Positions 1 to 48,084 of a stretch of DNA of 48,084 nt are shown here, in pieces (the stretch's first letter is position 1; each line of letters starts with the position of its first letter). Below the pieces are notes generated by a model. The model was not told the DNA's origin, did no database searches, and was given only the letters and a program-made list of their open reading frames with translations. Both the position numbers and the translations under genes were made by a program. The DNA is from an uncultured Spartobacteria bacterium. GTDB taxonomy: Bacteria; Verrucomicrobiota; Verrucomicrobiia; Chthoniobacterales; Chthoniobacteraceae. Where the stretch lies: NCBI GenBank assembly GCA_903901425.1, contig CAIURC010000011.1:1-48084 (forward strand), in the 5' to 3' direction.

Positions 1-624
1 CAATGCCTCGTAAACCGGCCAGAATGCGGAGGTGCCGTGCTTGAGGTTGAGTTGTTTAAAGTAATCCTGAGGTGTGACTTCGGGGACGGCTCCAAGTTGA
101 TGCCAGTCGAGGAGCATTTGTTCCCATTCGCGGTACCCTGCGGCCTTCCGGTTTCCCCAGTTCCTTGGTTTGGAAGGATCCTGCTTTTTTTCAAGCAGAG
201 TGCGTCCCTCGCGGGTGATGAGTTCCCCGCCCGGTCCGAAGACGAGCAACTGTGAGACACCGCCGCCGCGCAGTTCGTTCCAGAACGGCTCATGGCCCGG
301 GTCTTTTCCCTGGGCAATGGCGGGTGCGGGCAACTCGGGTTCCCGGTGTTTTCTGGATTGTTCGGAGCGGTCCCTGCGGAGGACGACGAACTGGAACTGG
401 GTGGAGTACTTGTCGCGGAAGGAGAGCAGGTGAGGTGCGAAGGATTTGCAAGGGCTGCACCAGCCGGCGTTGGTGTAGATAGCGGTGATCTTGTGCGGGG
501 CGACTCTGGTTTTTGGGGAGGTGCCTTTCTCAACAACGCCATTGAGGCGGTTGGGCCAGAAATTGCCGTCGGATGCGAGACAGGTGAGGGCAAGGAGCGG
601 GGTGAGGAACAGGGCGAGCTTCAT
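1..624 (-). CDS. Secreted thioredoxin-like protein (partial, C-terminus outside window)
   Basis: The reverse strand is open from an ATG at 624 to the left edge (208 codons), so the C-terminus is missing. Residues 1-18 form a signal peptide (MKLALFLTPLLALTCLAS). A thioredoxin-type active site follows: ITAIYTNAGWCSPCKSF, with Cys56 and Cys59 in a CxxC arrangement after a hydrophobic strand. The next segment (QFQFVVLRRDRS) fits the following beta strand of the fold. It is probably an extracytoplasmic thiol-disulfide protein, but the substrate cannot be inferred. The rest of the sequence (a Trp-rich tail) does not point to a known subfamily. No partner gene is visible on this strand upstream. Confidence 0.75.
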   Translation of the reverse strand, partial: MKLALFLTPLLALTCLASDGNFWPNRLNGVVEKGTSPKTRVAPHKITAIYTNAGWCSPCKSFAPHLLSFRDKYSTQFQFVVLRRDRSEQSRKHREPELPAPAIAQGKDPGHEPFWNELRGGGVSQLLVFGPGGELITREGRTLLEKKQDPSKPRNWGNRKAAGYREWEQMLLDWHQLGAVPEVTPQDYFKQLNLKHGTSAFWPVYEAL

Positions 625-1226
625 GGAGTTTGGGGGTGAAATTGGGGTGGTTTCGGGCGAGTCGAGGCCGGGGGGCGGTTTCCATGCGCCTCACGGTTGG
701 TGTCCGTGGGGTGCGTGTTTCTTCCATCGCCGCCGCCTGTGGCAGGAATTCCGCGGATTCATGAATGCCAAGAGGGTTCGGGAATGCTCTTGGGAGTGCA
801 TGGCTCGTGAGTGGGGTGGTGGAGTGAAATTCACCCGCTTTACTTCCTTTCAGCAGGGAACCCGCCAGATTTTAAAAACTTTATCGAAATTCTGCGGAAT
901 TCCTTCCTCGGTCGCTCCGATTTCTCTTTGAGCCACGCCCGAAGCCGCAGGGTTCTTCAATGGGAGCGTGCGCCTCAAGGAACCTGCATGGAACGGGTTT
1001 CAGCCGGGAAAGCGGGACCCGTTTTTTGGATTCAGTTCGGATTTTCGAGGCCGAGTCCCGGGCATGAAACTCGACAGCCTGAGAGTGCGAGCGTAGGTTC
1101 GCTGGTGTGCTGGAACCGAGTCGCTTGAGCGTTTCGGCGGAATCTGGTCTAATTCACCCCCCCCCGATTCCATCGCCTCCCTTTCAGGCAATCGTCGTCG
1201 TTGTTTGAGTCCCGAATCTGTACCGT
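625..1226. other. 600-bp intergenic region without a convincing gene
   Basis: This gap lies between divergently transcribed genes. The ORFs in it have no family resemblance, have low-complexity composition and overlap each other in several frames, so I call none. It holds a forward-strand terminator-like hairpin (992-1027) and a run of nine C (1157-1165), about 60 bases before the histidine kinase start. The promoters of both flanking genes must lie here, but I see no clear -35/-10 pair. Confidence 0.6.
992..1027 (+). terminator. Terminator-like hairpin with T6 tract and no upstream gene
   Basis: Arms AACGGGT (992-998) and ACCCGTT (1017-1023) are perfect complements around an 18-base interior, and the T run 1022-1027 follows directly. 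This is the form of a forward-strand intrinsic terminator. The only gene to its left is transcribed the other way, so it either ends an unrecognised small transcript from 625-990 or is fortuitous. The long interior loop weakens the case. Confidence 0.4.
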
Positions 1227-3542
1227 ATGCGTTCCGTGAGCGACAGGCGAGTGCAGGAGGAAAAGGGAGAATGTCCCGAAAACGCAATTTCGAGAGGAAT
1301 TAACGTTGGCGTTGAGGGATGGATTCGAGACGGGCGGCACGGGAGGTGGGGGAGGTCTCTTCTGGTCTTTGTTTTGGCGGGGGCAATTCTGTCCGGCGCA
1401 GCCATTGCGCAAACTGCACCTCCTCCGCCGCTGACTCAGCTCGCGGATCTCCAAAAGCTTGCCCGACGGGATGTGACGGAGCCCCAGGAGGTCCGGGTCC
1501 AAGGGGTTGTTTCCGTGCTGGAGGAGGGCTGGGGCAGGCCGCTCAAAGCCGGCGAAGTCCCGAAGTATTTTTACTTGGATGACGGCCTGGGCGCGATTTG
1601 GGCTGTGATCCGGTTTCCGAGCGAGGATTCGATCTATTCGGGTTCCAAGGAGGAGCTTCAAGCGTTGCGGCAGGGACAGGCGGTGGAGGTGGAAGGGGTT
1701 CTCTCCCCCGGTTTTTTTGCGCCGCGGCTTCGGGTGAGAAGGATCAAGGTGCTTGGGGAGTCGAGCCTGCCGACACCGATCCACCCGGGGCCTGGCGATC
1801 TTCGCAATGGTGCACTCCGGGCTCGGCGGATTCAGGTGAGAGGGGTGGTGCAGGAGATGACACCGGGGACAAACGGATCTCTTTGGGCGGCGAAAGTGGA
1901 GACGGAGTCGGGACCGGCATGGGTTTGGGTACCGAAGGCCAGTGGGTTGGGGCCTGACCAGCTGTTGGATGCGGAGGTGCGGGTCACCGGAGCGGCGGTG
2001 GTGCTCGCCAACTGGCGGAGGGAGTTTCTTTCGATGCGGATCATGCCTTCGACAGAAGCGGATTTTGTGCGGGAGAAAATGCCGCCCAAAGATCCGTTTT
2101 CGGCAGAGAAACTACCGTTGAACCATCTGGACACCTATGTGCCGGAGGGGCGACCAAGGCACCGTCGCCGGGTGGAGGGGGTTGTGACCTATCTGAGTCC
2201 TGAGTTTTTGGTTCTTCAGGATGCTGGATGTGCGGTCCGGGTGGGTTTGAATTCTGAGATTCCAGCGGGAGTGGAGGTGGGTGCGCGGGTGGAAGCGAGC
2301 GGGTTTATCACGGTTCAAAGACAGCAGGCGGATCTGGCGGGGGCGGTAGTGAGGCCCATCGGGGTTTCTGTGCGGGTGGAACCCGTCAGTGTGACGTTTG
2401 AGGACGTGCTGGCTGATTTCACCCGGCTGACATTCGGCCAGATCCTCCGACAACCCTCCGGATACGAGGGCCTTCTGGTCCGCATCGAAGGCAGGGTTTT
2501 GAGTCAACAGATCCGTTCTGATGGCGTGCAGGCTCTGGAACTGGACTGCGGGCAGTGGGTCACCACGGCTTTCCTGCGCGGACCCCGTGCATCCATCCCG
2601 ATCGACGCCCGGATTCAGGCAACCGGGGTTGCCGAATTGCGCTGGGTAATTGAACCGCGTTTCCCGCGTCCCACGCGGCTCGATCTTCTTGTGCGATCCC
2701 CCGGGGACTTGAGCGTGTTGGAGCAGCCGTCTTGGTGGACTCTCGCCAGGGTCCGGACCGCGGTTTGGGTGCTTTTGGGGTCCGCACTGGCCGTTCTGGC
2801 TTGGGGGTTCGCTCTCCGACGGCGGGTCCGGCAGAAAACCAAGGAGCTCGCGGAGGCCGTGCGGGAGCGCCGGGATGCTGCGATCGAGTTCAGCGCCGCT
2901 TTCCGGGAACGCTCCCGACTGGCAGCCAACCTGCATGATACCGTTTTGCAGGCGGTGACGGGCCTCAGCCTGCAGATCAAGGCGGGCGAAATGCGGGCGC
3001 ATCAGGCCGGGGATTCAGAAATGCAGCGAACGTTGGGTGTGGCATGGAAAATGGCCCAGAGCTGCCAGGAAGACCTTCGGAATTCTGTCTGGGCGCTGAA
3101 CGCGCTGCCGATGCGGGAGGCGACCTTGAGTGAGGCGCTGGAAAAACTGGGGCAACAAACTCTGCTGAGCCATGGCATTCCCGTCGAGGTGATCCAGGGC
3201 GAATCCTTGCCTTCGGTGGCTGATTTTGTAGCCGGAAACCTGCTGCTGCTGGTTCAGGAAGCCATCCATAATGCGGTGAAGCACGCGCGCCCCACTAGGA
3301 TCCGGGTCCGGGTGGAGGCCGGGGACTCGGGCCGGATTCTCTCGATCCGGGTTGAGGACGACGGCAGCGGGTTTGATTACGAGGGCGGCGCGGGTTCGCG
3401 TCCGGGTCATTTCGGAATCAGCGGGATGCAGGGTCGCGCCCAGCGGCTGAAGGGAAAAATTTCCATCCAGAGCCGGTTGGGAGCGGGAACTACGGTTTTG
3501 ATCGAGGTACCCCTCCATGAGTATGATGGAGCACTGGTATGA
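1227..3542 (+). CDS. Membrane sensor histidine kinase (HisKA_3/NarX-like) with OB-like repeats
   Basis: Autophosphorylating sensor kinase that should pass phosphate to the regulator encoded next. Order: a hydrophobic export segment (about residues 44-62), an extracytoplasmic region of about 440 residues, one membrane helix (about 509-527, AVWVLLGSALAVLAWGFAL), a charged linker, a HisKA_3 dimerisation box (RSRLAANLHDTVLQAV, phospho-acceptor His570) and an HATPase_c domain with the N box (QEAIHNAVKHA) and G boxes (DDGSGFD, GHFGISGMQ). The sensory part contains four segments centred on a VxxxGVV-like strand at about residues 91, 204, 317 and 419, resembling repeated OB-fold modules. The ATG at 1227 gives a long positively charged n-region and no better in-frame ATG precedes the signal, so the start is uncertain. 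The stop overlaps the next gene by 4 bases (ATGA). Confidence 0.88.
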   Translation: MRSVSDRRVQEEKGECPENAISRGINVGVEGWIRDGRHGRWGRSLLVFVLAGAILSGAAIAQTAPPPPLTQLADLQKLARRDVTEPQEVRVQGVVSVLEEGWGRPLKAGEVPKYFYLDDGLGAIWAVIRFPSEDSIYSGSKEELQALRQGQAVEVEGVLSPGFFAPRLRVRRIKVLGESSLPTPIHPGPGDLRNGALRARRIQVRGVVQEMTPGTNGSLWAAKVETESGPAWVWVPKASGLGPDQLLDAEVRVTGAAVVLANWRREFLSMRIMPSTEADFVREKMPPKDPFSAEKLPLNHLDTYVPEGRPRHRRRVEGVVTYLSPEFLVLQDAGCAVRVGLNSEIPAGVEVGARVEASGFITVQRQQADLAGAVVRPIGVSVRVEPVSVTFEDVLADFTRLTFGQILRQPSGYEGLLVRIEGRVLSQQIRSDGVQALELDCGQWVTTAFLRGPRASIPIDARIQATGVAELRWVIEPRFPRPTRLDLLVRSPGDLSVLEQPSWWTLARVRTAVWVLLGSALAVLAWGFALRRRVRQKTKELAEAVRERRDAAIEFSAAFRERSRLAANLHDTVLQAVTGLSLQIKAGEMRAHQAGDSEMQRTLGVAWKMAQSCQEDLRNSVWALNALPMREATLSEALEKLGQQTLLSHGIPVEVIQGESLPSVADFVAGNLLLLVQEAIHNAVKHARPTRIRVRVEAGDSGRILSIRVEDDGSGFDYEGGAGSRPGHFGISGMQGRAQRLKGKISIQSRLGAGTTVLIEVPLHEYDGALV

Positions 3543-4198
3543 ATGGCACCGATTCACCTCAGAATGTTCCGGACCGGCCCCGAAAGATCCGTCTGCTTCT
3601 GGTGGATGACCATGCGGTGATGCGGGTGGGATTGGAAAGCGTGTTGAACGCCCATCCCGCTTTTGAGGTGGTGGGGGGGGCGGCCGATGCCCAGAGCGCC
3701 GAACGGTTGCACCGCGAACTGAACCCCGATGTGACCCTTCTGGACATTCAAATGCCCGATCAGGACGGCATCGCCTGCTTGGAACGGATTTTGCAAGCGG
3801 CGTCGGGCAGCCGCATCGTGATGCTGACGTCCTCCGAGGCCGAGGAGGACATTTTCAGGGCGCTCCATGCAGGGGCCTTGGGGTATGTTTTAAAGACGGC
3901 GTGTCCCGAGGAATTGCTGGAGACGATCCGTGCGGTGCACGAGGGTCGGAGTGTGCTCAGCGCCGCTGTGCGGGCGCGGTTGGAAGAGCGGGAGGGGTCG
4001 ACGCTTCTCACCGCCCGCGAACTGGAGGTGCTTCAGTATGTGCGCAAGGGGCTTTCCAACGCCGAGATCGGCCGGTTTTTGAATGTGTCCATGCACACCG
4101 CAAAAGCCCATGTGGCTTCCGTTCTGAAAAAGCTCGATGCTACCGACCGCGCTGAGGCCGTGGGCCGGGCATTCGAACGCGGCATCCTCCGGCCATAG
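3539..4198 (+). CDS. NarL/FixJ-type response regulator
   Basis: DNA-binding output of the kinase encoded just upstream, with translationally coupled overlap (ATGA, 3539-3542). The receiver domain (about residues 16-135) shows the acidic pair DD23-24 in LLLVDDHAVMRVGLE, phospho-acceptor Asp69 in VTLLDIQMP and the conserved Lys in YVLKTACPEEL. The C-terminal LuxR-type helix-turn-helix reads LTARELEVLQYVRKGLSNAEIG followed by MHTAKAHVASVLKKLDA. Length (219 aa) is normal for the family. Target genes cannot be deduced from the window. Confidence 0.93.
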   Translation: MNGTDSPQNVPDRPRKIRLLLVDDHAVMRVGLESVLNAHPAFEVVGGAADAQSAERLHRELNPDVTLLDIQMPDQDGIACLERILQAASGSRIVMLTSSEAEEDIFRALHAGALGYVLKTACPEELLETIRAVHEGRSVLSAAVRARLEEREGSTLLTARELEVLQYVRKGLSNAEIGRFLNVSMHTAKAHVASVLKKLDATDRAEAVGRAFERGILRP

Positions 4199-4758
4199 AA
4201 AAAGGCCGTTGGATTAGACGCAAAGTGTTTTTTCGAGCGGTGCAGTGGGAACGCCGAGAGAGCGGCACAGGAGACGGAGGAGTGTGTGTGGGGCGATCCC
4301 AGAGTCCGAGAGAAATGGGGGCCGTGACCACGGTCAGCCTCCGTGGAGCTCCGTTCGAAGCTGCTGACAAGATCACAGCGTTGGGCCTGAGCCTGAGCGC
4401 CTCAGGGGGCATTTTTTGCCTCAGGGCGAAGCAGCGCGGCGAGGCAATGGGAGAGCTCCTGCGCAGGAAGACTAGCCCAGCCGGCGTTCCCGACCCCATT
4501 TCGGGTGCGGTGGAAGTCCTCGCCTGCATACCTCTTAAACAGCCGGCATCCCTTGCCAAAATGGAAAAGTGTTGTTGCACCGAGAACCATATGTTCCTGA
4601 ATCCGGCTCAGAGAAATGGATTTGATTTCCTCTGTCACCGGCCTGGATGGCAGGGGCCAGAATGGCACCACGACAGAGCTCCGCCCCAGATTTCAGGCGC
4701 AGTCTTTGTCAGAAATTCAGGCTGCTCTCCAGATGGGAAAACAATACCACACTAATAC
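4199..4758. other. 560-bp intergenic region without a convincing gene
   Basis: ORFs here (for example 4225-4755 forward) show no protein-like composition or family motif and I leave them out. A short hairpin CCTGAG-CGC-CTCAGG (4392-4406), followed after five bases by T6 (4412-4417), could be a weak forward terminator for the response regulator, but it sits nearly 200 bases past the stop. No RNA gene was recognised. Confidence 0.5.
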
Positions 4759-5916
4759 ATGAAACCACTGCTTCCATTGCTCGCCCTTGCTGTCTCTGCT
4801 TCCGCTGCTGCCCCAACCGGAATTCTCGCTAACCAAGGTAAACGCAAGCCGGTCGTTACGGTTGCAAACTCCTACTCGGAGAAAGTGGTCCGCACCTTTG
4901 CTGGCGATGCCGACTCAGGGCCAGTGTACGAGGTGCAACCGGGGGCCGAGAAAGTTTCGGCGAAAGTGGTGGCATTGCTCGAAGATGATTACGATTTTGG
5001 GGCCATTAACGCGGACACCGAAGTGGCATTGAGGGTTGGAGACTTCAGTTTTTCGGGAACCCTTGGCGAGGCAGGAAGCCGGAAGTTGCAAGCGACTGGA
5101 AACGCAATTTTTACGTTCAACCACCAGACGCCACTTCTCGATGCGGACGGTGGTGCCAAGGTGGACGGAGAAGGGAAGGAACTGTTTTCAGTGGTGAAAG
5201 TGGGGACATTGACTTGGGCATGGAGCGCAACCAGCAAAACGGTAACGGTGACGCTTGCTGTAGTGATTCCGGGCGGGGGACTGATAGACGTGGCAGGTGT
5301 AACCGGGATTGCCACAGCTTATTTTGGGCGGCTTGGCCAGCAGATCCCCCACGGCGGAGAACGCCGCTTTGCGAACCAAAACGAGGCGGGCGTCTCCATG
5401 CGGTTTGGACCAAGCGAGGGAACCCGGGATGCTTTTGTGACAGGAGTTACGAGGACCCGTCTAGTCAAGGTGCCTGGAGCGGAGGCACCTTATCTGACGA
5501 CAAGTGTTGTACTAGCGGGCGGCGCAGATACGCGGGGGCCGCAACTGGCCGTGCGCTTGCCAAAAAAGTGGGTGGAAGGTCTTGCGATTCCGGTCTTTGC
5601 AACGCTTTCAGATCGTCTGCCGCCTTCTTGGGATTCAGTGAGTCTGGACGATCCTCAGGCACCTGATGTGGCAGCACATCTTGGTGCTGTGCCCACGCAG
5701 GGCAGCGGTGCGTTTTTTACCTTAGATTACCGGACGGTTTACGGTCACGGCTTGCCGCTTGGCACACCAAAGGTGAATTCAAAGGGCGTGGGTTATCTGG
5801 GGGCCAATCCAACATTAGAGCCGGGGATGTATACACTCAGTTTCGTGGCTGTAGACTCTCAAGGAAACAGCACCACAGTGGTAAAAAGCGTCACGGTGGG
5901 AACTACTGCTCCATAG
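4759..5916 (+). CDS. Secreted protein of unknown function
   Basis: A 385-residue protein beginning with a clear signal peptide (MKPLLPLLALAVSASAAA). The rest is rich in short Val/Thr/Gly strands, suggesting an all-beta extracellular or periplasmic protein. The last about 90 residues end in a segment (MYTLSFVAVDSQGNST) that looks like the closing strands of an immunoglobulin-like domain. I see no catalytic motif, lipobox or anchor and do not recognise the family. It stands alone between two non-coding stretches, and the inverted repeats starting at 5931 follow its stop. Confidence 0.7.
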   Translation: MKPLLPLLALAVSASAAAPTGILANQGKRKPVVTVANSYSEKVVRTFAGDADSGPVYEVQPGAEKVSAKVVALLEDDYDFGAINADTEVALRVGDFSFSGTLGEAGSRKLQATGNAIFTFNHQTPLLDADGGAKVDGEGKELFSVVKVGTLTWAWSATSKTVTVTLAVVIPGGGLIDVAGVTGIATAYFGRLGQQIPHGGERRFANQNEAGVSMRFGPSEGTRDAFVTGVTRTRLVKVPGAEAPYLTTSVVLAGGADTRGPQLAVRLPKKWVEGLAIPVFATLSDRLPPSWDSVSLDDPQAPDVAAHLGAVPTQGSGAFFTLDYRTVYGHGLPLGTPKVNSKGVGYLGANPTLEPGMYTLSFVAVDSQGNSTTVVKSVTVGTTAP

Positions 5917-6223
5917 GGAACGAACAACATCGGACGTAAGCGTCCGCAGCCAAGGCCCCAAAATGGGGTGAACCCATCGCAGTTGTGATCGGGCAACTGC
6001 GGGAAAAACCGCGCTGGATGCCGCTTACGGAATTACACTTCCACGAAGGAGCAGAGCTGCTTGCGATCTGTCAATCAGCTGGAACGCGGAGCGCGTTCGA
6101 CCTTGGCAGGATCTGGGTAAGCACCTGCCGCGTGTCTTCGCGCGTCTGTTCTATGGAAGCCAGATTTCAGGCCTAAAAATCCGGGGAAAACAGTCGGGGT
6201 CAAAGGATACAACCACTCGCTCC
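5917..6223. repeat. Intergenic spacer with a cluster of inverted repeats (REP-like)
   Basis: Three perfect palindromic units and one weaker one lie between the convergent ends of the flanking genes: CGGACG-TAAG-CGTCCG (5931-5946), CCCC-AAAAT-GGGG (about 5957-5969), CGCAGTTG-TGATCGGG-CAACTGCG (5978-6001) and GAACGCG-GAG-CGCGTTC (6082-6098). None is followed by a T tract, so simple terminators are unlikely. The arrangement resembles repetitive extragenic palindromes; whether copies exist elsewhere in the genome cannot be seen here. A small forward ORF (5985-6176) runs through the repeats and is not credible as a gene. Confidence 0.55.
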
Positions 6224-9200
6224 TCACACCCTGTGCGCAGGCGGCTTCAACGCCCGCAACGCGTCCAGCAGTTTTCCGGTTTCTTTTTCCGGGTCATGCC
6301 ACCAGTCGGTGGACCAGATGCGGTGCAAGTTCCATCCAAGCCCCCCCAGGATTGCGGCGCGCAGTTTGTCACGATCGCGTGCGGTTGCGGCCCGGTGGTA
6401 GGTCGGGCCGTCGCATTCGACGCCAAGTAGGTAACGGCCGGGCCTCGCCGGATCCACAACGGCAAGATCAATGCGGTACCCGGAGCAACCAACGTGGTGG
6501 TGCACCGCGTAACCCGCCGCACGAATGCGGTTGGCGACCATTCCTTCAAACTCTGACACGGCATCCCCTGCAGCGGAAGCCAGGCCGTTGGCGGGCAAAG
6601 CCCGCGGTCCGCGGTCCGCATAGTCCAGGAAATGTTTGAGGTCGCGGACCCCTTGGGCGCGGGTGCGAGTCAGGTCGATCTGATCGGCGCGCAGTCCGCT
6701 GAAAACCAACAACTCGTGCTTGGCCCGGGTGATGGCCACGTTGAGCCGGCGTTCGCCGCCCTCGCGGTTGAGTGGGCCGAAATTCATCGCGACCCTTCCC
6801 GACTCGTCCGGCCCGTAGCAAATGGAAAAGAAAATCACATCGCGTTCGTCACCCTGCACATTCTCGAGGTTCTTCACAAAGACCGGTTCGCCTTCAACCG
6901 GTGGAGTGTCGCCAAAGTGGGTCTCGATTTCGGGGTATTTGCGCCGTTCCTCATCCAGCAGGTTTTCGACGAGGTGCTGCTGTGCTTGGCTGAATGTCAC
7001 CACGCCGAAGGAGCGCCGTGGGCCGTCTGCTGTCCGAAGCCGGGCCACGAGTTCGGACACGAGCGCCTTGGCTTCATCGGGATTGGTGCGGGAGTTGCCC
7101 TTGTCGTATCGGGCCCCGGGCAGGTGGTGGAAACGGACGCCGCCGTGGCCGGTCTCTGGGGAGGGAAAGGTCAGCAGATCGTTCTGGTAGTACTGCCTGT
7201 TGCTGAACGTGATGAGGGCCTCATGGCGGCTGCGGTAGTGCCATTGGAGGCGTTTGTGTCGCACCTGATGGCTCATCAATTCATCTAGCACGCTCTCCAG
7301 ATCCTGCTGCGTCTCGGGTGTCTCGGAGTCGCCTTCTTCGTCACTGGAGTTCATAAAGAAACTGGTGGGGGGGAGCTGTTTTGGGTCGCCAACCACCACC
7401 AGTTGTTTCCCGCGCGCAATGGCCCCCACGGCGTCCCACACGGGGATCTGCGATGCCTCGTCAAAAATCACGAGGTCAAAGGACTCGTGCGAGGCTTCGA
7501 GATACTGGGCAACAGAGAGCGGGCTCATGAGCACACAGGGTTTGAGCCGGGGAAGAAGCTTTGGGATGCCCGCGAGAAGCTTCCGCACAGGGATGTGCCG
7601 CATGCGTTTTCCCAGTTCTCGCCGGAGCAGACCCAGTTCGGCCTTGAGCACGTCACCGATGCCATGGTCCCGGGGAATCCCGGCCGCAAGTCGCGCCCGG
7701 ATGAGTTCGCGGGAAAGTGCGGACACCGTTTCGTCCAGAGTGCGAAACCGCTCGATCCGTTCGTTGTGTTCATGGCCAAAAAAGTCGCGGAGGAGCGGTT
7801 CGTGTTCGAGCAGGGCATGCAGCAGTGCCCTGCGGAAACTCCGTTCGAACAGGGACGGAACATCGAGCGTGGCGCCGTCGGCGGATTCGAGGGCGGCCAC
7901 CAGCGGATCCAGACCGGCGTCGATGGCCTCCTGGCGGGTTCTCTGCCATGAGCACCACTCGCGGATGTTGCGCCATGCAACGGGAAGGTGGTCTGTGAGG
8001 GAGCGAACGGCGGCAAAATAATCCGGAGCAGCCTCAATCGCTGCCCGGCGAAGCTTCACCTCGGCAGCGAAGCAGTCCAGGGCGGAATCAAAGCCCTGCA
8101 TGGTCTCCCGGTAACCCACGAGGCGGGTCCCCGAGGGTGTTGTCGAGGACCAAGCGTCCGGACCTTCGGTGAAAAGTGCGGACAAGAACTGCCGGAGTTG
8201 GCCAAGCCAGACGAGATTGTCGCCGGCAAAGGCAAACATGCTGGAGTGCAACGACTCACCCCATGCCCGGACACGAGCCAAGGATTCTGGAGTGGGTTCA
8301 CCATTGGCCCAGATCAGGCCGAGGACTGTGGATGCGGCTGGAGCGGCTGCAACCAGTTCGGCGTGGATGGTGCGGAGCCGGGGCGTGGCTTGAACGAACC
8401 ACTCCAGTGCGGCGGCCACAGCAGCAAGGTGATCGGGAGCCGTGTCGAGTTCTTCGCGATGCAATGCGGCGGAAACCGCCACAGGCTCATACGCGGCAAA
8501 AAATGGGCCGATGGCCTCCGTGAAGAGCGCGAGGGGATGGTCGGCGGGTGTTCCCGGGGTGCGATGTCGGCAGCCTTTCGCAAAAAGGTCTGCGATCAAC
8601 TGCCGGAGTGTGGCCAGCCAATCCGTGTGCTCCCCCGTGAGCACATTCAGTTGCTGATGCAGAAGTGCGCCCCAGTGGCGGACCGCAGCGAGACCGCCCG
8701 GGTCGGGCTCTCCTTGATTCCAGATCTGGCTGCCGAGCATGGCCTCCGCTTCGCTGCGCAAACCGGTCAGTTGTTCGGTCACAACGCGCAAGCGTTCCGC
8801 GGCGGCAAGGACGGTTTCCTCGGTGCCGGCCTCCGGAGGGCTCTGCTGGGTCCGCGCCTTGCGCAGAAGCCGGCGGACATGGCCGGTCCGGATCCATTTT
8901 ATGAGGAACCAAGCGCTGCGGCCGGTGTCCCATTTTTGCCTGAGTGTTTTGAGATCCAGCGCGAGGAGTCGGGATTCCTCATAGCCGGCGAGTTTGGCGC
9001 GCAGCTCAGCACGTTCTTTGGTCAATGCAATCCAGAGGTCGAAGCGGTCCACCCATCCAAGCCATGGCGTGGTTGCAAACGCCGAAGGTAACGGGGGTGC
9101 GCAGGCGAGGCTGTCGGCAAGAGCGAGCATCTGGCCAATCTCGGTGCGCGTGGAGGTGGCGCGTGGGTGTTTGAGCCACAGGCGCATTGCGCGTTCTGTC

Positions 9201-12200
9201 TCGGAGGCTCTTTTTGTGAGTGCCAAGAGATCACGAGCGTGCGCGACGTTCGTGTCGGCATGGTCCTTGGGCCATGTCTCGGACGCGACCGGCGCGGATT
9301 CGGATCCCTGCGAGGCACGGGCTCGCCGAAGCCCGGCGCGCAGTCCGGTGCGTTCCGTGACGAGTGCGGTCCACCGATCCAGATCGGCTGCGAGACGGTT
9401 CCAGGGATTTGTGGCAAAGGCCGGCCCGACGGGCTCAGGAGCGAGCAAGCATTGCACCAGAATACTCAGGTGGTGGAGTTGGATCTTTGGAACAGGGCCC
9501 TCAGGGAGCCGCAGCCAGGTGCACAGTTCGCGTGTTGCGTCGTGGGCGGTCTGTGCCTTTGCAGCCAGATCGTGAATACGATCCTGTGCACGTTCCGCCC
9601 AGGCAGGGGACCAATCCTCGCAGGCAATGGGAGAGAGGGCATGGTCGTGCAAGGGCAAGACCGTGCGCGCCCAGTCCTGGAGCCGGCGGGCGAGAAGCCG
9701 AGTTTCCTCAAGTTTCGCCGGGGTAGTCTCGAGGATTTTTGGCCACTGCTGGAGGCGCAGGGTGTACAGGTCTTTCCTGGGGAGGAGGTAGTCAAAGCAT
9801 GCGTGAGCGCTCAGGCCGCAGGTCGAGGGGCGATGGAGGGCGCGGATGTATCCGTTGAGGGCTGCCCGGAGCCGTTCGAGTTCGGCGGTGCGTTGTGCCC
9901 AGTCTGGCGGGAGGGGGTGCTCTCCGAACTTCAGGCTGCGCTCAAACTGAGCCAGCACGTCGGCTTTCCCGATTTTATTGGAGTGGAGTTCAAGGCAGAA
10001 GGGCTCAAGTCCCTCCTCGCGGAGACGGCGATGGACCACGTCGAGTGCCGCGCGCTTTTCGGCGACAAACAGCACCCGTTTACCGTGTGCGAGGCAGTGC
10101 GCGATGATGTTGGTGATGGTCTGTGATTTTCCGGTGCCGGGCGGGCCCTCGAGGACGAAGTCGTGGCCGGCTGCTGCGGCCATGACTGCGGCGAGTTGGG
10201 AGGAGTCCGCGCTGCGCGGGCAGAAGATATGGCTGGGAGGGAACTGGTCATCCAGGTCCGGCGGCCTGACGTCGTGCGGCGGGTTCTCGTAAGGGGAGCC
10301 GGCGCCGTGGATGAGGTGATTGACGATCCGGTTGCGGGTGAGGTCATCCAGACGGTCGGCGAGATCTTTCCAGAGCAGGAACTTGGTGAACGAGAACTGG
10401 CCGAGCCAGACCTCCTCCTTGACCTCCCAGCCTTTGAGGTTGCGAACGGCATCCCGGAAGATCTGAAGCACACGGCCAACATCGACGCCGTTTTCGTCCT
10501 CGGGCAGGGGGTCGAGTCCGGCGATTTCTTTTTGGAACTGTTGCCGGAGCATTTCCATCAGGGTGAAGTTGAGGCGGGTTTCCTCGTCGATGCGGCGCAG
10601 GGAAAAGCCTTCGAGCACAGACTTCCGTTTGAGTTCGACGGGAACGAGAAGCAGGGGGGCGCGATGAACGCGTTCGGTGTACTCGGTTTCGCGCCATTCC
10701 AGCACGCCGACGGCTGCGAAGAGGGTGTTGGTTCCGTTTTCCTCCAGCGCATTGCGGGAAGCGCGGTACAGCTCCGTCAGACGCCGCGCATGTTCGGCGT
10801 CGTCGAGATGGGTGTGCAGGCGCCCGTTCCGCAACTCATCCGCGAGGTGCGTGGCCAAAGGATCGGTGTCCGACTGTCGGGAAAGGAGGATGTTGTCGCG
10901 CGGATCCTTGGTGCCCATCAGTTTTGGCTTTGGGCGCAGAGCGATTTCTCTTTCAGCCGCCAACTCGTCTTCCACCTGTTCCGGCTGGGCTGAGAGGATG
11001 CGGATGGTGGATTTGGTTTCCTTGAAATTGAGGAGTCGGTTGCGAAGGCTGAGGTCGAGGAGCCGGCTTTTCCACTGGTCTATGCGTGTGACAGGCCCGG
11101 GTTCTGGAGGCGCGGCCAGTTCGAGCGGATCCGAAAAGGTTCGAGTGCCGATGCCGCCTGCAAGGATGGGGGCGGCGGGTTCCCCGGCGGGCAGGGAGCC
11201 TGCTTGGCCCGGGATGGGGAGCGGCAGAATGCGGTTCCGACGGGCTTGATGCACGTCGAGAGCCAGGCAGAACTGTTTTTTGGTGTGGAGGTTGTCCTTG
11301 GCCGAGCGTTCAGCATCCGCGAGCAGCCCCGGCGATTCGGTGGCGACAAGGGTGGTTTCAAAGGCTGTGATAAGGGAGTCCGTTGCGTATTTGCGGACCT
11401 GACGGAGGGCGTCTTCCCCTTCGGCAGTCGAATCGGGAAAAGTGCGTTCCTCCAGCCAGCACCCCGCGTAAGAGTGTCCCTCGTGCATCAGCACGAGGGG
11501 GTGGAGGCCTGCGCGTTCACAGCAGGCGGCGAAGAGCAGGGTCAGGTCGAGGCAGGTACCAAAGCGGTCAGCGACAATCTGGGAGGGGAAATAGATTTTC
11601 TGGCCGGTGTTTTCGAAGCTGGGGGGCGGGTTGATGTAACGGATGCCCAGTTCGGCCACTGCCTTGTAGATGGCTGCGACCTGTTCCCATGCGCGCTTTC
11701 GGCTTTTGTCCTGATACCCGTTGAGCGCGCCGCGCCCGGTGGCCTCGCGGAGGATCTCTGAGGCGCGGCTGAGAATCGGCATGACCGCCGGATCGTTGGG
11801 CAGAATGAATGCGGCGAGGATTTCTGGGAGGGCCACGAGGCCGCACCATTCGTTCCGGGCGAGCACTGCGATGGATTCGGTCCGCGCAGAAATGACCGTG
11901 CCGCCTTCGATCACCTCGATCTTGAGCAGGCCGGCGACCTTTTCATTGAGCCCGGCCAGAAAGTCGTGGCTGAGCTTCAGATCGAGCGGTGACACGCGGA
12001 ACTCCCCGTGGGCATCCAGGGATTGGATGCGAAGCTCGACGGGAGCGGCAAATGCCGGCTCGGTCGAGATGCGAACCAGAAGGTCCTTTTGCGGAGCATC
12101 CCCATTCAGGACCCTGAGTTCTTTGATGACCGGAATCGCGTTCTGCTGGAAGGTATAGTTGATCGCCGGGTCGAAAGAGATCGTGAGGGAGGGTGAGACG

Positions 12201-12217
12201 TCTGGGCTGTGGTTCAT
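6224..12217 (-). CDS. DUF4011 superfamily 1 helicase with C-terminal nuclease (Hhe-like)
   Basis: A 1997-residue multidomain protein. An N-terminal beta-rich region (about 1-120) leads to a transglutaminase-like segment (about 200-260) with Cys222 in RFGTCLDLTLLFAACCERAGL and His248. A DUF4011-type segment follows (RIDQWKSRLLDLSLRNRLLNF, about 378-398). The SF1 helicase core begins with Walker A GPPGTGKSQT (691-700), is interrupted by a long alpha-helical insert of roughly 750 residues, and resumes with Walker B (VIFDEASQIP, about 1585), GDPKQLPPTSF, HYRSRHEALI and LNVAITRAKHELLVF. A PD-(D/E)xK nuclease-like domain closes the protein (YRIDLAV, GVECDGPTYHRAATARDRDK, near 1930), of the type found with Vsr/DUF559 folds. 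The order DUF4011-helicase-Vsr matches the Hhe anti-phage family as I know it; a defence role here is inference. It is a single gene with no methylase or partner alongside. Confidence 0.88.
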   Translation of the reverse strand: MNHSPDVSPSLTISFDPAINYTFQQNAIPVIKELRVLNGDAPQKDLLVRISTEPAFAAPVELRIQSLDAHGEFRVSPLDLKLSHDFLAGLNEKVAGLLKIEVIEGGTVISARTESIAVLARNEWCGLVALPEILAAFILPNDPAVMPILSRASEILREATGRGALNGYQDKSRKRAWEQVAAIYKAVAELGIRYINPPPSFENTGQKIYFPSQIVADRFGTCLDLTLLFAACCERAGLHPLVLMHEGHSYAGCWLEERTFPDSTAEGEDALRQVRKYATDSLITAFETTLVATESPGLLADAERSAKDNLHTKKQFCLALDVHQARRNRILPLPIPGQAGSLPAGEPAAPILAGGIGTRTFSDPLELAAPPEPGPVTRIDQWKSRLLDLSLRNRLLNFKETKSTIRILSAQPEQVEDELAAEREIALRPKPKLMGTKDPRDNILLSRQSDTDPLATHLADELRNGRLHTHLDDAEHARRLTELYRASRNALEENGTNTLFAAVGVLEWRETEYTERVHRAPLLLVPVELKRKSVLEGFSLRRIDEETRLNFTLMEMLRQQFQKEIAGLDPLPEDENGVDVGRVLQIFRDAVRNLKGWEVKEEVWLGQFSFTKFLLWKDLADRLDDLTRNRIVNHLIHGAGSPYENPPHDVRPPDLDDQFPPSHIFCPRSADSSQLAAVMAAAAGHDFVLEGPPGTGKSQTITNIIAHCLAHGKRVLFVAEKRAALDVVHRRLREEGLEPFCLELHSNKIGKADVLAQFERSLKFGEHPLPPDWAQRTAELERLRAALNGYIRALHRPSTCGLSAHACFDYLLPRKDLYTLRLQQWPKILETTPAKLEETRLLARRLQDWARTVLPLHDHALSPIACEDWSPAWAERAQDRIHDLAAKAQTAHDATRELCTWLRLPEGPVPKIQLHHLSILVQCLLAPEPVGPAFATNPWNRLAADLDRWTALVTERTGLRAGLRRARASQGSESAPVASETWPKDHADTNVAHARDLLALTKRASETERAMRLWLKHPRATSTRTEIGQMLALADSLACAPPLPSAFATTPWLGWVDRFDLWIALTKERAELRAKLAGYEESRLLALDLKTLRQKWDTGRSAWFLIKWIRTGHVRRLLRKARTQQSPPEAGTEETVLAAAERLRVVTEQLTGLRSEAEAMLGSQIWNQGEPDPGGLAAVRHWGALLHQQLNVLTGEHTDWLATLRQLIADLFAKGCRHRTPGTPADHPLALFTEAIGPFFAAYEPVAVSAALHREELDTAPDHLAAVAAALEWFVQATPRLRTIHAELVAAAPAASTVLGLIWANGEPTPESLARVRAWGESLHSSMFAFAGDNLVWLGQLRQFLSALFTEGPDAWSSTTPSGTRLVGYRETMQGFDSALDCFAAEVKLRRAAIEAAPDYFAAVRSLTDHLPVAWRNIREWCSWQRTRQEAIDAGLDPLVAALESADGATLDVPSLFERSFRRALLHALLEHEPLLRDFFGHEHNERIERFRTLDETVSALSRELIRARLAAGIPRDHGIGDVLKAELGLLRRELGKRMRHIPVRKLLAGIPKLLPRLKPCVLMSPLSVAQYLEASHESFDLVIFDEASQIPVWDAVGAIARGKQLVVVGDPKQLPPTSFFMNSSDEEGDSETPETQQDLESVLDELMSHQVRHKRLQWHYRSRHEALITFSNRQYYQNDLLTFPSPETGHGGVRFHHLPGARYDKGNSRTNPDEAKALVSELVARLRTADGPRRSFGVVTFSQAQQHLVENLLDEERRKYPEIETHFGDTPPVEGEPVFVKNLENVQGDERDVIFFSICYGPDESGRVAMNFGPLNREGGERRLNVAITRAKHELLVFSGLRADQIDLTRTRAQGVRDLKHFLDYADRGPRALPANGLASAAGDAVSEFEGMVANRIRAAGYAVHHHVGCSGYRIDLAVVDPARPGRYLLGVECDGPTYHRAATARDRDKLRAAILGGLGWNLHRIWSTDWWHDPEKETGKLLDALRALKPPAHRV

Positions 12218-12330
12218 TGCGGGCAGAGAAGATGTCGTGTGTTCGCGATATCCGTCAGCGGATTCTGAATGGCAGGAGGACAGGCTACCTCAAAACGGGT
12301 GATTTGCGGAAATTTTTCACTCAGAGAAAC

Positions 12331-12352
12331 GCAGGGCCAAGATCTGCCCTGC
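12331..12352. repeat. Inverted repeat between two leftward genes
   Basis: Perfect 7-bp arms GCAGGGC and GCCCTGC enclose CAAGATCT. It lies about 155 bases downstream of the alcohol dehydrogenase stop and upstream of the helicase gene. Read on the reverse strand it is followed by GTTTCTCTG, a poor U tract, so it could be a weak terminator separating the two units or an operator for the helicase gene. Neither is proven. Confidence 0.35.
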
Positions 12353-12505
12353 TTCGTGATCCGCCTTAGGGAGTCTTTGCCGGAGACGCGCGAATTCCCG
12401 GCCAATGAATGGGGATCTGCCTCACAGGATTCAGGAGCGATCTGCGCCAGTCCTCCTGCGGCGCGCACGCGAGGTGGGGGATGTCTGGCGCGGAAAAATC
12501 AGGCG

Positions 12506-13639
12506 TCAGAGCGCTGCTCGCAGGATGGTCTCGAGTTCTGGTTTGCTGAAACTCACCGGATTGCCCTGCATGCTGCTGGCCTGTGCGGCTTTTTCGCAAA
12601 TTGCGGGCAGCCCGGATTCCGCAAGGCCGTATGCGGCAAGTCCGGGAATGGAAAGCGTCTTTGTGAGGGACCGGACCCAGATCACGCCCTCCTCGGGTCT
12701 GGCGTCGGCGTTTCCAGTCAGGATCCGAGCGACTTCCGCGTATCTGTCTTTGGTCTGCGAAGGCGCTGCTGCGAGATTGGCTTCCATCACAGGCGCGAGC
12801 AGGGCCGCACACACCGCGCCGTGCGGAGCGTTGAGGCAGCCGCCAATCGGTGCGGCGAAGCCGTGCACGGCACCGAGTCCGGAGTTGGCCAATGCCATGC
12901 CGCCAAAAAGAGCGCCGAGTGCGAGGTCCTCGCGGGCGACGAGGTCCTCGCCGTTGTTGAATGCGCGGAGAAGGGAGCGGGAGATCCGTGTCAGCCCGTC
13001 CCGGCAGAGGGCGTCGGTGAGGGGGTTGGCGCGCCTTGAGACAAACGGCTCGAGCACCTGGGAAAGCGCGTCCAATCCGGTGGCAGCCGTCACGGCCGGT
13101 GGCAGGGACCGGGTGAGTTCGGGATCTATCAGGGCCACGGAGGGCAGCATCCGCGGACTGCGCAGGCTGACCTTGACCCCGTGTTCCGGGGAGCGGAGAA
13201 CGGCGTTCCGGGTCACCTCCGCTCCGGCACCTGCAGTGGTGGGTACGGCGATCCAGGGCAGGGACGGCTTTTCCACGGGCCGCCCGTCCCCGATCACCTC
13301 GGCGTAGTCGAGTGGATCGCCGCCATTCCCAAGCAGCATGCCGATGGCTTTGGCCGTGTCGATCACACTTCCTCCCCCCACCGCGATCACGTGGTCGCAG
13401 TCCTGGCCTGCCGCAACGCCCCGCCGGACCAGATCGAAGTCGGGTTCTCCGGAAACCTCTAGAGTGGCTGCGGCAGATTTTCCGAGTGACTGCGCGAATG
13501 CGTCATCCCGGGAGGCGAAGGAGCGGTGAGTGACCAGCAGGAGGCGACGGCCCATGGGGCGCGCCAAGGCCTCGAGTTGGGAGGCGGTGCCGGACCCAAA
13601 GATCACCCGATGGGCGGTGGCAAACTCGAAGGTCACCAT
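12506..13639 (-). CDS. Iron-containing alcohol dehydrogenase family protein
   Basis: NAD(P)-dependent group III (Fe-type) dehydrogenase fold, 377 residues, full length. The nucleotide-binding glycine motif ([15 protein letters not shown]) and the [10 protein letters not shown] segment are intact. In the metal site the first ligand Asp is present in [10 protein letters not shown], but the His expected four residues later (DAxxH) is Gln. The two later His residues are kept ([12 protein letters not shown] and NAPHGAV). Some subfamilies carry altered ligands, so the substrate and even the metal are uncertain. The gene starts inside the preceding ABM gene (7-base overlap), so the two form an operon. 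Confidence 0.87.
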
Positions 13640-13944
13640 GCGTCTGGGCCGGGGGCAACGCTGAGGAACTTCACGCTGGAGCGTGGTTCAGCCATCATGG
13701 GGGCCACGGTATCGCGCCAGAGCGCGTAGTGGGCGGTTTCCTTGTGCAGCGCGGGGGCTTCCGGGGTGCGGTAGGCTTCCACCAGAACGAAGCGAGTTGG
13801 GTCGTCCATCTGCTGGACCACGTCGAACCGGGCAATCCCGGGTTCCAGGAGGCTTTGCCGTGAGTTTTCGGCGGTGGCGGCCAGAAAGGCTTCCACCGAA
13901 CCGGGGTTTACCCGGACATGAACATGGACGACGAGGAGGCTCAT
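13633..13944 (-). CDS. Antibiotic biosynthesis monooxygenase (ABM) domain protein
   Basis: A 103-residue single-domain ferredoxin-like protein of the ABM/quinol monooxygenase family. Features are the opening strand [44 protein letters not shown] and the [18 protein letters not shown] helix. Such proteins oxidise quinol-like or aldehyde substrates, or act as small dioxygen-dependent enzymes without cofactor; others detoxify reactive metabolites. The 7-base overlap with the downstream dehydrogenase suggests both act on the same small carbonyl or phenolic compound. Confidence 0.87.
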
Positions 13945-14079
13945 GGGGTGAAGACTAGGGAAAGTGCGGGCACGAGCGGAAGCTTGCTGTGCGGTGTGTC
14001 CCGCCCTGACGCATTCCCAGGGGAGGACCGCCGTGAGCCGAGGCTTGCCAGAGGCGCCAGACTCTGGCGAGGTCGTCTC

Positions 14080-14718
14080 ATGAGCGCGGGGTTCCGGTTT
14101 TTTCTGCTATTGGGCACGCTGTTTCTTTCGGCTTGTGCCCAGCCAAGGGTCCTGACGCATGTCACCCGGTTTCACAGGCTGCCCTCCTCGGGCGAGAATC
14201 GGACTTTTGAGATTGCGTCCCCGCGTAAGGCGGGGGAGTTGGAGGCGGAGGTGTACGAAAAGAAGATTGCCGAACATCTGGTCGATTACGGCTGGCGCCG
14301 GACAACGGCGCGTGCGGCGGATTATCTGGTGAGCTACGACTACGAGGCCTCCGGGCCGCGGGAGGTTCACGGGATGGCGCCTGTGTACGGGCAGGTTGGA
14401 TTTGGGCCGGTGGTCGGATTTGGCACGGTACACACGGTGGGACGGGGCGGCCGGAGGTATGGGACGGTTACTTATTACTCGCCGCCGTCCTACGGGGTGG
14501 TGGGGGCGGTGCCGGTGAGCCAGACCGTATACGACCGGCGGCTGCAGATCACTGCGCGCGGCAAAAACGGGGCGGAGGTTTTCCAATTCCGTTGCCAGAG
14601 CACGGGCGGGATTCCGGAGATCAGCCGAGTGTTGCCGGCGATGATTGACGCGGCATTCGACGATTTCCCGGGTGAATCAGGAAAGACGGAGCACCTCCGG
14701 CAGGAGATTGGAGACTGA
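14080..14718 (+). CDS. DUF4136-type lipoprotein
   Basis: I start the protein at the ATG at 14080 because it gives a proper lipoprotein signal ([16 protein letters not shown], lipobox LSAC) rather than at the earlier in-frame ATG at 13918, which would overlap the divergent ABM gene. The mature part resembles DUF4136 proteins: an early FEIASP strand, the [19 protein letters not shown] helix, [16 protein letters not shown], a Gly/Tyr-rich central loop and a final DRRLQITAR strand with a helix containing [12 protein letters not shown]. It is probably anchored in the outer membrane; the role of the family is unknown. Confidence 0.78.
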
Positions 14719-14795
14719 ATCTGGTCCTTGGTCGCGTGCCCGCCGGAAAGAAGGTGGGAGCGGGGGCAGAGCGGGTGGGCAGGACTTCTGTGGGG

Positions 14796-15944
14796 TCAGG
14801 CCCGGCGGAGTTTTGAAATGACCTGAGGGATGATCTCGAGCGCCAGGTCGACCTCCTGCTCGGTGTTGAAACGGCCGAATGAGAACCGGAGGCTGGACCG
14901 GGCGCGGTCATCTGAAAAGCCCATGGCTTTGAGGACATGGGACGCGTGGAGGGAGCCGGTGGTGCAGGCGGATCCGGAGGAACAGCAAATGCCGTGCTGA
15001 TCCAGAAGAAGGAGAACTGCCTCGGAGTCAATGGCGTCGAATGCCAGGCTGGACGTATTGGGGAGACGATTTACAGGATCCCCATTCACCTGAACTCCGG
15101 GGATCCTTGCCAGAAGTCCCTGTTCAAAACGGTCGCGCAACGCGCGAACGGTCTGCTGTTCGTGAGCCATGTTCTCACCGGCCAGTTCGCAGGCTTTTCC
15201 GAGGCCAACAATGGAAGCGACGTTCTCGGTGCCCGCACGGCGGCCCTTTTCCTGACCGCCTCCGGTCAGGAACGGGACAAACTTGGTGCGGCGGCTCACA
15301 TAAAGAACACCCACGCCTTTTGGGCAGTGGAGTTTGTGTCCGGAAAGGGAAAGAAATTGGATGCCGGAATCGGCGAGTCGCAGGGGGAGTTTGCCGATGA
15401 CCTGAACGGCGTCGGTGTGGAGGAGGGCGCCCTTCCGGCGGGTGATTTCCGCGATTTTCTCGATGGGAAAGAGCACGCCGGTTTCGTTGTTTGCCCACAT
15501 GACCGTCACCAGAGCGGTGTCTGGCCGGATGGCGTTTTCGAGCTGTGCGAGGTCGAGTTGGCCTGTGGAATCGACGCCCAGCCAGGTTACTTCGCAGCCG
15601 CGTTTGGCCAGAATCTCGCAGGTTTTGAGGGTCGCGGAATGCTCGACCCGGGTGGTGATGATCTGCTGGCGGTCCCGGTCCAGGGCGAGGGCGGAATGGA
15701 TTGCGGCGTTGGTGGATTCAGTTCCGCAGCTGGTGAAAAGGATCTCGGACGGTTCGCATCCGAGGAGTTTTGCGACGCGTTCCCGTGCGTTTTCGAGGGC
15801 CTCGGCGACCCGTTTGCCGTGCCGGTAACCGCTCGAGGGGTTGCCGTAGGATTCCCGGAGGAAGGGCAGCATTTCGTCCAGCACGGCGGGGTCGACCCGG
15901 GTGGTGGCGTTGTTGTCGAGGTAAATGAACGGTTGGTCCGTCAT
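14796..15944 (-). CDS. Cysteine desulfurase (NifS/IscS family)
   Basis: PLP enzyme that removes sulfur from cysteine and passes it as persulfide to Fe-S cluster assembly or tRNA thiolation. Signatures are YLDNNATTRVDPAVLDEM at the start, FTSCGTESTNAAI, VEHSATLKTCE, WANNETGVLFPI, the PLP-lysine segment SLSGHKLHCPKGVG and the mobile-loop cysteine in GICCSSGSACTTGS. At about 382 aa it is full length. I prefer the ATG at 15944 (MTDQPFIYLDNN), four residues inside the longest frame. No iscU or other Fe-S gene is adjacent. Confidence 0.95.
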   Translation of the reverse strand: MTDQPFIYLDNNATTRVDPAVLDEMLPFLRESYGNPSSGYRHGKRVAEALENARERVAKLLGCEPSEILFTSCGTESTNAAIHSALALDRDRQQIITTRVEHSATLKTCEILAKRGCEVTWLGVDSTGQLDLAQLENAIRPDTALVTVMWANNETGVLFPIEKIAEITRRKGALLHTDAVQVIGKLPLRLADSGIQFLSLSGHKLHCPKGVGVLYVSRRTKFVPFLTGGGQEKGRRAGTENVASIVGLGKACELAGENMAHEQQTVRALRDRFEQGLLARIPGVQVNGDPVNRLPNTSSLAFDAIDSEAVLLLLDQHGICCSSGSACTTGSLHASHVLKAMGFSDDRARSSLRFSFGRFNTEQEVDLALEIIPQVISKLRRA

Positions 15945-16002
15945 GGCACAGGGCACGGGAAGCTAATGGGCGCTTGAATCAAGCGCAAGACTGTCCATGG
16001 GG

Positions 16003-16494
16003 TTAAGACACGGAGCTGTTGCCCCCGGTTGGCGAAGCTTTCTTGGGAACCGGAAACACCCAGAGATGGTAGAGGGCGAACTTGAGGCCGGACAGAAAGA
16101 ACTGGGTAGCCACCACATCCAGATCCAAGGCAATGCCGAAAAAATGGAACTGGTGGCGGGCGTCAAAGCTTTTGAGGAAGTTGAGGAGTGAGGAGGACAG
16201 CAGCCACATCAGGCAGACTGCGGCGCAGTACCGGGCCAGTGCATCGCGTTTCCGGCTGTCCGTGCGGAAGTTGACCAGGAGGTTCCAGACAAAGAAAAAC
16301 ACGCTGGCCACCCCGACACTGAGGGCGGAGATGGCAAATGGTGGGAGACCGGAATGAGCGCGGAGGTACTTGAACGGGGTTGAAATGAGCAGGTAATTCA
16401 ACCCCGCCCCGGCAATGAACCAGAACAGCCGGGTGTAAAGCGGGTTCCTCCGGGGCGGCTTGGGAGGTTCAGGAGACGTGGCAGGTGCGTGCAT
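16003..16494 (-). CDS. GtrA-like four-helix membrane protein
   Basis: A 163-residue inner-membrane protein with four predicted helices (RLFWFIAGAGLNYLLIS, ISALSVGVASVFFFVWNLLV, YCAAVCLMWLLSSSLLNFL and TQFFLSGLKFALYHLWVF). The opening FxxxGxxNY pattern, the FxWNLLVNFRT segment after helix two and the closing FALYHLWVF are typical of GtrA family proteins. These are thought to move or assist lipid-linked sugars for surface polysaccharide modification. It follows mntH on the same strand but with no obvious functional link. Family assignment is by pattern only. Confidence 0.75.
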   Translation of the reverse strand: MHAPATSPEPPKPPRRNPLYTRLFWFIAGAGLNYLLISTPFKYLRAHSGLPPFAISALSVGVASVFFFVWNLLVNFRTDSRKRDALARYCAAVCLMWLLSSSLLNFLKSFDARHQFHFFGIALDLDVVATQFFLSGLKFALYHLWVFPVPKKASPTGGNSSVS

Positions 16495-16574
16495 GATTCA
16501 CCGCTCCAATAGGGGAGAACAGCGGCCGAGGAAAGTACGACTGCACGGCAGCCGTCGAAACTGCGGTTTCCGGT

Positions 16575-17903
16575 TCAAGGGACCACGAAGTCCACGAGCA
16601 GCTTTAGGTTCAGGGCGATGATCACCGCTGCTGAGATCCAGGCAAGGATCTGGATCCATACCGGGTTGGCAAACTGCCCCATTTTCTGGCGGTCTCCTGT
16701 GAATTGGAGAAGCGGTACCACGGCAAAACTGAGCTGGAGGCTGAGCACCACCTGGCTCCAGACGAGAAGATCGGTGGTCCGGCTTTCCCCAAAGATGCCG
16801 ATCACTGCGACGGCGGGCACGATGGCGATGAGCCGGGTCAGAAGTTGGCGCTTCCACGGGGCGATCTTGAACTGGAGGAAGCCTTCCATAACAATCTGCC
16901 CGGCCAGGGTGCCCGTGAGGGTGGAGCTCTGGCCGCTGGCGAGCAGGGCGACGGCAAACAGGGTGCTGGCGACGCCGACCCCGAGAACCGGGCTGAGAAG
17001 GCTGTGGGCCTTCTGGATCTCGGCGACATCCTGATGGCCGTTAAAGTGAAAGGCGGCGGCAGAAAGGATCAGGATGCCGGCATTGATGAACAGGGCGAGC
17101 ATCAGGGCCAGCGTAGAGTCCGCCGTGCCGTAACGGATCGCTTGGGCCCGGCCCTCTGTGCTGCGTTGAAAAGCCCGGGTCTGGACCAGTGCGGAGTGGA
17201 GGTACAGGTTGTGCGGCATGACGGTTGCGCCCAAGATACCGGCGGCAACCAGAAGCATTTCGCGGTCGTGAAAAATCGCGGTGGAGGGAATCATCCCGGC
17301 AAGAACCGCGGTCAGGCTGGGTTTGGCGAACCAGAGTTCGGCGGCAAAGCAGGTGCCGATGAGCAGGATCAGGGAGAGAACCAGGGCTTCGATGGCCCGG
17401 AATCCCCGGCGCTGGAGCAGAAGCAGGAGGAGTGCGTTGGCTGCGGTCAGGAGGCAACCCCAGACCAGCGGAATCCCAAAAAGCAACTGCAGCCCAATCG
17501 CGGAACCCACCAGTTCTGCCAGGTCGCAGGCGGCAATCGCCGCCTCGCACAGAAGCCAGAGGACAAACGAGACCGGCCGGGAGTAATGGGCCCGGCAGGC
17601 CTGAGCCAGGTTGTGACCCGTGGCAACGCCCAGTTTCACGCAGAGGTGCTGCAGGAGGATGGCGATGAGGTTTGAAAGAAGGATGACTGAGAGCAGCGCG
17701 TACCCGTAACGCGCGCCTCCGGCGAGGTCGGTGGCCCAGTTTCCGGGATCCATGTAGCCGACCGACACCAGGAAACCGGGGCCTGCGAATGCGAGGGCCT
17801 TGCGCCAGCGCCCGCCGGCCGAGGGCACAGGGATGGAGGCAAGCGGGGCATGTTCCAAGGGATCTCCATGGGTCGATTGCCGGGCGTTCTCATGAAGTGA
17901 CAT
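16575..17903 (-). CDS. mntH: Nramp-family Mn2+/Fe2+ transporter MntH
   Basis: Proton-coupled divalent metal importer of the inner membrane with about 11 hydrophobic helices. The first-helix metal-binding signature DPGNWATD (in [20 protein letters not shown]) and the sixth-helix signature [16 protein letters not shown] are intact, and the [21 protein letters not shown] segment is typical. Length (442 aa) is normal. The gene is divergent from an MntR/DtxR-type repressor with a 135-base gap that contains an imperfect palindrome near its start, so manganese-dependent repression is likely. Confidence 0.93.
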
Positions 17904-17919
17904 GTCGGGAAAAAGAAAG

Positions 17920-17933
17920 TTAGACGGGGCTAA
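17920..17933. promoter_or_regulatory. Candidate MntR operator between mntH and mntR
   Basis: TTAG-ACGGGG-CTAA is a short dyad (4-bp arms, 6-base spacer) 17 bases upstream of the mntH start, on the promoter side of both divergent genes. DtxR-family repressors often bind TTAG/CTAA half-sites of this kind. The arms are short, so the call rests mainly on position and family knowledge. Confidence 0.4.
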
Positions 17934-18038
17934 GATTATTTGCGCAGTGTCGATCCGTCAATCTCTGCGGTGCACCCTTCCCTTGACTGGCTGCTGCCTC
18001 CAGACGTAGGGTTCGGGGGACAGGTGAGCACGTCCTCC

Positions 18039-18503
18039 ATGCCGCGCAAACAAACGACCAAAACGCCCCCGCGGCGGCCGGACTCCGACCGTGCGCACTC
18101 CTCCACTGTGGAGGATTACCTCGAGCGGATTCTGGAGTTGATCAACACCAAGGGCTACGCCCGGGTGGTGGACATTGCCGAGTCCCTCCAGATCTCGCAG
18201 GCGAGCGTGACGAACATGGTCCAGAAGCTGGATGCGGAGGGGTTGCTGAACTACGAACGCTACCGCGGGATGATCTTGACCACTGCGGGGCAGACCCTCG
18301 CTCTCAACATCACCCGCCGCCATCAACTCCTCACCGATTTCCTCGGATTGCTCGGACTCGAAGACAACGTGATTTACCGGGATGTGGAGGGAATGGAACA
18401 CCACATCAGCGCTCCGACGGTGCGGGCCATAGAGGCGCTCACCGAGCAGTTGAAGCGTCAACCCGCCCTTCTTGAACGCGTGCGAACAGCCGCCCAGCAG
18501 TAG
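18039..18503 (+). CDS. mntR: Manganese-dependent transcriptional regulator (DtxR/MntR family)
   Basis: Metal-sensing repressor, probably of the divergent mntH gene. I start it at the ATG at 18039 (MPRKQTTKTPPRR), since the extra 33 residues of the longer frame lack family resemblance. It has a winged helix-turn-helix (STVEDYLERILELI, RVVDIAESLQISQASVTNMVQKLDAEGLLNYE) and a dimerisation/metal domain with RRHQLLTDFLGLLGL and VEGMEHHIS. The His/Glu positions in EGMEHHIS and the His of RRH fit MntR-type ligands. There is no SH3-like third domain, as is usual for MntR proteins. Confidence 0.9.
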   Translation: MPRKQTTKTPPRRPDSDRAHSSTVEDYLERILELINTKGYARVVDIAESLQISQASVTNMVQKLDAEGLLNYERYRGMILTTAGQTLALNITRRHQLLTDFLGLLGLEDNVIYRDVEGMEHHISAPTVRAIEALTEQLKRQPALLERVRTAAQQ

Positions 18504-18613
18504 AGCCGGACCGGCAGGCGGTGGGATATTCGAGCCACCAGGCATTGGGGAGGAAACTTGTTTCTGGGGTGGCGGAGGGAGTGAACATCGGGTAGTCAAG
18601 GCACCCTGTACCT

Positions 18614-19090
18614 ATGCGTTCCACGTTCTCCGGATTTTTGGCGGTTCTTCTCCTGCTCACCTTGTGCGGCTGTCAGACGCCCGAATGGAGGCGGGCCGTG
18701 GCGGCGCGGCCGGCCATGATCCGGGCGATCGAGACGGAGCCGGCTGGCAACTACTACGTAGGGCGCCGCTTCTACAAGAGCGACTTCCGGTTCTGGGGGT
18801 ATGTCCGAAGCCCCCGGAAGCCCTGGAGCACGGCGCAACTCGTCATGCTCAATGAACACGGCCTCCTCGCCCCGGACCGGGAGAAAGGCAAGCTGGGACT
18901 CGACAACGGATACGAGTACCGTCTGGAGGGATATTTTTCCGGGGACACTGTTTACGAACCGGCCAGCAACCGCTTTTACCCCGAGTTTGTGCTCCAGAAC
19001 TACCGTCTGAAGTCGGAGGAGCCGGGCGCAATTTTCCGCAGTTCGCGCGCGCTGGATCCCGAGGAACGGTTGATCGTCAAGCCGTACTGA
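18614..19090 (+). CDS. Lipoprotein of unknown function
   Basis: A 158-residue protein with a lipoprotein signal (FLAVLLLLTLCGCQTPEW, lipobox LCGC). The mature part is polar and aromatic-rich (NYYVGRRFYKSDFRFWGYVR, DNGYEYRLEGYFSGDTVYEP, FYPEFVLQNYRL) and looks beta-rich. I do not recognise the family. A good intrinsic terminator follows 20 bases after its stop, so it is probably monocistronic. Confidence 0.72.
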   Translation: MRSTFSGFLAVLLLLTLCGCQTPEWRRAVAARPAMIRAIETEPAGNYYVGRRFYKSDFRFWGYVRSPRKPWSTAQLVMLNEHGLLAPDREKGKLGLDNGYEYRLEGYFSGDTVYEPASNRFYPEFVLQNYRLKSEEPGAIFRSSRALDPEERLIVKPY

Positions 19091-19109
19091 GGAGGGGGGA
19101 AGCGGCTTG

Positions 19110-19135
19110 CAGCCCTTGGGGGGGGCTGGTTTTTT
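19110..19135 (+). terminator. Intrinsic terminator after the lipoprotein gene
   Basis: Stem arms CAGCCC (19110-19115) and GGGCTG (19123-19128) with a 7-base loop are followed by G and then six T (19130-19135). It sits 20 bases past the stop at 19090 and ahead of the phosphodiesterase start at 19164. Confidence 0.7.
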
Positions 19136-19163
19136 CGTGTTTCCCACATCTCCCCCACCCCCC

Positions 19164-19949
19164 ATGAAAACTTGGATTGCCCTGACTATGGCGGCGGTTT
19201 CAGCGCAGGCCGTTGAAATTGTCGCGCACCGCGGTTTTTCGGCACGCGCCCCCGAGAACACGGTGGGTGCATTTGAGTTGGCATGGAAAAGTGGTGCCGA
19301 CTCCTGCGAACTGGATGTTTACCTGACCGCAGACGGCAAAACGGCGGTGATTCATGACGCGGATACGGTGCGAACCACGGGCATCAAACAGGCGGTCTCC
19401 CGCGCCACTCAGGCGGAGTTGACCGCGTTCGAGGCAGGGGCTTGGAAAGGAACGGAGTGGGCGGGGCAGAAAATACCAACCCTCGAGCAGGCGCTTGAAA
19501 CCATGCCCGAGGGGAAACACCGTTTTTTCATCGAGGTGAAATGCGGTCCCGAGATCGTGCCGGAACTGGTCCGGATCCTGGAGCCGATGAAACACCGGGC
19601 GTCCCAACTGGTGGTCATCGCGTTTGATCGGAAGGTGGCAGCGGCATCCAAGAAAGCGCTGCCATGGGTGCAGGTATACAGGTTGGCGGCGGGAAAGACC
19701 CGGGACCGGAAGCCGACGGACCTTGCCCGGTTGATCGCCGAGGCACGGGAAGACCGTTTGGACGGTTTGGATCTCGGGACCAAAGATTTTCCGTGGGACC
19801 CGGCGATGGTGGAACAGGTCCGGTTAGCGGGGCTTGGACTGTATGTGTGGACGGTGAACGATCCCGAGTCTGTCCGGAAGTTCGCCGAAATTGGGGTGCA
19901 GGGGATCACCACGGACGACCCGGTGATGGCCCGGGAAGCACTGCGTTAG
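19164..19949 (+). CDS. Secreted glycerophosphodiester phosphodiesterase
   Basis: Hydrolyses glycerophosphodiesters to glycerol-3-phosphate and alcohol, probably in the periplasm. The ATG at 19164 yields a clean signal peptide (MKTWIALTMAAVSAQA); the longer frame from 19107 starts inside the upstream terminator. Catalytic signatures of the GDPD TIM barrel are present: IVAHRGFSARAPENT (His and the Glu-Asn pair), CELDVYLTADGK (Glu and Asp metal ligands) and VIHDADTVRTTG (catalytic His). FIEVKCG and the closing LYVWTVND match the later strands. Length (261 aa) is normal. Confidence 0.92.
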   Translation: MKTWIALTMAAVSAQAVEIVAHRGFSARAPENTVGAFELAWKSGADSCELDVYLTADGKTAVIHDADTVRTTGIKQAVSRATQAELTAFEAGAWKGTEWAGQKIPTLEQALETMPEGKHRFFIEVKCGPEIVPELVRILEPMKHRASQLVVIAFDRKVAAASKKALPWVQVYRLAAGKTRDRKPTDLARLIAEAREDRLDGLDLGTKDFPWDPAMVEQVRLAGLGLYVWTVNDPESVRKFAEIGVQGITTDDPVMAREALR

Positions 19950-20043
19950 CGCGGGGGTTGACCAGATCCCGGGTGTCCTTGGATCTGTTTCGGCGCGCAA
20001 AAATCCTCGACGCTGCGGGAAATGAGACCGCATTTTGGGGGGG

Positions 20044-21234
20044 ATGATCATCAAACCGAAAGTTCGCGGGTTCGTGTGTGTGACGGCGCATCCTGATGGG
20101 TGTGCGGCGCATGTCAGGCAACAGGTGGAGTATGTGAGGGCAAAGGGGGCGTTGCCTGGAGGGCCCAAGCGGGTTTTGGTGATCGGGGCCTCGACTGGCT
20201 ACGGTCTGGCGAGCCGGATTGTGCCGGCTTTTGGCGCCGGGGCAGCGACGCTGGGGGTGTTTTTTGAAAAGCCGGGAGAGGAGGGCCGTACCGGGTCGGC
20301 GGGCTGGTATAATTCGGTCGCTTTCGAGCGGGAGGCAAAGGCGGCGGGTTTGTATGCTCGGAGCATCAACGGGGACGCATTTTCGGATGCGGTGAAGCAA
20401 CAGGTGGTGGAGGCCATCCGTGCGGACCTTGGGCAGGTGGATGCGGTGGTTTACAGCCTGGCATCGCCACGGCGCGCGCATCCGAAGACCGGTGCGGTTC
20501 ACAAGTCCACCCTCAAGCCGCTGGGGTCCGCTTACACGGCCAAGACCGTGGATACCGACCGTGGGGTGGTCAGCGAGGTGACTCTGGAGCCTGCTTCCGA
20601 GCAGGAGGTCGCAGACACCGTGGCAGTGATGGGGGGGGAAGACTGGGAGATGTGGATCCAAGCGCTTTCAGAAGGCGGTGTTCTGGCGCCTGACGCAGTC
20701 ACGGTGGCCTACAGCTACATCGGGCCGGATTTGACCTGGGCGATCTACCGGAATGGGACCATCGGGAAAGCCAAGGAGGACCTCGAGGCTGCGGCGGGCC
20801 GGTTGACGGCAAAAATGGCGGCCAGCGGTGGACGCGCCTTGGTGTCGGTGAACAAGGCCCTGGTCACTCAGGCCAGTTCCGCGATCCCGGTTGTGCCCCT
20901 TTATATTTCGCTGCTCTACAAGGTGATGAAACCCATGGGGCTGCACGAGGGCTGCATTGAACAGATCTATCGGCTCTTTGAAGGGCGCATTTCCGCCGGT
21001 GCGGAACTGGACGCGGAAGGACGGATCCGCTTGGACGACTGGGAAATGAAACCCGAGGTTCAGGCTGCGGTGGCCGGGCTCTGGCCCCAGGTCACGACCG
21101 AAAATCTGGGTTCGGTTTCCGACATTGCCGGGTACCGCGAGGAGTTTTTGCGCCTGTTCGGATTCGGGCTTCCCGGCGTGAACTACGAGGCGGAATCCGA
21201 TCCAGTTGCCCCGTTGCCATCCCAAGCGTCCTAG
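20044..21234 (+). CDS. fabV: Enoyl-[acyl-carrier-protein] / trans-2-enoyl-CoA reductase FabV
   Basis: NADH-dependent reductase for the last step of the fatty acid elongation cycle (triclosan-tolerant FabV type of the SDR superfamily). Signs are [24 protein letters not shown] at the start, the nucleotide-binding loop [36 protein letters not shown] and the catalytic Tyr-x8-Lys in [21 protein letters not shown]. The C-terminal part (NYEAESDP) is typical. About 396 aa, full length. The start is the ATG at 20044, preceded by a run of seven G rather than a clear Shine-Dalgarno; a TTG at 20035 in the same frame is the alternative. Confidence 0.94.
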
Positions 21235-21403
21235 TCCACCCGGCCAAACTGGTTGGGAGAACTGTCTGGCATCGCCGGCGCTCGTCATGGGCGGTGGACG
21301 TGACTCATTTGTTCCGGAGTCAATTTGAGGACGGCGAAATCCGGGGAGCGGTTCCGGCTAGGCGCGAGGATTGGCGGGAGTGGCCTTCCCGTTTTGGCAG
21401 ATT

Positions 21404-21453
21404 CGGGCCGGAAAAGGCACGGGCCCTGATGCAGTTTGCATCAGGGCCCGTGC
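21404..21453 (-). terminator. Strong intrinsic terminator of the heme-binding protein gene
   Basis: A perfect 17-bp stem: GCACGGGCCCTGATGCA (21417-21433), loop GTT, TGCATCAGGGCCCGTGC (21437-21453). On the reverse strand the hairpin starts 29 bases after the stop at 21483 and is followed by CTTTTCC. It is much longer than the usual stem and nearly symmetric; read forward it could also slow transcription arriving from fabV. Confidence 0.7.
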
Positions 21454-21482
21454 ACTGCGTCTAACTCTGCGGGGTCCGGAAT

Positions 21483-24400
21483 TTATTCGCCGAGGAACCG
21501 GACATCGTCGCACTGCGCCTTGAGGGTCTCTGGAAGGGATTTGGGATCCAGTTGGACCACCAGGCGGTGTGCGCCCGGAGGAATGGAGACGGTGGCTTGT
21601 CCTTCCGCCGTCAGGCTCAGCGGTTTGCCATCGAGCCATGCGGATTTCGCCCCTGAGATCACCAAGGGTTTGGTGGTGGCGTTGGCGGCGTCGAGTTTCG
21701 CTGTCGCGTACAGTTCGGAGCCGGAGGCGGCCAGTTGTGCCGGGGTGGAGAGCAGGTCCCGGAGAAGGCGTCCGTCCACCAAGGTCTGGGCATTGATCGG
21801 GCTGTCCGCGCCGGAGAGTGCAGCGTTTCTGTCTCCGTGCAGCCACCAGACTCTGGCCACGTTGCCTTTGCTGGCATCGAATGCGCCGGGTTTGCCGAGC
21901 TCACCCAGGAATGCAAACAGGTTGCGGCGTTCGACATTTTTGAGGGCATCGGAGAGGCCGGGGGGCATCAGGCTGCCCACGTTTTCCTTGCGGACGATCG
22001 CCGACTTTTGCACCGCGATTTCCGGCACCGGGCCGGGCCGGATGAACTGTTCGGTGGCGGTTTCCCGGGTGGGGATGCCGATCATCTGGCTGCCGTCCTT
22101 CAAAGCGAACGAGAACGCATGGTAACCTTCCTTCACCTTGGCTGCGGGAGCCAGGACGCTTTCAATGATGTAATCCAGAGGGGCACTGGCTCCCAGACTG
22201 CTCATGTCCGGGCCCAATTTCCCGCCGGCGCCGCCGATGGCATGGCATTGGGCACATCCGATCCGGCGGTAAACCAGTTCGCCCTCTGCCGGGTCCGCGC
22301 CGACGGCGATCAGGCCGATGATGGATTTGATCGCACTGGCTGTGTCCGACGTTGAAGCGGTGGTGGATCCGGCCAACGGGGCAAGGAAGCTGGCGAGTTC
22401 TGCGCCGGAACGCCCGATCTCGCGTGCGGCCTTCAGGCCACCGGAATAAGCGGATTTCGGCAGGTCCTTGGCGAGATCCTTCTGAATCGCCGCGGCGGCG
22501 CCGCCGACTTGGAGGAGATCCCGCCAGAGGGCCGCGGCTTCCGCCTCGGTTTCAGTTTCCGCCAAGATCCGTTTGAACTGGGTCAGACCGGCCTGGAGTT
22601 GGACTTTGGCAAGAGCCCCCACGGCAGCCCGCTGGAGCGGTTTCGGACTGGACGGCGCCACCAGTTCCTCGAGCGCTTTTGCGGCTGCAGGTCCGCCCAT
22701 GGAGCGGAGGCCTTCCAGTGCCGCAGCCCTGGTCTGGTCGACGCGGGCCAGTGCACCGAGTTGGGGAGCCGTGTTCTGGAGTTTCCAAAGACCGACCAAC
22801 CGGGCGGTTCCCGACTGGAGTTCGGCGTTCTTGGAGTCCAGCAGTTGGGCAACGGTGGCCAAGTCGCTGGTGGGTTTGGCGTTGCGGTCCCGGGCAGCGG
22901 CGGCCAGAGCGTTCAATGCCCGGACTTGGGCTGCGGGACTGAGCTTCTGCTGGACCAGAGCCGTGAAGAGCCTCTGGAGCTGATCTGGGGAGGCGCCCCG
23001 TGCGGCGAGTTCAATCCACGGTCCCTGGGCTTCGCCGGAGAACTCGCGGTTTTGGAGGAGGGCCGTGATGGCAGGGACGGACAGGCTCGGCTCGATCGAA
23101 TCGAGCGCGTAGGTGAGCGCCGTCTCGTTCCCCTCGACCTTCCATTCGCCCTTCTCGAGGCTGGCCAGCCAGGGTTTGGCAAGCTGCCCGATGGAAAGGC
23201 GGGTTGCGAAGTCAAGGAAGCCGTCCTGCGAACCGGTGGGCAGGTTCGCCAGAATTGCAGAGGCGCTGGCAGCCCTCGGGATGACGGACAGTGCGCGCAC
23301 GGCTTCGAGGCGGACTCGCGGGCTGGCGTGTTTGAGCAGTTCAGGCAACTGCGCCGCAGCGGGTGAGTCCCAAAGCTGGGGGCGTCCAGCCAATTGCCGG
23401 GCCAGTTCACGGATTCCAGCGGCAACGGAGGCGGCGTCCGGGTTCTTCAGAAGCTGGGCGGCGCTTTCAAGCGCCTGGGATTTCCCGCTGAGAATCCAGG
23501 TGGCTTCCCGGGTGGCTGCAGCGGCTTCTGGCGAGCTCTCTTGGGACTTGAGCCAGGCGGGCAGTGCTGCTGCGACCTCAGAGGCAGGCCGCTGCTGAAG
23601 GAGTTGCCGGGACTGGCTTTGTTCCCAGAGGTTTCCGGAAAGCACCTTTTTCAGGAGCTCCGATGCGGGAAGAGCGGAGAGGCTGTTCCACGCGAGCGGT
23701 TTGGAACCTTTCGGCGCGATTCTCCAGATGCGGCCGCGGACTTTGTCCCGGCGCGGGTCTCGGAAGTCCACTTCACCGTGGTTGATGACGGGGTTGGACC
23801 AGTCTGCCACATACAACGCGCCATCCGGCCCCATGCGGACATCGATCGGGCGGAACGCCATGTCGCTGGTCCGGATCAGGTCCGGCTGGTCTTTGGTCAC
23901 GTAACCGGAAGCGGGTTTCTCGCCGGCATCCAGGTCGGTGAACGAGAAGCGCACAATGCGGTGTGCCCGGAAGTCGCAGGTGATGGCGTTGCCCTGCCAG
24001 TCCGCAGGGAAAAGCGGGCTGTGGACCAGTTCCAAGCCGCAGAATTTCGGGTAAGAGCCCGGGCTGACGGAATCCACGATGGCGCGTGCTCCCTCGGCGG
24101 TGGTGAATGCGGCACCGGGAAAGCCCCAGTTGATTCCCTTGCTGCCCGCGCCATCGGTGAGAAACATCTGGCCGGCGGTGTTTTCCTGCTGGCCCCAGGA
24201 GTTCACCAAGCCGCGGGAACAGATCTCCACCCGTTCGGCGTCCGGGTCATAGGCGAGCACCGCGCCGGAGTTGGCTCTGACAACGCCCCACGGGGTTTCG
24301 GTGTGGGAATGAATATAGATGCTCTGGTGGAAATAGAGGCGGCCATCCCGGCCCCAATGCAGCGTGTGCAGAGTGTGGTGGGTGTCCTCGGTCCCAAACC

Positions 24401-25859
24401 CGCTGAGTACGACCCGTCGCCGGCTCGCTTTTCCGTCTGGGCCGGGTTCGAGATGGACCAGCTCGGTCGAGGCGCCCACATAACAGCCCCCCCGGTTGTC
24501 CGGGGCAATGGCACTCGGAATTAGGAGGCGGTCCGCAAAGATGTTGGCAGAGTCCGCTTTGCCGTCCCGGTTGGCGTCCTCAAGGATCAGGACCTTGTCA
24601 TTTCCCGTGGAGGGACCCGCTTTTGCCGAATCCCCTGCCATGGCTGCGGCCATGTCCTCGGGATTCACCTGCGGATAGGTGTTGGAGGAGGCGACCCAGA
24701 GCCGGCCCGCGGCATCCCAGTTCATTTGGACCGGTTTCTCCAGAAGCGGATTTTCCGCGAAAAGGGAGATCTCCATGCCCTCGGAAATAGAAAAGTCGGG
24801 CGCCGGCAGTGAGGGGAGTTGAGCGAGTTTTGCGGGCGGCTCAGCCTTGAGGGCTGGTGCCTGCTGTTGGCCTGAGGCCAGCGCAACCGTCTCTGCTTCC
24901 GCCTTCTCCACGATTGGATCAAATTTCGGAAGCTCCGCCGCGTTCTGGCCCTGCTCCCGTTTCCTGAATCCGAGCAGGTAGGTGTGGTTGGCCGGGCGCC
25001 AGCGGTGGAAAAAGAGGTCGTGTTTGCGGAGGACGGATTGCCGGATGGCTTCCGCCTTTGGGGAGGACCAGGGGGGCGTGGCGGTTTTCCAGCCCAGTTG
25101 CTCTGCCAGATTCGCTACAAAGCCAGCGTAGCCTTCGGAGTTCAGATGGATGCCGTTGTCCGTGGCGCGCGCAGGGGCCTGGCCGGCGGCGGGTTTCCAG
25201 TGGGAGCGCACAAACTGAGCACCCCGTTCAGACGCCAGTTCTTCAATGGCTTTCGAGTAGGCGGCCAGCAGCGCATTGTGCTCCGCCGGATCAGGCAGGC
25301 CCGGCCGTTCACCCCGGAGATCTTCGTGCGGGATCGGGCTCAGCAGAACAAAACGCACTTTCTTGTCCGGACTGGACTCCACGATCAGGTCCATCAGGGC
25401 TGCCAACTGCTTTTTGAACGCAGCTGCGTTGTGGTCCTCTCCGTACCGGACCGGATCAATCCCAAGCGCAAAATCCCGGTTCACAAACGACAGGGCCTCC
25501 AGACTGGAAGCCATTCCGTATCCCAGAACCGCCACGGTCGGCTGGACGAGCGCCAGTTGTTCCCGGATCCGGTCCACTCCCTTCGAGGCCGGGTCGAAAC
25601 TCGCCCGTGAGACCCCGGCGGGGGTGTCCGCGCTAAATGCGAGGTTGCGCACGGTAAATTTCCGGCCCGGGAATTCCATCCGCATCCAGGACTCGAGATG
25701 GCCGAATGTGTTTTCGCGCTCGAGCAGGGTGTCGCCCATGAACAGGACGCGGTCCGAGTTTTCGATGGGGAAGGGTTGTTGTGCGGTTGCCTGGGAGGCT
25801 AGCTGGGCGCAGCACGACAGAATCAGGGCAGCAGGGAGCCGGGAGGGGAAGTTCATCAT
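21483..25859 (-). CDS. PVC-type heme-binding protein (SGNH-like, propeller, HEAT, CxxCH)
   Basis: A secreted multidomain protein of about 1458 residues characteristic of Planctomycetes and Verrucomicrobia (TIGR02604/TIGR02603-type architecture). After a signal peptide (LPAALILSCCAQLASQATA) comes an SGNH-hydrolase-like domain in which the usual GDSL serine is replaced (LFMGDTLLEREN). Then a propeller region starts with FSISEGMEISLFAENPLL and includes MNWDAAGRLWVASSNTYPQ, GRLYFHQSIYIH and MGPDGALYVADWSNPV. A long helical stretch of HEAT-like repeats follows, and a C-terminal cytochrome-type motif CAQCH near residue 1200, with MPPG as a possible distal Met ligand. Likely a periplasmic redox or carbohydrate-related protein; the substrate is unknown. 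I start at an ATG just before the signal (25859 or 25856) rather than at 25892. Confidence 0.88.
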   Translation of the reverse strand: MMNFPSRLPAALILSCCAQLASQATAQQPFPIENSDRVLFMGDTLLERENTFGHLESWMRMEFPGRKFTVRNLAFSADTPAGVSRASFDPASKGVDRIREQLALVQPTVAVLGYGMASSLEALSFVNRDFALGIDPVRYGEDHNAAAFKKQLAALMDLIVESSPDKKVRFVLLSPIPHEDLRGERPGLPDPAEHNALLAAYSKAIEELASERGAQFVRSHWKPAAGQAPARATDNGIHLNSEGYAGFVANLAEQLGWKTATPPWSSPKAEAIRQSVLRKHDLFFHRWRPANHTYLLGFRKREQGQNAAELPKFDPIVEKAEAETVALASGQQQAPALKAEPPAKLAQLPSLPAPDFSISEGMEISLFAENPLLEKPVQMNWDAAGRLWVASSNTYPQVNPEDMAAAMAGDSAKAGPSTGNDKVLILEDANRDGKADSANIFADRLLIPSAIAPDNRGGCYVGASTELVHLEPGPDGKASRRRVVLSGFGTEDTHHTLHTLHWGRDGRLYFHQSIYIHSHTETPWGVVRANSGAVLAYDPDAERVEICSRGLVNSWGQQENTAGQMFLTDGAGSKGINWGFPGAAFTTAEGARAIVDSVSPGSYPKFCGLELVHSPLFPADWQGNAITCDFRAHRIVRFSFTDLDAGEKPASGYVTKDQPDLIRTSDMAFRPIDVRMGPDGALYVADWSNPVINHGEVDFRDPRRDKVRGRIWRIAPKGSKPLAWNSLSALPASELLKKVLSGNLWEQSQSRQLLQQRPASEVAAALPAWLKSQESSPEAAAATREATWILSGKSQALESAAQLLKNPDAASVAAGIRELARQLAGRPQLWDSPAAAQLPELLKHASPRVRLEAVRALSVIPRAASASAILANLPTGSQDGFLDFATRLSIGQLAKPWLASLEKGEWKVEGNETALTYALDSIEPSLSVPAITALLQNREFSGEAQGPWIELAARGASPDQLQRLFTALVQQKLSPAAQVRALNALAAAARDRNAKPTSDLATVAQLLDSKNAELQSGTARLVGLWKLQNTAPQLGALARVDQTRAAALEGLRSMGGPAAAKALEELVAPSSPKPLQRAAVGALAKVQLQAGLTQFKRILAETETEAEAAALWRDLLQVGGAAAAIQKDLAKDLPKSAYSGGLKAAREIGRSGAELASFLAPLAGSTTASTSDTASAIKSIIGLIAVGADPAEGELVYRRIGCAQCHAIGGAGGKLGPDMSSLGASAPLDYIIESVLAPAAKVKEGYHAFSFALKDGSQMIGIPTRETATEQFIRPGPVPEIAVQKSAIVRKENVGSLMPPGLSDALKNVERRNLFAFLGELGKPGAFDASKGNVARVWWLHGDRNAALSGADSPINAQTLVDGRLLRDLLSTPAQLAASGSELYATAKLDAANATTKPLVISGAKSAWLDGKPLSLTAEGQATVSIPPGAHRLVVQLDPKSLPETLKAQCDDVRFLGE

Positions 25860-25933
25860 GGGACTATGGGGATACGGGTGGGGAGACTGCAAGAGTTTTG
25901 CGTGAGTAATGGCGCAAAAATGGCGGAATATGA

Positions 25934-27406
25934 TCAGTGTGGGGCTTGGACTGACGTTTCCAAAGGCGTGTTGCGATGGGAGTTCGGTTTGGACGGTTTG
26001 ATCAGTGCGGTCAGTTCCAAGCGTTTTCCTTTCACCACGTGAAGCCCCTCCACGGTAACCTGTTTCCAGTCCGGCGCGAGTGCGGGAAAGAGTTTCCGGG
26101 CGACCGGCGTGGGCAGGATGCAGAGCCGCGGCCCGTCCTTTTCCATCCAGCGGACAGCCTCTCGTTCCTTGAGGGGTTCATGGAAGTGGCGGGTTTTGGA
26201 GCGGAGATACCAGACGAGGCTAGGCTCGTGGTATTCCACGGAGCCAAAGGCCGTGGACTCGGAGACATGAGGGGAAAGGTGGTGCCGGAGTTGGGAGGAA
26301 AGGAAGAGGCGGTTTGCGAATGGGAATCCCAAAATGGGGAGGAAGATTCCGAGGAAAGCGGCGGCACAGGCCGAGCGGGTGAAGGTTTTTTGCGAGAGCT
26401 GGCTGGGCCACCAGAGGGCAAGAAGGAGCGCGAGGAAAGGGAACGCAGGCAGGGTGTAATGGGGGAGTTTGGTCCGGCTCAGCGTAAAAATGCCAAAAAC
26501 CAGGCCGCTGCCGACGAGCAGATACCGTGCGATCGGAGTTTTTTCCCGCCAATGGTTTCGGAGGGCGGCAGGGAGCCAGAAAGACCACGGGGCGAATCCT
26601 GGGAACAGGGTGACCAGATAAAGGGGGAGGGTGAGGAGGTAGGTGGCCCAGGTTTTGGAGCCGTGTCCCTCCATGGGGGCGATTGTTCTGGAGACGACAT
26701 GTTTGCCCAAGCCCACTGCAGCGAACTCGCCGTTGGTTTTGAGCAGGGCGGGGATTCCCCAGAGGGCGATGAGTGTGGTGGTCAGGAGAAGGCCGGCGGG
26801 CCAGAGGCCCCAGTGGGGCGGGGATTCTCTGGGAAGCCCGGCGGCAAGCGTTCCGGCCATGGCGATGGGGACAAGTGCGATCGGGCCCTTCGCCAGAAAA
26901 CCGAGTCCGAGGGCGGTCCAGAACGCAAGCGCCCATGCGACGCGGCGTGACTGGATCCATTCCCAGCCGGTCCACGCGGCCAGAAGGACAAAAAGAACCA
27001 TGGCCATGTCGGCCACCGCAGCCCTCCCGTGGGCAAAGACCTGAAGATTGAGGAGAAAAATGAGCCCGGCGCGGAGGCCGGTGGTAGGATTCTGGAGGCG
27101 GGCTCCCCACGCGGCGAGAGCCACCGCAGCGAGGGCGGCGCAGAGGACGGAGGGGAGCCGGGCTGCCGTGTCGGTCTCTCCCAGCACGGAGTAGGAGGCG
27201 GCTTGGAGCCAGTAAATGAGTGGGGGTTTGTCGAAACGGAACTTGTTGTTGAAATAGGGCACGACCCAATCTGCGCGCTCCAACATCTCCCGGGAGGCCT
27301 CTGCAAAGCGCGGTTCGTCGCGGTCGGTCAGGGGGAGCGTGCCGTTGCCAAGGCTGAGCAGAAATACGGCGGCCAGAAAAAGAAGCAGAAGGCGCTTGGC
27401 AAACAT
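25934..27406 (-). CDS. ArnT-like glycosyltransferase, family 39 (PMT_2)
   Basis: Polytopic inner-membrane glycosyltransferase that uses a polyprenyl-phosphate sugar donor to modify lipid A, another lipid or protein. The first loop carries the family signature LTDRDEPRFAEASREML with the acidic catalytic pair, followed by FNNKFRFDKPPLIYWLQAASY. About ten to eleven hydrophobic segments follow, then a soluble C-terminal part (about the last 110 residues). At 490 aa it matches ArnT/PMT_2 proteins. A PAP2 phosphatase gene starts divergently 110 bases away and may act in the same lipid-carrier metabolism. Confidence 0.87.
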   Translation of the reverse strand: MFAKRLLLLFLAAVFLLSLGNGTLPLTDRDEPRFAEASREMLERADWVVPYFNNKFRFDKPPLIYWLQAASYSVLGETDTAARLPSVLCAALAAVALAAWGARLQNPTTGLRAGLIFLLNLQVFAHGRAAVADMAMVLFVLLAAWTGWEWIQSRRVAWALAFWTALGLGFLAKGPIALVPIAMAGTLAAGLPRESPPHWGLWPAGLLLTTTLIALWGIPALLKTNGEFAAVGLGKHVVSRTIAPMEGHGSKTWATYLLTLPLYLVTLFPGFAPWSFWLPAALRNHWREKTPIARYLLVGSGLVFGIFTLSRTKLPHYTLPAFPFLALLLALWWPSQLSQKTFTRSACAAAFLGIFLPILGFPFANRLFLSSQLRHHLSPHVSESTAFGSVEYHEPSLVWYLRSKTRHFHEPLKEREAVRWMEKDGPRLCILPTPVARKLFPALAPDWKQVTVEGLHVVKGKRLELTALIKPSKPNSHRNTPLETSVQAPH

Positions 27407-27515
27407 GGTGTCTAAGGTAGTGCGGAAGGATGCGGAGGGTCAGACATTTCAGAGGGTCATCTAAAAACCCAGTAAATTTCCGGGACGGCTCAAGGGGAAT
27501 TGCTAGCGTGCGGGC

Positions 27516-28217
27516 GTGAGAACAGGGATCCCAGAACTGCCGGAGCCAAGGCGGCGCCTGAGCCGTGTGAGCGAGTGGAAGGTGTGGTGCCTGGGGATTG
27601 CCATTCTCGTATTTCTGGCGTTTGGCGTGGATGCCTCCCTGGTAGCATGGTTCAAGGGGCGGGAGACGCCGGGGCTCAAGGTGCTTGCAGAGGCGATCAG
27701 CCGAGTGGGCGATTTTCCAGTCTTGGTGGGCGTCAGCCTTCTGGGGATGTCAGGCTTTTGGAAACTGGGCTGGCGGCGAGCGTGCCGGGTGATGCGTCTC
27801 ATGCTCATCGCCAGCGTCCTCTCCGGAGGGGTGACAAACGGAGTCCGGTACTTGACCGGTCGAGCCCGGCCGGTGGCGAAGGTCGCACCCGGGTGGTATG
27901 GTCCTCGTGCGGCGTTCCGGGGAGGAAGCGCGCACAAGTTTCATTCTTTTCCCTCCGCTCACACGGCGTGTCTGGCGGGTTTCCTGTTCCCATTGGTGAT
28001 GCTCAGGAGAAGGCGCCGAATGCGGTTGGCTGCAACGCTTGCCCTGATCCTGACCCTTTCGATGGCTTGGTCGCGGATGTACCATAAGGTGCACCACCTC
28101 TCCGATGTGCTCGCTGGAATCTGGGTCGGAAGCGTGTCTGCACTTCTGGTCTGTGGAATGCCGCCGCGTTCCGGCCTCGGAGCGGTTTCGAGCCGGAAGA
28201 CGGTCAGTGCGGGGTAA
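27516..28217 (+). CDS. PAP2-family membrane phosphatase
   Basis: Membrane phosphatase acting on lipid phosphates such as undecaprenyl pyrophosphate or phosphatidic acid. The three conserved motifs are present: RYLTGRARP (motif 1), FHSFPSAHTA (motif 2, catalytic His) and SRMYHKVHHLSDVLAG (motif 3). There are about five to six hydrophobic helices. The start is GTG at 27516. Likely linked to envelope lipid recycling with the neighbouring glycosyltransferase; the exact substrate is not deducible. Confidence 0.9.
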   Translation: MRTGIPELPEPRRRLSRVSEWKVWCLGIAILVFLAFGVDASLVAWFKGRETPGLKVLAEAISRVGDFPVLVGVSLLGMSGFWKLGWRRACRVMRLMLIASVLSGGVTNGVRYLTGRARPVAKVAPGWYGPRAAFRGGSAHKFHSFPSAHTACLAGFLFPLVMLRRRRRMRLAATLALILTLSMAWSRMYHKVHHLSDVLAGIWVGSVSALLVCGMPPRSGLGAVSSRKTVSAG

Positions 28218-29058
28218 GAAGCCGGACGATTTCCCCGGAGGCCGTGGCCTCCTTCAGGACGGTTTGAACGTACCGGTTTTCCGGCGGCCCGCTGGTTTTG
28301 AGGGGGCGCGTGCTGGCCACGTGTCCCAGAACGTTCCCGAACTGGTCCAGAACGGGCGATCCGCTTGAGCCAGAGGCCCAGTCGGCTGTGACATGGAGAA
28401 AGACCGCACCGGACTTTGCAAAAAAGCGGCTGACAATCCCTGTCGTGAAAAGTTCGCGCACACCGCCGGGACTGCTCAGGCAGAACACAGGGTCGCCGGG
28501 GCGGGCATGGGGTTGGAGCGGGAGCGGATCCAGATCGGAGGCGCCTGTTTGCAAAATTACGGCGTCTGCGGAGAGATGAACGCCAAGGATCTCGAGGACA
28601 GGAAACACGCGTCCCTTGGCATCTGCGGCAATCACGTAGGCTTCTGGATGCTCCGTGTTCTTCAACACGTGAAGGGAGGTGACGGCCACGCCGCCGTTTT
28701 GAATGGCGTATCCCCCGGCAAGGTTGGTGTGCCAGAGTTCGCATTTGCCGCACCGGTACAATGTCCCTATGGAAAGAATGGACCGACGTGCCCGCTCGCA
28801 GACCTGCGAGGGGGAAAGCGGGATTGAGGAGGCGGGGGGGAGCGGTGCCAGGAGCCGCGCCTGAGTTTTTGTCAGCCTCGATTGGAAGGAGTCCAGGGAG
28901 AGAAGTTTCCCCTGTTTGAGAAGCGTTTCCGCCTCCGTGGACACGGTTTTTCTGTAAACCTCGTCCTCTTGGACTGGGACTCCCGGGGCCTGCGCCCATG
29001 CGGGAGTCTGGGCGACGAAAAAGAGTGTGCAGACGGTCAGAGCGCGGAGGATGTGCAT
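28204..29058 (-). CDS. Secreted trypsin-like serine protease
   Basis: The ATG at 29058 gives a signal peptide (ILRALTVCTLFFVAQTPAWAQA); the longer frame upstream is proline-rich and not family-like. The mature protein has a chymotrypsin-type triad: His in GGVAVTSLHVLKN, Asp in LSADAVIL and Ser in ASGSSGSPVLDQ, so it resembles S1C-type trypsin-like peptidases but lacks a PDZ domain. A YRCGKCELWHTN segment just before the His carries a CxxC that could form a disulfide or bind metal. The 3' end overlaps the convergent PAP2 gene by 14 bases. Confidence 0.84.
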   Translation of the reverse strand: MHILRALTVCTLFFVAQTPAWAQAPGVPVQEDEVYRKTVSTEAETLLKQGKLLSLDSFQSRLTKTQARLLAPLPPASSIPLSPSQVCERARRSILSIGTLYRCGKCELWHTNLAGGYAIQNGGVAVTSLHVLKNTEHPEAYVIAADAKGRVFPVLEILGVHLSADAVILQTGASDLDPLPLQPHARPGDPVFCLSSPGGVRELFTTGIVSRFFAKSGAVFLHVTADWASGSSGSPVLDQFGNVLGHVASTRPLKTSGPPENRYVQTVLKEATASGEIVRLLTPH

Positions 29059-29188
29059 GGGGGGAGGCATGGGAGGCGACATGGGGGGCGGAGATGGTTT
29101 GAACACTTCACTCCGCGGTCTTTTCCTGCGGAACTGTGGAGAGGGCAAGTCGAACCGTCCGACTGGGCGGTGCAGAAGCAAAGAACGG

Positions 29189-29968
29189 TCAGGGGGTGAG
29201 AGGTTTTGCCGGGCCTGCAGAGGGTTTGGAACGCCGACCTGACCGGAATCTGGATGGCGTGGTGCCCATGGCTGTCCTGAAGGTTTTGATGAAATGTGCG
29301 TGATCGTAGAACCCACATTCCTGAGCAATTGCAGCCACGGTGGCGTCGGATTCGGTCAGAAGCCTGCAGGCGCGTTCGATGCGGATCTGGAGGAGGTACT
29401 GATGGGGGGAGGTTCCGAGAAGTTTGTGAAAGGTGCGTTCCAGTTGGCGCAGGGAGAGGCCGCTCTGGCGCGCGAGGTCTTCCGATTGGAGGGGATGTCC
29501 CGAATTTTGGTGCAGGTGGTTTACCGCGGCCGCAATCCTGCGCAGCGTATCCGCCTCGCCGCGGAGTTGTTCCACCCGGCGGGAGAGGCCCGCGACCCCG
29601 ATCACACTTCCGGAGGCGTCCCGGAGCGGAATCTTGTTGGTCACCACCAAGTGTGGAGATCCCTCGGATTCGGGTGCCGGCTCCACTCTGTTCAGGATGG
29701 CAATGCCGGAATTGAGCACTTGGCGGTCGTCCTCGACATACTCCCGGGCCCGGCGTTTTGGGAAGAAATCGAAGTCGGTTTTTCCGATCGCCTCCCTCTC
29801 GGAGGCGACTCCGCAGTAATCGCAGCCGCGGCGGTTGAGGGCTTGGAAACGGCCCTTGGCGTCTTTGATGAAGAACGAGACGTCCGGCAGGACGCTCAGG
29901 AGCGCGACCAGTTGTTCGAGGTTGGCGATCTGATGAAGAAAAGGGCGGGTTTCCGGCATTGCAGGCAC
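29189..29968 (-). CDS. AraC-family regulator with N-terminal PAS domain
   Basis: A 259-residue transcription factor. The first half is a PAS-like sensor (VLPDVSFFIKDAKGRFQALNRRG, GKTDFDFFP, IPLRDASGSVIGVAGLSRRV). The second half is an AraC helix-turn-helix pair (EDLARQSGLSLRQLERTFHKLLGTSPHQYL and VAAIAQECGFYDHAHFIKTFRTAMGTTPSRFR). PAS-AraC proteins of this kind are frequent in PVC bacteria, often next to secreted catabolic genes, and the divergent DUF1553/DUF1501 operon 69 bases away is the obvious candidate target. The ligand is unknown. Confidence 0.88.
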   Translation of the reverse strand: MPAMPETRPFLHQIANLEQLVALLSVLPDVSFFIKDAKGRFQALNRRGCDYCGVASEREAIGKTDFDFFPKRRAREYVEDDRQVLNSGIAILNRVEPAPESEGSPHLVVTNKIPLRDASGSVIGVAGLSRRVEQLRGEADTLRRIAAAVNHLHQNSGHPLQSEDLARQSGLSLRQLERTFHKLLGTSPHQYLLQIRIERACRLLTESDATVAAIAQECGFYDHAHFIKTFRTAMGTTPSRFRSGRRSKPSAGPAKPLTP

Positions 29969-30037
29969 GCCGTTTTTTTACACAAAACGGACGGCTCTCT
30001 ACAAGCCGCAGGCCCGATGCCCGGGCACGCTGGACCC

Positions 30038-32410
30038 ATGAATGGACTCCGGATTTTCATCGCTGCAGTGCTCCCTGCAGGGGCGGCCTTCGCCGGGACC
30101 GTGGATTTCGCGCGGGATGTGCAGCCCATTCTTTCCGCAAACTGCTACGCCTGCCACGGACCGGATGAGAGCCACCGGAAAGCCGGTCTCCGGTTGGATG
30201 TGGAGGCAGAGGCGAAGCGGCCCTACGAAGACGGGGTTCCCGTGAAGCCGGGGGATCCTGCGGGAAGTACGGCGCTCGCACGGATCCTGAGCCAAGATCC
30301 GGACGAGGTGATGCCGCCCCCGAAGGCCCACCGGGTGGTGACCGTGGAACAGAGGGAGATTTTGAGCCGATGGATCGCGGAAGGTGCGCCTTGGGGCGTG
30401 CACTGGGCATTTGAACCCGTGCGCCGTCCGGAAGGGACGCTGGACGATCAGGTCCGGACGGGACTGGTCTCAAAGGGGCTGCGGATGCAGCCGCGCGCCT
30501 CTGGGGAAAAGCTGGTTCGGCGTCTGGCTCTGGATTTGACCGGATTGCCGCCGGGCGCTGACATGGTTGCGCTGGCTGAAGGCGGTCTTTCCGAGTCGGA
30601 GTATGGCGGACTGGTGGAGCGGCTTTTGGGGGCGCCTGAATTCGGGGAGCACTGGGCTCGGATGTGGCTGGATCTGGCCCGTTATGCAGACACCAAGGGG
30701 TACGAGAAGGATCTGGGAAGGTCCATTTGGCCGTACCGGGACTGGGTGGTGGGAGCGCTGAATGCGGACATGCGGCTCGACCAGTTTACCCGGGAGCAAC
30801 TGGCTGGCGATCTGCTGCCTGGGGCAACAGAGTCCCAAATCATCGCCACGGCGTTTCACCGAAACACGATGACCAACGACGAGGGCGGAACGGACGATGA
30901 GGAGTTCCGAGTCGCGGCGGTCAAGGACAGGGTGGACACGACCCTCCAAGTGTGGATGGGGCTCACCATGGGGTGCGCAAAGTGCCATTCGCACAAGTAC
31001 GATCCTATCTCGATCCACGATTATTACGCTGTCTACGCGGTCTTCAACCAGACCGAGGATGCCGATCGCGGGGATGACGCGCCCCGTCTTTCCAAACCCA
31101 CGCCGGACCAGTCGGCGGCATCCGCGGCAGCCGCGACGAAAGTCGAGGAGGCGAGGACGGCGCTGGCGCGGGTGAGCGGGCGCGACCCGAAAAGCCGGGG
31201 CTTTGAAGCAGCGGACCCTGACGATCCGGCCGAAGTGAGCGAGTGGAAGAAGCGGCTGTCGGCAGCCCGCGAGGAGCAACGGCGTGCCGATGCGGAGATT
31301 CTGGCGATCCCAGTCATGCGTGAGTTGCCCGTGGCCAAACACCGGAAAACGCGGGTCCATCAACGGGGAAACTTTCTTGAACCGGGCGCTGCTGTGGAGC
31401 CGGGGGTTCTGGCGGGATTTGGTCCGAAGCCTGACGGTGCCGTGGACCGTTTGAAGTTTGCGGACTGGCTCGTAAGCCCAGCGAATCCGCTGACACCCCG
31501 GGTGTGGGCGAACCGGGTCTGGGCCCGGTTGTTTGGCACCGGGATTGTGGAGACGGAGGAAGATTTTGGTGCGCAGGGGGCGGCTCCTTCCAACCGAGCC
31601 CTACTCGACTGGCTGGCCGCAGAGTACCGGGACGGGGGATGGTCCCTGAAACATCTGTTGAAAACGGTGGTGTTGAGCGAGGCGTATCGACAGGAGTCGG
31701 CTGTGGATAAAACCGTCCGGAGTGCGGATCCTGGCAACCAACTGGGTTCACGCGGCGGGCGGCACCGGCTTCCGGCGGAAGTCATTCGGGACCAGGCGCT
31801 GGCGGTGAGTGGCCTGCTTTCCAGCAAGCGTGGCGGGCCATCCGTGATGCCGCCCCAGCCCTCGGGCCTGTGGCGATCGGCGTACAGCGGACGCCAATGG
31901 GTGGATGCGGAAGGTGAAGACCGCTACCGGCGTGGGCTCTACACTTATTTGAAGAGGACTACGCCGTATCCCTCCTTTCTTACGTTTGACGCGGTAAGCG
32001 GTGAGGTCTGTCAGATTCGCAGGATCAGAACAAACACGCCGCTTCAGGCGTTGGTCACGCTCAACGACCCGGTGTATTTGGAGGCGGCGGGTGCGCTCGG
32101 CCAGTGGATGCGTGGTCAGGGAGAAAGCGCCGGAGAGTGTGTCCGGAGGGGCATGGAGCGCGCTTTGAGCAGAAGGGTTTCGATGGAAGAAGCCAGACCC
32201 CTGATCGCGTTGTACAAAGACGCACTTGAGGAAATGCGGCGGTTTCCGGAACAAGCTGCGGCTCTGGTGCGGACGTGCCGGGTCCAGCCGGAGTCGGGCA
32301 AAACCGCCAGCTCAGCTGGCGGTCTTGGATCGGGTGCGGCGGAATTGGCTGCTGCTGCAGTTGTGGCGAACGCCGTTCTGAATCTGGACGAATTTTTAAC
32401 CCATCCCTGA
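30038..32410 (+). CDS. PSCyt1-DUF1549-DUF1553 cytochrome protein
   Basis: Exported protein of 790 residues with the PVC-specific order planctomycete cytochrome C domain, DUF1549, DUF1553. I start it at the ATG at 30038 (NGLRIFIAAVLPAGAAFA signal peptide), because the longer frame would run antisense through the AraC gene. The heme motif ANCYACHGPDE lies just after the signal (FARDVQPILSANC), and a second CxxCH (MGCAKCHSHKYDPIS) sits in the middle. The C-terminal RGGRHRLPAEVIRDQAL and RIRTNTPLQALVTLND match DUF1553. Five bases separate it from the DUF1501 gene, so they are translated together; such pairs are abundant in PVC genomes and linked to polymer degradation, with the mechanism unresolved. 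Confidence 0.9.
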   Translation: MNGLRIFIAAVLPAGAAFAGTVDFARDVQPILSANCYACHGPDESHRKAGLRLDVEAEAKRPYEDGVPVKPGDPAGSTALARILSQDPDEVMPPPKAHRVVTVEQREILSRWIAEGAPWGVHWAFEPVRRPEGTLDDQVRTGLVSKGLRMQPRASGEKLVRRLALDLTGLPPGADMVALAEGGLSESEYGGLVERLLGAPEFGEHWARMWLDLARYADTKGYEKDLGRSIWPYRDWVVGALNADMRLDQFTREQLAGDLLPGATESQIIATAFHRNTMTNDEGGTDDEEFRVAAVKDRVDTTLQVWMGLTMGCAKCHSHKYDPISIHDYYAVYAVFNQTEDADRGDDAPRLSKPTPDQSAASAAAATKVEEARTALARVSGRDPKSRGFEAADPDDPAEVSEWKKRLSAAREEQRRADAEILAIPVMRELPVAKHRKTRVHQRGNFLEPGAAVEPGVLAGFGPKPDGAVDRLKFADWLVSPANPLTPRVWANRVWARLFGTGIVETEEDFGAQGAAPSNRALLDWLAAEYRDGGWSLKHLLKTVVLSEAYRQESAVDKTVRSADPGNQLGSRGGRHRLPAEVIRDQALAVSGLLSSKRGGPSVMPPQPSGLWRSAYSGRQWVDAEGEDRYRRGLYTYLKRTTPYPSFLTFDAVSGEVCQIRRIRTNTPLQALVTLNDPVYLEAAGALGQWMRGQGESAGECVRRGMERALSRRVSMEEARPLIALYKDALEEMRRFPEQAAALVRTCRVQPESGKTASSAGGLGSGAAELAAAAVVANAVLNLDEFLTHP

Positions 32411-32415
32411 GCTCT

Positions 32416-33915
32416 ATGACACTCACACCGGAACTTTGGATTCAGCGGCAGTTGACACGGCGTCATTTGCTGGGAGGCATGGGGCTGGGAATTGGGGCCA
32501 TGGCACTCCGGAGCTTCGAGGGCGTGGCCCGGGCAGAAACCAAGCCCAGCGTGGCCGGGAGCACGCGGGCCAAACGCATCATTTACCTGCACATGGCGGG
32601 TGCGCCGTCCCAATTTGAGACGTTTGAGAACAAGCCGGAGTTGGCAAAGCTGCACCTCCAAGATGCTCCGCCGTCCTTTCTCGAGGGAAAACGGTTTGCA
32701 TTTATCCGAGGGGTTCCAAAAGTGCTGGCCGGCCAGTTTCGGTTTGGGAAGCACGGCCAGAGTGGGCAGGAGATGAGCGAGCTTCTCCCGCATCTTTCGG
32801 GAGTCGCAGACAAACTTTGCGTTTTGCGCGGCGTACACACCGACCAGTTCAACCATGCGCCCGCCCAGCTTTTCGTACAGACCGGTTCGGCGCGGCTGGG
32901 GAGTCCGTCCATGGGAAGCTGGGTCACGTACGGCTTGGGCAGCACAAACACTGATCTGCCCGGATTCGTGGTGTTGCTTTCCGGGGGCAAAACGCCGGAT
33001 GGCGGCAAATCTCTGTGGGGGTCTGGGTTTCTTCCCAGCGTATACCAGGGCGTGCAGTGCCGGACCGAGGGAGACCCTGTCCTTTACCTTGGCGATCCGG
33101 AGGGGATGAGCCGGGGGATGCGGCGGCGGATGCTGGATGCGCTGGCTGAGATGAACGCGGCGGAGCATGCAAGGAGCAGAGATCCAGAAACGTTGACGCG
33201 GGTGGAGCAGTACGAACTTGCCTACCGGATGCAGGTTGCAGTGCCGGAGGTCATGGACATTTCCAAAGAGCCGAAGCACGTGCTGGAGATGTATGGGGCT
33301 GTGCCCGGCGGCAGGGCGGAGGCAGAAGCCCAGAGCGATCCCCGCGCCTTTTACCGTGGGGGTGACCCCACGTTTGCCAACAACTGCGTGCTGGCGCGAC
33401 GCCTTCTGGAGGCCGGTGTCCGGTTCGTGCAGTTGTACGACTGGGGCTGGGATCATCACGGGTCTTCGCCTGGCGAAAGCATTGATGAGACGCTTCCAAT
33501 CAAGTGCCATCAGACCGACCGCGCCATTGCCGGTTTGCTCCGGGATTTGGAGCAGCGCGGCATGCTGGAGGACACCCTGGTGGTGTGGGGCGGGGAGTTC
33601 GGACGCACCCCGATGATGCAGAACAACGTCCGTAGCGAACTTAAAAAAGGGTTTGTTGGCCGGGATCATCATCCGCATGCATTCACCCTGTGGATGGCCG
33701 GGGGCGGCGTTCGGCCCGGCATTTCCTTCGGGAAAACTGATGAGTTCGGATACTACCCGGTCGAAAATCCAGTGAGTCTCCGGGACATCCAGGCCACAAT
33801 CCTCCACCAGTTGGGACTGGATCCTTTCCGGTTCAGTTATGCGTTTCAGGGGCTGGATCAGAGGTTGATTGGGCCCGCTGAGGATCCTCGTGTCCTCCGT
33901 GAGATTCTCCTGTAA
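32416..33915 (+). CDS. Tat-exported DUF1501 protein
   Basis: A 499-residue protein of the DUF1501 family (sulfatase-like alkaline phosphatase fold). The twin-arginine signal is evident (QLTRRHLLGGMGLGIGAMAL). Family features are KRIIYLHMAGAPSQFETFENKPEL, GVHTDQFNHAPAQLF, GSWVTYGLGS, NNCVLARRLLEAGVRFVQLYDWGWDHHG, ERGxxxDTLVVWGGEFGRTPM-type text with a one-residue variant, and GRDHHPHAFTLWMAGGGV. The His/Asp-rich segments suggest a metal site. It is the last gene of the DUF1553-DUF1501 operon; its reaction is unknown. Confidence 0.92.
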   Translation: MTLTPELWIQRQLTRRHLLGGMGLGIGAMALRSFEGVARAETKPSVAGSTRAKRIIYLHMAGAPSQFETFENKPELAKLHLQDAPPSFLEGKRFAFIRGVPKVLAGQFRFGKHGQSGQEMSELLPHLSGVADKLCVLRGVHTDQFNHAPAQLFVQTGSARLGSPSMGSWVTYGLGSTNTDLPGFVVLLSGGKTPDGGKSLWGSGFLPSVYQGVQCRTEGDPVLYLGDPEGMSRGMRRRMLDALAEMNAAEHARSRDPETLTRVEQYELAYRMQVAVPEVMDISKEPKHVLEMYGAVPGGRAEAEAQSDPRAFYRGGDPTFANNCVLARRLLEAGVRFVQLYDWGWDHHGSSPGESIDETLPIKCHQTDRAIAGLLRDLEQRGMLEDTLVVWGGEFGRTPMMQNNVRSELKKGFVGRDHHPHAFTLWMAGGGVRPGISFGKTDEFGYYPVENPVSLRDIQATILHQLGLDPFRFSYAFQGLDQRLIGPAEDPRVLREILL

Positions 33916-34173
33916 ATCCTCCTGCCCTGTATCTGGGCGGATTGAGGCGGCCGTTCTCTGGCTCAGTTCAGCCGGTTCTGTAGGGTGCGCATGGCACCCT
34001 CAGGCATCAGGAGGTTCCAGCGCGCTTTCTCCCAGAAGAGGCTTCCAGTGTGGAAAAGTGACATTCTCGGATTTCGGATTGTATCCCCAAAAACAGAACT
34101 GATGCTATGCCGGCGGGGTGTGCCCTTGACACAGGAATGTGAGGGGGCAGTTCCCAGATTTGCGTGAATCACT

Positions 34174-36096
34174 ATGAATAGAAACTGGTTCAAAGGGCTG
34201 TGCGCTCTTCTTTTGGCGTTGCCAGGCGGGGAGACGGATGCCCGGCCTTTGCCTTCAACATCGGTGAGTGTGCGGGAGACGCTTGCGGAAGGTGCAGTCC
34301 GGTTTCCTACTGCAACTGGGGTGGAAATCAAGGGGCGCTCCGGGGCCGGTCTGCCGGTTCATGTTCGAGTCACAACTTCCGGTGGCGTGACCCATCACTC
34401 CCGGCCGCAGGTTCAAGGGGGCGCTTTTTCCTGTCGGTATCCGGCAGATTTCGAGGGGGCGCCGCCCCTTTCTGCCGGTCTGCTGTATGTGGATGTTACG
34501 GATGCCGAGTGGGATGGTGCTGCTGCCCGGGAGCATCAGGCGGAGATCTTGTTGGTGGTGCGCGGAACCGGTGAGTCTGTGCCCGACCTGCCGTTGGGAT
34601 TTCTGGAGGATTTTGTGGATGCTGCTGGGAACAAGGACTCCAGATCCCGGCAGTGGAACCGACACCGTGCGTTGATCAACCAGTTCATGAAGGGGCGGGC
34701 GGCGGGCTTGATGGGCATCCAGAAGCCTGTCTTTGATCTCGCTCAGGAGGCTGATTTCCAGTGGTTCAAGCAGAACGCGGCTCTGTACGATTTCGAGCAC
34801 CGGGATCGGGACTGGACGCTGCCTTTGGGAAACAGGGTGAGTCGGGGGTTCTGGCAGGCAATGTGGAACGGATGGTTCAATAGTTCGAATGACCACCCTT
34901 GGGATGGGGATCCAGCCAATAGGGCCCCATCCAACTACCGGCCATACACGTTTGCGAACGACCTTGCGGATCTGTTGATTTTACTGCAGATGGTCCGCGC
35001 GGAGGTTCCGGAGCAGTGGGAGGAGAAACGGGGGTTGGCTGGCGAGGTGTTGGAAAACCTATTGGCATTGCAGCATCGGTCCCCGGAAAATTTTGCGCTG
35101 AAAGAACCGGGCGGCCGGCAAGAGTTCTATACTGCGGGTGCATTCCGGTACGGGCTGTTTGAAACCGGGGAATGGCTGGTCGAGGGGCGCGGGTGGTTTG
35201 CAAATCCCGGGTTCCGCGATTTTGAAAGGGGGGGCGTGTTCAACGGGCGGTGTCTTTGGGCGCTTGGGGAGTGTCTGCTGCGGGAGCCGGACGGTCCGCG
35301 GCGTGCGGCTATCCGGGAAGCGCTTGCACTCGGGCTGCGCTTCTGTCTCAAGGACGCCAGAAAGTATTTGAAGGAGACGCCGGGGGGGAGGGTTCTTTGG
35401 AATCCCACAACTCCCGGGGAGCATGCGTATCTGCTTTTGGGAACGCTTGCTGCCTACCGTGCGCAACCGGATCTGGAATTCGATTTGGGAAGCGGCGTGG
35501 TCTCGCTGAGAAGGATTGCATTGGACGGGGTAGAGGCGTTGGCAGAGAGCATCGGGTCCGGGAATGGGCGGACACGGTATTCGAATGCGACGGCGATGAA
35601 TCTTGCGGCACTCGCGGAGGGGCTTCTGGTATTTCCCCGAGACCCCGAGGCGTCCCGGTGGCGTGAGGTGGCGGTGCGGGAGGCGGATTACTGGATCGGA
35701 TTGAAGGCCTTGGATGCTTCATGGACGACGCCGATGTTTGGGCACATGACCGCTGGGGGTGGAATGACGTTCGTGCTTGGGAAGGGGGAGCGGCCGCATG
35801 TATCGCTCTATGTGGGGGGACACTGGTTGCACGCTTTGTCGAATCTGTACGCGGCCACCGGAGAAGTCCGTTACAAGGAGCGTGCCGAGCAGGTTTTGGG
35901 GTACTACTGCGGTGCAAACCCGCTTTCGGTGCGGTTGATCAACGAAATCGGTGCCGTGTATAACCGGGTCAGCGACGAAGATGGGGACGGCTGTGAGGAC
36001 GCGATCCACTGGAACGCTTACCCGGAGTCCACCGCATTTGTGCAGATCGGGCTCCTGCACTTCCTCGAAGCGCTGCGAGGGAAGCGCGTTCAGTGA
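34174..36096 (+). CDS. Secreted six-hairpin-glycosidase-like protein
   Basis: A 640-residue protein with a likely signal peptide (FKGLCALLLALPGGETDA) and an N-terminal beta-rich part (about residues 25-135). An alpha/alpha-toroid-like catalytic region follows, beginning near residue 170 with RDRDWTLPLGNRVSRGFWQAMWNGW and YRPYTFANDLADLLILL. The end (ERAEQVLGYYCGANPLSVRLINEIGAVYNRVSDEDGDG) resembles the closing part of GH9-type enzymes (xLGxNP followed by an acidic loop), though clear catalytic motifs are not all visible. Likely secreted carbohydrate processing, matching the neighbouring DUF1553/DUF1501 pair. Its 3' end overlaps convergent pgeF by 7 bases. Confidence 0.65.
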   Translation: MNRNWFKGLCALLLALPGGETDARPLPSTSVSVRETLAEGAVRFPTATGVEIKGRSGAGLPVHVRVTTSGGVTHHSRPQVQGGAFSCRYPADFEGAPPLSAGLLYVDVTDAEWDGAAAREHQAEILLVVRGTGESVPDLPLGFLEDFVDAAGNKDSRSRQWNRHRALINQFMKGRAAGLMGIQKPVFDLAQEADFQWFKQNAALYDFEHRDRDWTLPLGNRVSRGFWQAMWNGWFNSSNDHPWDGDPANRAPSNYRPYTFANDLADLLILLQMVRAEVPEQWEEKRGLAGEVLENLLALQHRSPENFALKEPGGRQEFYTAGAFRYGLFETGEWLVEGRGWFANPGFRDFERGGVFNGRCLWALGECLLREPDGPRRAAIREALALGLRFCLKDARKYLKETPGGRVLWNPTTPGEHAYLLLGTLAAYRAQPDLEFDLGSGVVSLRRIALDGVEALAESIGSGNGRTRYSNATAMNLAALAEGLLVFPRDPEASRWREVAVREADYWIGLKALDASWTTPMFGHMTAGGGMTFVLGKGERPHVSLYVGGHWLHALSNLYAATGEVRYKERAEQVLGYYCGANPLSVRLINEIGAVYNRVSDEDGDGCEDAIHWNAYPESTAFVQIGLLHFLEALRGKRVQ

Positions 36097-36767
36097 ATCC
36101 CGCAATCAAAGGAAAGCAAGGCGAGCATTCGTCCCGTTTTGCCGAGTTCGCGTCGGTAGGAATAAAAGCGGTCGGGGTTGGAAGCCGTGCAGGCTCCGCA
36201 GTCGAACACCTGCCGGACTCCCGCGGAAGTGCACTGGGAGCGGATCTCGGCAGCGAAATCGACTTCATACCATGGGGGGCGGATACAGGGGCTGAGCACT
36301 GCAATCAGTCTGGAAGTAACAGCGCCGAATTCGGAGCAGAGGGCTTGGATGGTCCGGGGTACGATGCCCAGTGTGGTGCCTTTCGCTCCTGAATGAGCCA
36401 ATCCGATCACGCGCGCCACAGGGTCCACAAGGTACACCGCACAGCAGTCGGCCACATAGATCCCAAGGACGGTTCCCGGGAGATTGGTGATTACCGCATC
36501 TGCCCCGGGAAAACATAGGCGGCGGGATCTGGGAGGAGTGGAGAGAACCGCAACCTCTGCGCCGTGGACCTGCTCACAGGTTGCAAGCGGGGAGGCGGCG
36601 AGATCGAGGTGTTCAAGCGTCTCGTCGTGAATCGGACGCAGAGCTTCCATGGCGGAAGCGCGGTCTGTTTGAACCGGGATTCCCGGTATCCTTCCCAGAA
36701 ACGCGTGTTGGACGCCGGTTATGGCGTTGAGTTCCGGGAAGAGGTGGATGAAATCGGGCTGGTTCAG
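36090..36767 (-). CDS. pgeF: PgeF/YfiH family purine nucleoside phosphorylase-like protein
   Basis: Family formerly called multicopper polyphenol oxidoreductase (laccase domain, DUF152); members cleave purine nucleosides and influence peptidoglycan editing. Conserved text: CEQVHGAEV, FPGADAVITNLPGTVLGIYVADCCAVYLVDP, IGLAHSGAKGTTLGIVPRTI, SPCIRPPWYEVD and FYSYRRELGKTGRMLALL. The first ATG is at 36650 (186 aa), but the frame stays family-like upstream (PELNAITGVQHAFLGRIPG), up to the tolC stop. No ATG, GTG or TTG lies in that stretch. The best candidate is CTG at 36767, overlapping the tolC TGA (CTGA), for about 225 aa, close to family length. The start is therefore unproven. Confidence 0.8.
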   Translation of the reverse strand: MNQPDFIHLFPELNAITGVQHAFLGRIPGIPVQTDRASAMEALRPIHDETLEHLDLAASPLATCEQVHGAEVAVLSTPPRSRRLCFPGADAVITNLPGTVLGIYVADCCAVYLVDPVARVIGLAHSGAKGTTLGIVPRTIQALCSEFGAVTSRLIAVLSPCIRPPWYEVDFAAEIRSQCTSAGVRQVFDCGACTASNPDRFYSYRRELGKTGRMLALLSFDCGIH

Positions 36768-38308
36768 CGGGACTTGGAATTTGCCGGGGTGGAAGCCGGT
36801 TTCTGCTGGGTGGTCTTGGCGGTGGGGGTGCCACGTTTTCTGGAAAGCGGATCGTTGAACAACTCTTCGTAAAGGGTGGTGGTGGCCGTGACCCGGTCGA
36901 ATTCGGCGAGAGCGGAGTTGTAGTCGGCACGGGCCTGAAGCTCGGTGGTTCTGGCCTGAGTTAAAGCGACGCGCGCATCGAGCACATCGAGTTGGGTGCC
37001 GGCGCCTGCCGAGAGGCGTTCATTTGCAAGTCGGAGAGATTCGAGCGCCTGCTCGACCGCCTTCTGCTGGCTTTGGATGGTCTCGCGGGCTTGCTGGAGA
37101 AGGGCGTGGGCCTGTTGGACTTCAAGTTCCACTTGGAGAACGCTGTCGTCGTACCCAACTTTGGCGGCCTTCAGGCGTGCTTGGGCCTGTTTGGTCCGAC
37201 CGTACGTGGCCAGTCCGTCAAAAATGTCCCAGCGGCCTGAAAGCCCAACAAACCATCCGTCAATCGAGGATTCGATGTCGTCCGTGAGCCTCGAGTTCCT
37301 GAACTCGTAGCCGCCGCTGGCTTCCACCTGAGGGAGGTAGCCCGCAACTGCGACTTTGAGTTGTTCCGCCTCAAGAAGGATGCTTTGGCGTTGCACTTTC
37401 AGGAAGGGACGCCGCTCTTTCGCGATCCGAAGTGCCTCCTGAACATCCGAGGGGCGCGATGGCACGTCGAGGGAGCCCACACAGTGGAACGCCGGTTTTC
37501 CATCCGGGCCAGGATCCAGTCCGAGGCTTCTGGCCAGTTCCAACTGCGCGATGAGATTGTTGTTGCGTGCCCGGATGAGCTCGGGGCGCGCATTGGAAAG
37601 TGCCACCTCGGCCCGCAGCACGTTGAAACGGGGGACGGTTCCGGCATCGAAACGGTTCTGCTGGTCCTTGAGCTGGTTTGAAAGGAGTTGGATGGATTCC
37701 TCCTGAACTTGAATGAGGGCCCGCGTGCGAAGAACGTTCACAAACTGGGTTCGGATTCGCGCCACAATCCGGTCGACGGTGTCGCGGAGCGTCCAGTAGG
37801 TCGAGTCTGCGGTCAGGTGGGCGACCTTAATGGACGCAGCCACCCTGCCACCCGCATAGATGATTTGCCGGGCCTCGAATGCAACACGCCAAGACTTGTC
37901 GTTCAGGACGATCTGAGACCGGTTCCGGTTCAGACCGTTGAGCGCATTGATGAGGTCGGAGTTGGCGGATCCGTCCCCGGCTCCGAAGTTATTTCCTTGG
38001 GATCCCTGACCTCCAATCTGAAGGAGGTTCGGATCCAACTGGTTGTAAGTTGCTGTCACAGCAGCTCTCGGCAGCGCTTGGGCCCGGACTTCAATCACCT
38101 GACCCTTGGTCCGCTCAATGTCTTGGAGCGCCCGGAGAATGTCCGGGTTTTGCTTCAGAGCGATCTCCAGAGCGCGATCCAGAGACAGATCGCCGGCAAT
38201 GCTCTTCTCGATTCTTCTTCCAGCAACGGTCTCGGCCGACACTGTGGGCTGCAGAGAGGACGCCGCGAAGAGGGCGAGGATTGCGGGCTTGAAGATCGGA
38301 CAACGCAT
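36764..38308 (-). CDS. TolC-family outer membrane efflux protein
   Basis: Outer-membrane channel component of a tripartite efflux or type I secretion system. After a signal peptide (IFKPAILALFAASSLQPTVSA) come two repeats of the OEP domain with the typical helical pattern: LSLDRALEIALKQNPDILRALQDIERTKGQV, LRAEVALSNARPELIRARNNNLIAQLELARSLGL and, in the second half, VEQALESLRLANERLSAGAGTQLDVLDARVALTQARTTEL. Length is normal. I take the ATG at 38308 rather than 38329, since the signal starts there. No pump or adaptor gene is adjacent. Its TGA overlaps the likely start of pgeF. Confidence 0.9.
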   Translation of the reverse strand: MRCPIFKPAILALFAASSLQPTVSAETVAGRRIEKSIAGDLSLDRALEIALKQNPDILRALQDIERTKGQVIEVRAQALPRAAVTATYNQLDPNLLQIGGQGSQGNNFGAGDGSANSDLINALNGLNRNRSQIVLNDKSWRVAFEARQIIYAGGRVAASIKVAHLTADSTYWTLRDTVDRIVARIRTQFVNVLRTRALIQVQEESIQLLSNQLKDQQNRFDAGTVPRFNVLRAEVALSNARPELIRARNNNLIAQLELARSLGLDPGPDGKPAFHCVGSLDVPSRPSDVQEALRIAKERRPFLKVQRQSILLEAEQLKVAVAGYLPQVEASGGYEFRNSRLTDDIESSIDGWFVGLSGRWDIFDGLATYGRTKQAQARLKAAKVGYDDSVLQVELEVQQAHALLQQARETIQSQQKAVEQALESLRLANERLSAGAGTQLDVLDARVALTQARTTELQARADYNSALAEFDRVTATTTLYEELFNDPLSRKRGTPTAKTTQQKPASTPANSKSR

Positions 38309-38444
38309 GGAGCAAATGGCTGGGGGCAAGGCATCTGAAGCCTAAGGGTGTGGTGGGCGGGGTCAATCACGATTCAGGGCGTGATTTTTGGCTGTAAGCA
38401 TCGTTTTTTCTTCCAGATTTGGCTGCTGAGTGGCTAATGGAAGC

Positions 38445-38927
38445 ATGTCCCTCGGAATACTCAGGTCCGTGTCGATTTTGGAGTCGCTGAACGATCAGGA
38501 GTTGGAGACGCTGGAACGGATTTTGCAGGTGGTGCATGTCCGCGCGGGAGAAAGGATCTTGGAGGAGGGTACCGAGGTCACTGCGCTTTATATTGTTTGC
38601 GACGGCGTAGTTCATGTCCGGAGGCTCGCCCAGAAAAGGGAAATGCTTCTCGGGAGACTCGGGGTGGGCGGTTTTTTTGGTGAGATCAACCTGTTCGATC
38701 CAGGAGTTGCGACGGCAAGCATTTACGCGATGAAGGCCGTTACCTTGGCTGTCATTGACTACGGGATCATGAGGGAGTTCATGTCCAATAACCCTGCGGC
38801 GGGCTACAAGATCGTGTCTGCAATGATGACCGAAATGGCCCGGCGCCTCAGGCAGACCAGTTCGCGGCTCGTGAACACGGTTTACTGGTCGAGCAATGAA
38901 GCCATGGGAGGCAATCAGGCCTCCTGA
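38445..38927 (+). CDS. Small cyclic-nucleotide-binding domain protein
   Basis: A single Crp-type effector domain (about 160 residues) without a DNA-binding domain. Conserved text: VSILESLNDQELETLERILQVVHVRAGERILEEGTEV, LYIVCDGVVHVRR and GVGGFFGEINLFDPGVATASIYAMKAVTLAVIDY, where the phosphate-binding cassette GEINLFDPGVATAS deviates from the canonical GE-L-RTA form and may not bind cAMP. A helical tail follows. I prefer the ATG at 38445 (MSLGILRSVSIL). Its 3' end overlaps the convergent lipoprotein gene by 13 bases. Likely a protein-protein regulator. Confidence 0.83.
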   Translation: MSLGILRSVSILESLNDQELETLERILQVVHVRAGERILEEGTEVTALYIVCDGVVHVRRLAQKREMLLGRLGVGGFFGEINLFDPGVATASIYAMKAVTLAVIDYGIMREFMSNNPAAGYKIVSAMMTEMARRLRQTSSRLVNTVYWSSNEAMGGNQAS

Positions 38928-39388
38928 TCAGATGGCTCGGATGTGCTGTCCGAGGGCGTTTCCGCCACAGGGTTTGTTTGTTCCGGCGTTTTTCCGGGAT
39001 CCGCCGGAAAGAAAACAGAGTCTCCGAGGGTCGGTTTCCCCTCAAGCACGTCCGCAATCACCAAGTTCCTCCGGCTTTCAGGGCTGAGTCGGAGCGACGC
39101 TTTGGGGTGGTTGGGGTTCCCACACCAAAGGACCGGCGCGGAGTCAACCCCTTCCCACTCGGGAAGTAGCGCAGTCGGCTCTTTTTGTATCAGAACAAAA
39201 CCATGGGCGGAGTTGATGCGAATGATCGTGCCGAACTTCCCCTGTGAGGCTTGAAATGGGACGCCCTTGAAGGGACGAGGGCGCGAAAAAAGGGTGCAAC
39301 CGTTCAGCGGAAGAATCGCCAGCGCAAGTGCGATCCATCCTCCAGAAGCCCAAATGAGAAAATGCTTGGCGGTGGCGGGTAGGTGCAA
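38915..39388 (-). CDS. Lipoprotein of unknown function
   Basis: Starts with TTG at 39388 and has a hydrophobic export segment (GGWIALALAILPLNGC) with lipobox LNGC. The mature part is about 125 residues (FGTIIRINSAHGFVLIQKEPTALLPEW, ASLRLSPESRRNLVIADVLEGKPTLGDSVFFP), which suggests a small beta-barrel or SH3-like module, followed by an acidic Ser/Pro/Thr-rich tail. The family is not recognised. It begins 13 bases after the fused glyA gene and is probably co-transcribed with it. Confidence 0.68.
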   Translation of the reverse strand: MHLPATAKHFLIWASGGWIALALAILPLNGCTLFSRPRPFKGVPFQASQGKFGTIIRINSAHGFVLIQKEPTALLPEWEGVDSAPVLWCGNPNHPKASLRLSPESRRNLVIADVLEGKPTLGDSVFFPADPGKTPEQTNPVAETPSDSTSEPSDQEA

Positions 39389-39401
39389 CGTGGAATAGAG
39401 G

Positions 39402-41582
39402 CTATCCCGGAAGAGGAAACCTGCTGGTCAGTTTGAGAACCTCGCTGCGAACCGTGGCAAGTTCGGAGGGTTGATCGTGGTGCGTGAGCGCCTTGTGAAT
39501 GAGATCCGCGATCTCCATCATCTCCTCCTCCTTCATCCCACGCGAAGTAACCGCAGGTGTCCCGATCCGGATCCCACCGCCGAGCGTGATTTTCTCCGTG
39601 TCAAACGGGATGCCATTCTTGTTCACAGTGATCCCGGCGTGGTCCAAGGACTCCTGAGCGAGTTTGCCGTTCAGTCCGCGCGGCCGGAGATCCACCAGCA
39701 TGAGATGGTTGTCCGTGCCCCCAGAGACCAGACGGTACCCGTTCTGCTGCATCCGAGCCGCCAGCGCCTTGGCGTTGCTGACGATTTGCGCAGTGTAGGT
39801 CTTGAATCCGGGCTGCAGAGCCTCTCGGAAGCAGACGGCCTTGGCTGCAATCACGTGCTCAAGCGGCCCGCCTTGGATTCCCGGGAAAACTTGGGAATCA
39901 ATCCCCTTGGCGTACTGAGCTTTGCAGATGATCAGGCCACCGCGCGGTCCCCGGAGGCTTTTGTGGGTGGTGGTCGTCACAAAATCCGCCAGTTCAACGG
40001 GACTCGGGTGCTGGCCCCCCGCAACCAGGCCCGCAATGTGCGCCATGTCCACAAAGAGATAGGCCCCCACAGAATCTGCAATCTCCCGCATTTTTTTGAA
40101 GTCAATCAGGCGCGGATAAGCCGAGGCTCCCGCCGTGATCATCCGGGGCCGGAATTCCGAGGCGTGCTTGGCAAGCGCTTCGTAATCGATCCGTTCGTCC
40201 GTTTGGCTGACCCCGTAGTGGGAGATTTGAAAGAATCGCCCAGAAAAATTCGCACGGTTGCCGTGAGTGAGGTGTCCCCCGTGCGCAAGGTCCATGGTCA
40301 GGATCTTGTCCCCAGGCTGAAGGACGCTGAAGTACACCGCCATGTTGGCCTGACTGCCACTGTGCGGCTGGACATTGACGTGATCACCTCCGAAAAGCTG
40401 CCGGGCACGGTCGATGGCCAGTTGTTCAGTGCGGTCCACATTCTCGCAGCCCCCGTACCAGCGGCGCTGCGGGTAGCCCTCCGCGTACTTGTTGGTCAGA
40501 CAGGATCCCTGCGCCTCCATAACGGCGCGGCTGGTGAAGTTTTCCGATGCAATCAGCTCGATGTTCTCAAACTGGCGCCGGGCCTCCTCCCGGACTGCCG
40601 AGTAAACCTCCGGGTCCGCTTCCGCCAAAGACTCCGTGCGGGAAGGAGCCAGTTGTTCCAGCATCTCCACCCGGTGCCCGTGCCGGCCACCCTCAAACGC
40701 TGTGTTCAAGAACGCGTCCACGATGCTTCCTGCCTGTGCCGGCAAAACATGGTTCGCCGGAAGGCAGAGCACGTTTGCGTCATTATGCTGGCGGGTCACC
40801 GTCGCATCCTCGGAGCTCGACACCAGGGAGGCCCGGATCTTCGGGTGCCGGTTGGCGGCAATGCTCATTCCGATTCCGCTCCTGCATACGAGGATCCCAA
40901 AGTCGGCCCCGCCGGACCCCACCTCCCGGCTCACCGCAGCGGCGTAATCGGGGTAGTCCACCGATTTCTCAGCCGAGTGGGCCCCGAGATCCGAGACCAT
41001 GTGCCCCTTCCGCGACAGATGCTCGCGGATGGCCTGTTTGAGTTCAAAGCCGCCGTGGTCGCAGCCAATGGCGATGCGCAGGGGCCGGTTTGCAGTGGAG
41101 AGGACGGGCTGGGTTTGGGTGGTGGGCATGGAGTGATTCAGCAGGTTCAGGATTCCAGGCAGCGCCTTGCGGAGGGTGTCGCGGCAGCGCAGATACGCTT
41201 CCAGCCCCAGCCCGACGGGATCGGGCACCTCGGGGTTGGCACGCAGTTCAGGGGTGAACTCGCAGAGCAGGCGCGCCTTGGAGGCCGCCTCGGGATAAAG
41301 CGTGGTGATCGCGTCCAGATGGCCGCGCGTCATTGCAAACAGGTGGGTCGCCTCCGCAGCCAGCTTCGCCGTCAGGGGCTGGCTCCTGTGCCTCGAAATG
41401 TCGATCCCCAGCCGCCGGAGGGCCTCCACGGAGTGGGGACTCGGCCCCTGGCCTCTGGCTGCGCTCACCCCGGCGGATCCGACCCACACGCCGGCTTCCT
41501 TCCCCAGGGCGTGCCGGAGCAGTCCTTCAGCCATCGGGCTGCGGCAGGTGTTTCCGGTGCAGACAAAGACAATTTTTTTCAC
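39402..41582 (-). CDS. glyA: Fusion: arginine phosphatase-like, ribose-5-phosphate isomerase B, serine hydroxymethyltransferase
   Basis: One uninterrupted frame of 726 residues (GTG start at 41582) joins three complete enzymes. Residues 1-150 are a low-molecular-weight phosphatase: P-loop CTGNTCRS (Cys8, Arg14) and general acid Asp121 in PDP. Thr12 in the P-loop marks arginine phosphatases of the YwlE type rather than tyrosine phosphatases. Residues about 168-305 are RpiB ([17 protein letters not shown], catalytic Cys233 in [18 protein letters not shown]). Residues about 312-726 are GlyA ([20 protein letters not shown]-lysine Lys541 in [33 protein letters not shown]). A Met at 152 could start a separate RpiB-GlyA product, but I see no ribosome-binding site before it. 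The domain order follows B. subtilis ywlE, ywlF, (ywlG), glyA. Confidence 0.93.
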
Positions 41583-41739
41583 GGCGTCGGGTTTCGGCCC
41601 GGGAAGAATACGGGGGCGGCCCCCGGCAAGTCAACGCGCAGCCTGCCGGCGCAGCGCGCCGCGCCGTCCCAGAAAGGGGCGGTGCCCTCCGGGGCGCCTC
41701 TGAGGCGGCCCCGAAGGGCGAATCCGAAGGGCGGATCCG
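41583..41739. other. GC-rich spacer with inverted repeats
   Basis: Between hsp20 and the fused glyA gene. CGGGGG-CGG-CCCCCG (41611-41625) and an imperfect GGGGCGCCTC...GAGGCGGCCCC hairpin (41691-41712) could mark the end of the hsp20 transcript read on the reverse strand. Neither has a T tract, so termination is uncertain. Confidence 0.35.
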
Positions 41740-42219
41740 TCAGCCGATCTTCACCTTGTGGTGTTTGGGTTTTGCCCCGGCCAGCTTGGGCAGCGTCACC
41801 TCAAGCACACCGTCCTTGAACTTGGCGCGGGCTTTTTCCGCGTCCACCTCGGCCGGCAGCGCCACCTGCCGCTCAAAGCGCCCGTAGGAGCGTTCCGCCA
41901 CGTAACGCCCCTGTTCCGCGCTCTGGCGCTCCTCCCGCTTTTCTCCCCGGAGAAGGATGGATTCCGCGGTCACATCCACCTCCAGATCCTTGGCCTCGAT
42001 GCCGGGCAGTTCCGCCAGGAGCCGGACCTCCTCGTCGGTTTCGCTGATTTCAACTGGCGGCGTGAACGCCGCCTCGGCGCGCCAGGCGGTGCCGAGCGGA
42101 AATCCGAGGGTTTCGTCGAACATCCGATTCATCTGCTGCTGGATGTAGTTGAACGGGTCTTCGCGCCGGAGTGTCGGCCAGCGCTGCGACCGCCAGGGAA
42201 TGATATCTGTGATTGCCAT
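41740..42219 (-). CDS. Small heat-shock protein, Hsp20 family
   Basis: ATP-independent chaperone that holds unfolding proteins in soluble oligomers. The alpha-crystallin domain (about residues 48-150) contains ISETDEEVRLLAELPGIEAKDLEVDV, YVAERSYGRFERQVALPAEVDAEKARAKFKDGVLEVTLPK and a short C-terminal tail (KPKHHKVKIG). I start it at the ATG at 42219 (MAITDIIPWRSQRWP), because a strong Shine-Dalgarno (AAAGGAG) precedes it by nine bases and the longer frame is only low-complexity Gly/Pro/Arg. At 159 aa it is normal for the family. Confidence 0.92.
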   Translation of the reverse strand: MAITDIIPWRSQRWPTLRREDPFNYIQQQMNRMFDETLGFPLGTAWRAEAAFTPPVEISETDEEVRLLAELPGIEAKDLEVDVTAESILLRGEKREERQSAEQGRYVAERSYGRFERQVALPAEVDAEKARAKFKDGVLEVTLPKLAGAKPKHHKVKIG

Positions 42220-42227
42220 AGTAGGGA

Positions 42228-42234
42228 CTCCTTT
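42228..42234 (-). promoter_or_regulatory. Ribosome-binding site that fixes the hsp20 start
   Basis: The reverse strand reads AAAGGAG with an 8-9 base spacing to the ATG at 42219. It decides the short form of the small heat-shock protein against the longer frame from 42351. Confidence 0.7.
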
Positions 42235-42438
42235 CTGCACGGTGCGGGGTTTGGCCTCCCGGGCCCGGACTGACTCCGGTCCCCCGGAGAGGGCAGGGGG
42301 GGGAGGCCGCCCCCCCCGGGAGGCCCCAGCACCGTTTCCCCCCCTGCACAAGGGAAATCGGGAACGGGCGGGGGGCCGGACGTGCCGGGGGAAGGAAAAG
42401 GTTGCAGGTCGGGAAAAGTGCCCCCGGAAGAGGCGGGG

Positions 42439-43374
42439 TCAGGCGCGGGGGTGGAACTTGCGGTGGACCGACTTCAGGCGCTGCTGGTCGACATGGGTGT
42501 AGATCTGGGTGGTCGCAATGTCCGCGTGCCCCAGCATCTCCTGAATGATACGCAGGTCCGCGCCGTTGGACAGCAGGTGCGTGGCGAAAGAGTGCCGCAA
42601 AAGGTGCGGATACACATTGGCCCGGAGCCCGGCGTCGCGGGCGCAGCCTTTCACAATCTGCCAGATCCGCACGGTGGTGAGGCGCGTGCCGGAGGCGGAT
42701 AGAAACAATTCGCTGCTGGTTTTCCGGGAGACTCTGGCCGGCCGTTCGCGTCCAAGGTAGGCGCGGAGAGCCTCCACTGCCTTGGATCCCACCGGAACCA
42801 GGCGCGTTTTGTCGCCCTTTCCCGTCACACGGAGGATCTGGTGTTCAAGGTCGAGGTGCTCCAGGCGCGCGCCAGCCAGTTCGGAGACCCGGAGGCCGCT
42901 GGAGTAGAGGAGTTCCAGAATGGCGCGGTCCCGGAGTGCATTCGGGCGCTTCCCGGGAATGGCTTCCAAAAGGGTCTGCACCTCCAGTTCGTTCAGGGTT
43001 TCCGGGAGGAACCGCTCAATGCGGGGCAGGGAGAGCAGTTCGCCGAGGTCCGCGCCAAGGTGACCCCGCTGGTGGAGCCAGCGACAGAAAATTTTGAATG
43101 CGACAATCAGAAGTTTGATTGATGCGGCCGAAAGCCCCGAGTTTTTCCGGAATGCGAGGTATTCCGAGATCAGGGGAATGGAAATCTCGGTGCACGGCAC
43201 AGGGTCAGGAGGTGCCTCGGCCTTCGGGGGCGTTGTCCTGCGTTCCAACCATCCGGCAAACCCTTCCAAGGAAATCCGGGTGGAGAGTTGGTAGTTGTCG
43301 GAGAGTCCGCGCTCTGTGGCGAGAAAGAGAAGGAATCCCTCAATCGCCTCACGAAGCTGGAGTTGCAGGCTCAC
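42439..43374 (-). CDS. Tyrosine recombinase of the XerC/XerD family
   Basis: Site-specific recombinase, likely acting at a dif-type site to resolve chromosome dimers. The N-terminal SAM-like domain ([26 protein letters not shown]) and catalytic domain are complete: Arg in [12 protein letters not shown], Lys in [28 protein letters not shown] with His and Arg, [15 protein letters not shown] with the last His and the nucleophile Tyr. I start at GTG 43374 ([13 protein letters not shown]): it overlaps the purC stop as GTGA, and the 68 residues before it in the longer frame are Pro/Gly-rich antisense of purC. Length about 311 aa, normal. XerC versus XerD is not settled by sequence alone. Confidence 0.9.
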
Positions 43375-44240
43375 GCGCCGAGCCTGGAAACCGCTTCGAG
43401 GTATTTCAGGGAGGTGTTGTGGATCACGCTGTCCGGCAGCCGGGGGGCCGGAGGCGTCTTGTCCCAATCCAGGGTCTCCAGATAGTCCCGCACAAACTGC
43501 TTGTCGAAACTGGGCGGGCTGATCCCGATTTGGTGCAGGTCTGCCGGCCAGAACCGGGAAGAGTCCGGGGTCAGGCACTCGTCGATCAGGATGACGCGGC
43601 CATCCAAAATTCCGAACTCAAACTTCGTATCCGCAACCAGGATCCCCCGGGTTTCGGCAAATGCGCGTCCGGCCTCGTAAATCCTGAGGCTGAGGGCGCG
43701 GACTTCCTCGGCGACGGACGTCCCGACCAGATTCCGGCATTCCTCCCAGGAGATGTTCATGTCATGTCCGGACACGGCCTTGGTGGAGGGAGTAAAAATG
43801 GGTTCAGGAAGTTTCTCCGCCTGCCGAAGTCCGTCCGGCAACCGGATTCCGCAGATGGATCTGGACTGCTGGTACTCTTTCCAGCCCGATCCGGCCAGAT
43901 AGCCCCGGACCACGCATTCCACCGGAAGGGGGGTGGCCTTGCGGACCACCATGGACCGCCCGCAAAGTTGTTCTTTGAAAGGGGCGAGGGTCTCCGGAAA
44001 CCGGGCCGGGTCCATGGTCACCATGTGGTTCTCGACAAAGTCAAACTTCCGGAACCAGAAGCTGGAGAGCCGCGTTAGAACGCCGCCCTTCCCGGGGATG
44101 GGGTCCGGCAGAATGCAGTCAAACGCCGAGATCCGGTCTGTGGCCACGAGCAGCAGGTGTTCCCCGAGGTCGAAGATCTCCCGGACCTTGCCGCTGGCAA
44201 GTTTCGGGATACCGGGCAGATCAAGGTTCAAAAGGTCCAT
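43371..44240 (-). CDS. purC: Phosphoribosylaminoimidazole-succinocarboxamide synthase
   Basis: Purine biosynthesis enzyme that joins aspartate to CAIR (SAICAR synthetase). Features: [43 protein letters not shown] at the N-terminus, [58 protein letters not shown] and [15 protein letters not shown]. The 289 aa length agrees with the longer (yeast-like) bacterial form. It sits in a leftward run with purD upstream, separated from it by the S41-like gene, and overlaps the recombinase start. Confidence 0.95.
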
Positions 44241-44304
44241 CTCCTGAAACCTAAATGCATGGCCCCCGATCCGGAAGCGTGAATGTGTGCGGGCCTCAGC
44301 GGTT

Positions 44305-45513
44305 TTAGCGGCTTCGTGGACGGTCTAGTTTCCGGACAGGTGCCGGGGCGTCAAACGCGCGGATCGTGGAGCAAAGGTCAATGGCCGTCTGCAGGGCGGT
44401 GTCCACTGGCAGTGCCGGGCCCCCTTTTTTTGGGGTAAGTCGCCCGGAGTCGAGTTCGGGATTGAGCCCTGCGACCAGCGCAGCCTCGTTGAGCCGTGGC
44501 CGATCCGGTTCGCCAATCAGTGCCGCGGCGCTGTGTCGAAGCCCCAGTGCCAGAAGGGCCCGCGTGTCGGCCGCAGACCCGGGCACGGCCAGGTCTGGCC
44601 CGGGTTCCTTGGCGGGGCCGGACGGCTCAAATGCACCCACGGTCACCCGCACGGTAAGTCCCCCTGGGAGGACGGTCTCCGCAAACGCTGCGCGGGTCCC
44701 GGGCACCCTAGATCCCACCAGCAGCGCGTGTCCCTCCCGGCGCAGCACGGAGGCGGCGGCTTCCGCTGCGCCCTCCGTTTCGGGTCCGACCAGAACTGCA
44801 ATGGGTCCCCGATAGAGCGGTTCCTGACGCGCCGTGAAAATCGAATCCTCCTGCTGCCGGGGTTTCTTGAGGCGGAACAGGATCTTGCCTTTTGGGCAGA
44901 ACAGGCGACAGAGCTGGGCCAAGGCTTCGGGGGCGGCCGCTGGACCCGTGGCGCGAAGGTCCAGCACAAGAGCGGAAACCTTCCTTTCCAACATCCCTCC
45001 CAAGGCTGTCTCCAGTTCCGAAACATGGTCGGAAGTCATGCATCCGAGGCGGAGGTACCCCACGCGTTCCTCGGGGAGGTCTGCGTGAAACGGGCTTTCC
45101 TGTTCATCCCGGATTTCCGCAGCTTCGAGGATTTGCACCGATTCGCCCAGATCCCGGAGCATCCGGCCCACGGTTTCCCTGTCTCCAGCGGGCGCATCGC
45201 CCGGAGCCGGATGATTGTTGAGGACAAAGTCTGCAAGCGGTGCGAGGTCAGAATCCGGGCACTGGGAAATCCGGAGGAACGCAGCCCGCGAGAGGCGGGG
45301 GGGGGCGGTAGTTGCTGGAGCGGGAAACGGAGTGGCCCGGAACTGAGGAACCGAAGGCCGCGGATCCGCGTCGGAACGGGTCTCAGAGGCCGCTGCAGAC
45401 CACGGAATTGAAATCGCAAACAGGCCGGCCGCGCAGACCGAAGAAACGGTGGCCCGTACAAATGGCGGATGGAATGCCGAGGAGCTGCGGGGCGGGTGAG
45501 GAATGGGCCTCAT
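44305..45513 (-). CDS. S41 (C-terminal processing peptidase)-like protein, probably inactive
   Basis: Begins with a hydrophobic export segment ([22 protein letters not shown]), so probably periplasmic. The central and C-terminal parts follow the CTP/tail-specific protease fold: [106 protein letters not shown]. Where active proteases show a Ser-rich SASASE-type motif, this one has ETEGAAEAA, so the catalytic Ser appears lost and no PDZ domain is evident. A run of nine G (45297-45305, forward strand) lies inside the gene near residue 69. It sits between purD and purC with short gaps. Confidence 0.65.
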
Positions 45514-45531
45514 GGTCCCGTCACCCTACGC

Positions 45532-46794
45532 TCAAAGCCCTTTGGCAGCAATATCTGTGCGGAACTGGCGCCCCTCAAATTGGATCAGGGCCACAGCGCC
45601 GTAGGCGTTTCTACGCGCGACTTCTAACGTGTCTCCCAGTGCAGTCACCCCCAGCACACGTCCGCCGGACGTGTGCGGGCTCCCGTTTTCCATCCGCGTG
45701 CCAGCATGGAAAACCAGAGTGTCTGTCGGTACCGAGTTCAGCCCCGAGATGGGGAACCCTGTGGCTGGCGAGCCAGGGTAGCCCGCAGAAGCAAGGACCA
45801 CGCACACCGAGGACAGCGGCGACCACTGGGCGCTTGCCTTGGAAAGCCGCCTTTCTGCCGTGGCTTCAAGCAGTTCCAACAGGTCGGATTCCAGACGCGT
45901 GAGGAGAACCTGTGTCTCCGGATCCCCAAACCGGCAGTTGAATTCGAGGACCTTTGGGCCTGAGGCCGTAATCATGAGGCCCGGAAAGAGCATGCCACGG
46001 AAGTCGATTCCGTCCGCCCTCAACCCCGCCAAAAACCGCTCCAGCACCTCCGTGCGGATGCGTTCCTCGATTTCCTGGGAGAGAAGTTTGGACGGAGGGC
46101 TGAATGTGCCCATTCCTCCGGTGTTCGGACCCTGGTCGCCATCATGGATTCTTTTGTGGTCCTGCGCGGCAGGAAAGAGCAGGTACGAATCGCCATCCAC
46201 CAGCGCATGGATCGAGCATTCCTCGCCCTGAAGGAATTCCTCCACAACCACGCGGCTCCCGGCTTCTCCGAACCGCCGTTCCTCCATGATCTCGCGGATG
46301 GCTTGCTCAGCCTCTGAATAGCGGGTGGCAATAACCACGCCTTTGCCCAGCGCGAGTCCGTCTGCCTTCACTACCAGAGGGTAATTGGCTTTCGCACAAT
46401 GGGCGCGCGCGGCAGCGCTGGTTTCGAAGGTCCGGGAATCCGCTGTGGGAATTCCGTGCCTGAACATGAAGTCTTTGGCGAAGGATTTCGATGACTCCAG
46501 TCGCGCCGCTGCCTGTCGGGGGCCAAAGATCCGGAGACCTTCCTCCTCAAAGTGGTCCACAACCCCGCCCGCAAGAGCGTCATCCGGGCCGACCACGGTC
46601 AGGCCAATCCCCTCGGAGCGCGCAAAAGTCGAGAGTGCGCGGTGGTCTGAGGCGGGGATCGGCACGCAGGTTGCCACCCCGGCGATCCCGGCATTTCCGG
46701 GTGCACAGAAGACCTGAGAAACACGGGGCGACTGGCGGAGCTTCCATGCGAGGGCGTGTTCGCGTCCACCGCTTCCGATGACAAGAATTTTCAT
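45532..46794 (-). CDS. purD: Phosphoribosylamine-glycine ligase
   Basis: ATP-grasp enzyme that attaches glycine to phosphoribosylamine in purine synthesis (GAR synthetase). The start is the ATG at 46794 (MKILVIGSGGREHALAWKLRQS); four earlier codons in the frame look fortuitous. Typical text: VGPDDALAGGVVDHFEEEGLRIFGP, SKSFAKDFMFRHGIPTA, YPLVVKADGLALGKGVVIA, VVEEFLQGEECSIHALVDG, AAQDHKRIHDGDQGPNTGGMG and LEFNCRFGDPETQVLL. Length about 420 aa, full. First gene of the leftward purine run. Confidence 0.95.
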   Translation of the reverse strand: MKILVIGSGGREHALAWKLRQSPRVSQVFCAPGNAGIAGVATCVPIPASDHRALSTFARSEGIGLTVVGPDDALAGGVVDHFEEEGLRIFGPRQAAARLESSKSFAKDFMFRHGIPTADSRTFETSAAARAHCAKANYPLVVKADGLALGKGVVIATRYSEAEQAIREIMEERRFGEAGSRVVVEEFLQGEECSIHALVDGDSYLLFPAAQDHKRIHDGDQGPNTGGMGTFSPPSKLLSQEIEERIRTEVLERFLAGLRADGIDFRGMLFPGLMITASGPKVLEFNCRFGDPETQVLLTRLESDLLELLEATAERRLSKASAQWSPLSSVCVVLASAGYPGSPATGFPISGLNSVPTDTLVFHAGTRMENGSPHTSGGRVLGVTALGDTLEVARRNAYGAVALIQFEGRQFRTDIAAKGL

Positions 46795-46850
46795 AGTGTA
46801 AAACACCGCACGCTATGGGATTGGAGCGCGAAGATCAACCTTCCCGCGGT

Positions 46851-47819
46851 TCACACCACCAACGGGACGCCCTCGGTCATCACCCGGATCCGGTCCTCGA
46901 TCCCGTGTGCACGGGCGCAGGTGAGAAAGCGCTCGAGGGGTTCATCCAGCGGCTCGTAGCTGAGGCGAAAACTTCCGTAGTGCATGGGCACAAGGTACCG
47001 GGCTCCGAGTTCGAGAAACGCGCGCACGGCTTGTTCCGGGTTCATGTGCACCTCGCGGCCGCTGGGGGGGTCATAGGCGCCAATCGGGAGAAGCGCCACG
47101 TCAATGGGATGGCGGCGTCCGATCTCAGCAAACCCATCGAAATATGCGGTGTCGCCACAGTGAAACACGGTCCGGCCCGCTGCCTGAATCAGGTATCCGC
47201 CAAAACCCCTGTGGGAGTCGTGCAGGAGCCGGGCGCCCCAATGGTGGCAGGGGGTCAGCGTGACGCAGACCCCGCTGTGATTGTGGGATTCCCAGTAGCC
47301 CAGTTCATGAACGGTGTGGAAACCCAAGTCGTGCACCAGATTTCCCACCTCGAACGGCACTACAATCGGTTGGTTGGCGGCAACTCCACGCAAACTCTTC
47401 CGGTCCAGATGGTCAAAGTGGGCGTGGGTCACGAGCACCAAGTCGATGGAGGGGAGATCCTGCATGGAGAGGCCCGGATGCCGGATCCGCTTGATTCCCT
47501 TCAGCCAGCCCGCCCAGTTCGGGTCAATCAGCACACTCATTGCGCTCGTTTGAACCAGAAAGGAGGCGTGGCCAATCCATGTGAGCCCCACATCGGAGTC
47601 GGAAAGCTGGGGAAACACAGGGGCCTGCGGCTGGCCCTCGCGCTTCGCGAAAAGCGAGGGAATCAAAACTTCGGTCAGAAAATTTCTCCTCATCCAGCCG
47701 GAGGACGGTCTCAGACTGACCTTCCGCGCGTGGAGGGGAGAGGGCGGTTGGCCGGCATCCTTGCCAGCCTTCCGAATTTCAGCACGCGGCTTGCGCAAAC
47801 GCTCGAACGGATTCGGCAC
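46851..47819 (-). CDS. Metallo-beta-lactamase-fold hydrolase (NAPE-PLD-like)
   Basis: A 322-residue MBL-fold hydrolase of the group related to bacterial NAPE-hydrolysing phospholipase D and RomA-type proteins. After a polar N-terminus it shows LTWIGHASFLVQTSAMSVLIDP, the metal motif LVLVTHAHFDHLDRKSL (HxHxDH), FEVGNLVHDLGF, CGDTAYFDGFAEIG (Asp ligand), VALLPIGAYDP and a final VPMHYGSFRLS (His). No signal peptide is evident. The substrate is not deducible; a lipid or small phosphodiester is likely from the family. Confidence 0.87.
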   Translation of the reverse strand: MPNPFERLRKPRAEIRKAGKDAGQPPSPLHARKVSLRPSSGWMRRNFLTEVLIPSLFAKREGQPQAPVFPQLSDSDVGLTWIGHASFLVQTSAMSVLIDPNWAGWLKGIKRIRHPGLSMQDLPSIDLVLVTHAHFDHLDRKSLRGVAANQPIVVPFEVGNLVHDLGFHTVHELGYWESHNHSGVCVTLTPCHHWGARLLHDSHRGFGGYLIQAAGRTVFHCGDTAYFDGFAEIGRRHPIDVALLPIGAYDPPSGREVHMNPEQAVRAFLELGARYLVPMHYGSFRLSYEPLDEPLERFLTCARAHGIEDRIRVMTEGVPLVV

Positions 47820-47943
47820 CCGCGGAGATTACCGCCTGTCTGCGCACAGCGCAAAACTTTCCGGGTCATCCCTCAAGGTGGCCAATTTTTGAGGGCATTT
47901 CCGAGGGGCTCTGAAAAAAACTGATTTTTTTTGATGAAACCCG

Positions 47944-47971
47944 TTGACGTCAGTGAATTCTGGGCTATGTT
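47944..47971 (+). promoter_or_regulatory. Strong sigma-70-type promoter at the right edge
   Basis: TTGACG (47944-47949) and TATGTT (47966-47971) are separated by 16 bases. A/T-rich sequence (tracts at 47914-47920 and 47925-47932) lies just upstream, as in promoters with an UP element. The next 100 bases contain no start codon with a ribosome-binding site that I can support. The gene served lies beyond the window. Confidence 0.6.
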
Positions 47972-47977
47972 GCCCAT

Positions 47978-48084
47978 CCCGCCGCGAGAAAGCGGGTTGC
48001 CGGTCGAAAGGCCGGTGGTTCTGAAAAGCAGGTTTGTTGGTCCGCTGAGAAGCGGGAAAGCCGGCAGAAAAGCTGAGTAGGAAG
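47978..48084 (+). ncRNA. Structured leader or small RNA with serial GNRA-type hairpins (partial)
   Basis: At least three stem-loops follow the promoter: CCGC-GAGAAA-GCGG (47982-47995); CCGGTC-GAAA-GGCCGG (48000-48015), a 6-bp stem with one G-T pair and a GAAA tetraloop; and CCGCT-GAGA-AGCGG (48042-48055), a 5-bp stem with a GAGA tetraloop. A weaker AGC/GCT pairing is at 48059-48074. This looks like a structured RNA or untranslated leader, such as an rRNA-operon leader or riboswitch-like element, but I recognise no known family and the right end is cut off. Confidence 0.45.

Follow-up and report, generated by a model that had tools for sequence, protein, structure and literature searches.

Single-protein and multi-protein systems that join a nuclease to a helicase or to a protease are known among bacterial anti-phage defences. 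Hna is a helicase-nuclease that at physiological ATP forms an auto-inhibited dimer, from which a single-strand binding protein of the phage releases it (PMC13381803), and the nucleases of Hachiman, AVAST and Canu are activated by partner proteases (PMC12799240). Closer in sequence to the gene described here are two NCBIfam equivalogs, Hhe (NF042953) and "anti-phage protein ProA" (NF058533), and the PADLOC models for Hhe (PDLC02194) and PDC-S37, the latter being a candidate single-gene defence label only, with a model of 1550 positions. Searches of the open literature on ProA in an anti-phage context, on PDC-S37 and on transglutaminases in phage defence turned up neither a paper about this family nor an experiment on ProA function. 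The source paper of the name was not found there either, so the anti-phage label of ProA rests on NCBIfam and is taken here on trust. A DUF4011 gene (subtype unspecified) was reported in every Pseudomonas aeruginosa isolate examined, a core-like distribution that counts against defence (PMC10250203).

The window studied here is a whole contig of 48,084 bases from a 5.1 Mb draft genome. It contains one complete ProA-family gene (P0001) that differs from the best known analogues in several respects. Like Hna, it encodes a helicase motor and a PD-(D/E)xK-type nuclease in one protein, but Hna is a DinG-like SF2 protein of 845 aa for which no DUF4011 or transglutaminase-like part is described. As in Hachiman, AVAST and Canu, a protease and a nuclease may be combined in one system, the difference being that those systems use trypsin-like or caspase partner proteins, whereas the cysteine-hydrolase-like domain predicted here is fused to the nuclease.

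Identification of a ProA-Family Gene

The gene was found at 6224–12217 on the minus strand as an unbroken ORF (ATG at 12217, stop at 6224) encoding 1997 aa; an earlier note on this DNA had placed it correctly but without the strand. All domain coordinates below refer to the minus strand as well. The protein scored 1972.1 bits against NF058533 (cut-off 1500), with matching stretches starting from model position 1, and 850.9 bits against the Hhe equivalog (cut-off 2000). Among PADLOC models the best match was PDC-S37 (1225 bits), compared to 605 bits for Hhe. The same picture was given by L048, an ortholog of 41% identity from within the order, with 1972 bits for ProA, which passes the cut-off, and 807 bits for Hhe. 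As judged by these profiles, the protein is a full-length member of ProA, a sister family of Hhe, and not a member of Hhe itself as the earlier note had proposed.

The order of DUF4011 (residues 385–557), AAA_11 (from residue 671), AAA_12 (1641–1839) and nuclease (1890–1987) was found by Pfam as had been read from the sequence. DUF4011, a split SF1 helicase and a C-terminal nuclease are shared with Hhe; in the ortholog L003, however, the best stretch of the Hhe model starts at residue 463, beyond the N-terminal domains. With other ProA proteins, the window protein shares the full-length match above cut-off and the domain order including the N-terminal region, but it lacks the C-terminal DUF3320-type extension of most relatives and its helicase insert has been made longer by two tandem duplications. 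Since NCBI already names the ProA family anti-phage, the gene is no new defence candidate; the observation made in the earlier note was confirmed and its interpretation partly supported, as a stand-alone defence helicase-nuclease but not as a novel one.

Helicase Motor, Insert and Nuclease

Conservation was assessed in 69 full-length homologues from about eleven phyla. DUF4011 was located at 10547–11065 (Pfam E 2e-45). Within the first motor half, the Walker A motif GPPGTGKS (residues 691–698; 10124–10147) had G691, K697 and S698 each conserved in 69/69 sequences, and the conserved helicase motif II FDEAS was found at residues 1585–1589 (7451–7465), followed by the second RecA-like domain, AAA_12 (6701–7297). 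In Foldseek searches the motor was closest to Setx, Dna2, IGHMBP2 and Upf1 (E 1e-8 to 3e-10). The AAA_11 and AAA_12 matches above cut-off, the motifs present in 69/69 sequences and the fold place it among the Upf1/Dna2-like SF1 helicases, and the split helicase recognized earlier was borne out.

The two motor halves are separated by an all-helical insert (approximately residues 770–1550; 7568–9910), which in the AlphaFold (AF2) model of residues 650–1849 (pLDDT 82, pTM 0.58) consists of helices only. An insert of roughly 750 residues, a possible sensor module, had been noticed before; its presence was confirmed, with the correction that it has been lengthened here by two tandem duplications, the distance between Walker A and motif II being 895 aa compared to a family median of 641. 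One duplication comprises residues 891–963 and 1004–1076 (8990–9547; period 113; score 104 versus a shuffled maximum of 54) and the other residues 1142–1267 and 1280–1404 (8006–8794; period about 137; score 193 versus a shuffled maximum of 57). Both were detected by direct local alignment with shuffles and were missed by BLAST self-comparison.

The nuclease domain (residues 1890–1987; 6257–6550) matched the PD-(D/E)xK-type family MTES_1575 REase (PF18741) over all 96 model positions with 121 bits (gathering threshold 38.2; E 2e-35). It contains the motif GVECDG at residue 1932, and the conservation of the nuclease residues was 69/69 for D1917, 66/69 for D1936 and 55/69 for E1934. The earlier note had read this nuclease as PD-(D/E)xK and likened the domain order to DUF4011-helicase-Vsr. 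Among Vsr/DUF559-type models only DUF559 gave a match, below its cut-off (13.2 bits versus a gathering threshold of 20.6; E 0.08), and the PD-(D/E)xK assignment was kept while the Vsr label was rejected in favor of MTES_1575. The C-terminal tail is 80 aa, compared to a median of 297 in relatives. Most relatives carry about 200 extra C-terminal residues, in which DUF3320 was detected for two out of three relatives scanned; the extension is also missing from some other members (e.g., L059).

N-Terminal Ig-Like and Transglutaminase-Like Domains

The AF2 model of the N-terminal region (mean pLDDT 92, pTM 0.88) showed two domains. Residues 5–121 (11855–12205; pLDDT about 97) form an Ig-like beta-sandwich, for which the structure matches were generic beta-sandwiches (Z 9–10), Spo0M and the C-terminal domains of factor XIII among them. 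Residues 125–331 (11225–11845) were predicted to have a transglutaminase/PNGase-like cysteine-hydrolase fold, with matches to yeast PNGase (3esw; Z 9.2, 155 residues, 3.7 Å) and to 3kd4, a putative protease (Z 9.0 over 134 residues). The predicted nucleophile Cys222 (codon 11552–11554) lies at the N-terminus of helix 222–235 and the predicted catalytic His248 (11474–11476) at the start of strand 248–254, and both were invariant (69/69 and 64/64). Glu287 (11357–11359), within the motif FETT next to strand 283–286, was found in 65/69 sequences and may be the third catalytic residue; Asp224 was present in 67/69. In the model, Cys222, His248 and Glu287 are placed as transglutaminase-fold enzymes have them, and the fold, the Cys at a helix start, the His at a strand start and the acidic residue after the next strand assign the predicted domain to the transglutaminase-like cysteine-hydrolase superfamily.

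None of the Pfam transglutaminase models matched the protein, and a profile of the N-terminal alignment gave no sequence match when searched against solved structures. The assignment is thus a fold-level one, made by structure comparison. The transglutaminase-like segment with Cys222 and His248 reported in the earlier note was nevertheless numbered correctly, and the predicted fold and total conservation speak for it; the modeled positions of the two residues, one opening a helix and the other a strand, are those expected for the superfamily. In the open literature we found no mention of a transglutaminase-like domain in an anti-phage helicase-nuclease setting.

Two weakly related proteins from the same bacterial family (P0002 and P0003) have hydrophobic N-terminal segments and retain the Cys and His, with IDTT or IECT where ProA has FETT. 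Separate proteins of relatives at L057 (5744–7156) and L056 (5573–7516) likewise have hydrophobic segments at the N-terminus and share this transglutaminase-like region with its Cys and His; they belong to no Pfam family. One ProA relative of 2669 aa (L112, 5749–13758) has a long extra N-terminal extension. Some ProA proteins above the cut-off lack the N-terminal domains, such matches within the phylum starting at 340–351, so that the cysteine-hydrolase part is not required in all members; this argues that the motor and the nuclease can be enough in part of the family.

Genomic Context of the Window Gene

As described before, the gene is flanked by ordinary genes, including those for a histidine kinase/response regulator, an Fe-dependent alcohol dehydrogenase (Fe-ADH), an IscS-type desulfurase and Nramp, and no local defence island was seen. 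Searches of the nearby genes with PADLOC models showed no defence neighbor, the only matches being the IscS-type desulfurase (DndA/SspA models), whose gene is also kept in congeners, and an MntR-like regulator. The inverted-repeat spacer reported in the earlier note was weak, amounting to a single hairpin of 12 nt and 83% complementarity at 6077–6103, and this short imperfect structure was rejected as a meaningful element. GC content (0.626) and GC3 (0.72) of the gene were the same as those of its neighbors, so that composition shows no sign of recent transfer and a recent foreign origin on these grounds was rejected.

No close ProA orthologue was found in three congeners. They all keep the IscS gene to the right of ProA, two also keep GtrA and Nramp, and all are without ProA and Fe-ADH. 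A housekeeping position was therefore rejected, as synteny of the right flank is retained where ProA is absent. The Fe-ADH gene (12506–13639, minus) adjoins ProA, and its best homologue in the three congeners is 37% identical; as a close homologue is absent from them, it may have come with or near ProA.

Some other genes in the window were recorded. The 385-aa protein encoded at 4759–5916 (plus) belongs to no Pfam family. The genome has five matches to it and congener G002 has 11, which makes it a lineage-specific expanded family. A 726-aa ORF at 39402–41582 (minus) is a fusion of a low-molecular-weight phosphatase, an RpiB-type isomerase and a serine hydroxymethyltransferase, and a gene of the phage-integrase family (tyrosine recombinase), possibly XerC/XerD-like, is present at 42439–43578 (minus).

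Distribution, Mobility and Defence Neighbors of Relatives

Within the phylum, 28 of 288 genomes (10%) had a protein above the ProA cut-off. Internal stop codons in some of the copies (G238, G267, G209 and G159) would fit a gene that is costly and frequently lost, or they reflect errors of assembly. Among 57 relatives, only a few genomes had a clear match of full or nearly full length. Broad conservation at one syntenic position, which the earlier note had named as evidence against defence, is thus the opposite of what was seen. A scan of the genomes of 84,980 species gave at least 582 relatives, the best 80 of which were from Pseudomonadota, Bacillota, Bacteroidota, Planctomycetota, Lentisphaerota, Nitrospirota and one methanogen. 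Phyla were mixed in the gene tree (15 changes compared to a minimum of 10), in which the window copy adjoins Lentisphaerota. Relatives, not all of them necessarily ProA proper, were present in 325 plasmid records, 202 of these conjugative. On a Klebsiella plasmid a ProA relative was located alone between insertion sequences, and on a P. aeruginosa plasmid one adjoins genes of an integrating conjugative element. The ProA family is patchy and mobile, and this pattern shows that a stand-alone gene is normal for it.

Genes next to relatives were defence genes far more often than those of matched controls. The 113 genes flanking 19 relatives matched 145 PADLOC models (E ≤ 1e-25) compared to 24 for 114 control genes from elsewhere on the same contigs, figures that count models, which overlap, and neither independent systems nor genes. 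An overlapping first sample of 109 flanking genes matched 126 models. The neighbors included Zorya A/B, type I-G CRISPR, HerA-SIR2 and a retron RT; the control matches were mostly to DpdE/ZorD helicase models, each with a single member, while mad3 had four.

Function and Alternative Explanations

Comparison of sequence and fold shows that the protein belongs to ProA, that its SF1 motor and its MTES_1575 nuclease are intact, and that the predicted transglutaminase/PNGase-like domain carries a Cys-His(-Glu) site that is invariant. That it functions as a single-gene anti-phage helicase-nuclease is considered probable (roughly 75%), and this is supported by the equivalog cut-off passed, the intact conserved motifs, the patchiness and mobility of the family, the defence neighbors of relatives and the existence of analogues. 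It is very improbable that the gene is an Hhe system: the domain order is shared and the Hhe models do align, with 605 and 850.9 bits, but the NCBIfam score falls far under its cut-off and ProA fits. A chromosomal genome-maintenance helicase-nuclease acting in DNA repair or end processing, Dna2-like and not specialized for defence, would agree with Dna2, Setx and Upf1 as nearest solved motors, with the ordinary gene context and neighbor-like GC and GC3 of the window copy and with the core DUF4011 gene of P. aeruginosa (PMC10250203). However, the gene is missing from the three congeners and from about 90% of the phylum genomes at the ProA cut-off, relatives are carried on conjugative plasmids and have defence-gene neighbors elsewhere, and the equivalog NF058533 bears an anti-phage name, which makes a maintenance role unlikely.

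For the N-terminal domain, the fact that Cys222 and His248 are fully conserved in about eleven phyla implies a selected chemical function. Together with the PNGase/protease-like fold, this would agree with the domain being the effector, which would attack a phage or host protein as a protease, deamidase or amidase, with the helicase-nuclease as sensor or second effector; we regard this as rather doubtful, as relatives above the cut-off that lack the domain keep helicase and nuclease, and the nuclease residues are conserved too. A catalytically silent scaffold or ligand-binding sensor, closer to what the earlier note suggested, would fit the missing matches to Pfam transglutaminase models and to the sequences of solved structures, but it seems improbable since decay would not predict an invariant Cys and His and a nearly invariant Glu.

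For the preferred anti-phage helicase-nuclease, the intact motor and nuclease, the single gene and the mobility fit a surveillance helicase whose response to infection is to degrade DNA. The motor, which probably moves 5′ to 3′ as the closest relatives of solved structure do, would engage phage DNA ends or single-stranded intermediates; DUF4011 and the helical insert would couple this step to the freeing of the C-terminal nuclease. The freed nuclease would degrade DNA, and if it also cut that of the host, infection would be abortive. Hna and the nucleases with partner proteases provide analogues for DNA degradation and nuclease gating of this kind. More tentatively, the N-terminal cysteine-hydrolase domain might act on or sense a protein (self, phage or host) and so gate the nuclease, a role that taken alone is possible but not favored.

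The gene itself is no discovery, as the ProA family already carries an anti-phage name. The point of interest is the N-terminal Cys-His site, which does not vary between sequences as distant as those of Proteobacteria, Firmicutes, Planctomycetes and one methanogen. It is conceivable, although we would not bet on it, that the effector of this giant single-protein anti-phage helicase-nuclease is controlled by, or consists in, a catalytically live, fused cysteine hydrolase of transglutaminase/PNGase fold; if true, protein chemistry would gate DNA degradation inside one polypeptide.
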